From: an uncultured Bradyrhizobium sp.
Lineage (GTDB): Bacteria; Pseudomonadota; Alphaproteobacteria; Rhizobiales; Xanthobacteraceae
Assembly: GCF_947648125.1 (NCBI RefSeq)
Contig: NZ_CANSMR010000030.1
Location: 1 to 64,000 of the forward strand
Direction of reading: 5' to 3'
DNA length: 64,000 nt
Below are positions 1 through 64,000 of this stretch, piece by piece. Both the position numbers and the translations under genes were made by a program. The notes below the pieces were generated by a model, which ran no database searches, was not told the DNA's origin, and saw only the letters and a list, made by a program, of their open reading frames with translations. The first letter of the stretch is position 1. The number at the start of each line of letters is the position of its first letter.

Positions 1-106
1 GGAAGCGGCCAACAGCCAGGCGCTGTCGACCCGCCAGTCGATCGCGGTGTCCGCGTTGGCTCTGGCCAACCAGTCGCAGCAGAGCGTACTGCAGTTGCTC
101 CGCTAA
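1..106 (+). CDS. Flagellin, C-terminal end only (partial)
   Basis: The frame beginning at base 2 is open to a TAA at 104-106 and encodes about 34 residues ending ALANQSQQSVLQLLR. This Asn/Gln/Ser-rich helix ending in LLR is the usual C-terminal D0 segment of alphaproteobacterial flagellins, which packs in the filament core and acts in export and polymerisation. The rest of the gene lies upstream of the window, so its length, paralogue identity and promoter cannot be judged. A strong intrinsic terminator follows 25 bases after the stop, and flaF, a flagellin regulator, is the next gene. Both support the call. Confidence 0.85.
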   Translation, partial: EAANSQALSTRQSIAVSALALANQSQQSVLQLLR

Positions 107-130
107 ACGAGCCGATAAGCACTTCGACAA

Positions 131-159
131 CGGCGGGGGAAACCCCGCCGTTTTTCTTT
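131..159 (+). terminator. Intrinsic terminator of the flagellin gene
   Basis: A perfect 8-bp GC stem (131-138 with 143-150) closes a GAAA tetraloop and is followed by TTTTTCTTT. It lies 25 bases past the flagellin stop. This is a textbook Rho-independent terminator, so flaF downstream probably has its own promoter. Confidence 0.92.
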
Positions 160-312
160 GTCTCCGGGATATTACGGTATCTTTCCATGCCGTCAGAACG
201 GCGCATTTCGTAACGTCTGCTAACCATATTTAAAGGCGCCGGATGCATAAATATCGAGCGCTAGAATTGCGTCTCCGCGGCCCCAGAAATCCGCATCCCA
301 TCGAGGTCATTA

Positions 313-678
313 ATGTCGAATGCAGCCCAGGCCTACGCCCGTACGTCAACGACGACGGCCTCCCCACGTGAAATCGAAGCGCAGGCGCTGTTGAAGGCCG
401 CGCGGCAGCTGCAGGAAGTCCAAGCGAACTGGAACGGCCTCGACAAAGCGCTCGATCACGCATTGCTGTTCAATCGCCGCCTTTGGTCGATCTTCCTCAG
501 CGCGGCAGAGGGCGCCGACAATCCGCAGCCGCTCGAGGTGCGTCAGAACATCGCGAACATCAGCGTGTTCGTGATGAAGCAGACCATCGACATCCAGATG
601 AATCCGGACCCGGCGAAGCTGAAGTCGTTGATCGACATCAACTGCAACATCGCCGCCGGCCTCTCGGGCCGCGGTTGA
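313..678 (+). CDS. flaF: Flagellar biosynthesis regulator FlaF
   Basis: This 121-residue protein matches the FlaF family in length and pattern: an N-terminal AAQAYAR segment, a central helix with NWNGLDKALDHALLFNRRLW and a C-terminal DINCNIAAGL block. In Caulobacter and rhizobia FlaF is a small cytoplasmic factor needed for flagellin secretion or translation, and it acts opposite to FlbT. The ATG at 313 has a GAGG motif about 8 bases upstream. No flbT is seen next to it, although the two are often neighbours. The upstream gap 160-312 contains TAACCATA around 221-228, a possible degenerate CtrA half-site. Confidence 0.9.
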   Translation: MSNAAQAYARTSTTTASPREIEAQALLKAARQLQEVQANWNGLDKALDHALLFNRRLWSIFLSAAEGADNPQPLEVRQNIANISVFVMKQTIDIQMNPDPAKLKSLIDINCNIAAGLSGRG

Positions 679-706
679 TCGACCGGTTCACGGCGGAGCC
701 CTCGGC

Positions 707-1069
707 ATGGCCGACGTATTGAGCATCTTGTCGGCCAACTACAAGGCCGCCGGCCTGACGGTTCCGTCGAAGACGCCCTATGTGGCGGTCGATCCGAAGC
801 TCTATGAGGGCAGTTGGAGCGGCAAGTACGCCAACAACAAGTCGTTCAACATCTCCGTGTCGAACGTCGATGGCTTCCGCGCCAAGGTGCATTATCAGAG
901 CGACGCCACCAGCAAGTATCAGGACGTCCTGATCAAGGACGGCTCGTTCCGGGTCGGAGATACCAAGTTTTCGCTGGTGCAGCAGGGGACGGCATTGATC
1001 GCCAATGTCGTCACCGATCCGGCCACAGGATCGACCTATCTCGACAAGGCCTACGCCACACAGAAGTGA
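707..1069 (+). CDS. Conserved-looking unknown protein beside flaF
   Basis: This 120-residue protein starts 28 bases after flaF with GGAG well placed before the ATG, so the two probably form one transcript. There is no signal peptide or membrane segment. Residues about 30-118 alternate hydrophobic and polar positions (GSWSGKY, FNISVSNVDG, ALIANVVTD), which suggests a small beta-rich fold, perhaps a beta-sandwich or barrel. I do not recognise a named family. The position between the flagellin/flaF genes and the flaG-like gene suggests a filament-related role, but that is context only. It is not FlbT by sequence. Confidence 0.75.
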   Translation: MADVLSILSANYKAAGLTVPSKTPYVAVDPKLYEGSWSGKYANNKSFNISVSNVDGFRAKVHYQSDATSKYQDVLIKDGSFRVGDTKFSLVQQGTALIANVVTDPATGSTYLDKAYATQK

Positions 1070-1086
1070 GGGGCCGCTCGCGCGCG

Positions 1087-1473
1087 TTATGCGCGGCGGT
1101 CGGTTGCGCGCGCCCGCGTCGGCGCGTCCTTGCTGAGATCAAGCGCGTGGAAATAGGCGCGACGGCGCAATACGGCTTCTTCCGGAAACTGCCTCACCAC
1201 CAGGTTGGTGCGATTGTCGACCACCTGGTAGACCACGGCACGCGCATCGCGGTCGATGATGACCTGGTCGGTGACCGACGGCGCCTGATTTGAAATCGAT
1301 GCGTTGACGGCGTTGGGATCGATCGTGACGCGCACGCTCGGCTCCGGAGCGGTGACGCTCTGGCTCGCGGGCAATTCGGTCTTCACCGCCTTCTGCGTCG
1401 TATCACTCGCGGGAGTGATCATCGGCGCTGCGACCGGTGCCCCCACCGGCTTGATGTTGAAATCTGTACTCAT
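1087..1473 (-). CDS. FlaG-like flagellar protein
   Basis: I chose the ATG at 1473 because GAGG lies about 9 bases upstream; an in-frame start at 1521 would add 16 residues. The 128-residue product has a disordered N-terminus rich in Pro, Ala and Thr (about residues 1-60). A C-terminal block follows with VIIDRDARAVVYQVVDNRT and VVRQFPEEAVLRRRAYF. That block matches the FlaG signature, a short beta hairpin followed by an 'R-Q-[IF]-P-x-E-x-[VL]-L' helix. FlaG proteins affect filament length in other bacteria. It is convergent with the gene at 707 and lies downstream of the flgI-flgJ-flgN genes, but a 162-base gap suggests its own promoter. Confidence 0.65.
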   Translation of the reverse strand: MSTDFNIKPVGAPVAAPMITPASDTTQKAVKTELPASQSVTAPEPSVRVTIDPNAVNASISNQAPSVTDQVIIDRDARAVVYQVVDNRTNLVVRQFPEEAVLRRRAYFHALDLSKDAPTRARATDRRA

Positions 1474-1635
1474 GGCAGCCTCGTAGTGCACAGGCACTAG
1501 TTTGCTTGAGTCAAATCCCAACCCCTCACGATCCGCAACTCTACGGGGAACCTCTCAACAGGCTGTTAGGGAACACGCTGAATGCCGCGCTGCCGCGGGC
1601 GCGCCGAATTGAGCTAAATTGTCGGCGTGTGCGCG

Positions 1636-2130
1636 TCAGAGCGTGCGGCTGACCGCGATCGGCGTCATGTTGCGCGGGCCCGGCGTGGCGCGCTGTCCGT
1701 TCGCGGTATAGGTGTTCGGGATGTTGCGGCGCTGCACCTCGGCATTGACGCCGCGCACGATGCCTTCGGAGACGGCGTGTGCGGTCGCGAGCACCGTCAG
1801 GTTGACCTGCAGCATCGCGCGGAACGTCTCATGGTGACGCCGCAGCGTGGCGAGCAGTTCGGGTTCGGTCTGCGACAGCATCTTCTGCATCGATTTCAGG
1901 TGCTCGACCGCGAGCATGTAGCGCCGCGACAGCTCCGACTTCTGCGCTTCAAGCCGCATACCCTCGCGGATCTTGCCGGCGCGGACGAACTCGGTCTCCT
2001 GCTCGACGACGGCGAGCAGCGCGCTCATCACCTCGGTCAGCTCGTTGGCGAGACGTGCGATGTCGGGCGGCGTCGACGTCGCGGGCCGCGCGGCGGGGGC
2101 CGGCCGATGCTGCTGTGGACGCTGATTCAT
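1636..2130 (-). CDS. FlgN-like flagellar export chaperone
   Basis: The ATG at 2130 is chosen because AAGGAG lies just upstream; the frame is open further but that extension overlaps the preceding gene. The 164-residue product has a Pro/Ala-rich N-terminus (about 1-28) and then long amphipathic helices: IARLANELTEVMSALLAVVEQETEFVRAG, the Glu-Lys rich linker with KSELSRRY, and a second helical hairpin. That two-helix layout with an acidic first helix resembles FlgN, the chaperone for hook-filament junction proteins FlgK and FlgL. It is the last gene of the flgI-flgJ-flgN series, 23 bases after the rod-binding gene. Family assignment rests on pattern, so moderate confidence. Confidence 0.6.
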   Translation of the reverse strand: MNQRPQQHRPAPAARPATSTPPDIARLANELTEVMSALLAVVEQETEFVRAGKIREGMRLEAQKSELSRRYMLAVEHLKSMQKMLSQTEPELLATLRRHHETFRAMLQVNLTVLATAHAVSEGIVRGVNAEVQRRNIPNTYTANGQRATPGPRNMTPIAVSRTL

Positions 2131-2153
2131 CGCGCTGCTCCTTGAAAACCGAA

Positions 2154-2510
2154 TTAGCTCTTGTTGGCCTGCTGCAGGATCAGCGAGCGGAACACTTCGT
2201 TGGAAATGCCGACGCCGCCAGCCTTGGCGAAGTTCTTCGAATATTCGTCGGTCAGCATCGAGCGCCACGCGCCGGTGCCGACCGTGTCGCCGTAGGGGCC
2301 TTCACCCTTCAGGCCGGTGGTCATCTGCGAGAACATCGTATTGAGGAACATCGATTCGAAGTCGGTCGCGGTCGCCTTCGCCTTGGTGATTTGCTGCGGC
2401 GAGACCTTCTTCATCGCATCCTGCAGCACGGGATCGGGGCGGCCATTGAACATCGGCATCAGCGCCTTGTTCGGCATGCTGCCGGTGGTGCTGTTGATCA
2501 GGCTTCCCAT
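2154..2510 (-). CDS. Single-domain rod-binding protein (FlgJ N-terminal / CheL type)
   Basis: This 118-residue protein corresponds to the rod-binding half of FlgJ: ATDFESMFLNTMFSQM, the GEGPYGDTVGTGAWRSMLTDEYSK loop and the C-terminal VFRSLILQQ helix. It lacks the C-terminal muramidase domain of enterobacterial FlgJ, as is normal in alphaproteobacteria, where the single-domain form is also called CheL. It should cap or scaffold the growing rod in the periplasm. Its ATG overlaps the flgI stop in a TGATG arrangement, so the two are translationally coupled. No lytic enzyme for peptidoglycan opening is visible nearby, so that activity must come from elsewhere. Confidence 0.85.
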   Translation of the reverse strand: MGSLINSTTGSMPNKALMPMFNGRPDPVLQDAMKKVSPQQITKAKATATDFESMFLNTMFSQMTTGLKGEGPYGDTVGTGAWRSMLTDEYSKNFAKAGGVGISNEVFRSLILQQANKS

Positions 2511-3634
2511 CACATCACCTCGATGTCGGCTTCGATCGCGCCGGCGGCCTTGATCGCCTGCAGGATGCTGATGAGATCGCGCGGTCCAATGCCGAGGCCG
2601 TTGAGGCCGTCGACGAGCTGCTGCAGCGAGACGCCGTCCTTGACGACGGCGAACTTCTTGCCGTCCTCGCTGACGCCGACGCTGGTGCGCGGTGTCACGA
2701 CCGTTCGGCCGCGCGACAGCGGATTGGGCTGGCTGACCTGCGGGCTCTCGGAGATCGAGACGGTGAGATTGCCCTGCGCGACGGCGACGGTCGCGACACG
2801 CACGTCGCGGCCCATCACGATGACGCCGGAGCGTTCGTCGATCACGATCTTCGCCACCAGATCGGGATCGACCTGCAACTGCTCGATTTCGGTCAGGAAG
2901 GCGACGACGTTGCCCTTGAACTCCGGCGGGATCGCAAGCTGCACCGTGGAAGGATCGATCGGCTCGGCGGTCTTGACGCCGAGATAGTCGTTGACCGCGG
3001 CGGCGATGCGCTTGGCGGTGGTGAAGTCGGCGTTGCGCAGCGCCAAGCGTACATTGGGCAGGCGGTTGAGCGCGAATTCGATTTCGCGCTCGATGATGGC
3101 GCCGTTGGCGATACGGCCGACGGTCGGCACGCCGCGCACGACGCTGGCGGCGGCGCCTTCGGCCGCGAAGCCGGCGACCGCGACCGATCCCTGTGCCACC
3201 GCATAGACATTGCCGTCGGCGCCGAGCAGGGGAGTGACGAGCAGGGTGCCGCCTTGCAGGTTCTTGGCATCGCCGAGCGCGGAGACGGTGACGTCCATCC
3301 GCGTGCCCTGGGTGCCGAACGCCGGCAGATTGCCGGTCACCATCACGGCGGCAACGTTGCCGGTGCGGATGGTGGCGCCGCGAATGTTGACGCCCATGCG
3401 CTCGAGCATCGCTTGCAGCGATTGCTTGGTGAAGGGGATGTTGTTCAGCGTGTCGCCGGTGCCGTTGAGGCCAACCACGAGGCCGTAGCCGATCAACTGG
3501 TTCTGGCGCACGCCCTCGATGTTGGCGAGATCCTTGATCCGTGACGTCGCGGCCGCCGGCATGGCGCAAGCCGCCAGCGCCAGCAGCGCGGCGCAGGCCA
3601 ATCCGAATAGATTTGCGATGCGGATGCCGGGCAT
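2510..3634 (-). CDS. flgI: Flagellar P-ring protein FlgI
   Basis: The start at 3634 is preferred because a GGGGAG lies just upstream and a clean Sec signal peptide begins there (LFGLACAALLALAACAMPAAA, cleavage near residue 29). An upstream ATG at 3679 would place 15 residues before it. The 374-residue product carries the family blocks SRIKDLANIEGVRQNQLIGYGLVVGLNGTGD, TPLLGADGNVYAVAQG and the C-terminal LVDGLNGLGIGPRDLISILQAIKAAGA. FlgI forms the periplasmic P ring around the rod. It heads the group flgI-flgJ type-flgN like. A sigma54-like element at 3702-3717 precedes it. Confidence 0.95.
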   Translation of the reverse strand: MPGIRIANLFGLACAALLALAACAMPAAATSRIKDLANIEGVRQNQLIGYGLVVGLNGTGDTLNNIPFTKQSLQAMLERMGVNIRGATIRTGNVAAVMVTGNLPAFGTQGTRMDVTVSALGDAKNLQGGTLLVTPLLGADGNVYAVAQGSVAVAGFAAEGAAASVVRGVPTVGRIANGAIIEREIEFALNRLPNVRLALRNADFTTAKRIAAAVNDYLGVKTAEPIDPSTVQLAIPPEFKGNVVAFLTEIEQLQVDPDLVAKIVIDERSGVIVMGRDVRVATVAVAQGNLTVSISESPQVSQPNPLSRGRTVVTPRTSVGVSEDGKKFAVVKDGVSLQQLVDGLNGLGIGPRDLISILQAIKAAGAIEADIEVM

Positions 3635-3701
3635 CCAATGCTCCCCTCGAACTTCACGCAGATCACGCGACACTCCCATGACGGCGATCCGCCATTAACC
3701 A

Positions 3702-3717
3702 TGCGAGCCGCGTGCCA
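3702..3717 (-). promoter_or_regulatory. Sigma54-like -24/-12 promoter for flgI
   Basis: On the minus strand the sequence reads TGGCACGCGGCTCGCA, which has GG and GC ten bases apart as in the -24/-12 consensus TGGCAC-N5-TTGC. Transcription would start near 3690, about 55 bases before the flgI ATG. A TTAACCAT octamer (3695-3702, plus strand) abuts the -12 end. Sigma54 control of class III flagellar genes is known in Caulobacter. Here it is a pattern call with one mismatch in the -12 box. Confidence 0.5.
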
Positions 3718-3833
3718 CTTCGTTTCGTTGGGGCAATGTGTTGATATATTTATCGAAATTGTCGAATCGCCATTCGGCTCCGGTTCGCCAGGGAGCGCGA
3801 AACTGCCGTGCGGCGGCAGAAATTGCCGGGTCG

Positions 3834-3852
3834 TTTACGCGCCGTTAACCAT
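3834..3852 (+). promoter_or_regulatory. CtrA-type box upstream of fliX
   Basis: TTTA-N7-TTAACC, with the second half extended to TTAACCAT, lies 38 bases before the fliX ATG. It matches the CtrA consensus TTAA-N7-TTAA with one mismatch. The same TTAACCAT half-site recurs before fliL, the TPR gene and flgB in this window. Confidence 0.55.
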
Positions 3853-3890
3853 AAAACGGCGATGCTCGCGGCATTCAGGCCTGCGGGATC

Positions 3891-4310
3891 ATGACGATGC
3901 GCATCTACGGACCGAACGGCACCACGCTTGGCACGTCGACCAGCTCGACGCGGCGCACCTCGTCGGGCGGCTTCTCGCTGCCGGACGCGACCACCGCGCA
4001 GGAGGAGATCCGCTCCACCGCCGCGCCGAAGGCGGCCACCAGCCTCGATGCGCTGCTTGCACTGCAGGGCGTCGAAGACCCGACCGAACGCCGCAAGCGC
4101 TCGGTGGCCCGCGGCAAGGGCGCGCTCGACGTGCTCGACGCGCTCAAGCTCGGACTGCTGTCCGGCAATTTCGATTCCTCCACTGTGAACCGGCTGCGCG
4201 ATGCCGCCGCGAGCCTGAAGGAATCCTCCGGTGACCCCGGCCTCGATGCCGTGCTGGGCGAGATCGAGCTGCGCGTCGAAGTGGAGCTCGCCAAGGCCGG
4301 GCAATACTAG
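3891..4310 (+). CDS. fliX: Flagellar assembly regulator FliX
   Basis: This 139-residue protein begins MTMRIYGPNGTT; the Met at residue 3 (3897) is an equally possible start because no strong ribosome-binding site decides between them. The N-terminal third is Ser/Thr-rich and flexible. The C-terminal part is helical with SLDALLALQGVEDPTERRKRSVARG and GALDVLDALKLGLLSG, the conserved FliX core. In Caulobacter FliX is a cytoplasmic/membrane-associated trans-acting factor that links early basal-body assembly to the sigma54 activator FlbD. It is divergent from flgI, and the shared intergenic region carries a CtrA-type box for fliX and a sigma54-like element for flgI, which fits that checkpoint role. 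Confidence 0.88.
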   Translation: MTMRIYGPNGTTLGTSTSSTRRTSSGGFSLPDATTAQEEIRSTAAPKAATSLDALLALQGVEDPTERRKRSVARGKGALDVLDALKLGLLSGNFDSSTVNRLRDAAASLKESSGDPGLDAVLGEIELRVEVELAKAGQY

Positions 4311-4351
4311 GCTCCGCTCGATCAACTAACTTGTCTCACGTCGCCGGTGCC

Positions 4352-4738
4352 TCAGGCCGCCAGGGCCTTGCGCTGCGCGTCGTAGCGGCGTTGTGCAGCC
4401 AGCACTTCCTTCAGATTCTGCTCGGCCCAGTCACGCAGCGGATCGACCGCCTCGGCGAGCGTCGATCCGAGCGGCGTGATCGAATACTCCACGGTGACCG
4501 GAACGGTCGCGATCGCGCGGCGGCGCAGCAACCCGTCGCGCTCCAGGCTCTTCAACACCTGCGACAGCATCTTCTGCGAAATGCCTTCGATGGCGCGGCG
4601 AAGCTGGTTGAAGCGCATCGGCTCGCTGCGTAGCAGCAGCAGGATCAGCACCGCCCATTTGTCGCCGACCCGGTCGAGGATCTGGCGCGTCGGGCAATTG
4701 GCGGCATAGGCGTCCGGCTTCAGGCTGGCGGCTTTCAT
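4352..4738 (-). CDS. HxlR-family transcriptional regulator
   Basis: This 128-residue winged-helix protein has the HxlR signature from residue 15: CPTRQILDRVGDKWAVLIL, then RFNQLRRAIEGISQKMLSQ (recognition helix), LKSLERDGLLRR and VEYSITPLG. The single Cys at residue 15 occupies the position used for redox or electrophile sensing in HypR/QorR-type members. It is divergent from an NAD(P)-binding reductase at 4841. The gap holds an inverted repeat TTAC-N6-GTAA at 4743-4756, immediately before the regulator's start codon, which could be its operator. Divergent HxlR-reductase pairs usually mean local repression relieved by a reactive compound; that role is inference. Confidence 0.9.
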   Translation of the reverse strand: MKAASLKPDAYAANCPTRQILDRVGDKWAVLILLLLRSEPMRFNQLRRAIEGISQKMLSQVLKSLERDGLLRRRAIATVPVTVEYSITPLGSTLAEAVDPLRDWAEQNLKEVLAAQRRYDAQRKALAA

Positions 4739-4840
4739 CGGGTTACTCCGGCGTAATCAGGTGAGACAAGAGTGCCTTCTTCACACCTACATCCATTTCG
4801 CTATCTAGTCACCATCGGAAACTATCATTCGGAGACTTTG

Positions 4841-5452
4841 ATGAAGATCGCTATCGTCGGCGCGTCCGGCCAGGCCGGCTCGCGCCTCACTGCGGAACTC
4901 GCCCGCCGCGGCCATGCCGTCACCGCCATCGCCCGCAACCCGGAGAAGATCGCAACCCTGCCTGGTGTCACCGCCGTGAGGGGGGATGTGAACGACCAGG
5001 CCGCCCTGACCGCACTGTGGGCCGGCCACGATGCCGCGATCAGTTCCGTCCATTTCTCCGTCAGCGACCCGGTCAAGCTGATCGGGGCCGCCAAGGCGTC
5101 CGGGGTCGGGCGTTATCTCGTGGTCGGCGGCGCCGGCAGCCTCGAGGTGGCCCCGGGCGTCCGCCTGGTGACCACGCCGAACTTCCCGGCCCAGTACAAG
5201 GCCGAGGCCTCGAAGGGGGCTGAGTTCCTAGACCTGCTGCGCCAGGAAACGGACCTGAACTGGACCTTTTTGTCGCCCTCGGCGCTGTTCGTGGCGGGCG
5301 AGCGGACCGGCAAGTTCCGGCTCGGGACCGACCAGCTTCTGACCGCAGCCGACGGCAAAAGCTCGATCTCGTTCGAGGATTTCGCAGTTGCACTCGCCGA
5401 CGAAATCGAGCGCCCGGCCCATATCCGCCAGCGTTTCACGGTCGGCTACTGA
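4841..5452 (+). CDS. NmrA/YwnB-type NAD(P)-binding reductase
   Basis: The ATG at 4841 starts directly on the Rossmann strand (MKIAIVGASGQAGSRL, glycine motif GASGQAG at residues 7-13) and has CGGAGA upstream. A longer frame from 4772 lacks that support. The 203-residue length and motifs RGDVNDQAAL, GVGRYLVVGGAGSL and DLNWTFLSPSALF place it with short atypical SDRs of the NmrA/YwnB group, which bind NADPH and may act as reductases or redox sensors. No classical YxxxK is evident, as is usual in this group. Divergent expression with the HxlR gene at 4352 suggests it is that regulator's target. Confidence 0.85.
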   Translation: MKIAIVGASGQAGSRLTAELARRGHAVTAIARNPEKIATLPGVTAVRGDVNDQAALTALWAGHDAAISSVHFSVSDPVKLIGAAKASGVGRYLVVGGAGSLEVAPGVRLVTTPNFPAQYKAEASKGAEFLDLLRQETDLNWTFLSPSALFVAGERTGKFRLGTDQLLTAADGKSSISFEDFAVALADEIERPAHIRQRFTVGY

Positions 5453-5584
5453 CGGGCGAGGAGAGGGGTAAGGGCTGGCTCGAGGCAGGACAGATAAGTT
5501 TGCCTGTGCAAGGCCTTGGGGGCAGCCCGCCTTTCGCGGTGGCAGATATTGTCTGTCACATGACGTGGCTATATAAGGCGCCGC

Positions 5585-5608
5585 GCGGAGGGGTTTTGTT
5601 CCCTCCGC
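5585..5608 (+). other. Stem-loop in the dksA leader
   Basis: GCGGAGGG pairs with CCCTCCGC around an 8-base GTTTTGTT loop, ending 21 bases before the dksA TTG. A weak promoter-like pair (TTGTCT 5549-5554, TATAAG 5572-5577, 17-bp spacing) would put the transcription start near the stem. The hairpin could therefore sit at the 5' end of the dksA mRNA and stabilise it or affect initiation. Confidence 0.45.
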
Positions 5609-5629
5609 CAGACAGGGACATGGCTGCCT

Positions 5630-6040
5630 TTGGAAAAGCTGAAGAACTACCGGCCGACTGAAAAAGAGCCTTTCATGAATGAGCGGCAGCGTGATTATTT
5701 CCGCGCCAAGCTGCTGGCCTGGAAGGACGAGATCCTCCGCGAATCGAAGGTCACGCTGCAGACGTTGCAGGAAGAGAACGTCAATCACCCCGACCTCGCG
5801 GACCGAGCTTCCTCGGAAACCGACCGCGCGATCGAACTTCGTGCCCGCGATCGTCAGCGCAAGCTGATCTCCAAGATCGACGCGGCGCTCCAGCGCATCG
5901 AAGACAACACCTACGGCTATTGCGAAGAGACCGGTGACCCGATCTCGCTGAAGCGGCTCGAAGCCCGCCCGATCGCGACGCTGTCGGTGGAGGCGCAGGA
6001 ACGCCACGAGAAGCGCGAGAAGGTCTATCGCGACGAATAG
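5630..6040 (+). CDS. dksA: RNA polymerase-binding transcription factor DksA
   Basis: The frame opens with a TTG at 5630 (MEKLKNYRPTEKEPFMNERQR); the first in-frame ATG, at 5675, would remove the conserved N-terminal 'PTEKEPFM' stretch, so TTG is preferred although no clear ribosome-binding site is seen. The 136 residues form the coiled-coil (LADRASSETDRAIELRARDRQRKLISKIDAAL, with the D/E/A tip) and a zinc-finger-like C-terminus. Only one Cys remains (YGYCEETGDP); the other three zinc ligands of E. coli DksA are replaced. DksA inserts its coiled coil into the RNA polymerase secondary channel and tunes promoter opening, together with ppGpp in enterobacteria. It lies among flagellar genes, split from them by accessory genes. 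Confidence 0.9.
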   Translation: MEKLKNYRPTEKEPFMNERQRDYFRAKLLAWKDEILRESKVTLQTLQEENVNHPDLADRASSETDRAIELRARDRQRKLISKIDAALQRIEDNTYGYCEETGDPISLKRLEARPIATLSVEAQERHEKREKVYRDE

Positions 6041-6295
6041 TGGCGGCGGACCGCTACAGATTGATTCCGGCGCGCACCGGTTGAACGTTCGCGCCGCCAT
6101 GATGACACGCACTCTCAACATCGCATCGGTCTTCTTCCCGGGCTGATCTCGTTTCCGCCAGGGAACACGCTTCCGCACGGAAGCGCTGATCGTCCCCACG
6201 AGCTCGGGCTCGCGGGATTCCAGTGAACCGAATGAGCCGGCCAAACTCCGCGCCTCGCGGAGCATCGACGGCTGGCGACGATTTGAGAGACAATC

Positions 6296-6583
6296 ATGAC
6301 TGATCGAGACGACGCGCGTGCGCTCAGCGATGCGCAAATCGAGCAATTCATCGAACAGGGCTTTGTCCGGATCGACGACGCCTTTCCCCACGAACTCGCC
6401 GATGCGGGACGTGCCATCATGTGGCGCGACCTGCCGTGCAGCGAGCATGATGCGCCGACGCGGATCAGGGTCGGCCCCACCCCAGTTCCCCGCAAGCTGG
6501 AGAGGGGGCCTCGTGCCGATGAGGTGGCAGGTCGACATCAGCCGAGTGATGCCCCGAGTGTCGTCTCGCTCGCCTCGGCGTGA
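6296..6583 (+). pseudogene. Truncated phytanoyl-CoA dioxygenase (PhyH) N-terminus
   Basis: The first ~53 residues (LSDAQIEQFIEQGFVRIDDAFP, then a helix leading to IMWRDLPCSEHD) look like the start of PhyH-family Fe(II)/2-oxoglutarate dioxygenases, which are normally about 250-300 residues. After about base 6455 the frame becomes low-complexity Arg/Pro text with no HxD or distal His iron ligands, and it runs into the 3' end of the opposing HxlR gene. The active site is absent, so the fragment cannot be an enzyme. The break probably marks a deletion or rearrangement that joined two unrelated loci. Whether the remaining 95-residue frame is translated is unknown. Confidence 0.6.
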
Positions 6584-6966
6584 CGGCGCGGGCCGTAGAT
6601 CTTCGACCACGCCAGCAATTCGCGGAAAGCCGGCGTCAGGCCCCAGGCCGAATCCGTCAGCTCGTATTCGACCTGCAACGGCTTCTCGGTGAGCACCTTG
6701 CGCGACACCAGGCCATCGCGCTCGAGCTCGCGCAGTTGCGCGGTCAGCATATGCTGGGTGATCGGCACCAGCGCGCGGCGCAACGCGCCGAACCGCACCC
6801 CGCCGTTCATCAGCGTGAACAGGATCTCGAGCTTCCATTTGCCGCCGAGCGCGTGGATCGCGTGCTTGAACTCGATCAGCAGATTGGGGTCGGTCGGGCA
6901 GCTCTCGCATTCACCGCCGTCACACAGTTCGCTGGTATTGTTTTCCATACCTGTCTCGAATTTCAT
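6538..6966 (-). CDS. HxlR-family transcriptional regulator, Cys-rich N-terminus
   Basis: This 142-residue protein has the HxlR core: KHAIHALGGKWKLEILFTL, RFGALRRALVPITQHMLTAQL (recognition helix), LERDGLVSRKV and VEYELTD. Unlike the HxlR at 4352 it has three N-terminal cysteines (LCDGGECESCP), close enough to form disulfides or bind metal, so a redox or metal input is possible. The Met at 6948 is an alternative start. It is divergent from an extended SDR at 7064, and a 12-bp perfect palindrome lies between them. Its 3' end overlaps the decayed PhyH fragment on the other strand. Confidence 0.88.
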   Translation of the reverse strand: MKFETGMENNTSELCDGGECESCPTDPNLLIEFKHAIHALGGKWKLEILFTLMNGGVRFGALRRALVPITQHMLTAQLRELERDGLVSRKVLTEKPLQVEYELTDSAWGLTPAFRELLAWSKIYGPRRHAEASETTLGASLG

Positions 6967-6974
6967 TCTACTTG

Positions 6975-6986
6975 TCTGACGTCAGA
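6975..6986. promoter_or_regulatory. 12-bp palindrome between HxlR and SDR genes
   Basis: TCTGACGTCAGA is a perfect palindrome. It is 8 bases from the longer HxlR start (6966), or 26 bases from the alternative start (6948), and 77 bases before the SDR start. Its location makes it the best operator candidate for autoregulation and control of the divergent reductase. Confidence 0.4.
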
Positions 6987-7063
6987 TAGTGACCAGATGC
7001 GGCCTGTGCAGGGTGGGCGATGCATTGTGTGCACACCTGCCGAACCATGAAGAGGCTAGGGAC

Positions 7064-8092
7064 ATGAGCACGGTTTTGGTCACGGGCGGATCCGGTTTCA
7101 TCGGCGTGCATACCATCCTGCAGCTGCTTGCCGACGGGCATGCGGTGCGAACCACGCTGCGCAATCCGGATCGGAGCAAGGACGTGATCGCGATGCTGCG
7201 CGAGGGGGGCGCGCTTGCGGCCGACCAGGTCGGCTTCGCCACCGCCGACCTGCTGCGCGACAACGGCTGGCGCGAAGCGGTCGCGGGATGCGATTACGTG
7301 CTGCATGTCGCATCGCCGCTCGGCGCGCATGTGCCGGAGGACGAGAACGAGCTGATCGTTCCGGCGCGCGAAGGTACGCTCCGGGTATTGCGCGCGGCGC
7401 GCGACGCCGGCGTGAAGCGCGTCGTCGTGACGTCGTCGTTTGCGGCGATCGGCTATGGCCATCCGCCGCAAGCCAAGCCGTTCGATGAGACCACCTGGTC
7501 CAATCTCGATGGCCCCGACGTGCAGGCCTATCCGAAATCCAAGACGCTGGCGGAGCGCGCCGCCTGGGATTTCATCGCGCGCGAAGGCAATGGCCTCGAG
7601 CTTGCCGTGGTTAACCCGACCGCGGTTTTCGGCCCGGCGCTCGGCGCCGACTTCTCCGAGTCGATCGGCATCATCAAGGCGCTGCTCGACGGCGCGATGC
7701 CGGCGGTGCCTCGGATCCATTTCGGCCTCGTCGACGTGCGCGACGTCGCCGACCTGCATCTGCGCGCCATGACCTCGCCCAAGGCCAGGGGCGAGCGGTT
7801 CCTCGCGGTCGCCGGCGAGACCATGTCGGTGCTGCAGGTGGCCCGGCTGCTGCGCGGGAAACTCGGCAGCAAGGCGCGGCGTGTGCCGCGGTTCCAGGCG
7901 CCGGACTGGATGATCCGGCTCGCCGCGCGACGCAACCCGTTGGCCCGCGCCACCCTGCCGCTGCTCGGCAAGGTGCGCCGCTCGACCAGCGCCAAGGCGC
8001 AGAACCTGCTCGGCTGGCGTCCGCGCGGCAATGAGGAGATGATCGTCGCGACCGCCGAGAGCCTGATCAGGCTCGGCCTGGTCAAGGCCTGA
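7064..8092 (+). CDS. Extended SDR, aldehyde/dihydroflavonol reductase type
   Basis: The ATG at 7064 has an AGG-rich site upstream and begins on the Rossmann fold (VLVTGGSGFIGVH); an in-frame extension to 6989 is unlikely. The 342-residue protein keeps the TGGSGFIG NAD(P) motif, the catalytic YPKSK (YxxxK) and a Ser-Ser preceding it (VVTSSFAAIGY). The C-terminal part has SAKAQNLLGWRPR, typical of dihydroflavonol-4-reductase-like enzymes. Such bacterial proteins usually reduce aldehydes or ketones with NADPH in the cytosol. It is the likely target of the divergent HxlR, and a hydratase follows 108 bases downstream. Confidence 0.88.
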   Translation: MSTVLVTGGSGFIGVHTILQLLADGHAVRTTLRNPDRSKDVIAMLREGGALAADQVGFATADLLRDNGWREAVAGCDYVLHVASPLGAHVPEDENELIVPAREGTLRVLRAARDAGVKRVVVTSSFAAIGYGHPPQAKPFDETTWSNLDGPDVQAYPKSKTLAERAAWDFIAREGNGLELAVVNPTAVFGPALGADFSESIGIIKALLDGAMPAVPRIHFGLVDVRDVADLHLRAMTSPKARGERFLAVAGETMSVLQVARLLRGKLGSKARRVPRFQAPDWMIRLAARRNPLARATLPLLGKVRRSTSAKAQNLLGWRPRGNEEMIVATAESLIRLGLVKA

Positions 8093-8200
8093 CGGCCTCT
8101 CCCGTCCGGCGTGCTTGCCAGACGCGTCGGCGAGTGCTGAATTGCCGCGAGCAGACGGAGGCGCCACCGCGCCGCCGAGAACATCGGGGAGGCTGCGCAG

Positions 8201-8986
8201 ATGGAACGGATCCTCGCGGCCGCAAAGGCGATTGCCAGCGCGCGCCGCAGCCGCGCGCCGCTCAAGGCGCTTCCGAAGGACGTCGCGCCGCGCGACGAGG
8301 CCGAAGGCTATCAGGTGCAGTACGCGCTGCACGATCTGCTGCAAGCCCAGGTCGGCAGCCTCGTCGGCTACAAGATCGGCTGCACCAGCGCGGTGATGCA
8401 GGAGTACATCAACATCCCGCACCCCTGCGGCGGCGGCGTGTTCGAGAAGGTCGTGCATGATAGCGGCGTGCAGTTGCCGGCGGCCGACTTCGTCCATGTC
8501 GGCGTCGAATGCGAGATCGCGGTGCGGCTGGCGCGCAATCTCGCTCCGAGCGAAGCGCCGTTCACCGCCGAATGGGTCGCGGAGGCGATCGAGGCCTATC
8601 ATCCGGCGATCGAGATCGTCGACGACCGCTACGTCAAATGGGAGACGCTCGGCGCGCCGACGCTGATCGCCGACGACTTCTTCGCCGCCGGCTGCGTGCT
8701 CGGCGAGGCCGTGCCGCGCATCACCGTGCCCGATCTGCGCAAGATCACCGGACGCGCGCTCGTCAACGGCAAGGAGGAGGGGCACGGCACCGGCGCCGAC
8801 GTGCTCGGCCATCCCCACAACGCGCTCGCCTGGCTCGCCAATCATCTCGCCGCCGAAGGCCGCGGCCTGCACGCCGGCCAGATCGTGCTGACCGGCAGCC
8901 TGGTCAAGACGGTGTGGCTGAAGGCGGGCGACACGGTCGTGATGGAGCTCGATGGGCTCGGCAAGGTGGAGGCGGCGTTCACCTGA
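8201..8986 (+). CDS. 2-keto-4-pentenoate hydratase / fumarylacetoacetate hydrolase-family protein
   Basis: This 261-residue protein has the MhpD/HpaH-type layout: an N-terminal helical part with DEAEGYQVQYALHDLL, then KIGCTSAVMQEYINIPHPC, the acidic metal-binding core VGVECEIAVRLARNL (ExE) and EIVDDRY. The glycine-rich GHGTGADVLGHPHNALAWLAN follows, with ending IVLTGSLVKTVWLKAGDTV. Enzymes of this group hydrate 2-hydroxypentadienoate-type acids in meta-cleavage pathways or decarboxylate oxalocrotonate, using Mg2+. No other meta-cleavage gene is adjacent, so the physiological substrate is unknown. An 11-bp sequence at its stop codon (8976-8986) recurs at 9188-9198, flanking a repeat element. 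Confidence 0.85.
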   Translation: MERILAAAKAIASARRSRAPLKALPKDVAPRDEAEGYQVQYALHDLLQAQVGSLVGYKIGCTSAVMQEYINIPHPCGGGVFEKVVHDSGVQLPAADFVHVGVECEIAVRLARNLAPSEAPFTAEWVAEAIEAYHPAIEIVDDRYVKWETLGAPTLIADDFFAAGCVLGEAVPRITVPDLRKITGRALVNGKEEGHGTGADVLGHPHNALAWLANHLAAEGRGLHAGQIVLTGSLVKTVWLKAGDTVVMELDGLGKVEAAFT

Positions 8987-9025
8987 GGTGACGTTGTGTT
9001 GACGAGCTTGCCTCCACATAGGGAT

Positions 9026-9177
9026 GTCGTCCCTGCCTAGTGCGCAATTGCGCACGGAAGCAGGGATCCATACTCCGCGGCCGCTGTTGTGAACAGGGCT
9101 CGTCATTCCGCCGACGCGCAACAATCAGCATTCGTGGTTATGGGTCCCTGCTTTCGCAGGGACGACACTGAGTGTGC
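9026..9177. repeat. Palindromic intergenic repeat, copy A
   Basis: About 150 bp starting GTCGTCCCTGCC and ending with a hairpin GTCCCTGC-TTTC-GCAGGGAC (9143-9162 region). Near its start is the perfect palindrome TGCGCAATTGCGCA. A second copy in the same orientation lies at 10062-10212, so the two bracket the carbonic anhydrase gene. No coding capacity is evident. Confidence 0.8.
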
Positions 9178-9201
9178 ACGGAAGCGACGTTCACCTGACT
9201 T

Positions 9202-9954
9202 TCACATCGCTGGCCGTTTGCCATCCGTGACCAGCTCGACCTTGCCGTCGGTCAGCCGGTAGACCGCGCCGACAATCCTGAGCTTGCCCTGATCGACCGC
9301 GGCGCTCAGGATCGGCGTCGCCGTCTTGAGCTTCGCGACGTTGTCGATGACGTTTTGCCTGATGGCGTTGGCGAGGCGGTCGCCCGGCTTGCCCTCGGCC
9401 GCCTTCACCGCCGGCGCGATCGCAGTGACCAGCGAGGGCAGATGGCCGGGCAGGGTGGTGTTGTCCTTCAGCGACTTGATCGCGGCATCGACCGCCCCGC
9501 AGCTGTCGTGGCCGAGCACCATGAACAGCGGCACGCCGAGCACCGACGACGCATATTCGAGGCTTGCGATCATCTCGTCGCTGGCGAAATTGCCGGCGAC
9601 GCGGCAGACGAACAGGTCGCCACGGCCGGTGTCGAAGGCGTATTCCGGCGCGATGCGGGAGTCCGCGCAACTCAGGATGCCAGCGAACGGGTTCTGTCCG
9701 CCGGCCAGCGCCTCGCGCTCGTGCTTGAAATCATGCCGCCGCGAAACGCCTTCGACATAACGGAGATTGCCCTTCACCAGCCGGTCGAGCGCGGCGTCCG
9801 GCGGCAGCACGTTCTGCGGCTTCGGCGGCGGTCTTGTCTCTTTGGCCGTCACAGCCGGCGCAAGCGCGAGGCTGGCCGCGGTGCACGTCGCGGCAGCGAG
9901 GAAGAAGCGCCGGGAGGTTCGGCTGGGAGGCGTGATCTCGCAGAGCTGGCACAT
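9202..9954 (-). CDS. Beta-class carbonic anhydrase with Tat-like signal
   Basis: The ATG at 9954 has GGAGAA just upstream; longer frames run back through a repeat element and are rejected. The 250-residue protein has a twin-arginine-like leader (SRRFFLAAA, residues 14-21, then Ala-rich to about 37), so it is probably exported to the periplasm. Zinc ligands and catalytic dyad of beta-carbonic anhydrases are present: C96-A-D98-S-R100, H149 and C152 in GHDSCG. It should interconvert CO2 and bicarbonate. The gene is bracketed by two direct 150-bp repeats and is transcribed opposite to both neighbours, so it looks like a cassette of its own. The N-terminal MCQLC motif before the Tat box is unusual. 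Confidence 0.9.
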   Translation of the reverse strand: MCQLCEITPPSRTSRRFFLAAATCTAASLALAPAVTAKETRPPPKPQNVLPPDAALDRLVKGNLRYVEGVSRRHDFKHEREALAGGQNPFAGILSCADSRIAPEYAFDTGRGDLFVCRVAGNFASDEMIASLEYASSVLGVPLFMVLGHDSCGAVDAAIKSLKDNTTLPGHLPSLVTAIAPAVKAAEGKPGDRLANAIRQNVIDNVAKLKTATPILSAAVDQGKLRIVGAVYRLTDGKVELVTDGKRPAM

Positions 9955-10061
9955 CAAGGTTCTCCGTGAACAAGGACCGCATCCGCGCGATATGTGTAGG
10001 TCATGCGCAATGCCTTCGCAATCATTGCACTCGTGCGCTCGCGACCGCCACGTCCACAATC

Positions 10062-10212
10062 GTCGTCCCTGCCTAGTGCGCAATTGCGCACGGGAGCAGG
10101 GACCCATACTCTGCGGCGGATGTCGTGGAGGGACTCGTCGTTCCAGCATCGTTCAACAATGACCATCGGTGGTTATGGGTCCCTGCTTTCGCAGGGACGA
10201 CACCGAGTGTGT
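10062..10212. repeat. Palindromic intergenic repeat, copy B
   Basis: The same element as 9026-9177, with identical blocks GTCGTCCCTGCCTAGTGCG at the start and GGTTATGGGTCCCTGCTTTC near the end; the middle third is diverged. It has the same terminal hairpin and the same TGCGCAATTGCGCA palindrome. It covers the region just upstream of the carbonic anhydrase start, 108 bases away, so it may contribute to that promoter or leader. Confidence 0.8.
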
Positions 10213-10305
10213 TGAACGGCCCGTGAATCACACTCTGGCATTCTCGCGACGTGATCCGTCCGAGCTTTGCATTTCGTTTGGCCGCTCTGAAAGCAGAGCG
10301 CGCAG

Positions 10306-10400
10306 GGAAAGCCGGGTGCCGACGGCACCCCCATAGGTCCCGTGCAACAAAAAGCACGGGAGGTAGGACCACAGGTGTAACCGGAAACAACCCGGCTTTC
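10306..10400. repeat. Multi-stem structured intergenic element
   Basis: An 11-bp closing stem (10306-10316 with 10390-10400, GAAAGCCGGGT / ACCCGGCTTTC) encloses two hairpins: GGGTGCC-GAC-GGCACCC and CCCGTGC-N8-GCACGGG. A further small hairpin (GCTCTG-N4-CAGAGC) lies just outside. The fold is a closed multi-branch junction. It stands 130 bases before the promoter of the arsR-SRPBCC operon and has no coding frame. It resembles GC-rich intergenic repeats common in Bradyrhizobium, but a structured RNA cannot be excluded. Confidence 0.55.
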
Positions 10401-10530
10401 TCCGACGGGCAAACCAGCGGCTGGATTATAACCCATCAGTTATGCGTCTGTGGGCTCAGCCGATTTTGCGCCAAGCAGACCGAAACGGGGGGCGGCCCGG
10501 GGGCGTCAGTCATTTTTCTCAACTTCTAGC

Positions 10531-10559
10531 TTGACCAATCCATAGCTGTCTGGTTATAC
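10531..10559 (+). promoter_or_regulatory. Sigma70-type promoter of the first arsR-SRPBCC operon
   Basis: TTGACC (10531-10536) and TTATAC (10554-10559) are separated by exactly 17 bases, an excellent housekeeping promoter. The start would be near 10566, giving a leader of about 27 bases without a clear Shine-Dalgarno. The 10-mer AATCCATAGC occurs at 10537-10546 in the spacer and again at 10563-10572 at the start site. These direct repeats could be the ArsR operator. Confidence 0.6.
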
Positions 10560-10593
10560 GTTAATCCATAGCCAACGGGTTATTGATTGCAAA

Positions 10594-10917
10594 ATGCCGG
10601 ACGCTCACGACGTGTTGTTTCGAACCCTCGCAGACCCGACCCGCCGGGCGATCTTCGAGCGCCTGTGCCGCGAGGGCGAGCAGACCGTCGGTGCGCTGAC
10701 GGCGCGGGCAAAGATCTCGCAGCCGGCGGTGTCAAAGCATCTCGGCGTGCTGAAGCAGGCCGGGCTGGTGCGCGATCGCCACGAAGGAAGGCAGACGCAT
10801 TACAGCGCGCAACTCGGCGCGCTGGCGCCGCTGATCGACTGGACCAGCCAGATGGCGGGCTTCTGGCAGAACCGGTTCGACCACCTCGAAGATCTTCTCA
10901 AAAGGATGGACCAATGA
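10594..10917 (+). CDS. ArsR-family winged-helix regulator (SRPBCC-linked), copy 1
   Basis: This 107-residue protein has the ArsR fold: LADPTRRAIFERL, KISQPAVSKHLGVLKQAGLV (recognition helix) and GRQTHYSAQ in the wing. It lacks the CxC metal site of classical ArsR/SmtB, as is usual for the subgroup paired with START/AHSA1 proteins. The C-terminal PLIDWTSQMAGFWQNRFDHLEDLL helix is the dimerisation element of that subgroup. Its stop overlaps the SRPBCC start by ATGA, so the two are co-translated. A close paralogue with the same partner is at 47158. Confidence 0.93.
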   Translation: MPDAHDVLFRTLADPTRRAIFERLCREGEQTVGALTARAKISQPAVSKHLGVLKQAGLVRDRHEGRQTHYSAQLGALAPLIDWTSQMAGFWQNRFDHLEDLLKRMDQ

Positions 10918-11345
10918 ACAAGACCACCGCTGAAACGCGCTCCGCAATCGTGGAGCGCGAATTTCCCCATCCACCGGAAAAGCTCTGGCGCGCGCTGACG
11001 CAACCGCATCTGATGGAGGAGTGGCTGATGAAGAACGACTTCAAGCCCGAGGTCGGGCACAGCTTCAATCTGCGCGGCGAGTGGGGCGGCGTGCTGGACT
11101 GCAAGGTGCTCACTGTGGAGCCGCACAGGACGCTGTCCTACACCTGGAATTTCGCGCATGAAGATGCCGCCTACAATCTCGAGAGCGTGGTCGTCTTCAC
11201 GCTGACGCCGACGGCGAAGGGCACCCATCTGCGCGTCGAGCAGTCCGGCTTCCAGCCGCATCAGAAGCAGGCCTATGGCGGCGCCCATGCCGGGTGGAAG
11301 CAGTTCCTGGAGAATCTCGATCAGCTGCTGGTGCGGCCGGAGTGA
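10914..11345 (+). CDS. SRPBCC (AHSA1/START-like) domain protein, copy 1
   Basis: This 143-residue protein is a single AHSA1-like helix-grip fold: AIVEREFPHPPEKLWRALTQP, MEEWLMKNDFKPEVGHSF, then beta strands GVLDCKVLTVEPHRTLSYTW and FTLTPTAKGTHLRVEQSGF, and the long C-terminal helix GGAHAGWKQFLENLDQLL. These proteins form a hydrophobic pocket and usually bind small lipophilic ligands. When paired with ArsR they may report on or sequester the regulator's ligand. It overlaps the arsR stop by 4 bases. The paralogous pair at 47158/47484 shares the WLM-NDF-P-VGH core. Confidence 0.92.
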   Translation: MNKTTAETRSAIVEREFPHPPEKLWRALTQPHLMEEWLMKNDFKPEVGHSFNLRGEWGGVLDCKVLTVEPHRTLSYTWNFAHEDAAYNLESVVVFTLTPTAKGTHLRVEQSGFQPHQKQAYGGAHAGWKQFLENLDQLLVRPE

Positions 11346-11363
11346 TAGGCGGACGCTTTGCCC

Positions 11364-11478
11364 TCATTGCGAGGAGCTCGCGACAAGATTGCAAAGAAAT
11401 TTTGCGCTGAAGCGGCGAAGCAATCGATGGATCCGCGTACTCGGTGCGATGGATTGCTTCGCTTCGCTCGCAATGACG
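11364..11478. repeat. CATTGCGAGGAG-type palindromic repeat, copy 1
   Basis: The element begins TCATTGCGAGGAG and ends CTCGCAATGACG, an inverted terminal pair, with inner inverted blocks GAAGCAATCgATGGAT / ATGGATTGCTTC. It lies between the SRPBCC gene and a small membrane protein. A second copy is at 44460-44582. Confidence 0.8.
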
Positions 11479-11515
11479 GCATTACACAGATTTTACCCCA
11501 TCCAAAGGAGGTCAC

Positions 11516-11749
11516 ATGAACTGGAACAACTGGATCAGGCAATTTCACCGCTGGCTCTCGATCGTCTTCACGGCGGCCGTCATCGTCAACATCATCGCGA
11601 TGGTCTTGCAGCAGCAAGCCGTCTGGATCGGCCTGCTGGCGCTGTTCCCGCTGATCTTGATGCTGCTGAGCGGCCTGTATCTGTTCGCGTTGCCCTATCT
11701 GGCGCCGCGGCGTGAACGCGGGGCATCGACCGGGGCGTCACAAGCGTGA
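11516..11749 (+). CDS. Small two-helix membrane protein
   Basis: This 77-residue protein starts 8 bases after AAGGAGG. It has two hydrophobic segments at about residues 15-33 and 36-60, a short polar start with NWIRQFHRWLS and a charged tail. It follows the arsR-SRPBCC pair on the same strand with only a repeat between, so it is probably the third gene of that operon or one parted from it by the repeat. I recognise no family with a known activity. Confidence 0.75.
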   Translation: MNWNNWIRQFHRWLSIVFTAAVIVNIIAMVLQQQAVWIGLLALFPLILMLLSGLYLFALPYLAPRRERGASTGASQA

Positions 11750-11817
11750 TGCCCAGGCGTCAGAAGTGTGATTGCATGGTGTGATTGTTTGAGGCAGGCG
11801 AGGACCACGAGGCAGCA

Positions 11818-12264
11818 ATGACGGCATCGGAACGTATCGACCGGATGATCGAGGATCTCACCGACTGGCGCGGCAAGACGCTCGCAGGCCTGCGCAAGAG
11901 CATCCTCGCCGCCGACCCCGAAATCATCGAGGAATGGAAGTGGATGGGCAGCCCGGTGTGGTCGCGCGACGGCATCATCGCGGTCGGCAACGCCCACAAG
12001 GGCAAGGTGAAGCTGACCTTCATGTACGGCGCGCAGCTTCCGGACCCCGACAAGCTGTTCAACACCGGCTTCGAGGGCAATGTGCGGCGCGCGATCGATC
12101 TGTTCGAGGGCGACAAGATCAATGACCGTGCGCTGAAGGCCCTGATCCGTGCTGCGATCGAGCTCAACCAGGCCAAGTCGAAGAAGCCTGCGAAGAAATC
12201 AGCCAAGCAGCCGGCGAAGAAAGCGGCCGCGGGCGCCCGCGCGACCGCGAAGACGAAGTCGTGA
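11818..12264 (+). CDS. DUF1801 (YdhG-like) protein with lysine-rich tail
   Basis: The ATG at 11818 has GAGG about 8 bases upstream; a TTG at 11785 would add 11 residues without support. The 148-residue protein has a DUF1801 domain over about residues 5-115 (ERIDRMIEDLTDWRGKTLAGLR, EEWKWMGSPVWS, GIIAVGNAHKGKVKLTF, LPDPDKLFN). The last ~30 residues are a Lys/Ala/Pro tail with PAKKSAKQPAKK repeats like histone H1 tails. The family includes Fra-like/YdhG proteins linked to iron or intracellular chaperoning, but no firm function is known. The basic tail suggests nucleic acid or membrane-surface binding. Confidence 0.85.
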   Translation: MTASERIDRMIEDLTDWRGKTLAGLRKSILAADPEIIEEWKWMGSPVWSRDGIIAVGNAHKGKVKLTFMYGAQLPDPDKLFNTGFEGNVRRAIDLFEGDKINDRALKALIRAAIELNQAKSKKPAKKSAKQPAKKAAAGARATAKTKS

Positions 12265-12298
12265 GCTGCGCCGGCATGCTGATCGCGATCCATCCGAG

Positions 12299-12802
12299 AT
12301 GATCAAGACCAGGCTCGCCACCGCTTCGGATGCCGGCTCCATCTCCGCGCTGCTCGAGGCCAACGCTGGCGAACGCGGTGGCATGCTGCTCGGGCAATGG
12401 CCACGCGAGGTGATCGAGACGCGCATTGCAAGCGGGCAATCGATCGTGATCGCGACCGGTGACGAGGGCATGCTGCTGGGTGCGCTCCTGACCTCGGAGA
12501 GGGGATTCGACGATGCCCCGCCGGTTCGGGCCATGCTGAAGGCCTGGTCTGGCGGTCCCGATGCTTATGTGTATGGTCCCGTATGCGTCTCCCAGGACGC
12601 GCGCGGTTTGGGAGTTCTGGACGCGTTATACGCCGAGCTTCAGGCGACATTTTCCGGTCGCGAAGCGATCCTCTTCATCCGGGAAGACAATCCGCGCTCG
12701 CTCAAGGCGCATCTGCGGCTCGGCATGCGCGAGGTCGCGCGATACGACTTCGAAGGCGAAGTCTTCATTGTCCTGAGCGACAGGTCTGAGCAGCAGGCGT
12801 AG
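12299..12802 (+). CDS. GNAT-family N-acetyltransferase
   Basis: This 167-residue protein begins MIKTRLATASDAGSISALLEAN, the classical GNAT first strand-helix. It shows the core strand VIATGDEGMLLGALL and YVYGPVCVSQDARGLGVLDALYAEL, where the Q/R-x-x-G-x-G/A acetyl-CoA loop is present as QDARGLGV. NPRSLKAHLRLGMREVARY follows near the end, as in most GNATs. It should transfer an acetyl group from acetyl-CoA to an amine; the substrate is unknown. The start lies 34 bases after the DUF1801 stop, so the two may be co-transcribed. Confidence 0.85.
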   Translation: MIKTRLATASDAGSISALLEANAGERGGMLLGQWPREVIETRIASGQSIVIATGDEGMLLGALLTSERGFDDAPPVRAMLKAWSGGPDAYVYGPVCVSQDARGLGVLDALYAELQATFSGREAILFIREDNPRSLKAHLRLGMREVARYDFEGEVFIVLSDRSEQQA

Positions 12803-12865
12803 CCCGGATGAGCCAACGGGCCGACTTCGCAGCAGCTATCTCGCGGGAGAAGAATGGGGCAGTTT

Positions 12866-12902
12866 ATCACCCATTTGGGTGATGAACCCTTCGGGAGTTT
12901 TT
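12866..12902 (+). terminator. Probable terminator after the GNAT gene
   Basis: A 7-bp stem (ATCACCC 12866-12872 with GGGTGAT 12877-12883) is followed by a small CCC-TTC-GGG hairpin and AGTTTTT. It is 64 bases after the stop. The U-run follows the second, weaker hairpin, so efficiency is uncertain. Confidence 0.5.
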
Positions 12903-13008
12903 GCAAGACTGCCGGTCGATTGCATTGCCCTGACCGGCATGGCCGCGAAATTGATTTCGATTGGAAATTGATGGAACTGCCGTGCTTCCAAAAACCATGG
13001 AGCTCGAT

Positions 13009-13920
13009 ATGGCGGCGGTCTCCGCGACATTGAACAGCATTGTTTCCCTCAATCGTATCGCGCTCGTATTCAGTGTCGTCCTGGCATTGAGCTCTGCGGC
13101 CGGGGCACAAGAGAAAGTCTCGTTTCCCTCGACCGATGGCGATCTCAAGGGTGGCACGCCAACGACGATCAGCGGCTATCTTTACAAGCCCGCCGGATCT
13201 GGCCCCTTCGCGGCAGTCGTCAGCATTCACGGCTGTGACGGCGCGACGAACGAAAAAGGTGAGGTCCGCCCGTTGTATGGAACGTGGGGCGAAATCCTTT
13301 CACAGCGTGGATATCTGTTTCTCCTGATCGATTCCTTCCAGCCGCGCGGATACGGCAGCCTTTGCGCGGTTCAGCCGGTCTTCTCCCGCCCCGTTCTGCC
13401 GAACAGGGAGACGCCGATGGACGCCTACGGCGCGATGAACTATCTGAGGTCGCGCTCCGACGTCCGGCCCGACAGCATCGCCATCCTGGGGCAGTCATAC
13501 GGCGGGATGGCTATGATGTTCACGGTCGCCAATGGTGCATTGCCGAAGGGTATGGCGCCGGACAAGGATTTCCGGGCTGCGATCGCACTCTATCCCAACT
13601 GTCCGCCGGTTGCGGAAAAGGACCCGCATTGGCGGCCGCGCCAACCGATGTTGTTGTTGGTGGGCGAGGCAGACACCGCTACGCCTGCAGGGCCGTGCAG
13701 GGAGATGGTGGCGCGGGCAAAGGACGAGGGCGGCCCTCCGATCGACCCGCACTTCTACCCCAACGCCTATCACGCCTTCGACCATCCAAACCTTCCGCGG
13801 AAGGAGATGACCAGCCTGAAGCGGCCGGACGGCAGTTCGCCGATCGCGATGTCGAACCCGGAAGCCCGCGCGGATGCGATCAATCGCGTCACGCAGTTTC
13901 TGGCGAGTATGCTGAAATAG
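13009..13920 (+). CDS. Secreted dienelactone hydrolase-family protein
   Basis: Among in-frame starts at 12961 (TTG), 12997 and 13009, the last has GGAG 7-10 bases upstream and gives a clear signal peptide (LNRIALVFSVVLALSSAAGA, cleavage near residue 33). The 303-residue product is an alpha/beta hydrolase: oxyanion region VVSIHGCDG, nucleophile elbow GQSYGG (Ser), acidic residue in LLVGEADTATP and His in NAYHAFDHP. This matches the dienelactone hydrolase group, although the usual Cys nucleophile is Ser here, as in many secreted members acting as esterases. It is not clustered with an aromatic pathway. Confidence 0.85.
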   Translation: MAAVSATLNSIVSLNRIALVFSVVLALSSAAGAQEKVSFPSTDGDLKGGTPTTISGYLYKPAGSGPFAAVVSIHGCDGATNEKGEVRPLYGTWGEILSQRGYLFLLIDSFQPRGYGSLCAVQPVFSRPVLPNRETPMDAYGAMNYLRSRSDVRPDSIAILGQSYGGMAMMFTVANGALPKGMAPDKDFRAAIALYPNCPPVAEKDPHWRPRQPMLLLVGEADTATPAGPCREMVARAKDEGGPPIDPHFYPNAYHAFDHPNLPRKEMTSLKRPDGSSPIAMSNPEARADAINRVTQFLASMLK

Positions 13921-13996
13921 GCTTGCGAACGCGCACGCACGTACGAAGCGCAGCGGGGCAGCTTCTGCCGGGCGAGGTTTGCTGGGCGCGCGGCCG

Positions 13997-14290
13997 TCAC
14001 GCCTTCGTGTGCACGATGACCGGACCCGCAACCGCGGTGGCTTGCCCAATCAGCAACGGGCCGAGATTGTCATCGATCCAGGCCAGTGCGCGGCGGTTGG
14101 CTTCCTCGGCGCCGGCATAGTTGTTGAAGACGCTGATCGCGGTGACGGTGTCGTCGCCGGCATAGACCACGTAATAGGCCATGAAGCCTTCGACATCGCT
14201 GATGATCGGAATTGCGCCTTCCTTGATCCGGCGCGCGAGTTCTTCGGCGCTACCAGACTTCGCCTTGGCGTGACGGATGGCGGCATACAT
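13997..14290 (-). CDS. Antibiotic-biosynthesis-monooxygenase-like (ABM) small protein
   Basis: The ATG at 14290 has an ideal GGAGGA upstream; the longer frame to 14335 is discarded. The 97-residue protein has the dimeric alpha+beta barrel pattern: MYAAIRHAKAKSGSAEELARRI, ISDVEGFMAYYVVYAGDDTVTAISVF, and the C-terminal helix EEANRRALAWID followed by a final strand. Proteins like this act as cofactor-free monooxygenases or ligand-binding stress proteins. No catalytic residue can be assigned from sequence. It may be co-transcribed with the GrlR-like gene 97 bases upstream. Confidence 0.75.
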   Translation of the reverse strand: MYAAIRHAKAKSGSAEELARRIKEGAIPIISDVEGFMAYYVVYAGDDTVTAISVFNNYAGAEEANRRALAWIDDNLGPLLIGQATAVAGPVIVHTKA

Positions 14291-14386
14291 GCGTTCCTCC
14301 TTCCGGCTGCATCGATCGGGCTGCGCTTCGCGCATGCGCGATGGTACGCCTGAAGGGGCCGAGATGCCATCGGGATTGCGGACCGA

Positions 14387-14821
14387 TCAGCTGAAACGCC
14401 GGGTCACGACGGTCGTGCGGCGGTCGGGGAGCTTCGGCAGCCGCGTCACATCCGCGCGCGTTGTCGTGGTTTTTGGGCCGGGGGCGGGCGCCTGCTCCTG
14501 TTGCTGCAGAAACAGGGTGGCCTCGAACAGCACGCCGGGGGCCTGCTTGGCCGTACCCGAGCACACCGCGCGATTGCCGCTGAAGGTGCCGGTCAGCTGT
14601 GCCTCGACCTCGTCGCATCCGAACACGGTGGTGAACGGGCCGTCGGCATATCTGTGCGTCGTCAAGACCGCCGTGAAGCGGTCCTCGTCGAGCTGATAGG
14701 ATCCGCCATAGGTGAACGTGGCGTCGCCGCCTGAGATCCTGCCGTTTGCCAGATGGACTATTCCGGTGCCTTCGCCGCGCGGCGTACGAAACCACGCCGC
14801 ATATCGACCGTCTCTTTGCAT
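14387..14821 (-). CDS. GrlR-like domain protein
   Basis: The ATG at 14821 gives MQRDGRYAAWFRTPRGEG; a TTG at 14839 is possible. The 144-residue product has an antiparallel beta pattern GTGIVHLANGRISGGDATFTYGGSY, then FTAVLTTHRYADG, VEAQLTGTFSGNRAVCSGTA and VLFEATLF. These match the GrlR fold, an 8-stranded beta barrel first described as a negative regulator of the LEE type III secretion system. In rhizobia such proteins occur far from secretion genes and are thought to bind small ligands; the role here is unknown. The C-terminal ~30 residues are basic and disordered. Confidence 0.65.
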   Translation of the reverse strand: MQRDGRYAAWFRTPRGEGTGIVHLANGRISGGDATFTYGGSYQLDEDRFTAVLTTHRYADGPFTTVFGCDEVEAQLTGTFSGNRAVCSGTAKQAPGVLFEATLFLQQQEQAPAPGPKTTTTRADVTRLPKLPDRRTTVVTRRFS

Positions 14822-14972
14822 GACCGTCACGAACTGCAAACCCTGCGTTGTCGTCTAGCTACGTTGCAAGCGGAGGGACTGCTACTTAACCTTCACCCAA
14901 CGGTTAACGAACCGAGAAGGCGATCGCGCGACTTGCGCGAAGCGGTATTGGACTGGTGTGCGACGATCGCGC

Positions 14973-15070
14973 GAGAGCCCCGTTCCGATGGAATCGGAAC
15001 GGGGCTCTCGACTCTTGTTTTGACGTTTGCTTCACGCGAACCGGTGTTTACTTCGCTCGCAAACGCTCTA
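14973..15070 (-). repeat. Bipartite repeat copy 1 (variable hairpin + conserved half)
   Basis: A perfect 17-bp hairpin (14973-14989 with 14993-15009) is followed by a conserved half in the minus orientation: TTTGACG...TTCACGCGAACCGGTG...ACTTCGCTCGCAAACGCTCTA. Related copies lie at 26197, 38484 and 51368. The conserved halves agree closely, while this hairpin sequence differs from the others. Confidence 0.8.
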
Positions 15071-15095
15071 ATGCATTCGACCGGTCACAAGACGC

Positions 15096-15130
15096 CACGG
15101 CCCTCGCCAGGGGAGCTAGCGAGGGCCGTG
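15096..15130. terminator. Hairpin downstream of flgH
   Basis: A perfect 12-bp stem, CACGGCCCTCGC with GCGAGGGCCGTG, spans an 11-base loop and lies 58 bases past the flgH stop on the minus strand. No U-run follows, so it may stop transcription weakly or protect the 3' end of the flgF-G-A-H mRNA. Confidence 0.5.
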
Positions 15131-15187
15131 TTGGTACACCGCGCCGCGCCTAGGTTCGCGACGAGATGTGGGAGCTCAAGAAGAAAG

Positions 15188-15940
15188 CTAGAAGGGCAAG
15201 AGCACGTCGAGAACCTGCTGGCCGTAGCGCGGCTGTTGCACGTCGGTGATCTGGCCGCGGCCGCCATAGGCGATGCGGGCCTGGGCGATCTTCGAGGAGT
15301 CGATGGTGTTGTCGCTCTGGATGTCTTCCGGGCGCACGATACCGGCCACGATCAGCTCGCGGATTTCGTAGTTGACGCGGATCTCCTGCTTGCCCTCGAC
15401 CACAAGGTTTCCGTTCGGGAGAATCTGGGTGACGACGGCCGCGACGCTGGTCTGCAACGCTTCCTGGCGGTTGACCGAGCCCTTGCCGTCGCTCGAGGCC
15501 GTGGATTCGGCGGTCAGGATCTTGCCGGGCAGGATCTTGTTCGCCTGCGTGATGGTCTGCGATCCAAGGAAGTTGGTCACCCCGGAATCTTCGGAATTGG
15601 TACGGCTGCGCTGGGTTTCGTTGGCGATCGCGGCCTTGTCGGTGAAGTTCACCGTGACCGTCAGGATGTCTCCGACGCGCGCGGCGCGCTGGTCCTTGAA
15701 GAAGGCGCGCGAGCCGCTGCGCCACAGCGAGTTGGGGCTGTAGGAGGCGACCTCGGGCTTCGGCATCGGCATCTGCACCGGCTTGTAGCCGGGCTGCGCC
15801 GTCGGGTTCTCGATCTCCGTCAGCTTCGGCTTTTCACCGATCTGGGAGAGACGGTCGATCGACGAGCAACCGCTGGCGATCGTTCCGAGTGCGAGCAGCG
15901 CACCGGTCAGGATGAGGCGGTTGATGCGGTACTGGGACAT
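15188..15940 (-). CDS. flgH: Flagellar L-ring lipoprotein FlgH
   Basis: This 250-residue protein begins with a lipoprotein signal peptide whose lipobox ends IASGC (Cys25). The mature part has the FlgH blocks SLWRSGSRAFFKDQRAARVGDILTV, LPGKILTAESTASSDGKGSVNRQEAL, VVTQILPNGNLVVEGKQEIRVN and REDIQSDNTIDSSKIAQARIAYGG, ending GQQVLDVLLPF. FlgH forms the outer-membrane L ring. It is the last gene of the flgF-flgG-flgA-flgH operon, five bases after flgA, and is followed by a stable hairpin and a repeat element. Confidence 0.96.
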   Translation of the reverse strand: MSQYRINRLILTGALLALGTIASGCSSIDRLSQIGEKPKLTEIENPTAQPGYKPVQMPMPKPEVASYSPNSLWRSGSRAFFKDQRAARVGDILTVTVNFTDKAAIANETQRSRTNSEDSGVTNFLGSQTITQANKILPGKILTAESTASSDGKGSVNRQEALQTSVAAVVTQILPNGNLVVEGKQEIRVNYEIRELIVAGIVRPEDIQSDNTIDSSKIAQARIAYGGRGQITDVQQPRYGQQVLDVLLPF

Positions 15941-15945
15941 GAACT

Positions 15946-17001
15946 TTACTCGGCGTTTGGTGCGACTGAACTCAGCTTGACGGGAGCGGAATTTGAAGAG
16001 GCGGCGTCGGCGGCCGGCGCTGCGCGCGGGGACGCGACCGAGATCGAAACCTCGCCGCGGCCGGTGACGACGCCGGCGACGGCGCGCTTGGACTGCAGAT
16101 TCATCACGTTCACGACATCGCCTTCGGCGCCGCCATCCATCGCCTTGCCGCGGATCGTGAGGTAGAGACCGGAGGTGCGGTAGACCAGCGTGACGTTCTG
16201 GTCGCGGGTGACGAGATCGGGTTTTGCCATGTCGGCTGTGCGCAGCGCCTGGCCGGAGCGGATCTGGCGGCGCATCTGCATGCCGACGGCGCTGTCGCGC
16301 ACCGCCGCGTCGTTGCCGATTTCGGCTTTCGGACGGCGCTCGATCACCACGTCGGAGGCTTTCAGCACGTCGCCGCGTTCGACATTGCGCGTCAGCACGG
16401 CGGCATCGATGGTTTCGATCGCGGTGCCGGTGAGGCGCAGCTTGTACGGCGCCGTGCCGGCTTCGTTGCTGACCTCGAAGGTGACGTCGAACCGCGTCGA
16501 GCGCGGGTCGTAGCGCACGGCGACAGGCTGCATCGCGCCGGTGTTGGTTGCCTCGAGGCGGAGGTCGCCGGGATCGCGGTCGAAGGTGAGTGCGATATTG
16601 CCGGCCCTGCCGAGCCCGTGGCGGCCCTCCAGTGCGCGCGACAGCTGCTGCTCGATCTCCTTGCTGTCGATGGTGCGCGCAAGGCGCGTGACGGTGATCT
16701 CCTTCAGCTCGCGGGTATCGACGCCGATCACCTGGTGGGTCCGCAGCACGTTCAGCACCTGCGCGACCGGCAGCGTGCCCGTGGTGCCGAGGTCGGGCGC
16801 GCGGTAGATCGCAGTGCTGCCGGCGCTGCCGGCGTTGTCGATGAGGTCGCCGACCCGCACGATGTCGTCCGCGACCGTGACGCTGGCGCGCAGCGTCGGC
16901 ACCGCGATGGTCTCGTCGCGGCTTTGCGCTGTGGCTGGTAGCGCGGTCACCGCGAGGAGCGCGGCTGCGATCAGGAATGAGCGGGCGATCATCGACATCA
17001 T
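15946..17001 (-). CDS. flgA: Flagellar P-ring assembly chaperone FlgA
   Basis: This 351-residue protein has a Sec signal peptide (FLIAAALLAVTALPATA). An N-terminal domain with TLRASVTVADDIVRVGDLIDNAG is followed by a SAF domain around residues 200-270 (VLTRNVERGDVLKASDVVIERR, MQMRRQIRSGQALRTADMAKP), and then QNVTLVYRTSGLYLTIRGKAMDGG. It is longer than enterobacterial FlgA (about 220 residues), as in other alphaproteobacteria. FlgA helps FlgI polymerise in the periplasm. Its start is 3 bases from the flgG stop, so it is tightly coupled. Confidence 0.92.
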   Translation of the reverse strand: MMSMIARSFLIAAALLAVTALPATAQSRDETIAVPTLRASVTVADDIVRVGDLIDNAGSAGSTAIYRAPDLGTTGTLPVAQVLNVLRTHQVIGVDTRELKEITVTRLARTIDSKEIEQQLSRALEGRHGLGRAGNIALTFDRDPGDLRLEATNTGAMQPVAVRYDPRSTRFDVTFEVSNEAGTAPYKLRLTGTAIETIDAAVLTRNVERGDVLKASDVVIERRPKAEIGNDAAVRDSAVGMQMRRQIRSGQALRTADMAKPDLVTRDQNVTLVYRTSGLYLTIRGKAMDGGAEGDVVNVMNLQSKRAVAGVVTGRGEVSISVASPRAAPAADAASSNSAPVKLSSVAPNAE

Positions 17002-17003
17002 CC

Positions 17004-17792
17004 TCAGCGGAACAGGTTGGAGGTCGACTGCATCATCTGGTCGGCCGCAGAGACCACCTTCGAGTTCATCTCATAGGCGCGCTGCGCGGCGATCAGGTCG
17101 GAGATTTCCGAGACCACCTCGACGTTGGCCTGTTCGAGGTTGCTCTGTTGCATGTCGCCATAGCCGTCGGTGTTGGCTATGCCGTCCTGCGGCTGGCCGG
17201 AGGCCGGCGTTTCCTGGAACAGGTTGTCGCCGATCGGCATCAGCCCGGCCTTGTTGATGAAGCGGGTCAGGCCGATCTGGCCGATCGTGGTCGATGCGGT
17301 CTGGCCCGGCAGCGTCACCGAGACCTGGCCCTGCGCATTGATGGTGAGGCCGGAGGCGTTCTGCGGGATCGTGATCGTCGGCTGCAGCAGGTTGCCCTGC
17401 GCGTTGACGATGCGGCCCTGATTGTCCATCTGGAACGAGCCGTCGCGGGTGTAGGTGAAGGTGCCGTCCGGCATCAGGATCTTGAAGAAGCCTTCGCCGC
17501 GGATTGCGATGTCGAGATCGTTGCCGGTCGGCGACAGCGTGCCCTGGGTCATCATCCGCGGCGTGCCGACGGTCTTGACGCCGCCGCCGAGGTCGATGCC
17601 CATCGGCATGATGGTGTTCTGGTCGGAGGCCTGCGCACCGACCCGGCGCACATGGTCGTAGATCAGGTCCTGGAACGCGGCGCGCTGCTTCTTGTAGCCG
17701 GTGGTACGCAGGTTCGCGATGTTGTTGGAGATCACCTGAACGCTGAGTTCCTGTGCCGCCATTCCGGTCGCCGCGGTATAAAGTGCGCGCAT
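17004..17792 (-). CDS. flgG: Flagellar distal rod protein FlgG
   Basis: This 262-residue protein is full length for FlgG. It begins MRALYTAATGMAAQELSVQVISNNIANL with the ANN-type rod motif and has the FlgG-specific segment GGGVKTVGTPRMMTQGTLSPTGNDLDIAI. The core FKILMPDGTFTYTRDGSFQMDNQGRIV and the C-terminal QRAYEMNSKVVSAADQMMQ helix follow. It polymerises to the distal rod after export through the type III gate. It lies between flgF and flgA in one operon. Confidence 0.96.
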   Translation of the reverse strand: MRALYTAATGMAAQELSVQVISNNIANLRTTGYKKQRAAFQDLIYDHVRRVGAQASDQNTIMPMGIDLGGGVKTVGTPRMMTQGTLSPTGNDLDIAIRGEGFFKILMPDGTFTYTRDGSFQMDNQGRIVNAQGNLLQPTITIPQNASGLTINAQGQVSVTLPGQTASTTIGQIGLTRFINKAGLMPIGDNLFQETPASGQPQDGIANTDGYGDMQQSNLEQANVEVVSEISDLIAAQRAYEMNSKVVSAADQMMQSTSNLFR

Positions 17793-17808
17793 CGTTCAAT
17801 CCCCCGGA

Positions 17809-18573
17809 TCAGTTCGGCACGTCGGCGAGCTTCTCGATCGCCGATTTGTGCAGGTCGCTCTGCTGCTGCAGCAGCGAGGCGATTTGGGTGTAGGTCCGCG
17901 TGATCTCGATCATGCGGCTCATCTCGACGACGGAATTGACGTTCGACTTTTCGATGAAGCCCTGGCGGATCTGCGCCTTGGTGTCCGGCAACGGCTGCGC
18001 GCCTTCACCCGGCACATAGAGGTTGGAGCCTTCCTTGAGCAGGCGTTGGGCCTGTGCGAACGAGACCAGGCGCAGCTTGCCGCGGATCGAGTCGAGCCGG
18101 GACGTGCCCTCGAGCACGCTGACGTTGCCGTCGGGAGCGATGTTGACGTCGTGATCGGTCTGCTGGAACGTGATCGGGCCGGCGGTGCCGAGCACCTGAT
18201 AGCCCGAGGCGGTGACGAGCTGGCCGCGATTGTTGATCGCCAAATTGCCGTCGCGGGTGTAGCGCTCGCCGCCCGGCGTCTGCACCACCAGGAAGGCGTT
18301 GCCGTCGATCGCGACGTCGAGCGGGTTCTTGGTCTCTTCGGTCGGGCCCTGCGAGAAGTCGTGGAAGGTCGCGCGGTCCTGCACGAACGAGACGCGGCGG
18401 TCGGAGGACGCGAAATTGTCCTCATGCGCGTTCGAGGACAGATATTCCTGGAACAGCGACCGGTCGGCCTTGTAGCCGTTGGTGTTCATGTTCGCGATGT
18501 TGTTGGAAACGACATCCATCTGCCGTTCCAGCACCATCTGCTTCGATAGTCCGACCAGAAGCGTGTTCTGCAT
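17809..18573 (-). CDS. flgF: Flagellar proximal rod protein FlgF
   Basis: The ATG at 18573 has GGGGAG about 10 bases upstream and begins MQNTLLVGLSKQMVLERQMDVV; upstream frame to 18660 is discarded. The 254-residue product has the rod-protein N-terminus with NNIANMNTNGYKADR, the core FLVVQTPGGERYTRDGNLAINNRGQLVTASGYQVLG and the C-terminal SRMIEITRTYTQIASLLQQQSDL helix. It is the first gene of flgF-flgG-flgA-flgH. A sigma54-like element at 18685-18700 lies about 110 bases upstream. Confidence 0.94.
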   Translation of the reverse strand: MQNTLLVGLSKQMVLERQMDVVSNNIANMNTNGYKADRSLFQEYLSSNAHEDNFASSDRRVSFVQDRATFHDFSQGPTEETKNPLDVAIDGNAFLVVQTPGGERYTRDGNLAINNRGQLVTASGYQVLGTAGPITFQQTDHDVNIAPDGNVSVLEGTSRLDSIRGKLRLVSFAQAQRLLKEGSNLYVPGEGAQPLPDTKAQIRQGFIEKSNVNSVVEMSRMIEITRTYTQIASLLQQQSDLHKSAIEKLADVPN

Positions 18574-18684
18574 CGGTGGTTCTCCCCTGTGAGGTGATCC
18601 GATGCAGCGGTTCTCCCAAACCCTTGCGCCGGACCGTCGGTAACCGTTGGGTTCTCCCAAACCCGCCAGTCACGTCGTCCTCTC

Positions 18685-18700
18685 AGCGAAACCCGTGCCA
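18685..18700 (-). promoter_or_regulatory. Sigma54-like -24/-12 promoter for flgF operon
   Basis: The minus strand reads TGGCACGGGTTTCGCT, with GG and GC ten bases apart and a perfect TGGCAC -24 box. Transcription would start near 18673. It is the same arrangement as the element before flgI. The downstream leader (18574-18672) contains a 15-bp direct repeat GGTTCTCCCAAACCC at 18609-18623 and 18650-18664 of unknown meaning. Confidence 0.5.
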
Positions 18701-18818
18701 ACTTGAAATAATAAGATATTTAAATGGCTTAGGTGTCTGACCGGGGGCCGCACAGGGCGGCAGAAAGGTCTTGTTGACCATGTTTGCCCGGCAGTTTTTT
18801 CCTAGTGGAAGGTAAATC

Positions 18819-18837
18819 CTAATCTTCCGTTAACCAT
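18819..18837 (+). promoter_or_regulatory. CtrA-type box upstream of fliL
   Basis: CTAA-N7-TTAACC, extended to TTAACCAT (18830-18837), lies about 120 bases before the fliL ATG in the 382-base divergent region between flgF and fliL. It matches TTAA-N7-TTAA with one mismatch. Confidence 0.5.
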
Positions 18838-18955
18838 TATGACCCCAGTGTTGCCGGCATTGGGGCGCGTGTGCGCCGGCGGCCTTTGTATCGCGTCTTC
18901 AAGCCAAAGCTGGGGCAAATCGCGTTCGCATCCTTCGAGTTGAAGCGAGCGGACG

Positions 18956-19444
18956 ATGGCGGACGAGGAAAAGACGGATAGCGGCGAGGGCGCGGCCGCT
19001 CCGAAAAAGGGCAAGCTCAAGCTGATCATTGCCGTCGTCGGCTTCCTCGTCGTGCTCGGCGCGGGTGCGGGCGGATGGTTCTTCTTCATGCGCGGTCACG
19101 GCGAGGAGCAGCACGCCGAAGCGCCGCCGCCGAAGCCGCCGAGCTTCGTCGACGTGCCCGACATGCTGGTCAATCTGGTCGGCGCGCCCGGCGAGCGGGT
19201 GCAGTATCTCAAGCTGAAGCTCGTGCTCGAGATCAAGGAAGAGAAACAGGTCGAGGCGATCAAGCCGGCGCTGCCGCGCGTCACCGATCTGTTCCAGACC
19301 TATATGCGCGAGCTGCGCCCGAGCGATCTCAACGGCTCGGCCGGCCTGTTCCGTCTCAAGGAAGAGCTGACCAAGCGCGTCAACCTCGCGCTGGCGCCCA
19401 ACCAGGTGAACGCGGTGCTGTTCAAGGAAGTCGTGATCCAGTGA
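18956..19444 (+). CDS. fliL: Flagellar basal body-associated protein FliL
   Basis: This 162-residue inner-membrane protein has a charged N-terminus (MADEEKTDSGEGAAAPKKGK), one transmembrane helix at about residues 22-44 and a Pro-rich linker. Its periplasmic domain has FVDVPDMLVNLVG, QYLKLKLVLEI and the C-terminal LKEELTKRVNLALAPNQVNAVLFKEVVIQ. FliL forms rings around stator units and supports torque. It heads the fliL-fliM-DUF6468-motE operon, 18 bases before fliM, divergent from flgF. Confidence 0.94.
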   Translation: MADEEKTDSGEGAAAPKKGKLKLIIAVVGFLVVLGAGAGGWFFFMRGHGEEQHAEAPPPKPPSFVDVPDMLVNLVGAPGERVQYLKLKLVLEIKEEKQVEAIKPALPRVTDLFQTYMRELRPSDLNGSAGLFRLKEELTKRVNLALAPNQVNAVLFKEVVIQ

Positions 19445-19462
19445 CGGGGCGGATGTAAAGCC

Positions 19463-20665
19463 ATGGCCGGCAACGACCAGATGGACCAGGACGCCATTGC
19501 GGCCCAATGGGAAGCCTCGCTCGATTCCGAGGATCCCGCGGCGGCCGCGGCGGAAGCTGCCAAGAACGAGCTCACCGAGAACATGGCGCTGCAATGGGCC
19601 GCCATGGTCGAGGACGGCAGCCGCGACTTCGGCGGCAAGAACACCAATGGCGAGCGCGTGCTGTCGCAGGAGGAAATCGACAATCTCCTCGGCTTCACGG
19701 TCGGCGACGTCAGCCTCGACGATCATTCCGGCATCCGCGCCATCATCGATTCCGCGATGGTGTCCTACGAGCGTCTGCCGATGCTCGAAATCGTGTTCGA
19801 TCGCCTCGTGCGGTTGATGACGACATCGTTGCGCAATTTCACCTCCGACAACGTCGAAGTCTCGCTCGACCGCATCACCTCGGTGCGCTTCGGCGATTAC
19901 ATGAACTCGATACCGCTGCCGGCGGTGCTCTCGGTGTTCAAGGCGGAGGAGTGGGAGAATTTCGGCCTCGCCATGGTCGACTCCAACCTGATCTATTCGA
20001 TGATCGACGTGCTGCTCGGCGGCCGTCGCGGCCAGACCCAGCTCAAGATCGAGGGCCGGCCCTACACCACGATCGAGACCAATCTCGTGAAGCGGCTGGT
20101 CGAGGTGGTGCTGTCGGATGCCGAGCAGGCGTTCCGGCCGCTGTCGCCGGTGACCTTCACGATCGACCGGCTCGAGACCAATCCGCGCTTCGCCGCGATC
20201 AGCCGCCCGGCCAATGCCGCGATCCTGGTGCGCCTGCGCATCGACATGGAAGACCGCGGCGGCAACGTCGAATTGCTGCTGCCCTACGCCACCATCGAAC
20301 CGATCCGCAACGTGCTGTTGCAGATGTTCATGGGCGAAAAGTTCGGCCGCGATCCGATCTGGGAAGGCCATTTCGCCACCGAAGTGGCGCAGGCCGAGAT
20401 TGCGGTCGATGCGGTGCTGTACGAGGCCGATATCCCGCTGAAGGAGCTGATGAAGCTGAAGGTCGGCGACACGCTGCCGCTGGACATCCGCTCCGACGCG
20501 CTGGTCTCGGTCCGTTGCGGCAACGTCACCCTGACAGAGGGCCGCATGGGCCGCGTCGGCGACCGCGTCGCGATCCGCGTCACCAAGAATTTGCGTAAAC
20601 CCCAAACCACCTTCGCGATGTTCGAGAAGGCGGACGAGCGGACCAAAATGATGGAGGCACCATGA
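19463..20665 (+). CDS. fliM: Flagellar motor switch protein FliM
   Basis: This 400-residue protein has the FliM middle domain (SYERLPMLEIVFDRLVRLMTTSLRNFTSDNVEVSLD, YMNSIPLPAVLSVFKAEEW) and the C-terminal SpoA domain (DIPLKELMKLKVGDTLPLDI, VRCGNVTLTEGRMGRVGDRVAIRV). FliM forms the C ring and binds CheY-P. The usual N-terminal CheY-P motif LSQEEIDNLL is at residues 67-76 instead of the extreme N-terminus. It is preceded by an acidic extension holding two similar short motifs (AIAAQWEASL and MALQWAAMVE). Its stop overlaps the next start by ATGA. Confidence 0.96.
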   Translation: MAGNDQMDQDAIAAQWEASLDSEDPAAAAAEAAKNELTENMALQWAAMVEDGSRDFGGKNTNGERVLSQEEIDNLLGFTVGDVSLDDHSGIRAIIDSAMVSYERLPMLEIVFDRLVRLMTTSLRNFTSDNVEVSLDRITSVRFGDYMNSIPLPAVLSVFKAEEWENFGLAMVDSNLIYSMIDVLLGGRRGQTQLKIEGRPYTTIETNLVKRLVEVVLSDAEQAFRPLSPVTFTIDRLETNPRFAAISRPANAAILVRLRIDMEDRGGNVELLLPYATIEPIRNVLLQMFMGEKFGRDPIWEGHFATEVAQAEIAVDAVLYEADIPLKELMKLKVGDTLPLDIRSDALVSVRCGNVTLTEGRMGRVGDRVAIRVTKNLRKPQTTFAMFEKADERTKMMEAP

Positions 20666-21132
20666 GTCATGTGCTTGGACTAGCAATCGAGAGTCTGGTG
20701 ACCGTGCTGCTGATGCTGACGATCGGCTATTGCTGGCTGCTCAACAAGCGCCTGCAGCGGCTGAAGGCGGACGAGCATTCGCTGAAGGCGACGATCGCCG
20801 AATTGATCACCGCGACCGAGATTGCCGAGCGGGCGATCGGCGGGTTGAAGCACGCGGTGCGCGACGTCAACGAGAACCTCGGCAACCAGCTCGATGCGGC
20901 GACGCTGATGTCGGCGCAGCTGAAGAACCAGCTGGCGGAAGGCGATGGCGTGGTGCGCCGCCTGTCCAAGATCGCGCTGGCCGCGCGGCCGGCTGAACCT
21001 GCGCATGCGCCGGCAGCAGCTGCGCCCGCCGCGCCGGTGGCGCAGGCGCCCAGGGTTTCGGCCGCGCGCGCGGTAGCCGCAGCGGCTGAAGCCTTCACGG
21101 AGCGCAGGAGGGCCGGCGGTCTCGCTGCATGA
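20662..21132 (+). CDS. DUF6468 flagellar-operon membrane protein
   Basis: This 156-residue protein has an N-terminal transmembrane helix (about residues 6-25, LAIESLVTVLLMLTIGYCWLL). A coiled coil follows (RLQRLKADEHSLKATIAELITATEIAERAIGGLKHAV, about residues 31-70), then an Ala/Pro-rich tail. This organisation and position between fliM and motE identify it as the family annotated DUF6468 in alphaproteobacterial flagellar clusters. No activity is known. A membrane-anchored coiled coil between a C-ring and a stator-chaperone gene suggests a structural or motor-assembly role. It overlaps both neighbours by 4 bases. Confidence 0.8.
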   Translation: MSHVLGLAIESLVTVLLMLTIGYCWLLNKRLQRLKADEHSLKATIAELITATEIAERAIGGLKHAVRDVNENLGNQLDAATLMSAQLKNQLAEGDGVVRRLSKIALAARPAEPAHAPAAAAPAAPVAQAPRVSAARAVAAAAEAFTERRRAGGLAA

Positions 21133-21941
21133 AGTTGCTTCGTGACATCAGAGTGATGCCCGTGGTGCTGGTTGCGATCTTCGGCCTGATGGTGCTGAAG
21201 GTCGCGGGCCTCGTGCTCGATGGCGGTTACGTGTTTGCCGAGGACGCGCCGCCGGCCGGCCCGGCCGGTCCATCTTGGGCGCAGCAGAATTTCAACTTCC
21301 CCGGCGCGCCCAAGGCGGTTGCCGACAGCAAGATCAAGGCCGATCCCGGCGACATCACGGGATCGGTCGAGGGCAAGGACGCGAAGAAGGACGAGGCACC
21401 AAAACCGGCCGCACCGGCCGCGGAGGCGCCCAAGCCCGACGGCGTGGTGGTCAATCTGGATGCGCCGCCGCCGGTGTCGGCCTCCGAACGCGCGATCCTG
21501 GAGCGGTTGCAGTCGCGCCGCCAGGAGCTCGAGACGCGCGCCCGCGAGGTCGAGATCCGTGAGAGCCTGTTGAAGGCCGCCGAGAAGCGCATCGAGGCCA
21601 AGGTCGAGGAGGCCAAGGCCAATGACGCCAAGGCGAATGCCGATGCGGCGGCAAAGGCGGAAACCGACGCCGCCCGCTTCAAGGGCATCGTCACCATGTA
21701 TGAGAACATGAAGCCGAAGGACGCCGCTAAAGTGTTCGATCGTCTGGAGATGACCGTGCTCTACCAGATCGCCTCGCAGATCCAGCCGCGCAAGATGTCG
21801 GACATCCTCGGCCTGATGCAGCCCGAGGCTGCTGAACGGCTCACGGTCGAACTCGCCCGCCGCGCCGGCGGCGACAAGTCGGCCTCGACCGACGAGCTTC
21901 CCAAGATCGAAGGCAAGATGCTCGCCCCGAAGACGAATTGA
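21129..21941 (+). CDS. MotE-type flagellar motor chaperone
   Basis: This 270-residue protein has an N-terminal membrane anchor or signal (VMPVVLVAIFGLMVLKVAGLVL, residues 9-30) and a long Pro/Ala-rich linker. A coiled coil (ERAILERLQSRRQELETRAREVEIRESLLKAAEKRI) follows, then a C-terminal MgtE-N-like domain with MYENMKPKDAAKVFDRLEMTVLYQIASQIQPRKMSDILGLM. This matches MotE of Sinorhizobium, a periplasmic chaperone for the motor protein MotC, although no motB/motC is present here. It ends the fliL operon. Confidence 0.82.
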   Translation: MKLLRDIRVMPVVLVAIFGLMVLKVAGLVLDGGYVFAEDAPPAGPAGPSWAQQNFNFPGAPKAVADSKIKADPGDITGSVEGKDAKKDEAPKPAAPAAEAPKPDGVVVNLDAPPPVSASERAILERLQSRRQELETRAREVEIRESLLKAAEKRIEAKVEEAKANDAKANADAAAKAETDAARFKGIVTMYENMKPKDAAKVFDRLEMTVLYQIASQIQPRKMSDILGLMQPEAAERLTVELARRAGGDKSASTDELPKIEGKMLAPKTN

Positions 21942-21963
21942 CGGGGCGCGTCAGCCTCAGAGG

Positions 21964-22167
21964 CTAACCTTCGGCGGGTTTGCGCCCGCGAGCCATGCGA
22001 CGTGCCTTCGCAACGTCGGCGATGGCCGTTGCGACGAAAGATCGATCGTTCAGCGCCGCTGCAAGATAAGCGGTTTGCCACTCAACTGCTTTCAGATGAT
22101 CCTGGATGTCGAATCTCGTCGGATTGAGCGGCAGCTTGAACTGTCCAATTTCCGCGAGCTGTTCCAA
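21964..22167 (-). pseudogene. Truncated addiction-module antitoxin (HigA-like) remnant
   Basis: The 67-residue frame, with only a TTG start, contains TRFDIQDHLKAVEWQTAYLAAAL and SFVATAIADVAKARRM. This resembles the N-terminal two-thirds of the 'putative addiction module antidote' family (about 95-100 residues). The C-terminal helix-turn-helix that should follow (typically ...GLxRExLYKAL) is missing: after RRMARG the frame ends GRKPAEG*. No HigB/RelE-type toxin gene is visible on either side. It is therefore probably a decayed orphan lodged between motE and the TPR gene. Confidence 0.5.
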
Positions 22168-22185
22168 CGTGATGGCAAGTATTCT

Positions 22186-22193
22186 TTAACCAT
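22186..22193 (+). promoter_or_regulatory. Single CtrA half-site (TTAACCAT) upstream of the TPR gene
   Basis: TTAACCAT lies 165 bases before the TPR start and 92 bases before a complete TTAA-N7-TTAA box. On its own it is weak evidence. Confidence 0.3.
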
Positions 22194-22284
22194 ACCACAA
22201 ACACGTTCGACTGTGGTCTGAAACACCCGCTGCCGGTAGCGCAGGGGCTGGTTCCTTCGTAGCCCCTTAAACAATCCATTGACG

Positions 22285-22301
22285 TTAACAGCTCCTTAAC
22301 G
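22285..22301 (+). promoter_or_regulatory. CtrA-type box upstream of the TPR gene
   Basis: TTAA-CAGCTCC-TTAACG has both TTAA half-sites at the exact 7-base spacing. It lies 50 bases before the ATG at 22351 and supports expression of the TPR gene with the flagellar/cell-cycle regulon. Confidence 0.6.
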
Positions 22302-22350
22302 CCGCCCGATCCAAGATCGGGACGCGTGGGCGAGAGCGCTTCGCGCTGGT

Positions 22351-25300
22351 ATGGCTGAGATCCCGAGAAGACGTTTCGAGATGGCGCGAACGGCTGCCGC
22401 TGAAACATGGTCGCTAGGCCGCGCCTGGGCGCGGACTGCCCGTCTGTGCCTGCTTGCCACCGGCCTTGCTCTCGCGACCGTCAGCTATCCGACCGCGGTG
22501 CGGGCCCAAGACCCGCCGCCGGTGCCGGGCGAGGCGACATTCTCGGCCGCGAACGGCTATGCCCGGCTGGTGCTAAAGCTGAAGGAGGATGTCGAGTCGG
22601 AGGTCACGACCGCCGGCTCGATCATCGTGATCCGCTTCAAGCGTCCGGTCGATATCCCCGTCGAGAAACTGTCGGATGCGGTGCCCGATTATGTCGGCGC
22701 CGCGCGCCGCGATCCGGACGGTTCGGCGATCCGCCTGTCGCTGGCGCGGCGCGTCACCATCAACACCATGACCGCCGGCGAGCGCATCTTCGTCGACTTC
22801 CTACCCGACAGCTGGACCGGCCCGCCGCCGTCGCTGCCGCAGGAGGTGATCCGCGAGCTGGCGGAGCGCGCCCGTGCCGCCGAGCGTCTGCTGCGCATCC
22901 AGCGCGCGGCCGATGCCGCCAAGAAGAAGCCGCCGATCCGCGTTCGCGCACTGGTGCAGCCCACCTTCGTCCGTTTCGTGTTCGAGGTTCCCGACGGGGT
23001 CAGCGTCTCCTCTGTACTGAACGAGCAGAAGCTGACGCTGTCCTTCAACTCGGTCCTGAGCTTCGACCTGGCCGATGCCAAGGTTGCCGCTCCCCCGAAC
23101 GTCGCGTCGATCAGCTCGCGCGCCGACACGGATACCTCGGCGGTCGACGTGACGCTGATTGGCGATGTCGACGTGCATTCGTTTCGCGACGAGAAGAACT
23201 ACATCGTCGATGTCGCCTTCCAGCAGGCCGAGCAGCAGGCGGCGAAGCCCTCGCTGAGCTCGTTGTTGCCGACGCCACATGGCAAACCGAAGGGTGCGGC
23301 TGCGATCGCGCCGGCGACATCGGAGAGCATCGCGCAGCAGGCCAAGATCGAGATCAAGTCCGAGCAACCCAAGGCAGAGCAACCCAAGGCGGAGCCGGCC
23401 AAGTCCGAACAGGTAAAGTCCGAGCCGGTAAAGTCCGAGCCGGTCAAACCCGAACAGGCCACGACCGAACAACCGGCGCCCGCGCCCGGCAAATCGGAAC
23501 AGCCGAGATCCGAGTTGCCCGGTTCGGAGCTGCCGAAGATCGCCGCGGCGCCGCCGGCCGAGGTCGAGAAAGCCGCTGCACCGGCCGCGTCGGGTGAGGG
23601 CAGCGCTGCGGCGGAACAGAGCGACGCGCCTAAGCCTGCGCCTGCTGCGGCCGCGCCGGTGATGGAGGCGCCGAAGCCAGCGGCGGCGGCATCGCCGCCT
23701 GCCGAGGCCCGCGCCGGCGCCAAGTCTGCTGCCAGGTCCGCGGTCGAAGCCCAGCGCGACAGCGACGGGTTGCGGGTGATGTTCTCATTCCCCGGCGCGA
23801 CGCCGGCGGCACTGTTCCGTCGCGCCGACACGGTATGGATGGTGTTCGACACGCCTGAGGCGATCGACGTCGATCCGATCCGCGCCAAGGCCGGCTCGCT
23901 GATCTCAGACGTCAGCCGGATCGCGCTAGAGAAGGGGCAGGCGGTGCGTTTCCGCCTCAACCGGCCGCAGATGCCGTCACTCGAGAGCGACGACCGGTCA
24001 CGCGGCGTGAGCTGGACGCTGACCTTCGCCGACCGGGTGCAGAAGCCGCCGCTGCCGCTCAGCGTGGTGCGCAACATCAGCGAGCCCTCGCTCGCCAATG
24101 TCAGCGTGCCGCTCGCCAATCCCGGCCAGCTCCACAGACTGATCGATCCCGATGCGGGCGATACGCTCTGGGTCGTGACCGCGCCGCCGCCGACCCGCGG
24201 CATCATCAAGCGGCAGGACTTTGTCGAGCTCTCGCTGCTGGAATCGATTCACGGCGTCGTGGTCCATCCGAATGCCGACGACGTCAAGGCGGAGGTCGGC
24301 GCCGACAAGGTGACGCTGGGCCGGCCCGGCGGCCTGACGCTGTCATCTGCCGACGTCGCCGCCGAGCGCGCGACCGCGGCGGTGAAGCCGCTGTTCGATC
24401 CGGACGAGTGGCGCAAGAACCAGTCGGAGAATTTCCTCAAGCAGCTCGACGGGCTGATTGCGGCGGCCTCGACGGCCAATGCCGAGCAGCTGCCGCAGGC
24501 GCGGCTCGATCTCGCCGATTTCTACATGGCGCGCGGCATGTACCAGGAAGCCCATGGCGTCGCCAATTTGATGCTGTCCGAGAGCAAGCGCGGCAGCGAG
24601 GCGGCCTCCGTGGTGATGGTGCACGCGGTTGCCAGCATCCTGATCGGGCACCCGGCGCAGGGCCTCAAGGACCTCGCCAATCCCGTGATCGGCAATGGTT
24701 ACGATTCCCAATTGTGGAAGGGGCTTGCCTTCGCGCGCGAGGGCAAATGGCCCGAGGCGCGCGAAAAGTTCAAGAACGCCGAATTCGCGGTCGCGACGCT
24801 GCCGCCCGATCTGCAGCGCATCGTCACCATGGATTCAATGAAGGCCTCGCTCGAGGTCAAGGACTATGCCGGCGCTGCGCGGCGCAAGAGCGATCTCGAC
24901 GTGGTCGGCATTCCCGACGAACTCAAGCCCGCGGTTGCGGTGCTGCGGGGCCGGCTCGCCGAAGCGCTCGGCCAGGAGAAGGATGCGCTCGACGCCTACC
25001 GCTTCGCCGCCAATTCGGCCGACCGGCAGGCCGCCGCCGAAGGCAGACTGCTGGAGACGCTGCTGCGGCAGAAGCGCGGCGAGATCGGGCGCGACGATGT
25101 GCTGAAGGAGCTCGAGCTGTTGTCGATGCTGTGGCGCGGCGACAATATCGAGCTGAAGACGCTGTACGTGCTGTCGAAGATCTATGCCGAGACCGCGCGC
25201 TATGCCGATGCCTTCGCGGTGACCCGTGCGGCGACCCGGCTGCAGCCGAACGCGCCGGAATCGCGCCAGGCGCAGGATGCCGCCTCGGCGTTGTTCGTGC

Positions 25301-26199
25301 AGCTCTATCTCGGCCCGAAGGGCGACGAGATGGCGCCGATTGATGCGCTCGGCACCTTCTACGACTATCGCGAGCTGACGCCGATCGGCCGCCGCGGCGA
25401 CGAGATGATCCGTCGTCTCGCCGACCGTCTCGTCGGCGTCGATCTGCTCGACCAGGCTGCCGACCTGCTGCAGTACCAGGTCGACAAGCGGCTCGAAGGC
25501 GCGGCGCGCGCCCAGGTCGCCGCGCGGCTTGCGATGGTCTATCTGATGAACCGCAAGCCTGACCGCGCCATCGGCGCTCTGCGCTCGACCCGGATCGCGG
25601 ACCTCTCCGGCGAACTGCGCCAGCAGCGGCTGCTGCTCGAGGCTCGCGCGCAGAGCGACGTCGGCCGGCACGACCTCGCGCTCGACATCATCTCGAACAT
25701 CACCGGGCGCGAGGCGATCCGGCTGCGTTCGGACATCTATTGGGCGTCGCGGCACTGGCGCGAGGCGTCCGAGCAGATCGAGCTCTACTACGGCGACCGC
25801 TGGCGCGACTTCACCCCGCTCAACCCGAGCGAGAAGGCCGACGTCATCCGCGCCGTGGTCGGCTACGCGCTCGCCGAGGATGCCATCGGGCTGTCCCGGT
25901 TCCGCGAGAAATACGCGCCGCTGATGTCCGGCGATGCCGACAAGCTTGCGTTCGACGCGGCCAGCAAGCCGGTCGCGACCTCGAGCGCCGAGTTTGCCCA
26001 GATCGCGCGGATGGCCGCGAGCGTCGACACGCTCGACGGCTTCATTCGCGAGATGAAGACCCGCTTCCCCGACGCCACCGCCCGCGCGCCGCTGCCCGAT
26101 CCGGTCACGACCGGATCGCTGCCCGACGCCCCAAAGGCCGGGCCGGTCAGCACGCTGCCGGTCATCAAGGGCGAGCGCCGCGCCAGCGCGACGCCGTAG
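22351..26199 (+). CDS. Very large exported TPR-repeat protein of the flagellar cluster
   Basis: This 1282-residue protein may start at 22351 or at the ATG at 22381 just before its signal peptide (ARLCLLATGLALATVSYPTAVRA). Residues about 50-290 contain AMIN-like beta segments (YARLVLKLKEDVESEVTTAG, IRVRALVQPTFVRFVFEVPDG). Residues about 325-450 are a low-complexity linker of imperfect K-S-E-Q/P repeats rich in Pro and Ala. A second beta-rich part follows (VMFSFPGATPAALFRRADTVWMVFD). From about 690 to 1190 it is helical with TPR-like pairs (ARLDLADFYMARGMYQEAHG, VLSKIYAETARYADAFAVTRAATRLQPNAP, ARLAMVYLMNRKPDRAIGALR). It is probably periplasmic and structural. Its place after motE and the CtrA box upstream suggest a motility role; I know no named homologue. 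Confidence 0.8.
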   Translation: MAEIPRRRFEMARTAAAETWSLGRAWARTARLCLLATGLALATVSYPTAVRAQDPPPVPGEATFSAANGYARLVLKLKEDVESEVTTAGSIIVIRFKRPVDIPVEKLSDAVPDYVGAARRDPDGSAIRLSLARRVTINTMTAGERIFVDFLPDSWTGPPPSLPQEVIRELAERARAAERLLRIQRAADAAKKKPPIRVRALVQPTFVRFVFEVPDGVSVSSVLNEQKLTLSFNSVLSFDLADAKVAAPPNVASISSRADTDTSAVDVTLIGDVDVHSFRDEKNYIVDVAFQQAEQQAAKPSLSSLLPTPHGKPKGAAAIAPATSESIAQQAKIEIKSEQPKAEQPKAEPAKSEQVKSEPVKSEPVKPEQATTEQPAPAPGKSEQPRSELPGSELPKIAAAPPAEVEKAAAPAASGEGSAAAEQSDAPKPAPAAAAPVMEAPKPAAAASPPAEARAGAKSAARSAVEAQRDSDGLRVMFSFPGATPAALFRRADTVWMVFDTPEAIDVDPIRAKAGSLISDVSRIALEKGQAVRFRLNRPQMPSLESDDRSRGVSWTLTFADRVQKPPLPLSVVRNISEPSLANVSVPLANPGQLHRLIDPDAGDTLWVVTAPPPTRGIIKRQDFVELSLLESIHGVVVHPNADDVKAEVGADKVTLGRPGGLTLSSADVAAERATAAVKPLFDPDEWRKNQSENFLKQLDGLIAAASTANAEQLPQARLDLADFYMARGMYQEAHGVANLMLSESKRGSEAASVVMVHAVASILIGHPAQGLKDLANPVIGNGYDSQLWKGLAFAREGKWPEAREKFKNAEFAVATLPPDLQRIVTMDSMKASLEVKDYAGAARRKSDLDVVGIPDELKPAVAVLRGRLAEALGQEKDALDAYRFAANSADRQAAAEGRLLETLLRQKRGEIGRDDVLKELELLSMLWRGDNIELKTLYVLSKIYAETARYADAFAVTRAATRLQPNAPESRQAQDAASALFVQLYLGPKGDEMAPIDALGTFYDYRELTPIGRRGDEMIRRLADRLVGVDLLDQAADLLQYQVDKRLEGAARAQVAARLAMVYLMNRKPDRAIGALRSTRIADLSGELRQQRLLLEARAQSDVGRHDLALDIISNITGREAIRLRSDIYWASRHWREASEQIELYYGDRWRDFTPLNPSEKADVIRAVVGYALAEDAIGLSRFREKYAPLMSGDADKLAFDAASKPVATSSAEFAQIARMAASVDTLDGFIREMKTRFPDATARAPLPDPVTTGSLPDAPKAGPVSTLPVIKGERRASATP

Positions 26200-26300
26200 A
26201 GCATTTCGGTTCTGATTGAATCAGAACCGAAGCTCTAGATTCTTGTCTTGACGCGTTTTCTTCACGCGAACCGGTGTCCACTTCGCTTGAAAACGCTCTA
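26197..26300 (-). repeat. Bipartite repeat copy 2
   Basis: A hairpin TCGGTTCTGAT-TGA-ATCAGAACCGA is followed by the conserved half in minus orientation (TTGACGCGTTTTCTTCACGCGAACCGGTG...AAAACGCTCTA). It begins inside the stop codon of the TPR gene, so the element supplies that stop codon and probably its 3' end. Confidence 0.85.
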
Positions 26301-26313
26301 GCGGCGCCAGCCC

Positions 26314-27150
26314 TCACGGGCCGGGAGACACCCACGCGGTCGAAATGATCCCTTTGGCGTCGAGTGCGATGCGCCAATGCGACGCGCCGTTCTCATGCCT
26401 CATGCTGTAGACGTCCTCGCCCTGGGCGCCGACGCCGAGGAAGCGGGTGGATTCGATCGCGCCGAGGTCGGCGAGGAAAGGCTGCAGGTGCGGCAATTGC
26501 TCGCGGGTCGCGGCGGCGAGCGCAGGGGCCATGTCTGCATAGTTGGGTTGTCCCGATGCGACTCCCTCGAACAGGCGGCGGAGTGCGGCTTCGGTTCCGG
26601 GAGCCGGTGACTGGCTCTTCACGCGCTCCGCGGTGCGATCCGCAATCTGCTTCGCGGTCGCGGCGTCGATGCGCGGCATCGGCTTGTCGCCGTTTTGATG
26701 CAGGATCAGTGATGTCGCTTGACCGTCAGTGGCGATCACAAAGCTGATCTGCGCGTTGACCTCCCTGGCGAAAAACTCGGTCTGGCTCTCCGCAAAAAAC
26801 GGTACGGCACGCTGCCCGGTGAGCTGGATCGTCAGGTGATGATCATCGCGCGTCACGCTGAGGACGGCCTGATCGCTGAGCTGGTAGTATCCCGCATAAT
26901 TATCGAGCACCGCTGTCGCGACTGCGATCTCATGCCGCACGGCGTCCGGCGGCGATTGCGGGGCGAGAGGTGGCACGTCGTCAGGTCCACCGGCGGCCTG
27001 TATCCGCGCCGCCAGCGTGTTCCAGTCGCGCTGACCGAACAATCTGGCGATCAGCTCCAGGCTGTCGCTGTGGGTGATAGGGATCGATTTGGCGGCGAGG
27101 GCTTCGCGCAGCGTCTGCGCCATGGCCTTGGCATCACGAAAGTCGCGCAT
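26314..27150 (-). CDS. Glyoxalase-superfamily-type N-terminal domain + DUF3471-like domain protein
   Basis: This 278-residue cytosolic protein begins MRDFRDAKAMAQTLREALAAK and ITHSDSLELIARLFGQRDWNTLAARIQ. This ~50-residue helical module is common in rhizobial proteins labelled glyoxalase superfamily and contains the DWNTL motif. Residues about 80-150 resemble a DUF3471-like beta domain (LDNYAGYYQLSDQAVLSVTRDDHHLTIQLTGQ). The rest is helical with a final strand region. No metal-binding His/Glu pair of a true glyoxalase is evident, so enzymatic activity is doubtful. It is convergent with the TPR gene across a repeat. Confidence 0.65.
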   Translation of the reverse strand: MRDFRDAKAMAQTLREALAAKSIPITHSDSLELIARLFGQRDWNTLAARIQAAGGPDDVPPLAPQSPPDAVRHEIAVATAVLDNYAGYYQLSDQAVLSVTRDDHHLTIQLTGQRAVPFFAESQTEFFAREVNAQISFVIATDGQATSLILHQNGDKPMPRIDAATAKQIADRTAERVKSQSPAPGTEAALRRLFEGVASGQPNYADMAPALAAATREQLPHLQPFLADLGAIESTRFLGVGAQGEDVYSMRHENGASHWRIALDAKGIISTAWVSPGP

Positions 27151-27420
27151 GGGATCAACCTTTGCATCGACGAACGGAAAGCGTCAGGGGCTTGCGTTGC
27201 TGACCCGTTCGTGCGGGCAAAGGAAGCCTGAAACCTGGCTTGATACGTTTACCATCCCCGGGCGGGGTGCAAGCGGCGGGTGGTATCGACCCGGCCCAAT
27301 GTTCGCCGGGGACCTGCAATTTGTCAATTGCAACAGCCCGTGATCGCGTGCGTCCTCTCGACATTTCGCTGCCAAATCGGCAACCATGGCTGATGTCGCC
27401 AGCCGGGAGGACGTCGTCAC

Positions 27421-27660
27421 ATGAGCAAGCCGATCAAGACCGAAGCCGAACTCATCGCGATGGCGCGGGCCGAGTTGAAAGTCCATGCCGACTGCCCCGA
27501 TGGCATCGACATCTCCGTGCTGCGCGACGGCGACAGCTGGGAATTCCGCGCCAGCGCCAACGAGGCCACGGTGGCGCGGCCCGGCTACCCCGAATGCGTC
27601 GCGATGCTGGTGCAGATCGGCGATCACCTCAGCAAGCAGTATGACGTGAGGGCCGACTAG
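27421..27660 (+). CDS. Small conserved-looking protein, unknown function
   Basis: This 79-residue acidic protein starts MSKPIKTEAELIAMARAEL, continues with a helix then strands (GIDISVLRDGDSWEFRAS), and ends with a helix (ECVAMLVQIGDHLSKQYDV). GGGAGGA is found about 12 bases upstream of the ATG. It has no signal or membrane segment. The compact helix-strand-helix pattern and codon use like its neighbours support a real gene. I recognise no family name. Confidence 0.7.
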   Translation: MSKPIKTEAELIAMARAELKVHADCPDGIDISVLRDGDSWEFRASANEATVARPGYPECVAMLVQIGDHLSKQYDVRAD

Positions 27661-27820
27661 CGCATGAATGCCCGTGGCCGCTTGCCCCAGGGGCGGCACG
27701 CAGGCGGACAGACATGCCAATGTTAACGCGATGGGCCACAGGCGACATTCCCGACCTCGATTGTTCAACTGAATTCGTGCTATCGCTTAGAGCTCTATTG
27801 AACCTAAGCATTCCCGACCC

Positions 27821-28414
27821 ATGCTTGCAGTCTTACGCAGCCGGAAAGCAATGCTCCTCCTCGCTTTGGCGGGTTCGCTGGCGATCTCGGTCGGACAAGC
27901 CTTTGGCGATGACGAACAGGTCTGGGCGGCATTGAAGCGAGGCGGCATGGTTGTCCTGCTGCGCCATACCCACGTCGATATGCGAGAAGGAATAGGGCAC
28001 CTCGCGCCCGGAAACTGCGCCGAGGAAGTAAACCTTTCTTCGCGCGGCGTTGAGCAGGCCAAGCGGATTGGCGAGGCGTTCCGTGCGCACGGCATTGCCG
28101 TCGGAGAGGTCCGGACCAGCCCGTATTGCCGTTGCATCGACACCGGCAAGCTTGCGTTCGGTCGCGCCATGCCTGTCCAATATCTGATGCCGCCAGGCGT
28201 CTTATCCGAGAGTCAGGCAACGTCGAATGAGGAGCGGGTCTTGCAAGACATCCATGCGTACCGGTCTTCCGCGAACTTGGTGATGATCACCCACGATCTC
28301 AACATCTCAAACATCGTTCTTGAACCATCGATCGCCATGGGGGATTTCTTTGTTCTTCAGCCCAATGGGACGAGTTTCGATGTCATCGGCAGCATTCAAA
28401 TGGGCGGCAAGTAA
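27821..28414 (+). CDS. Secreted histidine phosphatase-family protein
   Basis: This 197-residue protein has an N-terminal signal peptide (AMLLLALAGSLAISVGQAFG) and the histidine-phosphatase motifs R48-H49-T50 (VVLLRHTHVD), VNLSSRGVEQAKRIGEAF, RTSPYCRCIDT (second Arg) and MITHDLNIS (second His). The phospho-acceptor H49 is conserved. These enzymes transfer phosphate via phosphohistidine and periplasmic members act on small phosphoesters or lipid-linked sugars. It stands alone between two unrelated genes. Confidence 0.88.
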   Translation: MLAVLRSRKAMLLLALAGSLAISVGQAFGDDEQVWAALKRGGMVVLLRHTHVDMREGIGHLAPGNCAEEVNLSSRGVEQAKRIGEAFRAHGIAVGEVRTSPYCRCIDTGKLAFGRAMPVQYLMPPGVLSESQATSNEERVLQDIHAYRSSANLVMITHDLNISNIVLEPSIAMGDFFVLQPNGTSFDVIGSIQMGGK

Positions 28415-28462
28415 GAGGTCGATCTCAGAGTTGATCAGGTTGCCTCCAGCGAAAGACTCGTA

Positions 28463-29422
28463 ATGGACCGCATCGACGCCATGAAGGTCTTCGTCGCGGC
28501 GGTCGACGAGGGCAGCCTTGCCGGCGCGGGACGGAAACTGCGGCGCTCGCCGGCGGCGGTCAGCCGGGCGATCGCGTTCCTCGAGCATCATGTCGGCGCC
28601 GAGCTGCTTCACCGCACCACGCGGTCGCTGAAGCTGAGCGAGGCCGGCCAGCGCTATGCAGCGGCGTGCCGGCGCATCCTCAGCGAGCTCGAGGAGGCCG
28701 ACATCTCGGCCGGCGGCGAGCGGTCGGCGCCGCGCGGCACGCTGACCATCACCGCACCCGTCGTCGTCGGCGAGGACGTGCTGCGGCCGCTGCTCGATGC
28801 CTTCCTGACGGAACATCCGGCGGTGTCAGTGCGGCTCGCGATGCTCGATCGCACCGTCAATCTGATCGACGAGGGCATCGACGTTGCGCTGCGCATCGCC
28901 AATCTCGCCGATTCCAACTTCATCGCGATCAAGCTCGGTGAGGTGCGCCGTGTGGTCGCGGCGTCGCCGGGCTATCTCGCGCAGCATCCCGTGATCGGCG
29001 AGCCGGCTGATCTCGCAAAGCACCAGATCATCGCGATGACGCATTTCGGGCTCGACTCCTGGAGCTTCCCGCCGGCCGCGAAATCGAAGGTCGCGCGTGC
29101 GGTCCAGTTTGCGCCGCGGCTGGTCGTCAACACGGTGCGGGCGGCGGTCGCCTCGGCCAGCGAAGGGCACGGAGTGACCCGGCTGTTCTCGTATCATATC
29201 GCCGAGGAAATCCGTGATGGACGGCTGCAGATCCTGCTCGCGAGCGATGAGCCTCCGCCGTTGCCGGTGCATCTGCTGGCGCCGCAGGGGCGCATCGACG
29301 TGCCCAAGGTGCGTGCCTTCGTCGATTTCGCGACGCCGCGGCTGAAACGCTATTTCGAGCGGCTGTCGCGCGAGGCCAGCCGGGCCAGTCGTTCGCGCCG
29401 CGGAAGAGTGTCTGCCGAATAG
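28463..29422 (+). CDS. LysR-family transcriptional regulator
   Basis: This 319-residue protein starts MDRIDAMKVFVAAVDEGSLAGAGRKLRRSPAAVSRAIAFLE, a standard LysR winged helix-turn-helix. An effector domain of the periplasmic-binding type follows (GTLTITAPVVVGEDVLRPLLDAFL, RVVAASPGYLAQHPVI, VASASEGHGVTRLFSYHIAEEI). This subgroup is close to the DmlR/YafC type. It is followed, on the same strand, by an SDR and a 4-oxalocrotonate tautomerase, which are probably its targets. The usual divergent layout of LysR genes is absent. Confidence 0.93.
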   Translation: MDRIDAMKVFVAAVDEGSLAGAGRKLRRSPAAVSRAIAFLEHHVGAELLHRTTRSLKLSEAGQRYAAACRRILSELEEADISAGGERSAPRGTLTITAPVVVGEDVLRPLLDAFLTEHPAVSVRLAMLDRTVNLIDEGIDVALRIANLADSNFIAIKLGEVRRVVAASPGYLAQHPVIGEPADLAKHQIIAMTHFGLDSWSFPPAAKSKVARAVQFAPRLVVNTVRAAVASASEGHGVTRLFSYHIAEEIRDGRLQILLASDEPPPLPVHLLAPQGRIDVPKVRAFVDFATPRLKRYFERLSREASRASRSRRGRVSAE

Positions 29423-29510
29423 CGGGCATTCGCACGAAATGCGGATGTATCTAGCTTGTTCTCCATCGAGGCGGCGCTGTCGCAGCCTCAGCAACAGATG
29501 GAGAGAAATC

Positions 29511-30221
29511 ATGGGTGCAGAGCAGAAGGTTGCCATCATCACCGGTGCGTCGCAGGGGATCGGCGAGGCGCTCGTCAAGGGCTATCGCGATCGCAACTAT
29601 CGCGTCGTCGCCAATTCCCGCAGCATCAAGCCGTCGACCGATGCCGATGTGCTGGCGGTCCCGGGCGATATCGGCGATCCCGAGGTCGCCGATCGCATCG
29701 TCAAGCAGGCGCTCGCCCGCTTCGGCCGGGTCGACACGCTGGTCAACAATGCCGGCATCTTCGTCGCCAAGCCGTTCACCGATCATACCGATCAGGACTA
29801 CGCGGCGGTGCTCGCGACCAACCTCAACGGCTTCTTCTACATCACCCGCCGCGTGGCGAAGGAGATGGTGAAGCAAGGATCGGGGCATATCGTTCAGATC
29901 ACGACGAGCCTGGTCGACCACGCCAACAGCAACGTCCCCTCGGTGCTGGCGTCCCTGACCAAGGGCGGCCTGAATGCGGCGACCAAGTCGCTTGCGATCG
30001 AGTACGCGGCCAAGGGCATCCGCGTGAACGCAGTCGCGCCCGGCGTGATCAAGACGCCGATGCACACACCCGAGACCCACGACTTCCTCGCCAAGCTGCA
30101 TCCGGTCGGTCGCATGGGCGAGATGAAGGACATCGTCGACGCCGTGCTGTTCCTGGAGGGCGCGGGCTTCGTCACCGGCGAGATCCTGCACGTCGACGGT
30201 GGCCAGAGCGCCGGTCACTGA
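29511..30221 (+). CDS. SDR-family protein lacking the catalytic tyrosine
   Basis: The ATG at 29511 has GGAGAG upstream and begins MGAEQKVAIITGASQGIGEAL. The 236-residue protein has TGASQGIG (cofactor), NNAG (79-82), Ser133 and Lys151, and ends GFVTGEILHVDGGQSAGH as usual for classical SDRs. In the YxxxK motif the tyrosine position is Ala147 (ASLTK), so the standard proton donor is missing. It may be a non-catalytic or altered-mechanism member. It sits between a LysR gene and a tautomerase 22 bases downstream. Confidence 0.88.
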   Translation: MGAEQKVAIITGASQGIGEALVKGYRDRNYRVVANSRSIKPSTDADVLAVPGDIGDPEVADRIVKQALARFGRVDTLVNNAGIFVAKPFTDHTDQDYAAVLATNLNGFFYITRRVAKEMVKQGSGHIVQITTSLVDHANSNVPSVLASLTKGGLNAATKSLAIEYAAKGIRVNAVAPGVIKTPMHTPETHDFLAKLHPVGRMGEMKDIVDAVLFLEGAGFVTGEILHVDGGQSAGH

Positions 30222-30243
30222 CGAGCACGATCGGGAGCCTGTG

Positions 30244-30483
30244 ATGCCTGTTGTCACCATTCAGGTCACGCGTGAGGGGACGACGCCGGGTGCGTCGTCC
30301 ACCACGCCGGAGCAGAAGGCCGCGCTGATCAAGGGCGCCAGCGAGCTGCTGCGCGACGTGCTCGGCAAGCCCATGGAATCGACCTTCGTCATCGTCGAGG
30401 AAGTCGACACCGACAATTGGGGCTGGGGCGGGCTGCCCGCGCTGGACTATCGCAAGAAGCTCGCGGCGGAACGAAGCCGCTGA
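30244..30483 (+). CDS. 4-oxalocrotonate tautomerase-family protein
   Basis: The ATG at 30244 gives MPVVTIQVTREG, placing Pro at residue 2, which becomes the catalytic N-terminal Pro1 after Met removal; this decides the start. The 79-residue length and the pattern TPEQKAALIKGASELLRDVLGKP, then STFVIVEEVDTDNWGWGG match small 4-OT tautomerases. They interconvert keto and enol forms of 2-hydroxymuconate-like acids. It follows the SDR by 22 bases and is probably in the same transcript. Confidence 0.9.
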   Translation: MPVVTIQVTREGTTPGASSTTPEQKAALIKGASELLRDVLGKPMESTFVIVEEVDTDNWGWGGLPALDYRKKLAAERSR

Positions 30484-30497
30484 GTCCCGGGAGAGAG

Positions 30498-30613
30498 TTC
30501 ACCCCTCACCCGGATCGCATCTGGCGATGCGACATAGCCGAAGCTTTGCTTCGGCGTCGCTACGCACGGCCGCCGCAGGCGGCCTATGCCTCTCCCACAG
30601 GGGGAGGGGTGAA
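30498..30613. repeat. Palindromic intergenic repeat TTCACCCCTC...GAGGGGTGAA
   Basis: Inverted ends (TTCACCCCTC 30498-30507, GAGGGGTGAA 30604-30613) enclose hairpins CCGAAGC-TTT-GCTTCGG, GGCCGCC-GCA-GGCGGCC and CGGATCGCATC...GATGCGAC. It starts 14 bases after the tautomerase stop and may end that transcript. I saw only one copy in the window. Confidence 0.6.
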
Positions 30614-30691
30614 GAGACGGCGCGATCGCTGCGAGCGATTGCTGCGATCGCAACTAATCATTTTTAATGAACGGACAGAGGGCCTACTGCG

Positions 30692-31933
30692 ATGTCCATG
30701 TCAGCCAATATCGAACATCACGGGCGTCCCCACGCTGAGCCGCATCGCGATGCAGGCGGGCCGTTGTGGCTGTCCGCAGCCGCGGGACTGTGCGCCTCGC
30801 TGGTCGGGCTCGGGCTGGCGCGCTTTGCCTACACGCCGCTGATCCCGGCGCTGATCGCGGCCAAATGGTTCACGCCGGCGGAAGCGGTCTATCTCGGTGC
30901 CGCCAACCTTGCCGGCTATCTCGCCGGCGCGCTGATCGCCCGCGATCTCGGCGCACGCGTCGGCTCGGTGTGGGCGCTGCGCGGCATGATGGTGCTGGCC
31001 GCCATCACCTGCTTTGCCTGCGCGGTGCCGATCTCCTTCATCTGGTTCTTCGGCTTCCGCTTTCTCGCCGGCATCAGTGGCGGCGTGATTATGGTGCTGG
31101 CGGCGACCGCGATCCTGCCGCACACCGCGCCAAGCAAGCGCGGCCTGATCGGCGGCGTGATCTTCGCCGGTGTCGGACTGGGTGTCGCTGCGTCGGGCAC
31201 GCTGGTGCCGTTGTTGCTGCAGCAGGGCGTCAAGCAGGCCTGGTACGGCCTTGGCGTGCTGTCGGCGGTGCTGACATTGATCAGCTGGAAGGCGTGGCCG
31301 GCGGACGTGCCTCCCGCGCATGGTGCTGCCGAGCCGCAGGTCGCGTCGCACAGTGTGCGCTCGCCGCTGGTGATCGCGCTGTGCGTGGAATACGGCCTCA
31401 ATGCGCTGGCGCTGGTGCCGCACATGGTGTTCCTGGTTGATTTCGTCGCCCGCGGCCTCGGGCAGGGGATCGCGGCGGGATCGTATTACTGGGTGCTGTA
31501 CGGCATCGGCGCCGTGGTTGGCCCGCTGCTATCTGGACATCTCGCCGATCGCGCCGGCTTCGCTGCGGCGCTACGCGCGGCGTTCCTGATCGAGGCGGTT
31601 GCGGTCGCGCTGCCCGCCGTGACGAATTCACCTGCCGCGCTGATCGTGTCGAGCCTCATCGTCGGCGGCTTCACGCCCGGCATCGTGCCGCTGGTGATCG
31701 GTCGCATCCACGAGCTGATCCCGCATTCCGCCGCGAGCCAGCGCTCGGCCTGGGCGCAGGCGACCACGACCTTCGCACTGTTCCAGGCGGCGGGCGCCTA
31801 CGGGCTGTCCTGGTTGTTCGCGCAGAGCGGCGGCGACTATGCGCTGCTGTTCGTGATCGGTGCGGCCGGCGTGGCTGTCGCGCTGGCGATCGAACTGGTC
31901 AGCGTCGTCGCGCTGGGGCGCAAGCGGAGTTAG
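30692..31933 (+). CDS. MFS transporter, YbfB/YjiJ type
   Basis: This 413-residue protein has about 12 hydrophobic segments and a start at 30692 or 30698. Motifs LGLARFAYTPLIPALI, GYLAGALIARDLGAR and the second-half repeat YGIGAVVGPLLSGHLADRAGFAAAL are typical of the YbfB/YjiJ branch of the major facilitator superfamily, whose substrates are mostly unknown. It should be an inner-membrane proton-coupled exporter or importer. Its stop overlaps the convergent aminotransferase by 4 bases, so the two 3' ends are shared. Confidence 0.9.
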   Translation: MSMSANIEHHGRPHAEPHRDAGGPLWLSAAAGLCASLVGLGLARFAYTPLIPALIAAKWFTPAEAVYLGAANLAGYLAGALIARDLGARVGSVWALRGMMVLAAITCFACAVPISFIWFFGFRFLAGISGGVIMVLAATAILPHTAPSKRGLIGGVIFAGVGLGVAASGTLVPLLLQQGVKQAWYGLGVLSAVLTLISWKAWPADVPPAHGAAEPQVASHSVRSPLVIALCVEYGLNALALVPHMVFLVDFVARGLGQGIAAGSYYWVLYGIGAVVGPLLSGHLADRAGFAAALRAAFLIEAVAVALPAVTNSPAALIVSSLIVGGFTPGIVPLVIGRIHELIPHSAASQRSAWAQATTTFALFQAAGAYGLSWLFAQSGGDYALLFVIGAAGVAVALAIELVSVVALGRKRS

Positions 31934-33081
31934 CCGCGCAGCGCTTTCGTCAGGACGGCGACGAGGCGATCCACATCGGCCTCGTCGTTGAAGACATGCG
32001 GCGAGATCCGCATCCGGCCGAGCCGCAGCGCGACATGGATGTTCTCGGCGGCAAGCCGCGCGATCAGCTCCTTCGGAATGCCGCCCGCCATGCCGAGGCT
32101 CAGGATGTGCGGTGCGCGCAGGCTGCGCGCCAGCTGACTGAGCCCGAGATCGCGCACGCCGTCGGCGATCCGCTCGGTGAGCATCGCGAGCCGCGCGCTG
32201 ACGGCAGCGGCGCCCCATTCCGCCATCATCTCCATTCCGATCGAGGCCATCTCCAGCGTGATGAAATGATCGCGCTCGCCCATGTCAAAGCGCCGGGCAT
32301 TGTCGACATAGGCGAGGTCACCGAAATAGACCGGCTTCTCGGAATTGACGTCGCGGCGGCCGGCGGAGGTCTGCTCCAGCGGCACCCCGTTCTGGTGACG
32401 CTTTGCGACGTAGAGGAAGGCGCGGCCGTAGGGACCGATCAGCCATTTGTAGGTCGGAAAGATCACGGCATCAGGATCGAGTTTTGTCACATCCATCGCC
32501 ACGACACCGGCGCTCTGGGTCGCGTCGATCACGAACATCGCGCCATGCTGCCGCAGTGCGGCTTGCACCTTGTCGACGTCGATCATGCCGCCGTCCGACC
32601 AATGCACCGACGAGATCGAGGCGAGGCCGACCGGCGGCGCACTCGGCCGCTCGATTGTTGCAAGCACCGCCGACGTCCAGTCGCCGTCGGCGGGCTGGCG
32701 CACGGTGTCCACGACAAAACCCTGCGCCTCGGCGCGGGCGTGCCATTCCAACACCGGCGAGGAGTGATCGTTCTCCAGCACGATGACGCGCGTGCCGCGC
32801 GGAATGGTCAGGGCCTTCGCTACCGTAGCTATGCCGTAGCTGATCGCCGGGATCAGTGCGACGTCATCCGGCGCGGCGTTGATCAGGCGTGCCGCCGCGG
32901 TGCGGGCGCGTTCATGCTGGCGGCCGGCGAAACCAGCGTCGATCGTCCAGGGCTGGCCCTTGCGTCCGACCGCGGCGCGTCCGGCGTCGAGCGTCTTCAA
33001 GGGTAGCGGGCTGTAGGACGCCGAGTTCAGATAGCAGACTTCGCGTGGGATCTCGAACAGATGGCGCTGGGAGGGAAGCAT
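31930..33081 (-). CDS. Aminotransferase class V-fold protein
   Basis: The ATG at 33081 has AGAG upstream and starts MLPSQRHLFEIPREVCYLNSAS; a start at 33138 would overlap the VOC gene. The 383-residue PLP protein has VIVLENDHSSPV, D186 in FVIDATQSAG and the Schiff-base lysine K212 in PTYKWLIGPYG. This is the fold-type I class V group (cysteine desulfurase/kynureninase/isopenicillin epimerase-like). The reaction is not clear: no conserved desulfurase Cys loop is seen, and epimerase- or lyase-type activity is more likely. It follows the VOC gene by 53 bases on the same strand, suggesting a shared metabolic step. Confidence 0.87.
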   Translation of the reverse strand: MLPSQRHLFEIPREVCYLNSASYSPLPLKTLDAGRAAVGRKGQPWTIDAGFAGRQHERARTAAARLINAAPDDVALIPAISYGIATVAKALTIPRGTRVIVLENDHSSPVLEWHARAEAQGFVVDTVRQPADGDWTSAVLATIERPSAPPVGLASISSVHWSDGGMIDVDKVQAALRQHGAMFVIDATQSAGVVAMDVTKLDPDAVIFPTYKWLIGPYGRAFLYVAKRHQNGVPLEQTSAGRRDVNSEKPVYFGDLAYVDNARRFDMGERDHFITLEMASIGMEMMAEWGAAAVSARLAMLTERIADGVRDLGLSQLARSLRAPHILSLGMAGGIPKELIARLAAENIHVALRLGRMRISPHVFNDEADVDRLVAVLTKALRG

Positions 33082-33134
33082 GTCGTCTCTTGGCTGGGAT
33101 TGCTGATGATGTCGCGATGCGGACGAGCGCACGC

Positions 33135-34022
33135 TCATCCGTCATACTGGTCCGGCCCCATCGCCCACGGCGCCTGATCGTAGCCGTTGGCGAAGGTGCG
33201 GTTGGTCTGTGCCGGGTTGCGGTTGACCAGCGGCCGCAGATACATCGGATGGGTGGCGCTGCGCACCTCGTGCTCGACGGTGAACAAGTGCCGGCCATTG
33301 GCGGGATCGACGATGTCGCAAAAGCGGTACTGGTATTGATTGTCCTCGCGGGAGACCAGGTTGCGCTCGCGCAGCCGCTTGTAGGGGCCCGAGAAGTCCG
33401 TGATGTAGATCTGGACGTGATGGCCGTCGAACTCGCCGTGCGCCTGGTCGGTCTCGCGGAATTGCAGATACTGGTCCTTGCCGACTTTTGCGCGCGCGAC
33501 GATACCGTCGCCGTTCACGACACTGGCGGGGATGCCCATGATTTCGGGATAGAACCGGCTGATCGCTTCAGCGGTGCCGCGCGGCACCTCGAACTCGACA
33601 TAGGGCATGCCGAGCGCGATGCGGCCGAACCGCCCGGCGTCCGGTTCAAAGCAGCGCAGCCGGTTGCCCCACGGGCAAATGGCCTCGACGTGATCGTTGT
33701 GCTCGCGATAGCTGAACGCCGTGCCCTCGAGCTTGGGCGCGACCGCGGCAAGCCGCTGCAGCAGAGCCTGCCGTCCGGCGATCACGATCGCCGTGTGGCC
33801 ACGCAGCACCTGCGGCCTGCCGCTCGGCAGATGAAACTGGCTGCGGCCGGCGTTCACCCACATGTTGCTGTCGGAGACCATCAGGTAGGGATCGCGTGTC
33901 AAGCCGATGCCGGCGACGTAGAACAGCGTGGCGAGGCGCTGGTCGGGCACCTGCACGTTGACATGCTCGAGATGGATGGCGTTGCCGAGATCTTCTGCGG
34001 TGCGGTCGAATGGCTGCTGCAC
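33135..34022 (-). CDS. VOC-superfamily protein with two domains
   Basis: This 295-residue protein begins with a VOC motif AIHLEHVNVQVPDQRLATLFYVAGIGL and a second beta-alpha-beta-beta-beta module around residues 135-245 (YVEFEVPRGTAEAISRFYPEIMGI, HHVQIYITDFSGPYKRL). Candidate metal residues are the His in LEHVNV, and the His-His in GHHVQIY with the Glu in FEVP. The family covers extradiol dioxygenases, glyoxalase I and resistance proteins. Length and two modules are compatible with a dioxygenase-like enzyme, but the substrate is unknown. It is upstream of the class V aminotransferase. Confidence 0.75.
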   Translation of the reverse strand: MQQPFDRTAEDLGNAIHLEHVNVQVPDQRLATLFYVAGIGLTRDPYLMVSDSNMWVNAGRSQFHLPSGRPQVLRGHTAIVIAGRQALLQRLAAVAPKLEGTAFSYREHNDHVEAICPWGNRLRCFEPDAGRFGRIALGMPYVEFEVPRGTAEAISRFYPEIMGIPASVVNGDGIVARAKVGKDQYLQFRETDQAHGEFDGHHVQIYITDFSGPYKRLRERNLVSREDNQYQYRFCDIVDPANGRHLFTVEHEVRSATHPMYLRPLVNRNPAQTNRTFANGYDQAPWAMGPDQYDG

Positions 34023-34110
34023 GGCGCGGCTCCCTGGATGCGGTGCCGCGCATGATAGTGCAACGGCACGGCCGATCCAGCGACGAGGCCATGAATGTTT
34101 CGCGGGGCTG

Positions 34111-34863
34111 CTACCCCCCGTAACTCTGCACCAGGCTGCCGGCGACCAGCGCCCAGCCGTCGACCAGCACGAAGAAGATCAGCTTGAACGGCAGTGAGAC
34201 CACCACCGGCGGCAGCATCATCATGCCCATCGACATCAACACCGAGGCGACCACGAGGTCGATGATCAGGAACGGCAGGAATAGGAGAAATCCGATTTCG
34301 AAGGCGCGCTTCAGCTCGGAGATCATGAAGGCCGGCACCAGGATGCGCAGCGACATCTCTTCGGGCGTCGCCGGCGGCGGCTCGCCGGAAAGGTCCATGA
34401 ACAGCTTGAGGTCCTTCTCGCGGACGTTTTTCTGCATGAAGCCGCGGAGGGGGACCGAAGCGCGCTGCAGCGCTTCCTCGACGCCGATCTGGTTGGCGAC
34501 CAGCGGCTTGATGCCGTCGTCATAGGATTTCTGCAGTACCGGTCCCATCACGAAGGCGGTGAGGAACATCGCAAGCGCGATCATCACCGAGTTCGGCGGC
34601 GCGGTCGCGGTGCCGAGCGCGGTGCGCAGCAACGAGAGCACGACCACGATGCGCGTGAACGAGGTCATCATGACGAGGATCGACGGCGCGATCGACAACA
34701 CCGTCAGCAGCGCGATCAGCTGGATCGCGCGCTCGGTCACGCCGCCATTGCCGCCACCGAGATTGATGCTGATATCCTGCGCCATCGCCGGATCGGCGAA
34801 GGATCCGGCGGCGATCAGGACAGCGATGAAAAAAACTCTACGCGGGACCGACCCTGATCTCAC
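34111..34863 (-). CDS. fliP: Flagellar export gate protein FliP
   Basis: This 250-residue protein starts with GTG at 34863, overlapping the fliO stop as GTGA. It has a cleavable signal peptide (FFIAVLIAAGSFADPAMA), then LIALLTVLSIAPSILVMMTSFTRIVVVLSLLRTALG, FLTAFVMGP, the loop with FMQKNVREKDLKLFM and the terminal LLFLPFLIIDLVVASVLMSMGMMMLPPVVVSLPFKLIFFVLVDGW. FliP assembles with FliQ and FliR as the export-gate core. It is transcribed with fliO, opposite to fliQ and fliR at 37429-38481. Confidence 0.97.
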   Translation of the reverse strand: MRSGSVPRRVFFIAVLIAAGSFADPAMAQDISINLGGGNGGVTERAIQLIALLTVLSIAPSILVMMTSFTRIVVVLSLLRTALGTATAPPNSVMIALAMFLTAFVMGPVLQKSYDDGIKPLVANQIGVEEALQRASVPLRGFMQKNVREKDLKLFMDLSGEPPPATPEEMSLRILVPAFMISELKRAFEIGFLLFLPFLIIDLVVASVLMSMGMMMLPPVVVSLPFKLIFFVLVDGWALVAGSLVQSYGG

Positions 34864-35813
34864 GAAGGATTCTTCGGGCGGCCGAGCAGCGATGCCATCT
34901 CGTCCTCGAGATTCTCGAAGCCGCTCTTCTGTCCGCCGGCGGGCGGGGCAGGCGGCTCGCTACGCGGCGCGCGAACCGGCGGCGCCTCGGGCGCAACCGG
35001 CGGCGCGACGGTCTCGCCTGCGCCGGTCGGGCGGCGCAGGGCCGCCTCGAGCCGCTGCGCCATTTCGGCCAAATTGGCATCTGCGTTCGATGCCGGCGGC
35101 ACCGGCGGAGGCGCCTGGGTTGCGACCGGTGGTGGAGCGGGGGGAGGCGGTGGTGGCGGCGTGACGGCGCGCTCGGGCGTACGCGGCGGCGCCTTCGGCG
35201 GCTCGGCAGCGCGTGGCGGCCGCGGGATAACGGGTTCGGAGCGCGGCGGCAGGCGTGGCGGCATCGGATCGGGCCGCGGTTCGCTGCGCTCGGCCGTGAA
35301 GCCCGCCAGCGGATCGTTGCGACGCTCGGCGATCGGCGGCGGGGGCCGGCGCAGCTCGTCGGCGAAGGAGGGGCGTGCCTGACGCGGCGGCAGCTCGGGC
35401 TCGGGAAGGTCGAAACTGTCGGACCGTGCGGCTTCGCTCTCGTTCCAGGCGGCATCCGGCAGCGGCGCCACGCGCGGCGGCGCGGCATCGGCTGCAACGG
35501 CAGGGCGGGTCGACATCTGATCGCGCCCCGGCATCGCGCGGACGATATTCGGCTCGACGACGATGTCGGTCGGGCCACCGATCATCAGGAGATGCTCGAT
35601 GTTGTCGCGGCGGACCAGCACCAGCCGGCGGCGGCCATCGACGGCAGCCGCGTCGATCACGGCCAGTCGCGGCATGCGTCCGCGGTTGGCGTTGGCGCCG
35701 AGGCGGTTTCCGGCGAAGCGGCGGACGAGCCATGCGGTGACGCCGATCAGCGCCAGCACGACGACGAATGCCAAGACGAATGTAATGACCTGCATATTGG
35801 AGTCCCCGGCCAT
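34860..35813 (-). CDS. fliO: Flagellar biosynthesis protein FliO with long proline-rich tail
   Basis: This 317-residue protein has one transmembrane helix (about residues 8-30, QVITFVLAFVVVLALIGVTAWLV) and a FliO domain (RLAVIDAAAVDGRRRLVLVRRDNIEHLLMIGGPTDIVVEPNI). A ~200-residue Pro/Arg/Ala-rich disordered tail then ends in FENLEDEMASLLGRP. FliO helps FliP insert and assemble. The tail is far longer than in enterobacterial FliO (about 125 residues total) and includes a run of prolines near residue 225. It is the first gene of fliO-fliP. Confidence 0.85.
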   Translation of the reverse strand: MAGDSNMQVITFVLAFVVVLALIGVTAWLVRRFAGNRLGANANRGRMPRLAVIDAAAVDGRRRLVLVRRDNIEHLLMIGGPTDIVVEPNIVRAMPGRDQMSTRPAVAADAAPPRVAPLPDAAWNESEAARSDSFDLPEPELPPRQARPSFADELRRPPPPIAERRNDPLAGFTAERSEPRPDPMPPRLPPRSEPVIPRPPRAAEPPKAPPRTPERAVTPPPPPPPAPPPVATQAPPPVPPASNADANLAEMAQRLEAALRRPTGAGETVAPPVAPEAPPVRAPRSEPPAPPAGGQKSGFENLEDEMASLLGRPKNPS

Positions 35814-36078
35814 CGTGGCCTTCCTCAGCTTCCGCCATCAACGAGCGCGGATTGATAGGTGCGGTTTGCGCAGCGAATCGCGCCCGAGATTCGCCTTATT
35901 TCTTAATTCCCAGCGGCTTGCAGCCGACTGTTCTATTAATAAACCAAGAATCGCTTGTCCCAAAACGACTTCTCAGCGCCCCACGCTGTCTTGGTTTGTG
36001 CTGGTTAACGCAGCATTCGTGGCGAAAATGCGCTCGCCGGCCGCAGTTGAGGCGTTCTCCACGGCTCCGTCCGACATT

Positions 36079-36097
36079 TTAACCACCCGTTAACCAT
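36079..36097 (+). promoter_or_regulatory. CtrA box upstream of flgB
   Basis: TTAA-CCACCCG-TTAACC matches the CtrA consensus exactly, extended to TTAACCAT. It lies 69 bases before the flgB ATG in the 352-base region between fliO and flgB. A further TTAAC is present near 36005 and another at 36148. The remaining part (35814-36078) is AT-richer than the genes and should hold the fliO promoter, which I could not pin down. Confidence 0.65.
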
Positions 36098-36165
36098 ATA
36101 CCGGGCAAATTCTGCCTACCTCGGAAGGCCCAAGGGGCGTCCAAGAGGTTAACGGAGCCGCGGCG

Positions 36166-36576
36166 ATGTCCATGAACGATCTGCCGATCCTGTCGGCGTT
36201 GCGCAGCAAGATGCAGTGGCACCAGGAGCGCCAGCGGGTGCTCGCCGAGAACATTTCCAATTCCGACACGCCGAACTTCCGGCCGCGCGACCTGGTCGAG
36301 CCGAAGTTCGACCGGGCCGGCACCACGGTCGGCGGCGGCATGGGGACGCTGCCGATGATGCAGACCAGCGCCACCCACATGGCGGCGTCCGGCGCGCCGG
36401 ACACATTCGACAATGATCGTGGCAAGAGCGGGTTCCAGACCCGCCCGGCCGGCAACGCGGTCAATCTCGAGGAGCAGATGCTGAAAGTGTCCGCCAACCA
36501 GATGGACTTCGCGGCCGCCACCTCGCTCTACAGCAAAAGCCTGCGTCTGCTGAAAACCGCGATCGGCAAGGGCTAG
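36166..36576 (+). CDS. flgB: Flagellar proximal rod protein FlgB
   Basis: This 136-residue protein has FlgB features: MNDLPILSALRSKMQWHQERQRVLAENISNSDTPNFRPRDL at the N-terminus and the C-terminal helix EEQMLKVSANQMDFAAATSLYSKSLRLLKTAIGKG. It is the first rod subunit, exported through the flagellar type III gate. It heads the flgB-flgC-fliE-fliQ-fliR-flhB operon, with a CtrA box upstream. Confidence 0.95.
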   Translation: MSMNDLPILSALRSKMQWHQERQRVLAENISNSDTPNFRPRDLVEPKFDRAGTTVGGGMGTLPMMQTSATHMAASGAPDTFDNDRGKSGFQTRPAGNAVNLEEQMLKVSANQMDFAAATSLYSKSLRLLKTAIGKG

Positions 36577-36603
36577 GCCGCTTAACGGCGGCGGGAGGAT
36601 CCC

Positions 36604-37029
36604 ATGGCAGATGGAACAAGCGATTTTGCCCGCTCGATGAGCATCGCGACCTCGGGCCTGCGCGCGCAGGCAGGGCGGATGCGGGTGATCTCGGAAAATA
36701 TCGCTAACGCCGATTCGACGGCGCAGACTGCGGGCGGCGATCCCTACCGCCGCAAGGTGCCGACCTTCTCCTCCGCGCTGGATCGTTCGCTCGACGCCCA
36801 GGTCGTGACGCTCGGCCGGATCCGCCCCGACCAGTCGTCATTCCGCATCAAGCAGGAGCCGGGCAATCCGGCGGCGGACGCCTCCGGCAACGTCAAATAT
36901 CCGAACGTCAATCCGATGGTCGAAATGACCGACATGCGCGACGCCCAGCGCTCCTATGAGGCGAACCTCAACATCATCAGCGCGACGCGGCGGATGATCC
37001 AGCGCACGCTCGATATCCTCAAGTCCTGA
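36604..37029 (+). CDS. flgC: Flagellar proximal rod protein FlgC
   Basis: This 141-residue protein begins with SMSIATSGLRAQAGRMRVISENIANADST, the rod-protein helix, and ends NVNPMVEMTDMRDAQRSYEANLNIISATRRMIQRTLDIL, diagnostic of FlgC. It is 27 bases after flgB with GGGAGG upstream. It builds the proximal rod with FlgB and FlgF. Confidence 0.95.
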   Translation: MADGTSDFARSMSIATSGLRAQAGRMRVISENIANADSTAQTAGGDPYRRKVPTFSSALDRSLDAQVVTLGRIRPDQSSFRIKQEPGNPAADASGNVKYPNVNPMVEMTDMRDAQRSYEANLNIISATRRMIQRTLDILKS

Positions 37030-37055
37030 CGCAACAAGAACAGGGAACGTAAATC

Positions 37056-37367
37056 ATGGCTACACCGACAGTCGCCGCCAACGCCTATGCCAGCCTCGCG
37101 AAAATGATGGAGCGCGGCGGCGTCGAGAAGGCCGGGCAGGCCGTCGCCGGCCCGTCCTTCAGCGCGCTGCTGAAAGACTCCGTCGGCAGCGTGCTGGAAG
37201 CGGGCAAGAAGTCCGACGCGCAGACCATGGCGATGGCCTCCGGCAAGGCGAATGTGATGGATGTGGTGACGGCGGTCGCCGACACGGACGTCGCGGTGTC
37301 GACGCTGGTCTCGGTGCGCGACCGCGTGATCCAGGCCTATGAAGACATCATGAAGATGCCGATCTGA
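37056..37367 (+). CDS. fliE: Flagellar hook-basal body protein FliE
   Basis: This 103-residue protein matches FliE in length and ending: FSALLKDSVGSVLEAGKKSDAQTMAMASGKANVMDVVTAVADTDVAVSTLVSVRDRVIQAYEDIMKMPI. FliE is the adaptor between the MS ring/export gate and the rod. It lies 26 bases after flgC. Confidence 0.94.
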   Translation: MATPTVAANAYASLAKMMERGGVEKAGQAVAGPSFSALLKDSVGSVLEAGKKSDAQTMAMASGKANVMDVVTAVADTDVAVSTLVSVRDRVIQAYEDIMKMPI

Positions 37368-37428
37368 CGTCCGTCAGGACGTTATCCCGAGGGCGATGCG
37401 AAGCAAGATTGTAAAAGCGAGAACAACA

Positions 37429-37692
37429 ATGACCGGCCCTGAAACTCTCGACGTAGCGCGCGATGCGATCTGGACCATCGTGCTGGTGTCGTCGCCTTTG
37501 ATGGTGGTCGGCCTCGTGGTCGGCGTCGTGGTGTCGTTGTTCCAGGCGTTGACCCAGATCCAGGAACAGACGCTGGTCTTCGTGCCGAAGATTCTCGCGA
37601 TCTTTGTGACATTGCTGCTGGCGCTGCCCTTCATGGCGGACGCGCTCAGTAGCCACATGATGCGGATTTCGTCGCGAATCATCGGCGGTTGA
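37429..37692 (+). CDS. fliQ: Flagellar export gate protein FliQ
   Basis: The ATG at 37429 gives an 87-residue product starting MTGPETLDVARDAIWTIVLVSSP, the standard FliQ beginning; an in-frame start at 37396 would add 11 unneeded residues. Two transmembrane helices and the motif FQALTQIQEQTLVFVPKILAIF are conserved. It packs around FliP and FliR in the gate. Confidence 0.95.
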   Translation: MTGPETLDVARDAIWTIVLVSSPLMVVGLVVGVVVSLFQALTQIQEQTLVFVPKILAIFVTLLLALPFMADALSSHMMRISSRIIGG

Positions 37693-37710
37693 TGCACTAA
37701 TGCCGCGGTC

Positions 37711-38481
37711 ATGCGCATCGATGTCTCCCTGCTTCCGGCGCTGGCCGCAATCTTCGTGCTGGTGTTCGCGCGCGTGGGCGCGATGGTGATGCTGCTGCCC
37801 GGTTTCGGCGAGAGCAACATCCCGGCACGGGTCAAGCTGTCGATCGCGCTGCTGCTGACGCTGATCATCCTTCCCCTGCATCGCAACGCCTATCATGTCG
37901 ACCTGTCGTCGATCTCCTCGCTCGGCGTCCTGATGGTGCATGAGCTGATCATCGGCATCGTGCTCGGCGCCACCGCGCGGGTGACGCTGTCGGCGCTCAA
38001 CGTCGCGGGCTCGGTGATCGCGCAGCAGCTCGGGCTCGGCTTCGTCACCGCCGTCGACCCGACCCAGGGACAGCAGGGCCAGATCATCGGCAACTTCCTC
38101 ACCATCCTCGGCCTGACGCTGCTGTTCGCCACCGACAGCCACTATCTCGTCATCGCGGCGCTGAGCGAGAGCTACCGCATCTTCTCGCCGGGCGAGATCA
38201 TGCCGACCGGCGACGTCGCCGCGCTTGCGACGTCCGCGTTCTCCGCGGCCTTCAAGATCGGCCTGCAGCTGTCGGCGCCGTTCCTGGTGTTCGGCCTCGT
38301 CTTCAACATCGGGCTCGGCGTGCTGGCGCGGCTGATGCCGCAGATGCAGGTCTACTTCGTCGGCGTGCCGCTCTCGATCATGGTCGGCTTCCTGATCTTC
38401 GCGGTCGTGCTCGCCGCGATGATGAATACCTATTTCGACTACTTCAACGGCGTCATGCGCCAGCTCGCTCCAATGAACTGA
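37711..38481 (+). CDS. fliR: Flagellar export gate protein FliR
   Basis: This 256-residue multi-spanning protein has the FliR motifs VFARVGAMVMLLPGFGESNIPARVKLSIAL, MVHELIIGIVLGATARVTLSALNVAGSVIAQQLGLGFVTAVDPTQG and GVLARLMPQMQVYFVGVPLSIMVGFLIF. It closes the FliPQR complex. It starts 19 bases after fliQ. A repeat element sits between it and flhB. Confidence 0.96.
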   Translation: MRIDVSLLPALAAIFVLVFARVGAMVMLLPGFGESNIPARVKLSIALLLTLIILPLHRNAYHVDLSSISSLGVLMVHELIIGIVLGATARVTLSALNVAGSVIAQQLGLGFVTAVDPTQGQQGQIIGNFLTILGLTLLFATDSHYLVIAALSESYRIFSPGEIMPTGDVAALATSAFSAAFKIGLQLSAPFLVFGLVFNIGLGVLARLMPQMQVYFVGVPLSIMVGFLIFAVVLAAMMNTYFDYFNGVMRQLAPMN

Positions 38482-38483
38482 TG

Positions 38484-38583
38484 TAGAGCGTTTTCGAGCG
38501 AAGTGGGAACCGGTTCGCGTGAAGAAAACGCGTCAAAAATAGGGACCGCAGACCATGATGCGATCAAGTCGCATCATGGTCTA
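38484..38583 (+). repeat. Bipartite repeat copy 3, inside the fliR-flhB junction
   Basis: The conserved half in plus orientation (GAGCGTTTTCGAGCGAAGTGG...ACCGGTTCGCGTGAAGAAAACG) is followed by a perfect 14-bp hairpin (38550-38563 with 38569-38582; arm AGACCATGATGCGA). It occupies nearly the whole gap between fliR and flhB and ends 11 bases before the flhB ATG, leaving only GGGAGCAGAG as ribosome-binding region. Confidence 0.85.
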
Positions 38584-38593
38584 GGGAGCAGAG

Positions 38594-39667
38594 ATGGCCG
38601 ACGATACCGAAGACAAAACAGAAGACCCTACGCAAAAACGTCTCGATGACGCCCTTGAGAAAGGCGACGTCGTCAAGAGCCAGGAGGTCAACACCTGGTT
38701 CGTCATCGCCGGCGCCACGCTGGTGCTGTCGACCTTCTCCGGCTCGATCGGCGGCGGCATCTTGATGCCGCTGCGCAATCTGATCGCCAATTCATGGATG
38801 ATCCGCACCGACGGTGCAGGCCTGCTTCAGCTGACCCAGACGCTGGGCTACGCCGTGGTCGCCGCGATCGGCGTGCCGTTCCTGATGCTGGCGCTGGCTG
38901 CGATCGCGGGCAACATGATCCAGCATCAGCTGGTGTGGTCGGGCGAACAGCTCAAGCCGAAATTCTCCAAGATCTCGCCGGCGGCCGGCTTCAAGCGGCT
39001 GTTCGGCAAGCAGGCGGTGGCGAACTTCCTGAAGGGTCTGTTCAAGCTGATCGCGCTCGGCGTCGTGATGGTCATGGTGCTGTGGCCCGACCGGATGCGG
39101 ATGGAATCGTTCCTGCGGGTCGATCCGGCCGAATTGCTGCCCGCCATCACCGGCATGACGGTGCACCTGCTGGCGGCGGTGGTCGCCATCCTGGCTGCCG
39201 TCGCGATCGCCGACTACTTCTTCCAGTACCGGACCTGGTACGAGCGTCACAAGATGTCGCTGCAGGAGATGAAGGAGGAGTTCAAGCAGTCGGAAGGCGA
39301 CCCGCACGTCAAGGGCAGGATCAAGCAGTTGCGGGTCCAGCGCGCCAAGAAGCGCATGATGGCCCAGGTTCCGAAGGCCTCGGTGATCATCACCAACCCG
39401 ACCCACTATTCGGTGGCGCTGGCCTACGACCGCAGCATGTCGGCGCCGGTCTGCGTCGCCAAGGGCGTCGACAACCTCGCCTTCAAGATCAGGGAGATCG
39501 CCAAGGAGCACGACATTCCGATCGTGGAGAACGTGCCGCTGGCCCGGGCGCTCTATGCGACCGTCGAAATCGACAAGGAAATCCCGGTCGAGCACTACCA
39601 TGCGGTTGCCGAAATCATCGGCTACGTGATGCGGCTGAGGCGCGGCCTGTCCGGCCTGCGCCAGTAA
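38594..39667 (+). CDS. flhB: Flagellar export switch protein FlhB
   Basis: This 357-residue protein has a charged N-terminus (DDTEDKTEDPTQKRLDDALEKG), four transmembrane segments, a long cytoplasmic linker (YERHKMSLQEMKEEFKQSEGDPHVKGRIKQ) and the autocleavage site N268-P269-T270-H271. It ends YHAVAEIIGYVMRLRRGLSG. Cleavage between N268 and P269 switches export from rod/hook to filament substrates. It is the last flagellar gene of the operon, and cckA follows 129 bases downstream. Confidence 0.97.
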   Translation: MADDTEDKTEDPTQKRLDDALEKGDVVKSQEVNTWFVIAGATLVLSTFSGSIGGGILMPLRNLIANSWMIRTDGAGLLQLTQTLGYAVVAAIGVPFLMLALAAIAGNMIQHQLVWSGEQLKPKFSKISPAAGFKRLFGKQAVANFLKGLFKLIALGVVMVMVLWPDRMRMESFLRVDPAELLPAITGMTVHLLAAVVAILAAVAIADYFFQYRTWYERHKMSLQEMKEEFKQSEGDPHVKGRIKQLRVQRAKKRMMAQVPKASVIITNPTHYSVALAYDRSMSAPVCVAKGVDNLAFKIREIAKEHDIPIVENVPLARALYATVEIDKEIPVEHYHAVAEIIGYVMRLRRGLSGLRQ

Positions 39668-39796
39668 GGGGCGGAAAACCGCTTGAAATGCGCGTAACTT
39701 GCGAATTAGCCGCCTGATGGACTTGCGTTTTCGGGTCCGATTCAGGCACTCAGGGGCGAGGTGGCCGGCCGGTCGCCTTCGTGATGCAGACGAGCC

Positions 39797-42388
39797 ATGT
39801 CTCTCCAGATGACAGCCGATAGCAACGATCCTCCCGCGACTGAGCCGTTCGTGGCCCACGGGCCGGCGCGGCGGAGCGGCAGTATCCTGCTGGTGCTCCT
39901 GATCGCCACCGGCATCGTCGCGGTGGCCGTCTGGCTCATGACCATCGGCCGTACCCAGGCGCAGCCCTATATCCTCTTTGTGCTGGCGCTGCTCGCCACC
40001 GTCGGGCTGTTCAACCTGTTCGCCCTTGCCGCCGGCATCATCCGCTTCTCCGACCGCACGAGCGACGACCCGGTGATGGGCCGGATCGCCGATCACGCCC
40101 ATGAAGGGCTCGTCGTCACCGACTCCCGCGGCCACGTGGTCTATTCCAACGCCGCCTATCTCACGCTGACCGGCGCGGCCGGCCCGCAGGACGTCCGTCC
40201 CGTCGAACGCGTCTTCATCGGCAACCCCGACGTCTCCGAGGCGGTGTTCCGGCTCCTGAAGGCGGCGCGCGAGGGCAAGCGGCAGCAGGAGGAGGTCCGT
40301 GTCGCCGGGCACGAGGCCGGGCAAGGTGGTGGACAGGGCCGCTGGCTGCGGCTCAGGGTGCGCCCCCTCGGCGAGGGTAAGCGCGACGGGAAATATGCGG
40401 TGTGGTCGATCGCCGACGTCACCCGCGACCGCGAGCGCCAGGAAGACGTGTTCCAGGAGCTGCGGCACGCGATCGAATATCTCGATCATGCGCCGTGCGG
40501 CTTCTTCTCGGTCAATCCGGCCGGCGAAATCGCCTATATCAACGCCACGCTGGCCAACTGGCTGGACTACGATCTCGCCGAGATCGGCTCGGGCGGCCTG
40601 AAGCTGACCGACATCGTCTCGGGCGACGGCGCGGCGCTGCTGACCTCGATCGCGGCGGTGCCCGGCGAGGTCAAGACCGAGGTGTTCGACATCGACCTGC
40701 GGATGCGCGGCGGCAAGACCGTGCCGGTGCGGCTCTATCACAAGCTCGCTTTCGGCGCCGACGGCGCGGCAGGCGCCTCGCGCACCCTGGTGATCAGCCG
40801 TGCCCGCGACGAGCATTCCGATCCGGAGCGCGCCGCCGAGGTGCGCTTCATGCGCTTCTTCGACCATACGCCGATGGCGATCGCGACCGTCGATCGCGGC
40901 GGCAACGTGGTCGGCGCCAATGCGCGCTATGCCAAGCTGGCGCAGGGGCTGAACGGCGACGGTGGTGCGGCCAAGTCGATCTTCCGTGCGGTCAATCCGC
41001 GCGACCGCGGCCTGTTGATCGCCGCGATCAACCAGGCTGCCGAAGGCCAGGGCGATATCGCGCCGGTCGAGGTGATGCTCGACGGGCCCAAGGAGCGCTT
41101 CGCCCAGTTCTTCGTCACCACCGTGGAGAAGGACGAGCGCGACGCGGAAACCGCGATCGTCTACATGCTCGAGATCACCGAGCGGCGCGCGCTGGAAAAC
41201 CAGATCAACCAATCGCAGAAGATGGAGATGGTCGGCCAGCTCGCCGGCGGCATCGCGCACGATTTCAACAACGTGCTGTCGGCCATCATGATGGCGAACG
41301 ACTTCCTGCTGAACGCGCACAAGCCGACCGACCCGTCGTTCCAGGACATCATGCAGATCAAGCAGAACGCGACCCGCGCCGCGACGCTGGTGCGGCAACT
41401 GCTTGCGTTCTCGCGCCGCCAGACGCTGCGGCCGCAGGTGCTCGATCTCGGCGACGCATTGAGCGACCTCACCATGCTGCTGCGCCGGCTGATCGGCGAG
41501 AAGGTCAAGCTCGACCTCGTGCACGGCCGCGATCTGTGGCCGGTCAAGGTCGACGTCTCGCAGTTCGAGCAGGTGGTGGTCAATCTCGCGGTGAACGCGC
41601 GCGACGCGATGCCCGACGGCGGCAAGCTGATCATCCGCACCGTCAATGTGCCGACCGAGGAAGCCGCCCAGCTCGCCAACAAGGGCATGCCGGCGGCGGA
41701 CTATGTGAAGATCGAGATTTCGGACACCGGCACCGGCATTCCGCACGAGATCATCGACAAGATCTTCGAGCCGTTCTTCTCGACCAAGGAAGTCGGCAAG
41801 GGCACCGGCCTCGGCCTGTCGACGGTCTACGGCATCGTCAAGCAGACCGGTGGCTTCGTCTATGTCGATTCCGTGCCCGGCGGCGGCACCACGTTCCGGA
41901 TCTATTTGCCGCGGCATCGCCAGGAGCAGGAGGCTGCGCCGGAGGCGCATGCCGGCAACGGCGCGGCAAAGGAGACCGCGACCGCAGAAGCTGCCAAGCC
42001 GAAGCCGGATCTCACCGGGCAGGGCACCATCCTGCTGGTCGAGGACGAGGACGGCCTGCGCTCGCTCAATGCACGTGGGCTGCGTTCGCGCGGCTACAGC
42101 GTGATCGAGGCGGCGAACGGCGTCGAGGCGCTGGAGGCGTTCGAGGAGAACAACGGCAAGGTCGATCTCGTTGTCTCCGACGTCGTGATGCCGGAGATGG
42201 ACGGGCCGACGCTGCTGAAGGAAATGCGTAGCCGCAATGCGGAGCTGAAGATCATCTTCGTCTCCGGCTATGCCGAAGACGCGTTCGAGAAGAGCCTGCC
42301 GGAGAACCAGCAATTCGCGTTCCTGCCGAAGCCGTTCACGCTGACGCAGCTGGTCGCCGCGGTGAAGGAAACCATGACGGCGAATTAG
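39797..42388 (+). CDS. cckA: Cell-cycle hybrid histidine kinase CckA
   Basis: This 863-residue protein has two N-terminal transmembrane helices (about residues 30-52 and 57-78) and PAS domains at about 95-200, 220-320 and 350-455. The DHp helix has H488 ([19 protein letters not shown]), the HATPase domain has [36 protein letters not shown] and [12 protein letters not shown], and the receiver has D795 ([12 protein letters not shown]). This domain order, length and the linkage to flhB match CckA, which phosphorylates CtrA through ChpT and controls division and flagellar genes. CtrA-type boxes occur before several flagellar genes in the window; chpT and ctrA are not in it. Confidence 0.9.
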
Positions 42389-42633
42389 GCCGGGCGACGA
42401 GCTACGCTACCCCTTCGCTCCCGAAGGGCAGAGGCCATGTTGCAATGCGGTCGCGGTTGAACCTGAACCGCATATCGCGCTAGGACGCACTGTCGCGCCC
42501 GCAAGGCCCATGGTGTCACATCGCCGCGACCGAGGGCCGCAGCCGCGGTTCCCGTTTCCCGCTTCACTTTTAACTGGCTCTGCCCATGTTAGGGGCGTTT
42601 CCCCATGCCGGGGAATCCTTTGAGGAAACCAAC

Positions 42634-43593
42634 ATGAATTTCTCGCAACGCACGCGTGGAATTGTCCGGGCGATCGCCGTCGCGATGGCGCTGGCGCTGC
42701 CCGTGATGATGACCGTTTCGGCGGCCGACGCTCGCGTCGGTGGCGGCGGCTCGCGCGGCTCGCGGACATTCTCCGCGCCGCCCTCGACCAGCACTGCGCC
42801 GGGCTCGGTTGCTCCGATGAACCGTACCTTCAGCCAGCCTGGTAGCCCGAGCATGGGCTCGCCGGCGGCGGCGAATTCCGGCGGCCTGTTCGGCCGCGGC
42901 GGAATGGGTCGCGGCCTGCTCGGCGGCCTGGCCGCGGGCTTCCTTGGCGCCGGCCTGTTCGGCATGCTGTTCGGCGGCGGCCTGTTCTCCGGCCTCGGCG
43001 GCCTGTCGTCGATGCTCGGCCTGCTGCTGCAGGTCGGTCTGATCGTGCTGGTGGTCCGGCTCGCGATGTCATGGTGGCAGCGGCGCAATACGCAGGCCGC
43101 CGCCTACGCGGGTGGTCCCGACGTCGGGCCCGGTCCGCAGGCGAACGCCCGTTCGGGCTTCGGCTTTGGCCTCGGCGGCGGCTCGAACGCGCCGGTCGAG
43201 ATCGCACCCGGTGACTACGAGACGTTCGAGCGACTGCTCGGCGACATCCAGGCCGCATGGTCGAACGAGGACATCGCCAAGCTGCACACGCTCGCGACGC
43301 CGGAAATGGTGTCGTACTTCTCGAAGGATCTCGAGGAGAACAAGGCGCGCAACGTCACCAACAAGACGTCCAATGTGAAGCTCTTGCAAGGCGATCTGGC
43401 GGAAGCTTGGCGTGAAGGCGACAGCGAATATGCGACGGTCGCAATGCGCTACTCGCTGGTCGACACCATGCTGGAGCGCGGCACCGGCCGTCAGGTCAGC
43501 GGCGGGCAGCCGGAGGAGGTCACCGAGGTCTGGACCTTCGTGCGCCAGCGCGGCGGCAATTGGGAGCTCTCGGCGATCCAGCAGACCAACTGA
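42634..43593 (+). CDS. Tim44-domain membrane protein
   Basis: The ATG at 42634 has TGAGGAAA upstream and starts a signal-anchor (IVRAIAVAMALALPVMMTVSAADA). The 319-residue protein has a Ser/Gly/Pro-rich region, a Gly-Leu-Phe-rich hydrophobic stretch (FLGAGLFGMLFGGGLFSGLGG, then LLLQVGLIVLVVRLAMSW) and a C-terminal Tim44-like domain (YETFERLLGDIQAAWSNEDIAKLHTLATPEMVSYFSKDLEE, VTEVWTFVRQRGGNWELSAIQQ). Bacterial Tim44 proteins (TimA-like) are membrane proteins of unclear, possibly lipid- or translocation-linked function. A strong terminator follows. Confidence 0.85.
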   Translation: MNFSQRTRGIVRAIAVAMALALPVMMTVSAADARVGGGGSRGSRTFSAPPSTSTAPGSVAPMNRTFSQPGSPSMGSPAAANSGGLFGRGGMGRGLLGGLAAGFLGAGLFGMLFGGGLFSGLGGLSSMLGLLLQVGLIVLVVRLAMSWWQRRNTQAAAYAGGPDVGPGPQANARSGFGFGLGGGSNAPVEIAPGDYETFERLLGDIQAAWSNEDIAKLHTLATPEMVSYFSKDLEENKARNVTNKTSNVKLLQGDLAEAWREGDSEYATVAMRYSLVDTMLERGTGRQVSGGQPEEVTEVWTFVRQRGGNWELSAIQQTN

Positions 43594-43620
43594 CCGATTA
43601 CCGGTCACGACAAGTACAAG

Positions 43621-43650
43621 GCGCCGCGGCATCAACCGCGGCGCTTTTTT
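43621..43650 (+). terminator. Intrinsic terminator after the Tim44-domain gene
   Basis: GCGCCGCGG pairs with CCGCGGCGC (9 bp) around a 6-base loop, followed by TTTTTT. It is 27 bases past the stop. Confidence 0.93.
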
Positions 43651-43740
43651 GTGGGCTTCATTCTCGTGTCGCCGCGCCGGAATATCCGGACAGGCCGCGG
43701 GTTGATGTCAGCGGACCATAACAACCATCGGGAGGATGAA

Positions 43741-44418
43741 ATGAAGTTCACTGCGCGTATCGCGGTTCCAGCCTGCCTTGCGTTCGTCGTCATGGCCGCG
43801 CCGCCGGCAGCGGCGCAGACCGCCGACACCAGCTTCTTCGTCACCAGCAACGGCATCGGCAATGGCGGCAATCTTGGCGGCCTCGCCGGCGCTGACAATC
43901 ATTGCCAGACCCTGGCACAGGCCGCGGGTTTCGGTGCGCCGAAGACATGGCGCGCCTATCTCTCGACCCAGGCGGCCGACGGCAAGCCAGCCGTGAATGC
44001 GCGCGATCGCATCGGCAAGGGCCCGTGGAAGAATGTGAAGGGCGTCGTGGTCGCCAAGGACGTCGCCGATCTGCACAGCGCCGGCAACAATCTCACCAAG
44101 CAGACCGCGCTGTCCGAGAAGGGCGACGTCATCAACGGTGCCGGCGACACGCCGAACCGCCACGACGTGCTGACGGGATCGCAGGCCGATGGTACGGCGT
44201 TTGCGGCCGGTGAGGACCGCACCTGCAGGAACTGGACAAGCAGCACGCAAGGCGCCGCGATGGTCGGGCATTTCGACCGCAAGGGCCTGCGCGATGACGA
44301 GCCGTCAAAATCCTGGAATACGTCGCATCCCTCGCGCGGCCCGGATGGCGGTTGCTCGCAGGCCGATCTAAAGAGCACCGGCGGCGACGGCCTGTTGTAC
44401 TGCTTCGCGGCGAATTGA
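43741..44418 (+). CDS. Secreted lectin-like (C-type-lectin-like fold) protein
   Basis: GGGAGG upstream fixes the ATG at 43741. The 225-residue protein has a signal peptide (cleavage near residue 25 after PPAAAQ) and repeated Gly/Asn-rich turns: FFVTSNGIGNGGNLGGLAGADNHCQTLAQAAG, WRAYLSTQ, KGPWKNVKGVVVAKDV, and paired Cys near the end (GGCSQADLKSTGGDGLLYCF). This pattern, with 'G-ADxxC-x-LA' then 'WRAYLS', is that of secreted bacterial proteins related to endostatin/C-type lectin folds. Ligand and role are unknown. Confidence 0.7.
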   Translation: MKFTARIAVPACLAFVVMAAPPAAAQTADTSFFVTSNGIGNGGNLGGLAGADNHCQTLAQAAGFGAPKTWRAYLSTQAADGKPAVNARDRIGKGPWKNVKGVVVAKDVADLHSAGNNLTKQTALSEKGDVINGAGDTPNRHDVLTGSQADGTAFAAGEDRTCRNWTSSTQGAAMVGHFDRKGLRDDEPSKSWNTSHPSRGPDGGCSQADLKSTGGDGLLYCFAAN

Positions 44419-44459
44419 GGGGAGCGGCGAATGGGGCGGAGCCCGTGAGTTCATGTTCC

Positions 44460-44582
44460 CGTCATTGCGAGGAGCGATAGCGACGAAGCAATCCATCTTT
44501 CCGCGTATGCCGCGCGATGGATTGCTTCGCGGAGCCTGTCATCGGGCGGCGCTTCGCGCCGACCCGTTGGCTCGCAATGACG
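44460..44582. repeat. CATTGCGAGGAG-type palindromic repeat, copy 2
   Basis: It has the same ends as 11364-11478 (GTCATTGCGAGGAGCGA ... GGCTCGCAATGACG) and the same inner GAAGCAATCCAT / ATGGATTGCTTC pair, with an extra ~30-bp insertion of GGGCGGCGCTTCGCGCCGACCC that is itself palindromic. It lies between the lectin-like gene and the convergent DUF3606 gene. Confidence 0.85.
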
Positions 44583-44636
44583 CGGGATAGTACGGCGGGA
44601 CACCAATAACCGCCGCTCATTGCGCTGCGGCCGCGC

Positions 44637-45041
44637 TCAGCTCTTCTTGCGCTTGCCGGCCTTCTTGGCGGTCTTCTTCGCAGTCTTCTTTTTCTTCGCG
44701 GTCTTCTTCTTCGCGAAATGGGCCTCGACCTTCTTCGAGGAATGTCCGACCTCGGCCACCGCGGCCCTGAGGCGGGCAGGGGTCACCTTGAACTTCTTCG
44801 ACCAGTAGCGGACCTCGTAGGGCTCGCTGATCGCGATTCGCGCGCGATCGGCGGCCATGTGCCGCTGTTCCTTGAAGTGAGCTTCGACCTTCTTGGCGGA
44901 ATGCCCGACTTTCTTGACGGCGGCCTTGAGCTTTGCCGGCGTGACCTTGAACTTCTTGGACCAGTACGCAACTTCGTAGGACTCGCTCAACGCGATCAGA
45001 GCACGATCTTGTGCGCGCCGCTTCTTCTTGTTGTCCGCCAT
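44637..45041 (-). CDS. Tandem DUF3606 protein with lysine-rich tail
   Basis: The Met at 45041 is preferred because AAGGA lies 9 bases upstream. The 134-residue protein has two ~48-residue DUF3606 units in tandem: residues about 12-57 (ALSESYEVAYWSKKFKVTPAKLKAAVKKVGHSAKKVEAHF) and about 65-108 (AISEPYEVRYWSKKFKVTPARLRAAVAEVGHSSKKVEAHF). A Lys/Ala tail (AKKKKTAKKTAKKAGKRKK) follows. DUF3606 is normally found as a single short unit. The fold looks like a small helical DNA- or nucleoid-binding element, and the tail resembles histone H1/HU extension tails. Predicted charge is very positive, so nucleic-acid binding is a reasonable inference. Confidence 0.85.
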   Translation of the reverse strand: MADNKKKRRAQDRALIALSESYEVAYWSKKFKVTPAKLKAAVKKVGHSAKKVEAHFKEQRHMAADRARIAISEPYEVRYWSKKFKVTPARLRAAVAEVGHSSKKVEAHFAKKKTAKKKKTAKKTAKKAGKRKKS

Positions 45042-45194
45042 AAGTTGATCCTTCATCGAAGACTTGATGTTGTAACCTTAGCAGTCTCCGCACGGTTCGG
45101 ACAGGCGAGCCGTGCGCGGTGGACGATCTGACCGCGGCGCGGCTACGATCGCCGTGAATCGAAGTGATGCGGTGAAGTTTTTGGAGATAAGTGC

Positions 45195-45902
45195 ATGCAC
45201 TATCAGCTTTACTACTGGCCGATGATCCAGGGCCGCGGCGAATATGTCCGCCTCGCGCTCGAGGATGCGGGCGCTGATTATACCGATGTCGCGCGCGGCA
45301 AGGGCGGCACGGGCGCCATGATGAAGATGATGGACGCGCACAAGGGCACCCCGCCCTTTGCGCCGCCGTTCCTCAAGGCGGGCCAACTCGTGATCGGGCA
45401 GACCGCCAACATCCTGCTCTATCTCGGCGCGCGCCATGGCCTAGCGCCAAAGGCGGAGGCGGGAAAGCTCTGGGTGCACCAGCTGCAGCTGACGATTGCG
45501 GACTTCGTGCTGGAGATCCACGACACCCATCATCCGCTCGGGCCGTCGCTGTATTATGAGGACCAGAAGGCGCCGGCGAAGAAGCGCACGGAAGAGTTCT
45601 GGAAATCGCGGGTGCCGAAATATCTCGGCTATTTCGAGGATCTTGTGCAGGCCAATGGCGGCGGCTTCGTCACCGGACGCCGGCTGACCTACGCCGACCT
45701 GTCGCTGTTCCAGATCGTGGAAGGCCTGCGCTATGCGTTTCCGAAACGGATGGCGGCATTCGAGAAGAAGGTCCCGCGCCTGATCGCGCTGCGCGACCGG
45801 ATCGCCGAGCGGCCGAACATCAAGGCGTATCTCGCCAGCGCGCGGCGGATTCCGTTCAACGAGGAGGGGATTTTCCGGTGCTACAAGGCGCTGGATATCT
45901 AA
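45195..45902 (+). CDS. Glutathione S-transferase-family protein
   Basis: This 235-residue protein begins MHYQLYYWPMIQGRGEYVRLALEDAGADY, like alpha/mu/sigma-type GST thioredoxin folds, with the QTANILLYLG segment that holds the Ser-Ala/Thr glutathione contact. A helical C-terminal domain follows (GGGFVTGRRLTYADLSLFQIVEGLRYAFP, including the N-capping box LTYADLSLF). It should bind glutathione and either conjugate electrophiles or act as a peroxidase. It is convergent with the GFA gene downstream. Confidence 0.9.
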   Translation: MHYQLYYWPMIQGRGEYVRLALEDAGADYTDVARGKGGTGAMMKMMDAHKGTPPFAPPFLKAGQLVIGQTANILLYLGARHGLAPKAEAGKLWVHQLQLTIADFVLEIHDTHHPLGPSLYYEDQKAPAKKRTEEFWKSRVPKYLGYFEDLVQANGGGFVTGRRLTYADLSLFQIVEGLRYAFPKRMAAFEKKVPRLIALRDRIAERPNIKAYLASARRIPFNEEGIFRCYKALDI

Positions 45903-45909
45903 GCACTGT

Positions 45910-45945
45910 CATTCCGAGTTCGATGCTGCGCATCGCCCCGGAATG
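45910..45945. terminator. Imperfect bidirectional hairpin between convergent genes
   Basis: CATTCCG pairs with CGGAATG and the inner CGATG with CATCG around GCTGC-like loop bases. It lies 8 bases past the GST stop and 13 bases past the GFA stop on the other strand, so it may end both transcripts. Confidence 0.45.
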
Positions 45946-45957
45946 ATTGCTTCGCAG

Positions 45958-46317
45958 TCACCTGTTCCGCCCGTCCACCGGCGTCATCGCGATCTTCGAC
46001 AGGTCGATGCCGTCGATGCAGTTGACATTGAGCGCCACGATGTCGGCGCCATCGGGTTTCTTGCCGCGCGCGAACACGTCGACGCCGCAATCGACGCAGA
46101 GCTGGTGACGGATCGCATGGCGGTTGAACAGATATTCCTTCAAATTCTCCGCGCCGGCGCGGAGCTGGAAGCTCGATGGCGGCATGAATACGAAGTGCAG
46201 GCCCTTCTTGGTGCAGATCGAGCAGTTGCAGGCGGTCACCATGGCCATGTCGGTGGTGCATTCGAAACGCACCTGGCCGCAGTGGCAACCGCCGGTGTAG
46301 GTCTTGCTCTCTGCCAT
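45958..46317 (-). CDS. GFA-family zinc protein
   Basis: This 119-residue protein has the GFA zinc-binding cysteines: GGCHCGQVRFEC (CxC), ACNCSICTKKG (CxxC pair) and QLCVDCGVDVFA (CxxC). The family is named for the glutathione-dependent formaldehyde-activating enzyme Gfa, but most members have no proven activity. Being next to a GST gene fits a glutathione- or aldehyde-related role, as inference. An isoprenylcysteine methyltransferase-like gene is 9 bases upstream on the same strand. Confidence 0.9.
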   Translation of the reverse strand: MAESKTYTGGCHCGQVRFECTTDMAMVTACNCSICTKKGLHFVFMPPSSFQLRAGAENLKEYLFNRHAIRHQLCVDCGVDVFARGKKPDGADIVALNVNCIDGIDLSKIAMTPVDGRNR

Positions 46318-46326
46318 GATGGTCCC

Positions 46327-47001
46327 TCACCACAGTCCGGGAACGAGGCGATAGCGCACCCGTGCCGCGTAATCGGCATAGCCTGACAATCCCGCCATCA
46401 GCGTGCGCTCCTCGATCCCGGTGCGGAACGCGAACATCGCGAAGAACACCGGCACGAAGGCAAGGCCCCACCAGGAGCCGAGCGTCAGCGGCACACCGAT
46501 GAAGAACAGCATCACGCTCGCATACATCGGATGGCGCACCAGTGCGTACGGCCCGGTCGAGATCACGTGATGGTCGCGCTCGGTCTGTACCTTCACGACC
46601 GGCGCGGCGAACGAATTGGTGCGGAACACCCACAGGATCAGCACGGTCGAGATCAGATACAGCACGAGGCCGAGCACGATCAGCGACACGCCGGCATTGG
46701 CGCCGCCAAACCGGCGATCGAGGCCCATTGCGACGAACCACAGCACGGCAATGACAAGGAACACCAGCATGAAGCGCTTGTCCTCGGCGGGCTGGCCCTC
46801 GCGTGTGGTGAGCCGCATGCGCTCGGCCAGCAGGCCGGGATCGACCTTGGCCAGCCACAGCCCGCAGGCCGGGCCGATCAGCGCCGAGGCCATCAGATAG
46901 GCCCACGCGCCGGGCCAGTGCAGCGTGCCGGCGAAGGCAAACAGCAGCGCGGCCATGGCGATGACGAAGAAGGTGTTCTGCAAGAGGAGCTTTGCGATCA
47001 T
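46327..47001 (-). CDS. Isoprenylcysteine carboxyl methyltransferase-family membrane protein
   Basis: This 224-residue protein has about six transmembrane segments and the ICMT/PEMT C-terminal signature: HHVISTGPYALVRHPMYASVMLFF and EERTLMAGLSGYADYAARVRYRLVPGLW. These bind S-adenosylmethionine at the membrane face and methylate lipidic or small hydrophobic substrates; bacteria lack prenylated proteins, so the true substrate is open. It is transcribed with the GFA gene and divergent from the arsR gene at 47158. Confidence 0.88.
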   Translation of the reverse strand: MIAKLLLQNTFFVIAMAALLFAFAGTLHWPGAWAYLMASALIGPACGLWLAKVDPGLLAERMRLTTREGQPAEDKRFMLVFLVIAVLWFVAMGLDRRFGGANAGVSLIVLGLVLYLISTVLILWVFRTNSFAAPVVKVQTERDHHVISTGPYALVRHPMYASVMLFFIGVPLTLGSWWGLAFVPVFFAMFAFRTGIEERTLMAGLSGYADYAARVRYRLVPGLW

Positions 47002-47122
47002 CGGCCGGCTCCGTGATTCCAGCCGCGATTATCGCACTCTTTTTCCGGCAAACATGCGACCGCAATCATCAACTTTCGGAGCGGGCGACGTGTTCCTGCA
47101 CCGCCACCGCCTTGTCTCTGCG

Positions 47123-47151
47123 TTGACAATCGTATAAGCAATTGCTTATAT
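47123..47151 (+). promoter_or_regulatory. Consensus promoter with an 18-bp palindromic operator, second arsR operon
   Basis: TTGACA (47123-47128) and TTATAT (47146-47151) are 17 bases apart. The perfect palindrome TATAAGCAATTGCTTATA (47133-47150) occupies the spacer and the -10 box, a classical site for repression by the ArsR encoded immediately downstream. The predicted start coincides with, or lies within a few bases of, the ATG at 47158. Confidence 0.75.
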
Positions 47152-47157
47152 ATCGCC

Positions 47158-47484
47158 ATGACCACCGCCATGCAGTTGACCAATGTGCTCAAGACCCTCG
47201 CGGACCCGACGCGGCGGGCGGTGTTCGAGCGGATCATTCGCGAAGGGGAGATCGCCGCGACCGGGCTGGTGCAGGGCTCCAAGGTGTCGCAGCCGGCGGT
47301 GTCGCAGCATCTGCGCGCGCTGCGCGATGCTGGGCTCGTCGCGGAGCGGCGCGAGGGCCGGCATATCCATTATCGCGTCGCGCCGAAGGGACTCAGCCCG
47401 CTGATCGACTGGCTCGGCCATTACGAGACATTCTGGGCCGAGCGCTTCGCAAATCTGGAACGGCTGTTGAAGGAGAGTGAGTGA
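47158..47484 (+). CDS. ArsR-family regulator (SRPBCC-linked), copy 2
   Basis: This 108-residue protein is a paralogue of the product at 10594: LADPTRRAVFERI, KVSQPAVSQHLRALRDAGLV, ERREGRHIHYRV and PLIDWLGHYETFWAERFANLERLL align along the length. There is no CxC metal site. Its ATG is at or only a few bases from the predicted transcript start and has no Shine-Dalgarno, so the mRNA may be leaderless; the next Met (47170) also lacks a ribosome-binding site. It overlaps the SRPBCC start by one base (TGATG). Confidence 0.93.
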   Translation: MTTAMQLTNVLKTLADPTRRAVFERIIREGEIAATGLVQGSKVSQPAVSQHLRALRDAGLVAERREGRHIHYRVAPKGLSPLIDWLGHYETFWAERFANLERLLKESE

Positions 47485-47924
47485 TGGGTGAGACGCACGC
47501 GATCACGGTCGAGAAGGTGCTGCCTTATGCCGCCGACAAGATCTGGCGGACGCTGACCACGAGCGAATTGCTGATGAAATGGCTGATGCCGAACGATTTT
47601 CAGCCGAGCGTCGGGCACCACTTCAATTTCCGCACCCGGCCGATCGGCGACTGGGACGGTGTCGTGCATTGTGAGGTGCTGGATTGCGATCCGCCGCGCC
47701 TGCTGCGCTATTCCTGGAAGGGCGGCGCCGACACCAATCCGAAATTCGGCTCGAAGCTCGACTCGGTCGTCACCTGGACGCTGACGCCGGTCGAGGGCGG
47801 CACGCAGGTCCGCATGGTGCATGACGGCTTCGTCTTCCCCGGCAACCGCTACGCCTTCGACATGATGAGCCCGGGCTGGGGCAAGATCGTCGATGCGATC
47901 GGTCGGGTCGCCGCGGAAGCCTGA
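47484..47924 (+). CDS. SRPBCC (AHSA1/START-like) domain protein, copy 2
   Basis: This 146-residue single-domain protein has ITVEKVLPYAADKIWRTLTTS, LMKWLMPNDFQPSVGHHFNF, GVVHCEVLDCDPPRLLRYSW and the C-terminal SPGWGKIVDAIGRV helix. It matches the product at 10914 in its WLM-NDF-P-VGH core. It should form a hydrophobic ligand pocket. The ArsR/SRPBCC couple may sense a lipophilic compound. It is translationally coupled to arsR. Confidence 0.92.
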   Translation: MGETHAITVEKVLPYAADKIWRTLTTSELLMKWLMPNDFQPSVGHHFNFRTRPIGDWDGVVHCEVLDCDPPRLLRYSWKGGADTNPKFGSKLDSVVTWTLTPVEGGTQVRMVHDGFVFPGNRYAFDMMSPGWGKIVDAIGRVAAEA

Positions 47925-47928
47925 CCGA

Positions 47929-48420
47929 TCACTCGTTCTTGCCGCGCCGGACCGTGATCGAGGCGTCGGTCTTGTTGCGCGTGCACTCGAGATTGAGGCG
48001 GCGATAGCGCATCGTGATGGTGTTGCCGCGCAGGATGCCCATGCGCTTCAGGCAGCGCGAGGTGCCGGTGGTGGCGTCATCCTTCGGTACGGTGAAGACC
48101 AGCGCGGTGGCGGAGCCGACCAGGTTGAAGAACTCGGGCTTCATCTTGCGATCGGTCTTGGCAAAGAGCTCGATCGAATAATCCTTGCCGCGGCAGCCGA
48201 GCGACAATTCCTTCGCCGCCGGGTGTGTGAGGTATGTGATGTTGGCGGCGCTGAAATTGACCTTCAGCCCGTCGATCTGGCCGGCGAGCTGCTTTGCGAT
48301 GTCCTCGCAGGGATCGGCATGCGCAGGCGCGGCAGTGAAGGCCGTGGCCAACGCCATCAGCGCGGCCGGCAGGATAGAGCGGATGCTCAAGGGAGAGCGT
48401 CGGCGCAACGGTGCTGTCAC
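47929..48420 (-). CDS. Secreted unknown protein with four cysteines
   Basis: This 163-residue protein may start at GTG 48420. A signal peptide is present (ILPAALMALATAFTAAPAHADP, cleavage near residue 35). The mature part has Cys in DPCEDIAKQL, SLGCRGKDY, SRCLKRMG and NLECTRN, enough for two disulfides, and an alternating strand pattern (TALVFTVPKDD). I recognise no family. It is convergent with the SRPBCC gene. Confidence 0.7.
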   Translation of the reverse strand: MTAPLRRRSPLSIRSILPAALMALATAFTAAPAHADPCEDIAKQLAGQIDGLKVNFSAANITYLTHPAAKELSLGCRGKDYSIELFAKTDRKMKPEFFNLVGSATALVFTVPKDDATTGTSRCLKRMGILRGNTITMRYRRLNLECTRNKTDASITVRRGKNE

Positions 48421-48495
48421 GAAATACCCCCGCGGTATGAAAATACGCGAAGCTACATGCAGGCTCCCGCGCAGCGCGTCAATATGGCCGGTCCG

Positions 48496-48813
48496 TCAGG
48501 ATGCGCACTTGCCGTCCTGCGCCTTGGAGGCTCCGGCGGCGCGGCGTTCGCAATCATTGCCATAGGTCTTGCCGTCGCAGCCGCAGACGGGCTTGAAGAT
48601 CTTGTTGCAGATCGTCGGCCGGAACGCGCAGGTGCCGGTCTGGTCTGCACGGCCGCATTGTCCCGGCTTGAACTGGCAGAACTGGCCGCCACGGCTGCAT
48701 TGAACGCCGGCAAGGCCGCCGCACGACTTGCCGAGGCGAGCCGCATCGGCGCCGGTCGGGACCGCGATCAACAAGGCCAGCGCCGCGAACCAGACGAAAA
48801 GCGCTGTCTTCAT
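48496..48813 (-). CDS. Secreted Kazal-type serine protease inhibitor domain protein
   Basis: The ATG at 48813 has CAGGAG 7 bases upstream. The 105-residue product has a signal peptide (FVWFAALALLIAVPTGADA), a Cys-rich middle (SCGGLAGVQCSRGGQFCQFKPGQCGRADQTGTC) and a C-terminal Kazal domain PVCGCDGKTYGNDCERRAAGAS...GKC with the hallmark C-G-x-D-G-x-T-Y-x-N-x-C. Kazal domains block serine proteases through the P1 loop before PVCG, here with Ile-Phe-Lys. Proteins of this kind are rare in bacteria. It is probably secreted to the periplasm or outside. Confidence 0.88.
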   Translation of the reverse strand: MKTALFVWFAALALLIAVPTGADAARLGKSCGGLAGVQCSRGGQFCQFKPGQCGRADQTGTCAFRPTICNKIFKPVCGCDGKTYGNDCERRAAGASKAQDGKCAS

Positions 48814-49046
48814 GATGGTCTCCTGATGGCTTCCTTGGTGGTTTCGCGGATCGCTGAAGCGTTGTGGCAACCAGAGATTACGGAGGGATAAAAGATAGCA
48901 CATGGATTGCCGGTCCCGCGCATGGCTGGAAGGCGGCCGGCTTCCCTTTCCTTTGTCCGAAAAAGGCTTAGAACGGCTCTACATTCCGGCGGCCGCACGG
49001 CCGGACCGGCCTTACGAACCCGACCTGCAAGCCCAAAGAGCAGCTC

Positions 49047-50699
49047 ATGAACGCCCCCTCTGCCTTCCCCGACCAGAAGCCGGTTCCGCCCTACAAGCAC
49101 ACCCCGCTCTTCCCGCTGGGTGCCGACACCACGCCCTACAAGAAGGTGACGAGCGAGGGCGTCCGGGTCGAGAAGGTGCTGGGCAAGGACATGCTGGTGG
49201 TGTCGCGTGAGGCGCTGCGGGCGCTGTCCGAGGCCGCCTTCGGCGACATCAACCACTATCTGCGGCCGGGCCATTTGAAGCAGCTGCGCTCGATCCTCGA
49301 GGACAAGGAAGCCAGCGACAACGACAAGTTCGTCGCCTTCGACTTCCTGAAGAACGCCAACATCGCCGCCGGCGGCGTGCTGCCGATGTGCCAGGACACC
49401 GGCACCGCGATCATCATGGGCAAGAAGGGCTGCAACGTCATCACCGATGGCGACGACGAGGCCGCGCTGTCCGAAGGCGCGCGCGATGCCTATCTGCGCC
49501 GCAATCTGCGCTACTCGCAGGTCGCGCCGCTGTCGATGTATGAGGAGAAGAACACCGCCAACAACATGCCGGCGCAGTGCGAGATCTACGCCGAGGGCGA
49601 CGATGCCTACAAGTTCATGTTCATGGCCAAGGGCGGCGGCTCGGCCAACAAGAGTTTCCTCTTCCAGGCGACGCCCTCGGTGCTGACCAGGGACCGGCTG
49701 CTTGCGTTCCTGAAGGAGAAGGTGCTGACGCTCGGCACCGCGGCCTGTCCGCCGTATCACCTCGCTATCGTGATCGGCGGCACCTCGGCCGAGCTCTGCA
49801 TGAAGACCGTGAAGCTTGCTTCCGCGCGCTATCTCGACGCGCTGCCGACCCACGGCTCGGCCGACGGCAACGCATTCCGCGATCTCGAGATGGAGCAGGA
49901 AATCCTCAAGATGACGCAAAGCTTGGGTGTAGGCGCGCAGTTCGGCGGCAAGTATTTCTGCCACGACGTGCGCGTGATCCGGATGCCGCGCCACGGCGCC
50001 TCGCTGCCGATCGGCCTCGGCGTGTCATGCTCGGCGGACCGCCAGGTGCTCGGCAAGATCACCAAGGACGGTGTCTATCTCGAGGAGCTCGAGCATAATC
50101 CGGCGCAGTATCTGCCCGCGGTCGAGCAGTCGCTCGGCGGCGATGTCGTCAAGATCGACCTCAACCAGCCGATGAAGGATATCCTCGCGACGTTGTCGCA
50201 ATATCCGATCAAGACCCGCGTCTCGATGACCGGCACCATGATCGTGGCGCGCGACTCCGCCCACGCCAAGCTGCGCGAGCGGCTGGAGAAGGGCGAGCCG
50301 CTGCCGGATTATTTCAAGAACCATCCGGTGTACTACGCGGGTCCCGCCAAGACGCCCGACGGTTACGCCTCCGGCGCGTTCGGCCCGACCACCGCGGGCC
50401 GCATGGATTCCTTCGTCGACCAGTTCCAGGCCGCGGGCGGATCGATGGTGATGGTCGCCAAGGGCAACCGCGCGGTCGCGGTACGCGAGGCCTGCAAGAA
50501 GCACGGCGGCTTCTATCTCGGCTCGATCGGCGGCGCGGCGGCGAACCTCGCCGAGCACTGCATCAAGAAGGTCGAGGTGGTCGAGTATCCCGAACTCGGC
50601 ATGGAAGCGATCTGGCGCATCGAGGTGGTCGACTTCCCGGCCTTCATCATCATCGATGACAAGGGCAACGACTTCTTCAAGGAATTGAATCTGGGTTGA
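49047..50699 (+). CDS. Class I fumarate hydratase (4Fe-4S)
   Basis: This 550-residue protein has the class I fumarase architecture: N-terminal [24 protein letters not shown], the iron-sulfur cluster Cys in [16 protein letters not shown], then [31 protein letters not shown] further Cys-containing block ([32 protein letters not shown]) and the C-terminal swivel domain with [15 protein letters not shown] follow. It catalyses fumarate to malate in the TCA cycle and is oxygen-sensitive. The 233-base upstream gap shows no clear promoter. A DUF429 gene overlaps its stop. Confidence 0.94.
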
Positions 50700-51370
50700 G
50701 GGCGACAGGCCTCGACGGATTCTCCAAAGGCTGGGTCGCCGTCACCATCGACGGCGACCAGCGGACGCTTTCCATTCATAGAAACATTGCGGACGCGCTG
50801 GCGGGGCCGTTCGATCGCGCCGGGGTCGATATCCCGATCGGAATGACCGATGACGGCGAGCGCGATTGCGATCGTCTGGCCCGCGAGCGGCTGCGCCCGC
50901 ACACCTCGCGCGTCTTCACCGGGGCGCGGCGCTGGCTGTGGCAGGAATTTGACGATCCGGATGCGGCGAACCGTGAAGCCCTGCGGCGCGGTCAGACCCG
51001 CGTCTCGCGCCAGCTCTGGCATCTCGGCAACAAGATCATGGAGGTCGACGCGTTCGTCTGTGCGAATGCCGCGCGCGACATCCGCGAGGTGCATCCCGAG
51101 CTGGTGTTCCTGCGGCTGAACGGCGGCGAGCCGTTGCCGCGCAAGAAGTCGGAAGAGGGCGATACGCTCCGCCGCAGGCTGCTGAAGCGATCAGGCTTTC
51201 GCGAGATCGATCGCTGGCTCACCGAGACGCGGATCGGCACCGGCGCGAAGCGTGACGATGTGCTGGATGCCTGCGCGGTGGCGCTCGCCGCCCATGAACC
51301 AAGCGGCTGCGTTCCCGGGGGACCGCAGCCGCTGGATGGACACGATCTGCCGATGCAGATCTGGTTCTAG
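50696..51370 (+). CDS. DUF429 protein
   Basis: This 224-residue protein starts with a TTG at 50696 that overlaps the fumarase stop by 3 bases, so it is translationally coupled to it. It has the DUF429 motifs [35 protein letters not shown], the central [45 protein letters not shown] and [15 protein letters not shown]. The conserved acidic residues suggest an RNase H-like metal-dependent nuclease fold, but activity has not been shown to my knowledge. Coupling with fumarase is unexpected. The 3' end is fused to a repeat, which supplies the stop codon region. Confidence 0.82.
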
Positions 51371-51424
51371 AGCGTTTTCGAGCGAAGTGGACACCGGTTC
51401 GCGTGAAGAAAACGCGTCAAAACA
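51368..51424 (+). repeat. Bipartite repeat copy 4, conserved half only
   Basis: TAGAGCGTTTTCGAGCGAAGTGG-ACACCGGTTCGCGTGAAGAAAACGCG matches copy 3 at 38484 nearly base for base. No hairpin of 11 bp or more follows, so the variable half is missing. Its first bases form the stop codon of the DUF429 gene, as copy 2 does for the TPR gene. Confidence 0.85.
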
Positions 51425-51437
51425 AAAGCTGGAGCGG

Positions 51438-51734
51438 TTACGCCCGCGTGCCGGTGAAGGGGAAGCTGCCCATCGGGCCGATGCCCATCTCGCCGGAGAT
51501 GCCGTCGCCTGCGACCGTGCCGGAGAATTCGAGCGTCAGCGGCATCGGATTGGTGATGGAGACCTTCCAGGCGACGCTGTCGCCGTTCACGGTGCCGTCG
51601 AAGATTTCGGTGGAGTTGCCCTCGGCGCCCTGCGTGCCGGTGAGCGTGCCGCCCGAACTCGCCAGCGACAAGGTCGCCTTGCGCTCGCCCATCGGCGTCG
51701 TCATGGTCAAATTCCAGTTTCCGTCCACCGCCAT
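51438..51734 (-). CDS. Small unknown protein, beta-rich
   Basis: This 98-residue protein reads as repeated beta strands: MAVDGNWNLTMTTPMGERKATLSLASSGGTLTGTQGAEGN, then SVAWKVSITNPMPLTLEFSGTVAGDGISGEMGIGPMGSFPFTGTRA. Gly/Thr-rich turns suggest a small beta-barrel such as a lipocalin-like or FABP-like shell. No signal peptide is present. GGAGGG lies upstream of the ATG. Function is unknown. Confidence 0.7.
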   Translation of the reverse strand: MAVDGNWNLTMTTPMGERKATLSLASSGGTLTGTQGAEGNSTEIFDGTVNGDSVAWKVSITNPMPLTLEFSGTVAGDGISGEMGIGPMGSFPFTGTRA

Positions 51735-51813
51735 TGATGTCTCCCCTCCGGTAAAAAAGCGTGCGCGGGTATAGCCTATCTTGGCGCGCGCGCCTAGTTC
51801 GCGGCTGCGGCGA

Positions 51814-52368
51814 TCAGGCGCGGGCGGCGGCGCGCAGCCGGTTGCTGACCAGGAAGCGGAAAGCGACGTACTGGATCGCGAACGCGGCGATCTTGGCGCC
51901 GACCAGCACCACCGACACGTAGAGCGCCCACAGCTTCATGTCGCCGGTCGCCGCGATCGCGATGGTGCCGGCGGCGAGGATGAACATCAGCCCGGCCCAG
52001 GCGTAGCCGGCGAGGGTGGCGTATTCCGGAATGGTCTCGGTCACGATCGGCGGCAGATAGCGCAGCATCCAGCCGCGCTTGAGCATGATCGTGCCGATCG
52101 CGATGTGGCCGATCGCGGGCTTCGCCAGCACGAAGCGCGGATCGTTGGTGAGCAGCGTCGCGCCGCCAAGCACGATCACCAGTCCAAGGCTCGCCCAGGT
52201 CATGTAGCCGAGCGTCTGTCCCTTCATACGCGCATAGACCACTTGCGCAATCGCACCCACGATCGCGACAGCGGTGGCGATCAGGACATTGTCGGTGGCG
52301 AGATAGACCACCAGGAACACGATGGTGGAGAGGAAGTCGCTCGCGAGCCTGGCAAATACGCTCTTCAT
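51814..52368 (-). CDS. YciB/IspZ-like inner-membrane protein
   Basis: This 184-residue protein has about five hydrophobic segments (SDFLSTIVFLVVYLATDNVLIATAVAIVG, LGLVIVLGGATLLTN, KPAIGHIAIGTIML, GYAWAGLMFILAAGTIAIAA, LYVSVVLVGAKIAAFAIQYVAF). The pattern matches the YciB/IspZ intracellular septation family (about 180 residues, 5 TM). YciB affects envelope integrity and division in E. coli. It is the second gene after 52427-53002, with 58 bases between, and shares the operator at 53021-53092. Confidence 0.75.
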   Translation of the reverse strand: MKSVFARLASDFLSTIVFLVVYLATDNVLIATAVAIVGAIAQVVYARMKGQTLGYMTWASLGLVIVLGGATLLTNDPRFVLAKPAIGHIAIGTIMLKRGWMLRYLPPIVTETIPEYATLAGYAWAGLMFILAAGTIAIAATGDMKLWALYVSVVLVGAKIAAFAIQYVAFRFLVSNRLRAAARA

Positions 52369-52426
52369 CGTCGTGGCTTCCGTTTCCTCGGGCAGGATGA
52401 TCGCTGTGATGTTGTTGTTGCAGCGT

Positions 52427-53002
52427 CTAGCGTGACGGCAGCGCGCCAGCCGGCGGCGTCCCGTATTTGGCCGCGCGATATTGCGGATACCAGCGGGTGA
52501 AGCACACCGCGGCGTTGCGCGCGGCGAAGGCGATCAAGAGGCCGGTCCACAGCGGCAGGGCCGGTACATAGAGCACCGCGATGTTGCCGATCAACATCAA
52601 CAGCGTCGCGGCGGTCCAGGCTCCGGTGATCAGGTAGTTGGCTGTGAGGAAGCCCGGCTGCTTCGCGGTCTCGGCATCGACCTGCTCGAGCGCATATTGC
52701 CGCGTGAAGGGACGGCCGATCAGGATCGAGGCGAACGACACCAGCAGGATGCCGGCATCGACGGCGATCTTCACCGCGATTGCGCTTGGCGTCGCATCGA
52801 CGAAGGTGAGATAGAAGCCGACCGCGGTGAACACGATCACCGAACCGACGCCGAGGATCTTGATGCTGCGGCCGCGCGCGATGTCGAACGCGATGACGCC
52901 AAGGCAGATCAGCGCGGCAGCGAGTAAACTCACGGTAGCCGAGGTCACCAGCATCAGAGTGGCGAAGGCGCCGTAAGGGGCGAGGATCAGGAAGATCGTC
53001 AT
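52427..53002 (-). CDS. Multi-spanning membrane protein, unknown
   Basis: GAGGC upstream fixes the ATG at 53002. The 191-residue protein has about six hydrophobic segments (FLILAPYGAFATLMLVTSATVSLLAAALICLGVIAFDIARG, VIVFTAVGFYLTFV, IAVDAGILLVSFASILIG, LLMLIGNIAVLYVPALPLWTGLLIAFAA). Loop residues include FTRQYALEQVDAETAKQ and the C-terminal FTRWYPQYRAAKYG. I do not recognise a family; the pattern resembles intramembrane septation-like proteins of the next gene. It is the first gene of the operon controlled by a duplicated TetR-type operator. Confidence 0.75.
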   Translation of the reverse strand: MTIFLILAPYGAFATLMLVTSATVSLLAAALICLGVIAFDIARGRSIKILGVGSVIVFTAVGFYLTFVDATPSAIAVKIAVDAGILLVSFASILIGRPFTRQYALEQVDAETAKQPGFLTANYLITGAWTAATLLMLIGNIAVLYVPALPLWTGLLIAFAARNAAVCFTRWYPQYRAAKYGTPPAGALPSR

Positions 53003-53020
53003 TGGGAGCCTCGAAGGCCG

Positions 53021-53092
53021 ATCTTTACATCGTAAAGATAGCCTAGAGGCGGGCAGAAGGAGCGTCAAGCGAAATCTTTACAGTGTCAAAAT
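53021..53092 (-). promoter_or_regulatory. Double operator upstream of the membrane-protein operon
   Basis: A perfect 19-bp palindrome ATCTTTACATCGTAAAGAT (53021-53039) lies 19 bases before the ATG, and an imperfect copy ATCTTTACAGTGTCAAAAT is at 53074-53092, 53 bases away centre to centre. Between them, on the minus strand, is TTGACG (complement of 53063-53068) as a -35 box. The same layout is found at 54726-54798, before the carotenoid oxygenase. Confidence 0.75.
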
Positions 53093-53169
53093 CGTGATGC
53101 GATCTCAATAAAGTGAGTGAATTCAGATTGATACTTAAGCGATCGTGGGTCGTGTCTTATATCGCCAGC

Positions 53170-53259
53170 CGTCATGGCCGGGCTTGTCCCGGCCATTCAC
53201 GCCTTTCCTTCAAGAACCAACAAAGACGTGGATGCCCGGGACAAGCCCGGGCATGACGA
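53170..53259. repeat. Palindromic repeat CGTCATGGCCGGG...CCCGGGCATGACG
   Basis: The element has inverted ends CGTCATGGCCGGGCTTGTCC and GGACAAGCCCGGGCATGACG around a short spacer. It lies in the 208-base region between the membrane-protein operon promoter and the carotenoid oxygenase 3' end. It would fold into a long hairpin and may end the oxygenase transcript. A single copy is seen in the window. Confidence 0.65.
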
Positions 53260-53300
53260 GTGGAGAGACTGGGTATTCTCACGCCTGGAGTGATGCGCAG

Positions 53301-54704
53301 TTACTCCGCCCCCACCCAATTGCCATGGAATCCGTCGGGCACACGGTGGCCGAGATGGACCAGCGCGGTTGGGCCAGCCTCGACGTCGGTGGCGTTGAAG
53401 ACGGCGAGGTCGCTGCGATTCTCGCGGGCCCGCCAGACCGCGGCGAGCAGCCAGCCGTCGCCCTCGGCGGCGCCCGAGCCGCGCTCGACGAAGACAGGCT
53501 CGGAGATCGTGTCGCCGGCGGGCAAGAGGTATTTGCCGAGCCGCTTGCCCGCGCCGTCGACATGCACGATGCCTGACAGCGCGCCGGCCAGCGGCACGTC
53601 AGGGTCGGTGCTTGCGTGCCAACCGTGGCTATTCCTGAGACCGGCGCGGCGGTCGTCGATCCGCGGGAATTCGCCGGTCAGATCGTTGAGATAGGTTTGG
53701 GTGAAGCTGTCGGTATTCCCGGCCAGATCAAAGCTCCAGCGGCATAGCCGGGCGCTCGATTTCTTCTCATCCGTCGGCGAGCCGTCGGGGTGGGTGAACA
53801 GCGGCGGCTCCTCGTACTGCATTACGTCGGCGATGATGCGGTTGCCGTCTTCCCATGCGTTCATGACGTGGAAGACATAACAGTTCTCGGCGCGGAACCA
53901 GACCAGATCGTTGGCTGAGCCGTTGCGCTTCATGACGCCGACATAGGCGCCTTTTCCCGGCTCCCAGGCGTAGGGCGGCTTGCCGCGCATCGCGCGTTCC
54001 ATGCTGCCGGTGATGGGCAGGATCGGAAACAGCACGTGGTTCTCGGTGACGATGAAGTCGTGCACCATGCTGGCATAGGGCGCCTCGAAGCGTTCGAACC
54101 GCGTCACCACGCCGGATGAATTGACCGCGCCATACGACAGCGCCGGCGTCAGAGGACCGGCGGCGTTGTAGCCGAAGAACACCATCTCGCCGGTGACCGG
54201 ATCGATCTTGGGATGCGCGGTGAAGGGGCCTGAGATCGCGCCCTTGTAGTCGCAATAGCCAAGGCGATTGAGCGTGCCGGGCTCGATCTCGGTCGGCAGA
54301 TGGCCCTCCTCAAGCGCGAGCAGGCGGCCGGCGTGGAAGATGATGTTGGTGTTGGCGACGCCGCTGTCGGTGATGGTCGTTTCGGGCGCATCAGGCAGCT
54401 TGCGGCCGAAGCCGCCAAACAGCGCGCGGCCGGCGTCGTGCTCGGCCTGCCATTTTGGGGTGCGGACCCAGCGATTGCGATAGCTGGCGCGGCCGTTCTC
54501 GAGATGGAAGGCGTGCAGCATGCCGTCGCCGACGAACCAGTGCGCGCCCGGTACATTGAACTGCGGATTGGGGCCGTTGCGGTAGAGCGTGCCGTTCAGC
54601 TCGCGCGGCAATTCGCCTGTGATCTTGAGGAACGGCGCATCGGCTTCAAACGGGATCGGCGCCAGATTGGTTCGCGCCGTGTTGGATGTGACCTGGTCGA
54701 GCAT
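53301..54704 (-). CDS. Carotenoid/apocarotenoid (lignostilbene-type) oxygenase
   Basis: GGGAGA upstream and the position of the operator fix the ATG at 54704; a start at 54764 would run through the operator. The 467-residue protein has the retinal-pigment-epithelial-type fold with four iron-binding His: H164 (FTAHPKIDP), H215 (MVHDFIVT), H279 (CYVFHVMNAWEDG) and H460 (GFHGNWV), plus second-shell acidic residues in the WEDGN loop. It is a non-haem Fe(II) enzyme that cleaves a polyene or stilbene double bond with O2. It is divergent from a TetR gene and shares an operator with it. Confidence 0.92.
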   Translation of the reverse strand: MLDQVTSNTARTNLAPIPFEADAPFLKITGELPRELNGTLYRNGPNPQFNVPGAHWFVGDGMLHAFHLENGRASYRNRWVRTPKWQAEHDAGRALFGGFGRKLPDAPETTITDSGVANTNIIFHAGRLLALEEGHLPTEIEPGTLNRLGYCDYKGAISGPFTAHPKIDPVTGEMVFFGYNAAGPLTPALSYGAVNSSGVVTRFERFEAPYASMVHDFIVTENHVLFPILPITGSMERAMRGKPPYAWEPGKGAYVGVMKRNGSANDLVWFRAENCYVFHVMNAWEDGNRIIADVMQYEEPPLFTHPDGSPTDEKKSSARLCRWSFDLAGNTDSFTQTYLNDLTGEFPRIDDRRAGLRNSHGWHASTDPDVPLAGALSGIVHVDGAGKRLGKYLLPAGDTISEPVFVERGSGAAEGDGWLLAAVWRARENRSDLAVFNATDVEAGPTALVHLGHRVPDGFHGNWVGAE

Positions 54705-54725
54705 TCCGCATCTCCCTGCATTATG

Positions 54726-54798
54726 ATCTTTACATCGTAAAGATATCAGTAGGGATGACGCCATCGATCGTCAAGCAAAATCTTTACAGTGTAAAAAT
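54726..54798. promoter_or_regulatory. Double TetR operator between carotenoid oxygenase and tetR
   Basis: The same perfect 19-bp palindrome as at 53021 is at 54726-54744, 22 bases before the oxygenase ATG. A second site ATCTTTACAGTGTAAAAAT is at 54780-54798, 54 bases away centre to centre and 20 bases before tetR. On the minus strand TTGACG (complement of 54769-54774) stands as in the other copy. Together these are a shared regulator-target control region. Confidence 0.8.
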
Positions 54799-54817
54799 TG
54801 CGACATATAAGGGCCGG

Positions 54818-55534
54818 ATGGCAAGATTATCCAAAGAAAACAAGGCGGCTCGCCCGGCACGGGCTCCGAGGCGCCAGATTGCGCGTGCTGCCGCGGATCG
54901 TCCGGCGCCGCGACGCCGGGCCAATGACACGCCGTATCATCATGGTGATCTGCACGAGGCGCTGCTCAAGGCCGCCGAGCGCGTGCTCGAGCGCGACGGA
55001 CTGGCGGGGCTGACGCTACGTGCGGTGGCGCGCGAGGCTGGCGTGTCGCACGCCGCACCCACGCATCATTTCGGCGATCTCACCGGCCTCGTCAGCGAGC
55101 TTGCCGCGATCGGCTTTCGCCAGTTCAACGCGGCGATGATCTCGGCCGGCGCCAGCGGCGCCACCGCGATCGAGAAGGGGCTGGCGCGCGCCAAGGCCTA
55201 TGTCGCCTATGCGCAGGCGCATCCCGGCATGTACGGCCTGATGTTCCGGACCGAGCGGCTCGATATGTCGAGGCCCTCGCTGCATGAGGCGGCCAACACG
55301 TCGTTTGCCGGGCTCGCCGGTTCGATCGGCGAGAGCCGTCACGAGCAGATCCAGGAGAGGGCGCTGTCGCTCGATCAGGCCGCGGCCATCGTGCGCGCCT
55401 GGTCGCTGGTCCATGGCTTCACGATGCTGCTGCTCGATGGACGCTTGACCGACGTGCTGAACCGGATGCCACAGGGCAGCACGCTCGACGTGCTGTTCGA
55501 GGCGATGCTGAAGGGCAATATGAAGCCGTGCTGA
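54818..55534 (+). CDS. TetR-family regulator
   Basis: AAGGG upstream and the operator at 54780-54798 fix the ATG at 54818. The 238-residue protein has a basic, Arg/Ala-rich N-terminal extension of about 40 residues (ARLSKENKAARPARAPRR). The TetR helix-turn-helix follows (HHGDLHEALLKAAERVLERDGLAGLTLRAVAREAGVSHAAPTHHFGDLTGLVSELAA), then a helical ligand domain. It probably represses its own gene and the oxygenase, and perhaps the membrane-protein operon at 51814-53002, which has the same operator. Its ligand is unknown; a carotenoid or apocarotenoid fragment is a guess. Confidence 0.93.
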   Translation: MARLSKENKAARPARAPRRQIARAAADRPAPRRRANDTPYHHGDLHEALLKAAERVLERDGLAGLTLRAVAREAGVSHAAPTHHFGDLTGLVSELAAIGFRQFNAAMISAGASGATAIEKGLARAKAYVAYAQAHPGMYGLMFRTERLDMSRPSLHEAANTSFAGLAGSIGESRHEQIQERALSLDQAAAIVRAWSLVHGFTMLLLDGRLTDVLNRMPQGSTLDVLFEAMLKGNMKPC

Positions 55535-55538
55535 CGTG

Positions 55539-56141
55539 CTAGCGCGTCACGAGCAACGTCGAGCGGCCGCTTTGTCCGATCATCTTCACCTGGTCCGCGC
55601 CGCATTTGAAGTCGCGGGCGAAATCGTCGGCGGCCTGCCGCGCCAGCTCATTGGCGTTGGGGTTGGCGGCGACGTCGACATAGGCGACGTGACAGACCTC
55701 GCCGGGCGGCAGCCGCGTCACGGCGAGCATCGCCCGTGAGACCGGGCCGCCGCGCTTGTCCTGCTCGCTGTTGTCGGCGATCTGCCAGCGCTGGATGATC
55801 GCGAAGGGTTTGCTGCCGGCGGCGCGCCATTCGACCGTATCGCCGGTCGAGCTGAACGGGCCGAACCAGGCTTGGGCCGCCGGTTCCCTGGCTGCCGCCG
55901 CGCGATTTCGGCCGACCGAGACCACTTCGCGCAGATCGCCCTCGTTGATCAGCACGACAAGGCCGGATTTCCCCGGGCAGACCCTCGTGCTGCTACCGTC
56001 GTCCTCGTTGGGCTTGCCGATCATCCGGCAGGCCTTCGGTGCGGTCGATGTATAGAAGCTGCTGATCGTTTGGGCGCCAGCCTGACCAGGATTTGCGCTG
56101 GCGAGCGCCACAACGATTGTTGCAAAAGCAAGGTATTTCAT
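55539..56141 (-). CDS. Secreted unknown protein
   Basis: This 200-residue protein has a signal peptide (YLAFATIVVALASANPGQAGAQ) and Cys at PKACRMIG, STRVCPGKSG, EVCHVAYVD and DFKCGADQ, likely two disulfides. The sequence around residues 75-130 is strand-rich (VEWRAAGSKPFAIIQRWQIAD). I recognise no family. It is convergent with tetR, 4 bases between the stops. Confidence 0.72.
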   Translation of the reverse strand: MKYLAFATIVVALASANPGQAGAQTISSFYTSTAPKACRMIGKPNEDDGSSTRVCPGKSGLVVLINEGDLREVVSVGRNRAAAAREPAAQAWFGPFSSTGDTVEWRAAGSKPFAIIQRWQIADNSEQDKRGGPVSRAMLAVTRLPPGEVCHVAYVDVAANPNANELARQAADDFARDFKCGADQVKMIGQSGRSTLLVTR

Positions 56142-56306
56142 CGGGGGAAACCTGCGATCCGGACGTTACTTTGTGTCTGACATATGCAATCTGGGGAAGG
56201 TTCAACAGACACGCGGGAAACACCTGACAGGCGCGCGGAATCGTCCTAGAAGGGCGGCTTCGCAATTTCTGTCGCGTGCACCTTGCGTGCCTTAGCCTCG
56301 ATCGTC

Positions 56307-56963
56307 ATGCCCGCATCATTATCGCAAAAGCCCTATCGCGTCGGCCGTTCCCGTACTGGCCTTGGCCTTTTCGCCACCAAGCCGATCAAGAAAGGCACCA
56401 AGATCATCCGTTATTTCGGGCCGTTGCTCGACTCGAAGAAGAAGGATGAGGACGCGATCGAGAACAAATATCTGTTCGAGCTCACCAACCGATGGACCAT
56501 CGACGGCTCGATCCGCGAGAACGTCGCCCGCTACATCAACCACGCCTGCAGGCCGAACGCGGAATCCGACGTCAAGCCGCGCAAGCGCAAGGTGTTCATC
56601 CGCGCCATCAAGGACATCGAGCCGGGCGACGAGATCAACTACGATTACGGAACCGACTATTTCAAAGCCTATCTGAAGCCGATCGGCTGCAAGTGCGATG
56701 CCTGCGAGAAAAAGCGCAAGAAGAAGCGCGCAGAGGCGAGGGCGGAGCGGCTGCGGCTGAAGGAAAGGGCCGAGCGGAAGGCCAAGCGCGAGGCCGAGAA
56801 GCTCGCCGAGCAACGGGCCAAAGCCAGGGCAAAGAAGACGAACGGCGCCAAGGCAAACGGCAAGCTGAACGGCACGCAACTGAACGGTCATTCTCTCGTC
56901 AAGGCTGCCGGCAGGAAGGCTGCCGCCCCGAAGCGAGTCGCCGCGCGGGTGCTCCAAGCCTGA
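56307..56963 (+). CDS. SET-domain protein methyltransferase with basic tail
   Basis: The ATG at 56307 is preferred over a TTG at 56283. The 218-residue protein has a SET domain: GLGLFATKPIKKGTKIIRYFGPLL, the SAM/knot motif N78-HACRPN and GDEINYDYG (107-115, catalytic Tyr). A post-SET zinc motif C128-x-C130-x2-C133 follows, and then a ~80-residue Lys/Arg/Ala-rich coiled tail. SET enzymes methylate protein lysines with SAM. Bacterial members can act on ribosomal or histone-like proteins. The tail should bind nucleic acid. No substrate gene is adjacent. Confidence 0.9.
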   Translation: MPASLSQKPYRVGRSRTGLGLFATKPIKKGTKIIRYFGPLLDSKKKDEDAIENKYLFELTNRWTIDGSIRENVARYINHACRPNAESDVKPRKRKVFIRAIKDIEPGDEINYDYGTDYFKAYLKPIGCKCDACEKKRKKKRAEARAERLRLKERAERKAKREAEKLAEQRAKARAKKTNGAKANGKLNGTQLNGHSLVKAAGRKAAAPKRVAARVLQA

Positions 56964-57404
56964 CGCCGCGCTCCGGAATCGGGGCGTGTACTCATAACGT
57001 CTTGCGCGGCGAGATCGACTACGTCGCCTCGCGCCGAGGCACTGACCCGCGAGGCATCCGGTCCGGCGATTGGCTGCTATACGTCCCAACGATGGACGGC
57101 CAAATTGGGCCCATCGACTTCCGATCGGGGGCAAAGCCGGCAATGCTGTGAGCAGGACCTCTACCCATAAAGGCGCAGACGTCAGCTTCGGACCGCCAAG
57201 CGAAATCTTACGATCAGCCAGAGCATTACCGCTCGGGACCCTGACCCGACATCACTCTTTTGCTCCCTTTGGTGCCACGGCGGCGTCGCGTAGGCTATCG
57301 CGAGCTGCCGTGAAGCGAGAGGTGCTCGCTTGGGGATTGGGCAGTGATCATCTTGCAAGCAGTAGCACTCTGAAAAATGGAGCAATCATCGTAGGGAGGA
57401 CCTC
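56964..57404. other. 441-base gap without a convincing gene
   Basis: Between the SET gene and the cupin gene I see no frame with a supported start or family pattern. A 112-residue frame (57070-57408) has Ser/Arg-rich text, a CGGACCGCCAAGCG-like stretch, and no ribosome-binding site. The last ~60 bases should hold the cupin promoter and its GGGAGGA ribosome-binding site. Confidence 0.5.
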
Positions 57405-57867
57405 ATGAAAAAGCTTCTGACTTTGGCAGCCTTGATCGCACTGGCGGGTTCGGCGCTGGCGCAAGATGCCGGGACCATCGTCAAACCAGATGCTCTGACG
57501 TGGAAGGACAACCCGAACGTTCCGAAGGGTGGCCAGGTCGCACTCCTGGCAGGTGATCCAACGAAAGCCGGCAGCGTGGTGGTTCAGCGTCAAGCTTCCT
57601 CCCAACTATAAAGTTCCGCCGCACACTCATCCCTATGCCGAGACCGTCACGGTGATCAGCGGTAGCGTCGGCTGGGGCATGGGCGAAAAGTTTGACCCTA
57701 CCAAAGGCGAGATGGTCAAGGCGGGAGCCTTGGAGATGATGCCGGCGAGGCACGCTCATTATGTTTGGACGGAAAACGAGGAGGCGATCCTCCAGATTCA
57801 ATTCACCGGCCCAGGAGGCATCGACTACATCGATCCGGCCGATGATCCCCGCAAGAAGACGCATTGA
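57405..57867 (+). pseudogene. Secreted cupin protein broken by a frameshift
   Basis: The first frame (57405-57611) encodes a signal peptide (LLTLAALIALAGSALA) and DALTWKDNPNVPKGGQVALLAGDPTKAGSVVVQR, then QASSQL and a stop. The next frame continues the same protein as SVKLPPNYKVPPHTHPYAETVTVISGSVGWGMGEKFDP, with the cupin metal motif HTHPYAE, and ends at 57867. Joining them at about 57588-57591 gives the continuous VVVQR-VKLPPNYKVPPHTHP order expected of small secreted cupins. A two-base loss (or one-base gain) in CAGCGTCAAG explains it. It could be a real mutation or a sequencing error. Confidence 0.82.
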
Positions 57868-57982
57868 AGCATTGAGGTCCGCTCCGCCATCAGGGGCACA
57901 GTGGACCTCATACGCGTCCTGACTGCGGCGCGGGTTATGATGGGTACACGCCCGAAGCACGAGGTTCCTGACCTCTGCGCCC

Positions 57983-58288
57983 CTACAAGTGCACGCCCCA
58001 GCCGCCGGGCCTGCGCGCCGATGCGGGCAGCGGGGCGTCGCCGAAATCGAGCGTCGAGCGTTGAAGGATAGTGCCGCGCTCGTCGATGACAAGGCGGAAA
58101 CGGCGGTGTTCCGAGAAGAAGGTCAACCGATGTCGACCGGCATCGTTGTCGACCCCGCGTTCCGACAGCGTCGTGATTTTGCCGGATCGCATTTGGTCCT
58201 GTAGCAGCGGCACAGTGATGCCGAGGCCGTCGGCGACGATATCGGCATCGACCTCGAACGTGCTGTCAGTGAATGCGATCGTCGTCAT
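57983..58288 (-). CDS. DUF6522-type protein
   Basis: This 101-residue protein starts with ATG at 58288, overlapping the Rrf2 stop as ATGA. It has TTIAFTDSTFEVDADIVADGLGITVPLLQDQMRSGKITTLSERGVDNDAGRHRLTFFSEHRRFRLVIDERGTILQRSTLDFG. The pattern matches the small DUF6522 family. It has no Cys or His pair for metal except scattered His. Coupling to an Rrf2 regulator suggests a role in the same stress response. Confidence 0.75.
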   Translation of the reverse strand: MTTIAFTDSTFEVDADIVADGLGITVPLLQDQMRSGKITTLSERGVDNDAGRHRLTFFSEHRRFRLVIDERGTILQRSTLDFGDAPLPASARRPGGWGVHL

Positions 58289-58719
58289 GATGCCCTTGCA
58301 GGATGACGCGCCGGACGCGCGAGGTAGGCGCATTCGGCGAGCGTGGTTCCGTCGAGTTCGCGCATGAAGGCCTCGCGGGCCGCCGCGAGCCTCGCCTTCA
58401 GGCGGCAACGTGGCAGCAGCACGCAATCGCCGCCATCATCTCTAAAACATTCCACCAGCGCGCTGCCACCTTCGAGCGCGCGCACCACCTCGCCGAGCGT
58501 GATCGCCTGTGGGGCGCGGGCTAGCGAAAATCCGCCGCCGGCGCCGCGCTGGGTCGCGATGAAGCCGGCCTCGGCGAGGTCGCGCACCACCTTGGCAAGA
58601 TGATTGCGGGAAATGCCGAACTCGGCCGCGATCTCGCTGGTCGCGAATGAGCGGTCCGGCTCGCCGGCCAGCCGCATCAGCGCGCGCAGCGCAAAATCCG
58701 TGAACGATGTCAGGCGCAT
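58285..58719 (-). CDS. Rrf2-family regulator, NsrR-like Fe-S type
   Basis: This 144-residue protein has an Rrf2 winged helix (MRLTSFTDFALRALMRLAGEP, FGISRNHLAKVVRDLAEAGFIATQRGAGGGFSLARAP) and three cluster cysteines C91, C99 and C105 (CX7CX5C), as in NsrR. It should bind a 4Fe-4S or 2Fe-2S cluster and release DNA when nitric oxide attacks it. It is divergent from a truncated haemoglobin gene, with an inverted repeat in the gap. NsrR identity is inferred from cysteines and context. Confidence 0.88.
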   Translation of the reverse strand: MRLTSFTDFALRALMRLAGEPDRSFATSEIAAEFGISRNHLAKVVRDLAEAGFIATQRGAGGGFSLARAPQAITLGEVVRALEGGSALVECFRDDGGDCVLLPRCRLKARLAAAREAFMRELDGTTLAECAYLARPARHPARAS

Positions 58720-58763
58720 GGAAGCCCTTCGAAATCAGCACTTGGCGGATCCACTATAGCAGT

Positions 58764-58792
58764 CTAAATAGGCATTTAAAATACCTATTTAG
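58764..58792. promoter_or_regulatory. Inverted repeat (NsrR-like operator) between rrf2 and haemoglobin genes
   Basis: CTAAATAGG-N11-CCTATTTAG has 9-bp perfect arms, and the centre GCATTTAAAATA also pairs partly. Overall it resembles the NsrR consensus (AAGATG-CATTT-AAATG-CATCTT type) with AAATAGG/CCTATTT arms. It is 11 bases before the haemoglobin ATG and 45 bases from the rrf2 start, so it could block both. Confidence 0.7.
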
Positions 58793-58802
58793 GATGTGAG
58801 GC

Positions 58803-59264
58803 ATGACAGGAGCAGAGCGCCGCGAGCAGATCACCGCCGAGATTGTCGCGCGGACCGGGATCACCGAGGCCATGATCGAGCGCCTCGTGCACGCCTTCTA
58901 CGCCAAGGTCCGCAACGACCCGATGATCGGGCCGGTGTTCGAGGCCAGGATCGGCAATTGGGAGCCGCACCTGGCCCAGATGTGCGCGTTCTGGTCGTCG
59001 GTCGCGCTGATGACCGGGCGCTATCACGGCACGCCGATGGTCAAGCACATGCCGCTGCCGGTCGACGCCGCCCATTTCGACCGTTGGCTCGAACTGTTCG
59101 AGGCGACGGCGCATGAACTGTGTCCGCCCGTTGCAGCGCTTCATTTCATCGAGCGCGCGCGGCGCATCGCCTCGAGCCTCGAGATGGGCGTCGCCAGCGG
59201 GCAGGGCGTGATGCTTGGGGTTGGCGAACGTTACAGGCGAAGTGCAGCAGGAGCAGTGCAATGA
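58803..59264 (+). CDS. Group III truncated haemoglobin
   Basis: This 153-residue protein has the group III trHb layout: ITEAMIERLVHAFYAKVRNDPMIGPVF, then GNWEPHLAQMCAFWSSVALMTGRYHGTPMVKHMPLPVDAAHFDRWLELFEATAHEL. The haem-proximal His lies in the HFDRWLELF-type F-helix region and Tyr/Trp positions fit group III. These bind O2 or NO at haem. With the NsrR-like regulator upstream, NO detoxification is the likely role. A 52-residue membrane protein overlaps its stop by ATGA. Confidence 0.92.
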   Translation: MTGAERREQITAEIVARTGITEAMIERLVHAFYAKVRNDPMIGPVFEARIGNWEPHLAQMCAFWSSVALMTGRYHGTPMVKHMPLPVDAAHFDRWLELFEATAHELCPPVAALHFIERARRIASSLEMGVASGQGVMLGVGERYRRSAAGAVQ

Positions 59265-59419
59265 GGAACAGGGCGAAAGCGATCGCGCGTGCCATCGACG
59301 GTGCTTGGTTTCAACAGGATCAGGCCGATCCGCTTTCCGGCAGCAGCCTGGTGCCGATGCTGATCATTGGCCTCGCGCTGACCTTCGCCGGCATGATTGT
59401 CGCGGTGGTTCTGAGCTGA
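59261..59419 (+). CDS. 52-residue single-pass membrane protein after the haemoglobin
   Basis: The ATG at 59261 has GGAG 9 bases upstream and overlaps the haemoglobin stop by 4 bases. It encodes a basic N-terminus (MRNRAKAIARAID), GAWFQQDQADPLSGSS and one hydrophobic helix LVPMLIIGLALTFAGMIVAVVLS. Coupling to the haemoglobin gene supports a real small protein. A membrane anchor or partner for haem or NO handling is possible. I recognise no family. Confidence 0.75.
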   Translation: MRNRAKAIARAIDGAWFQQDQADPLSGSSLVPMLIIGLALTFAGMIVAVVLS

Positions 59420-59478
59420 CAGAAGAGAACGGCCGCCGCGTTTGTCGCGACGGCCGTTCATGGCGTGCTGTATTCGGC

Positions 59479-59877
59479 TTACGCCGCGACCGTCTCGCCG
59501 CTCCGGCGCAGGCCGACATATTGCAGCTCGGCGAACACGCCGGTGGCGATCGCTTGGGCGAGGATCACGATGGTCCCGAGCAGGTTCGGCGACACTGCGC
59601 CCGAGAGCAGCAGCGCGATGCTTGCAAGCGTCCAGGCGGCGTTGCCGGCGACCACCAGGATCACGGGTCCTTTCGGCAGCGAGGTTCGCGCGCCGAGCCA
59701 GCCGACCAGCGCGGTGTAGGCGATCAGGAACAGCCCGGTCTCGCGCAGCAGCGCTTCCGGCAGGCCGAGCAGCGAGGCCAGCGCGCCGATGTCGAGCACC
59801 ATCGCGATGGCCGATACGCCACTGAACACGGCATCGGCAAGCAGGGCGCGGCGCAGCAGCTGGGACGAATGGATCAT
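59479..59877 (-). CDS. Four-helix integral membrane protein
   Basis: GAGGAGAC upstream fixes the ATG at 59877. The 132-residue protein has four hydrophobic segments (ALLADAVFSGVSAIAMVLDIGALASLLGL, GLFLIAYTALVGWLG, GPVILVVAGNAAWTLASIALLLSG, LGTIVILAQAIATGVFAELQYVGL). It resembles small membrane proteins of the DUF4149/DoxX-like size class, but I cannot name the family. It is convergent with the haemoglobin operon. Confidence 0.75.
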   Translation of the reverse strand: MIHSSQLLRRALLADAVFSGVSAIAMVLDIGALASLLGLPEALLRETGLFLIAYTALVGWLGARTSLPKGPVILVVAGNAAWTLASIALLLSGAVSPNLLGTIVILAQAIATGVFAELQYVGLRRSGETVAA

Positions 59878-59909
59878 GGAAGGGTCTCCTCTGGTTGGGA
59901 CGGGGGTGG

Positions 59910-60128
59910 TCAGCAGAACAGGGACTGCAGCTGGCGCCACAGCCGGAGCGGACACAGTGCCTTGCCGACCCTCATCTCGACCGCATAGACCTGCGCGAAC
60001 ACGAACATGCCGGTGTCGTGCACGATCGGCTGGGGCATGTTGAGCGAGCGCGCGACCAGCCAGGTGGCCAGATGGACCAGCCACGGGATCAGGACGGCGA
60101 AGGCGCGGATAAGGGACAGCATCAGCAT
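59910..60128 (-). CDS. Small membrane-associated protein
   Basis: The ATG at 60128 lies 6 bases after GGAG; an ATG at 60134 would leave no spacing. The 72-residue product has an N-terminal hydrophobic helix (LSLIRAFAVLIPWLVHLATWLVA) and a short, more polar C-terminus ending FC. It is 32 bases before the four-helix protein and is probably in the same transcript. Function is unknown. Confidence 0.65.
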   Translation of the reverse strand: MLMLSLIRAFAVLIPWLVHLATWLVARSLNMPQPIVHDTGMFVFAQVYAVEMRVGKALCPLRLWRQLQSLFC

Positions 60129-60228
60129 GGTCATCTCCTGTGCCGTGGAAGATGAGCCGGCCCGCGCGCCAATTCGATTACCTCAGGCGTAATGGAACGG
60201 GCGAATTTCGCATGGTAGGTTTTGCACC

Positions 60229-61053
60229 ATGAACGCACATGCATCCCTGGCGCGGGCCGAGCCCGCAAAACCCGTCCTGATCGGCGAGCACCTGCGCGAA
60301 TGGCGGCAGCGCCGCCATCTCAGCCAGCTCGACCTCGCTGTCGATGCCGAGATCTCGGCGCGGCATTTGAGCTTCGTCGAGACCGGCCGCTCGGCGCCGT
60401 CACGCGACATGGTCCTCAAACTGGCGGAGCGCCTCGACGTGCCCTTACGCGAACGCAACGTGCTGCTGGTCGCCGCGGGGTTCGCGCCCGCATTCCCGCA
60501 ACGCTCGCTGGAAGATCCTGCGCTGAAATCGGCGCGCGAGGCGATCAATTTGGTGCTGAAGGCACACGAGCCCAATCCGGCGCTGGCCTATGACCGGCAC
60601 TGGAATCTGGTCTCCGCCAACCGCATGGTGGCGCCGCTGCTCGACGGCGTGCCGCAGCGGCTGCTCGGCCAGCCCTTCAACATCCTGCGGCTGGCCTTCC
60701 ACCCGGAGGGCCTCGCGCCGCGCACCGTGAACCTGGCGGAATGGGCAGCGCATCTCCTGGAGCGGCTGCATCGGCAGTGCGAGGCAACGGCTGATCCGGA
60801 GCTGCTCAAGCTTTATCAGGACCTGAAGTCCTATCCGATCCCGGCGCGGTCGGCCCCGATCACCCCCGACAACAACGTCGCGCTGCCCTTCAAGCTCCGT
60901 CTCAATGGCGAGATCCTGAGCTTCATCTCGACCACCATGGTGTTCGGCACGCCGGTCGACATCACGCTGCAGGAACTGGCGCTGGAGACCTTCTTCCCGG
61001 CCGACGAGCTGACCGCCGAGCGGATGCGGCAGATGGCCAGCGCTCTGGGCTGA
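60229..61053 (+). CDS. XRE-family regulator with MmyB-like C-terminal domain, copy 1
   Basis: This 274-residue protein has an XRE helix-turn-helix (GEHLREWRQRRHLSQLDLAVDAEISARHLSFVETGRSAPSRDMVLKLAERL). A MmyB-like ligand domain follows (LVLKAHEPNPALAYDRHWNLVSANRMV, HPEGLAPRTVNLAEWAAHLLERLHRQ, NGEILSFISTTMVFGTPVDITLQELALETFFPAD). The MmyB domain is PAS-like and may bind a fatty-acid-like ligand. The gap to the opposing genes (60129-60228) holds ATTAC-N7-GTAAT at about 60178-60194. It is followed by a paralogue 54 bases downstream. Confidence 0.9.
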   Translation: MNAHASLARAEPAKPVLIGEHLREWRQRRHLSQLDLAVDAEISARHLSFVETGRSAPSRDMVLKLAERLDVPLRERNVLLVAAGFAPAFPQRSLEDPALKSAREAINLVLKAHEPNPALAYDRHWNLVSANRMVAPLLDGVPQRLLGQPFNILRLAFHPEGLAPRTVNLAEWAAHLLERLHRQCEATADPELLKLYQDLKSYPIPARSAPITPDNNVALPFKLRLNGEILSFISTTMVFGTPVDITLQELALETFFPADELTAERMRQMASALG

Positions 61054-61107
61054 ACGAACCGATACGCGAGCTTTGCAGCCGGAGCCGCCCGGCTGCATAA
61101 TCCGCTC

Positions 61108-61935
61108 ATGAACACCCATTCGAGCCCGGCCCGCGGCGCACGACCTCATCCCGTCGGCGACCTCCTCCGTGATTGGCGCGGGCGACGCGCCATGAGCCAG
61201 GCCGACCTCGCCTTCGAGGCCGGCATCTCGATCAAGCATCTGAGCTTCGTCGAAACTGGCAAGGCCGTCGCGAGCAGGGGCATCCTGCTGCAGCTTGCCG
61301 CAGCGCTCGGCCTCGCGCTGCGCGATCGCAATGCGTTGCTCGAGGCCGGCGGCTTTGCACGGCAATATGGCGAGCATGATCTGGCGGCGCCTGAGATCGC
61401 CGACGCCAGGCGCGCGATCGACCTGCTGTTGCGCCGGCACGAGCCGTTTCCGGCCATCGTGACCGACCGGCAGTGGAACGTGATCGTGGCCAATCGTGCG
61501 GCAGCGCGCCTGATGACGATGCTGCTTGGTCCGGTGCGCATGCAGCGGCCGCTCAATCACATGAGGATGTTTTTGTCGCCGGACGAGCTGCGTCCCTACG
61601 TCGAGAACTGGTCGAATCTCGCTGCGGCGCTGCTGGCGCGGGCGCGTCACGAGGCAATGGCGGCACCGCTCGACCTCGCGTTGCAATCGACCTGGCGCAA
61701 ACTCTTGAAACTCCCCGATATCCCCGTGCCGCACCTCAACGAAACCGCGGCGCCGGGGCCGCTGTGCGAGGTGCGGTTACGCAAGGGCGAAGTGATGCTT
61801 GGGCTGGTCGGCACGGTGTTGACGCTCGGCACGCCGCAGGACGTGACGTTGCAAGAGATGCGCGTCGAGATGTTCATACCGGCCGACGAAGCCTCCGAGG
61901 CTGTGCTGACGGCGCTTGCGGCTCAGGACGCTTGA
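61108..61935 (+). CDS. XRE-family regulator with MmyB-like C-terminal domain, copy 2
   Basis: This 275-residue protein is a tandem paralogue of the preceding gene: GDLLRDWRGRRAMSQADLAFEAGISIKHLSFVETGKAVASRGILLQLAAAL, then RHEPFPAIVTDRQWNVIVANRAAARL, VENWSNLAAALLARARHE, KGEVMLGLVGTVLTLGTPQDVTLQEMRVEMFIPADE. The pair probably regulates the divergent membrane genes, or the thioesterase that overlaps its 3' end by 13 bases on the opposite strand. Confidence 0.9.
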   Translation: MNTHSSPARGARPHPVGDLLRDWRGRRAMSQADLAFEAGISIKHLSFVETGKAVASRGILLQLAAALGLALRDRNALLEAGGFARQYGEHDLAAPEIADARRAIDLLLRRHEPFPAIVTDRQWNVIVANRAAARLMTMLLGPVRMQRPLNHMRMFLSPDELRPYVENWSNLAAALLARARHEAMAAPLDLALQSTWRKLLKLPDIPVPHLNETAAPGPLCEVRLRKGEVMLGLVGTVLTLGTPQDVTLQEMRVEMFIPADEASEAVLTALAAQDA

Positions 61936-62720
61936 GCCGATCTGGCGCGGCGTTCGAAGCTCATCGCCTGCATCACCTCGGCGAACGGGCCTCCGCGATC
62001 GCTGAGGGTCGCGGTCGTGAGCCCGGCTCCGCCTGTCCCGACGCGGGTGCGCGAGCGGATCAGGATCCACTCGCCCTCAGGCGGGCGGAAGTAGTAGAGG
62101 CTGATCTCGGGATTGACGAACGTCCATTCGCGCATGTCAACGATCTGCGCGACGCCGCTGGAAAAGTCCGCGGCCTGCACCGACTGCAAGAGCGGCGTGT
62201 TGAGCTCACCGGCGACGAGCGGTACGTCGAGGCGCATCCAGGCGGCGGCAGGGCCGGGCTTCTCAAGCGCGCCCTCGATCAAGCGCACCGAGACGTTCTG
62301 GAAATAGCGGCTCCAATTCTGCGCAAAGGCCGGCGGCGGCGTCCCGGCCTCGGGGGCGGTGTCCGGGCTTGCCGGATGCGAAAACGGATCGCGCGGCGAT
62401 TCTTCGCCTGGCGCCGTCACCAGCGCCGTACAGCGACCGATCTCGATATCGCCGTCCAGGAGACGCACCTGGATCGTCTTGGCCTTGCGGCCATCGCGCA
62501 GCATGGCTGTTTCGACCGCGAAGGCGCGCAAGCCGGCCGGCCGCCAGAGATCGAAGGTCAGGCGGCGGATCGCGAAACCTGTGCGGAGCGCCAGCCGTTC
62601 GACTTCGCGCGCCATCAGCGCGGCGGTGGCGCTGCCTTGCAGCATGTCCGGCGACCACGGCCCTCCGGCGTGCTCGGTGGCGCGAAACAGATTGCCTTCT
62701 GGCAGGAAAATGGCGGTCAT
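61923..62720 (-). CDS. Acyl-CoA thioesterase-family (double hot-dog) protein
   Basis: The ATG at 62720 gives a 265-residue protein starting MTAIFLPEGNLFRATEHAGGPWSPDMLQGSATAALMAREVERL. Two hot-dog units are apparent: residues about 1-120 (RLTFDLWRPAGLRAFAVETAMLRDGRKAKTIQVRLLDGDIEIGRCTALV) and about 155-262 (WMRLDVPLVAGELNTPLLQSVQAADFSSGV, VNPEISLYYFRPPEGEWILIRSRTRVGTGGAGLTTATLSDRGGPFAEVMQAM). The pattern matches TesB-like/acyl-CoA thioesterase II-type proteins that hydrolyse acyl-CoA. It overlaps the MmyB-type gene at the 3' ends. Confidence 0.82.
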   Translation of the reverse strand: MTAIFLPEGNLFRATEHAGGPWSPDMLQGSATAALMAREVERLALRTGFAIRRLTFDLWRPAGLRAFAVETAMLRDGRKAKTIQVRLLDGDIEIGRCTALVTAPGEESPRDPFSHPASPDTAPEAGTPPPAFAQNWSRYFQNVSVRLIEGALEKPGPAAAWMRLDVPLVAGELNTPLLQSVQAADFSSGVAQIVDMREWTFVNPEISLYYFRPPEGEWILIRSRTRVGTGGAGLTTATLSDRGGPFAEVMQAMSFERRARSAQAS

Positions 62721-62877
62721 CGGCGGGTCTCTGCGGGCTGTTGGGACAAGCCGGTGTCTAGAAGGCGGGCGTTCTTCCCACAATAACCGCCGAGGTTATG
62801 TGATGCGAGACATGCGGCCGACGCCCTTGTGCTGCAGAGCGGGGGGCTTACCTTGGGGCCTCAATCCGGAGGACGCC

Positions 62878-63543
62878 ATGAGCAACCTGAAGCCGCTTCG
62901 CCTCGACATCGTCTCCGACGTCGTCTGCCCCTGGTGCTACATCGGCAAGCACCGCATCGAGGATGCGCTCAAGCTGGTGCCCGATGTGCCGGTCGAGGTG
63001 CACTGGCGGCCGTTCTTCCTCAACAATTGGGTGCCGCGCGAGGGCATCAGCCGCGACGAATATCTCACGGCAAAATTCGGCTCGGTCGAGGCCTACAAGG
63101 GCATCGCCGGCCGCGTGGTCGCCGCCGCCAATGAGGAGGGGCTGACCTACCATCCCGAGCTCGTCAAGCGCCAGCCCAACACGATCGACTGCCACCGCCT
63201 GATCCACTGGGCCGAGGCCAAGGGCAAGGCGGCCGAGATGAAGCAGCGGCTGATGGAGCTGTATTTCCGCGATGGCGGCGATCTCACCGACACCGATGTG
63301 CTGGTGCAGGCGGCAGCCGATGTCGGGCTCGACGCCGACGAGGTGCGCAAGCGTCTTGCCACTGACGAGGATGTGGCGCTGATCTCCGCGCAGGCGCAGG
63401 AGGCCTCCGAGAAGGGCATCTCCGGCGTGCCGACCTTCGTGTTCGCGCAGAAATACGCGGTGTCCGGCGCCCAGCCGGCCGAGCAGCTCGCCCGCGCCAT
63501 CCGACAGGTCTCGGCCGAGATCAACGCGCAGGCGGCCGAGTAG
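62878..63543 (+). CDS. DsbA-family FrnE-type oxidoreductase / 2-hydroxychromene-2-carboxylate isomerase-like
   Basis: GGAGG 6 bases upstream fixes the ATG at 62878. The 221-residue protein has a thioredoxin fold with C17-P-W-C20 (VVCPWCYIGKHRIEDAL), an inserted helical domain and the closing GISGVPTFVFAQKYAVSGAQPAEQL with cis-Pro. It matches FrnE-like DsbA proteins, close to HCCA isomerases. The CPWC pair points to thiol-disulfide chemistry, and there is no signal peptide. A terminator follows. Confidence 0.88.
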   Translation: MSNLKPLRLDIVSDVVCPWCYIGKHRIEDALKLVPDVPVEVHWRPFFLNNWVPREGISRDEYLTAKFGSVEAYKGIAGRVVAAANEEGLTYHPELVKRQPNTIDCHRLIHWAEAKGKAAEMKQRLMELYFRDGGDLTDTDVLVQAAADVGLDADEVRKRLATDEDVALISAQAQEASEKGISGVPTFVFAQKYAVSGAQPAEQLARAIRQVSAEINAQAAE

Positions 63544-63561
63544 TCCGCAGTCGTTCACGAA

Positions 63562-63586
63562 AGCCCGGCACATGCCGGGCTTTTTC
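63562..63586 (+). terminator. Intrinsic terminator after the DsbA-family gene
   Basis: AGCCCGGC pairs with GCCGGGCT around ACAT, followed by TTTTCGTTT. It is 19 bases past the stop. Confidence 0.92.
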
Positions 63587-63627
63587 GTTTGCCACACGAT
63601 CCATCGGAAACAATCAGGGAGACAACC

Positions 63628-64000
63628 ATGATCTATGAGCTGCGCACCTACACGGTACGTCCGGGAACCGTCGGCGAGATGGTGAAGGCGGCGAGCACGA
63701 TCTCGCGCGACATCCGCGCCGACAATTTCGGCAAGCTGGAAGGCTACTGGATCACCGAGATCGGTCCGCTCAATCAGGTCATGCACATGTGGAGCTACGC
63801 CGATCTCAACGAGCGGACCCGGCTGCGCGCAGAGCTTGCGAAGAATCCGCGCTGGACCGGCGAGTACATTCCGGCGATCCGTCCGCTCTTGGTGCGCCAG
63901 GAGGTCCGGCTGCTGAATGCGATCATTCCGCCGGTGGCGCCCGCCACCAAGGGCAACATCTACGAATTCCGCAACTATCGCGCCAAGCCGCTCGGCGGCG
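63628..64000 (+). CDS. NIPSNAP-family protein (partial, 3' end outside window)
   Basis: The ATG at 63628 has GGGAG 8 bases upstream. The visible ~124 residues begin MIYELRTYTVRPGTVGEMVKAAS and contain LEGYWITEIGPLNQVMHMWSYADLNERTRLRAELAKNP, a NIPSNAP dimeric alpha+beta barrel. A second repeat starts with IYEFRNYRAKP. Many bacterial NIPSNAP proteins are double-domain. Function is unsettled; roles in aromatic or stress metabolism are suggested. The stop lies beyond base 64000. Confidence 0.9.
   Translation, partial: MIYELRTYTVRPGTVGEMVKAASTISRDIRADNFGKLEGYWITEIGPLNQVMHMWSYADLNERTRLRAELAKNPRWTGEYIPAIRPLLVRQEVRLLNAIIPPVAPATKGNIYEFRNYRAKPLGG

Follow-up and report, generated by a model that had tools for sequence, protein, structure and literature searches.

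A duplicated paired operator is predicted to join an RPE65-family oxygenase gene and a YciB-like membrane operon in a single-locus TetR regulon

A 64,000-nucleotide stretch of DNA from an uncultured Bradyrhizobium sp. (the window) carries a TetR-family repressor gene, tetR (54818..55534, plus strand), divergent from a gene of the RPE65/carotenoid oxygenase family (CCO; 53301..54704, minus strand), which is followed on the same strand by a membrane operon. We conclude, with a probability of about 0.8, that tetR, the oxygenase gene and the YciB-like membrane operon make up a single-locus TetR regulon; the estimate applies to this predicted control and excludes function. The original prediction had at its core a duplicated control region from which a single TetR would regulate its own gene, the oxygenase and the membrane operon, and the comparison of related genomes supports this strongly. 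Paired sites, promoter-like boxes, their conservation and their co-occurrence with TetR were observed, and from them we infer a mechanism of binding, repression and ligand response, in which one TetR_C_33 repressor would act from two copies of a paired operator at a single locus. In each copy, two putative TetR sites, 51-56 bp apart (approximately five helical turns), bracket a TTGAC-17-TA promoter. The bound repressor would block RNA polymerase at both promoters, that of the oxygenase gene and that of memB-memA, and the second site on the tetR side, which covers the tetR -35 element, would provide autorepression. A ligand, probably lipophilic, would free TetR, and tetR, the oxygenase and the membrane proteins would then be switched on together. 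Such a regulon would be compact, present in Bradyrhizobium and relatives, with operators predicted at base level. It would link an orphan oxygenase (no CrtI-family gene was found in the genome) and divergent YciB-like proteins to one signal, which could be found by screening one repressor.

The exact 19-bp palindrome was found at 53021-53039 and 54726-54744, as predicted. Its arms are perfect 8-mers, and its 3-bp centre, ATC, is non-palindromic. The first copy, putative operator O1' of the membrane operon (minus strand), lies 18 bp before the memB ATG; the second, putative operator O1 of the oxygenase (minus strand), lies 1 bp after a -10 box and 21 bp before the ATG. The partner of each was located where it had been claimed to be, at 53074-53092 (O2', plus strand, upstream of the membrane operon) and at 54780-54798 (O2, plus strand, proximal to tetR); the reading that best fits these copies, labelled "degenerate" in the original prediction, is that each serves as a second operator in earnest. 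The segment common to both regions spans 38 nt at 87% (53060-53097 and 54766-54803), and the reading-frame coordinates given earlier for the oxygenase (53301-54704) and TetR (54818) were correct.

When the 64-kb window was searched with up to three mismatches, six strand-wise matches were obtained, whereas 100 shuffles averaged 0.00; the copy at 53074 has more mismatches to the exact 19-bp string than the matches counted in this test. Throughout the 8.57-Mb genome, ATCTTTAC-N3-GTAAAGAT with up to two mismatches returned only the four reported sites. A search with ATCTTTACNNNGTAAAGAT, also at up to two mismatches, returned the same four sites alone, and its reversed control gave 0 matches. An IUPAC motif with two mismatches produced scattered extra matches, at up to 13 places in the window's genome (reversed control, 0-3 matches per genome), and for this motif we therefore regard only 0-1 mismatch as informative; one genome, G024, had at least one match outside the locus at one mismatch. 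A 45-nt inverted repeat, 84% complementary, lies at 53162-53266 between the oxygenase gene and the membrane operon, and looks like an interspersed palindromic element.

Minus-strand TTGACG-17-TA boxes abut the palindromes, in agreement with the original prediction, at a distance of 0 bp for the membrane operon and 1 bp for the oxygenase. The likely oxygenase promoter, TTGACG-17-TACTGA (54746..54774, minus strand), is situated between O2 and O1, and the likely membrane-operon promoter is TTGACG-17-TAGGCT (53040..53068, minus strand). A generic σ70 scan reported neither of these two minus-strand promoters, because their -10 boxes are weak. The likely tetR -10 element, TATAAG (54806..54811, plus strand), is found 17 bp after TTTACA (54783-54788), the likely -35 element contained in O2, and 6 bp before the ATG; with a -10 box this close to the start codon, the tetR mRNA may be leaderless.

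Paired sites for comparison were drawn from 80 named loci, 32 further loci and the window, with some species in both sets. This gave 95 tetR-side and 64 distal pairs, or 88 and 59 after identical ones were removed. The start-to-start spacing of the two sites was 52-56 bp in tetR-side pairs (n = 88) and 51-55 bp in distal pairs (n = 59). The -35 core (GTCAA on the other strand) was present in 88/88 tetR-side and 59/59 distal pairs, and was followed by a 17-bp spacer and a TA box in 75 and 55 of them, respectively; pairs with no TA box 16-18 bp from TTGAC numbered 5/88 and 1/59. A different result was obtained for the divergent promoter: at the 59 loci with both copies, the tetR TATA was present in 57 tetR-side copies versus none of the distal ones. 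The arms of the distal O2' had a mean column identity of 0.99 (ca. 0.5 for the sequence between the sites), a value that is partly built in, since the sites were gathered with a mismatch cut-off that sets a floor of ca. 0.8 for arm identity. The retention of the distal O2' where the tetR -10 has gone indicates that O2' is an operator in its own right and not part of a promoter, and the view that the degenerate copies are only parts of the tetR promoter is rejected on these grounds. With the tetR promoter dead in one copy and the operators preserved in the two, this natural comparison gives exceptionally clear evidence for the importance of both operators.

To compare loci more widely, sites were counted at up to one mismatch in 119 genomes of the window's family. 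A TetR orthologue, defined as a match of at least 50% identity, was found in 26 of them (some matches being partial), and sites were present in 23 of these 26 genomes and in 0 of the 93 others (Fisher p ~1e-21). The three TetR carriers with no site were G021, G043 and G089; G089 keeps tetR-CCO with no recognisable site, and in G021 and G043 no CCO or membrane genes were found beside TetR. The search in relatives placed 41 of 44 site positions at tetR, the oxygenase or memB, the pattern to be expected if the copies flank these genes. The three remaining positions come from three Tardiphaga-like genomes and correspond to a single additional place, immediately ahead of a gene for a predicted membrane protein with DUF2306 (L200, ca. 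3007-3025; L201; L025), an assignment made by a Pfam run on one of the three loci. This gene may be a third target; the flanks of its site are conserved too, so site conservation proves little there.

Upstream sequence was too short at nine of the 80 named loci, which were left out of the following counts. Among the 71 that were counted, mostly Bradyrhizobium, the oxygenase was present in 66, memB in 62, memA in 67, the tetR-side pair in 68 and the distal pair in 53; a recount that kept identical copies gave the same numbers. The oxygenase and memB occurred together in 59 of the 71, and the membrane operon thus accompanies the TetR-oxygenase pair, as had been anticipated. Both paired regions were found in 53 of these 59 loci, which is a less biased figure than arm identity, and five of the other six keep one distal site; at L185, CCO and memB are present with no paired region. 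In seven of the 119 family genomes (G005, G016, G025, G045, G059, G065 and G087), tetR and memB are immediate divergent neighbours with one paired region between them, and no orthologous oxygenase was found locally. The oxygenase is not an invariable partner of the membrane operon.

The regulator exceeds the Pfam cut-offs for both TetR_N (37.9 bits) and TetR_C_33 (50.8 bits), and the nearest named TetR, from B. tropiciagri, is 91% identical. Genistein-inducible TetR genes are reported in Bradyrhizobium (PMC4070704). The membrane operon comprises memB (52427..53002, minus strand), which codes for a multi-spanning membrane protein, and memA (51814..52368, minus strand), which codes for a divergent YciB/IspZ-like (PF04279) membrane protein; a rough hydropathy count gave five membrane segments in each. 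MemA resembles YciB/IspZ septation protein A in scoring 58.8 bits against PF04279 (Pfam cut-off, 28.7). It differs in that its best score against the NCBIfam YciB/IspZ equivalog is 65.4 bits, below the cut-off of 180, and in that a separate PF04279 copy of ca. 190-200 bits is encoded elsewhere in 18/18 genomes examined; with this stronger copy present, memA itself is unlikely to be the septation protein. No Pfam match was obtained for memB, which gave a VC0807-like match of 29.2 bits (memA, 22.7 bits), below the NCBIfam cut-off of 65 bits, and a profile comparison bearing on a common ancestry of memA and memB returned a probability of ca. 1%. A half-length YciB-like protein is added in Tardiphaga- and Afipia-like genomes. 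Next to memA lies p98 (51438..51734, minus strand), a gene for a conserved, Gly-rich 98-aa protein with no Pfam or NCBIfam match, whose operon membership is uncertain (79-bp gap). It is 64-99% identical among relatives aligned in full. Of the 71 named loci, 64 contain it, and in 83/83 loci where it was seen it lies on the same strand as the membrane operon.

The oxygenase retains the residues expected of RPE65-family membership, namely iron ligands His164, 215, 279 and 460 and second-shell Glu133, 345 and 402; position 460 is Tyr at a single one of the 84 orthologous loci. No CrtI-family match was found in the window's genome at E 1e-80 or better, a strict cut-off, and an endogenous carotenoid is disfavoured as the substrate there on this basis. 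At the same cut-off, CrtI-family matches occur in 22 of the 119 genomes. Oxygenases of at least 57% identity were found in 24 genomes, in 17 of them beside tetR (in G114 across a contig break) and in seven unlinked to it. CrtI was present in one of the 17 tetR-linked genomes (G089, which is without operators) versus six of the seven unlinked ones. The occurrence of a putatively operator-controlled oxygenase in genomes without CrtI argues, as a correlation only, for a substrate that is exogenous or of another kind. Three CrtI-bearing genomes (G005, G016 and G059) do carry the membrane operon together with operators. A MAPEG protein (PF01124) is encoded behind the oxygenase in 34 of the 71 named loci, 11 copies being long and 23 partial; the gene, exemplified by L084:6606-7112 and seen at other Bradyrhizobium loci as well, looks as if it is decaying.

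Across the order, 15 of 297 genomes contain the exact IUPAC motif, and five of the 15 belong to families other than that of the window. In three of these five (G345, G348 and G328; loci L207, L208 and L209), it lies between the gene for a TetR homologue of 39-42% identity and an ABA4-like gene (PF14108), and in the other two (L205 and L206) no kin of these genes were found. Class-wide, 4/385 genomes contain the exact motif, two of them already known and the others being G501 and G717. The TetR_C_33-ABA4 loci of other Alphaproteobacteria are like the present one in having the same operator in three genomes, with O1 14-15 bp before the ABA4-like start in each, and in having the 55-bp pairing in one. 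The latter is G345 (TetR 39% identical), where two strong sites (30.5 and 29.9 bits) are 55 bp apart and a weaker one (23.5 bits) lies between them; a single strong site was found in each of G348 and G328. They are unlike it in their regulator, which is ca. 38-42% identical (TetR_C_33 was confirmed for G348), and in their cargo, an ABA4-like gene followed by a gene for a membrane protein related to the 281-aa one of G345. The tetR-ABA4 loci of three genomes in the window's own family (G004, G063 and G085) have weak sites only, the best scoring 10.8-14.6 bits versus ca. 30. Among 30 chosen genomes, ABA4-like proteins were detected in seven, which do not include the window's. The regulator and operator seem to stay while the membrane cargo changes.

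Several other explanations were weighed against the TetR regulon. There are 15 matches to the TetR protein in the window's genome at E 0.001 or better, and the sites might be bound by another TetR-family paralogue, the adjacent TetR being incidental; this is extremely improbable, given that sites and TetR orthologue go together across the family (23/26 versus 0/93 genomes) and that the next-best paralogue in the genome is just 35% identical. It is also very unlikely that the control region of the membrane operon is a relic of duplication, with TetR acting on tetR and the oxygenase only. Although the distal copy lies between genes of the same direction and its divergent promoter is dead, both of its sites and the minus-strand -35 element are kept in all 59 distal pairs at near-constant spacing with the TATA gone, and the direct pairing of tetR with memB across one paired region in seven genomes likewise speaks against a relic. 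A third alternative, a plant-stilbene catabolic unit with a lignostilbene dioxygenase as its enzyme, draws on the intact iron centre, on the best curated match, NF053778 (LigStilDioxAlpha), and on the closest solved chains by sequence, which are lignostilbene dioxygenases and their kin (LSD4, LsdA and NOV1) with the same four His and three Glu. The NF053778 match scores 418.1 bits, however, against a cut-off of 800. Moreover, Tyr-101 and Lys-134, described for LSD4 as binding the 4-hydroxyl of the substrate (PMC8191317), correspond to Phe99 and Glu132 here, when LSD4 numbering from that report is combined with alignment to solved chains. Among 84 orthologous loci, with some species counted twice, Phe99 is present in 84 and Glu132 in 81 (Val in 3), and the phenol-recognition Tyr and Lys are each missing in all. 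Membership of the lignostilbene dioxygenases is rejected on the score and the two residues, and a stilbene unit as a whole is distinctly unlikely.

The order in which the targets were gained bears on the meaning of the regulon. We give a little less than even odds to a history in which the membrane proteins are the ancestral core targets, the oxygenase joined them later or dropped out repeatedly, and no shared pathway is required. The occurrence of tetR-memB without CCO in four genera (g6, g17, g25 and g45), the position of distant TetR relatives beside ABA4-like and another membrane protein rather than an oxygenase, and the location of CCO orthologues away from TetR in 7 of 24 genomes all favour it, but the CCO label needs three changes, of either polarity, on the TetR tree, and CCO is found at most named loci (66/71, mostly Bradyrhizobium). 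This history can be compatible with the best explanation, the TetR regulon. A bolder and improbable extension is a sensor system with exchangeable cargo, in which a single TetR_C_33 lineage, its double operator unchanged, would respond to a lipophilic polyene or isoprenoid and would drive interchangeable membrane modules in different Alphaproteobacteria; these would be either YciB-like memA/memB/memC, with or without an oxygenase and a MAPEG protein, or an ABA4-like protein plus the 281-aa protein. If it were true, the YciB-like and bacterial ABA4-like proteins would be functionally equivalent in the handling of membrane polyenes or isoprenoids, and there would be a handle on the roles of both families.

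As to function, the most likely job of the TetR regulon would be the clearing or handling of an exogenous or non-carotenoid unsaturated lipophile, in which the oxygenase would cleave a C=C bond and the membrane proteins would protect or adjust the membrane. Co-regulation of C=C cleavage with membrane adjustment in response to a lipophilic signal is our guess; no common substrate links the oxygenase to the membrane proteins in our data, and the coupling of polyene cleavage to an envelope or membrane-lipid response, which the original prediction had put forward, is speculative.

The pairing of a TetR gene with an oxygenase gene is already known. In Mycobacterium kansasii, a divergent TetR/AcrR repressor, ccoR, is reported to control cco1, and loss of ccoR raises cco1 ca. 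100-fold; the orthologous locus is Rv0653c-Rv0654, and the species that carries this orthologous locus is called a non-carotenoid producer (PMC9861118). The likeness to the present locus is one of gene arrangement, with a TetR gene divergent from a carotenoid oxygenase gene, and extends to the carrier, the window's genome having no CrtI-family match at E 1e-80. Unlike the present locus, ccoR-cco1 is described in the accessible text of that report as a two-gene locus, without a membrane operon or a second operator pair. As far as our literature search shows, the new elements are the second paired operator, predicted to drive the membrane operon, and the exchange of cargo; the regulon was not described in any title or abstract found, in a search whose coverage left most subscription journals outside.

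Several further arrangements were seen among the relatives. In five CrtI-bearing genomes (L193-L197), the orthologous oxygenase gene lies behind two genes, one for an AAA-type ATPase and one for a VWA/metallopeptidase-like protein (DUF2201); both loci of this group that were checked also have an alpha/beta hydrolase close by. The locus in L150, a record titled Frankia sp. RB7, is a typical Bradyrhizobium version, and the label looks wrong. Afipia-like genomes carry a second, more distant TetR-oxygenase pair a few kb away (ca. 29-31% and 39-42% identical, respectively), at L096:3450-5368, L098:12099-14021, L184 and L186.
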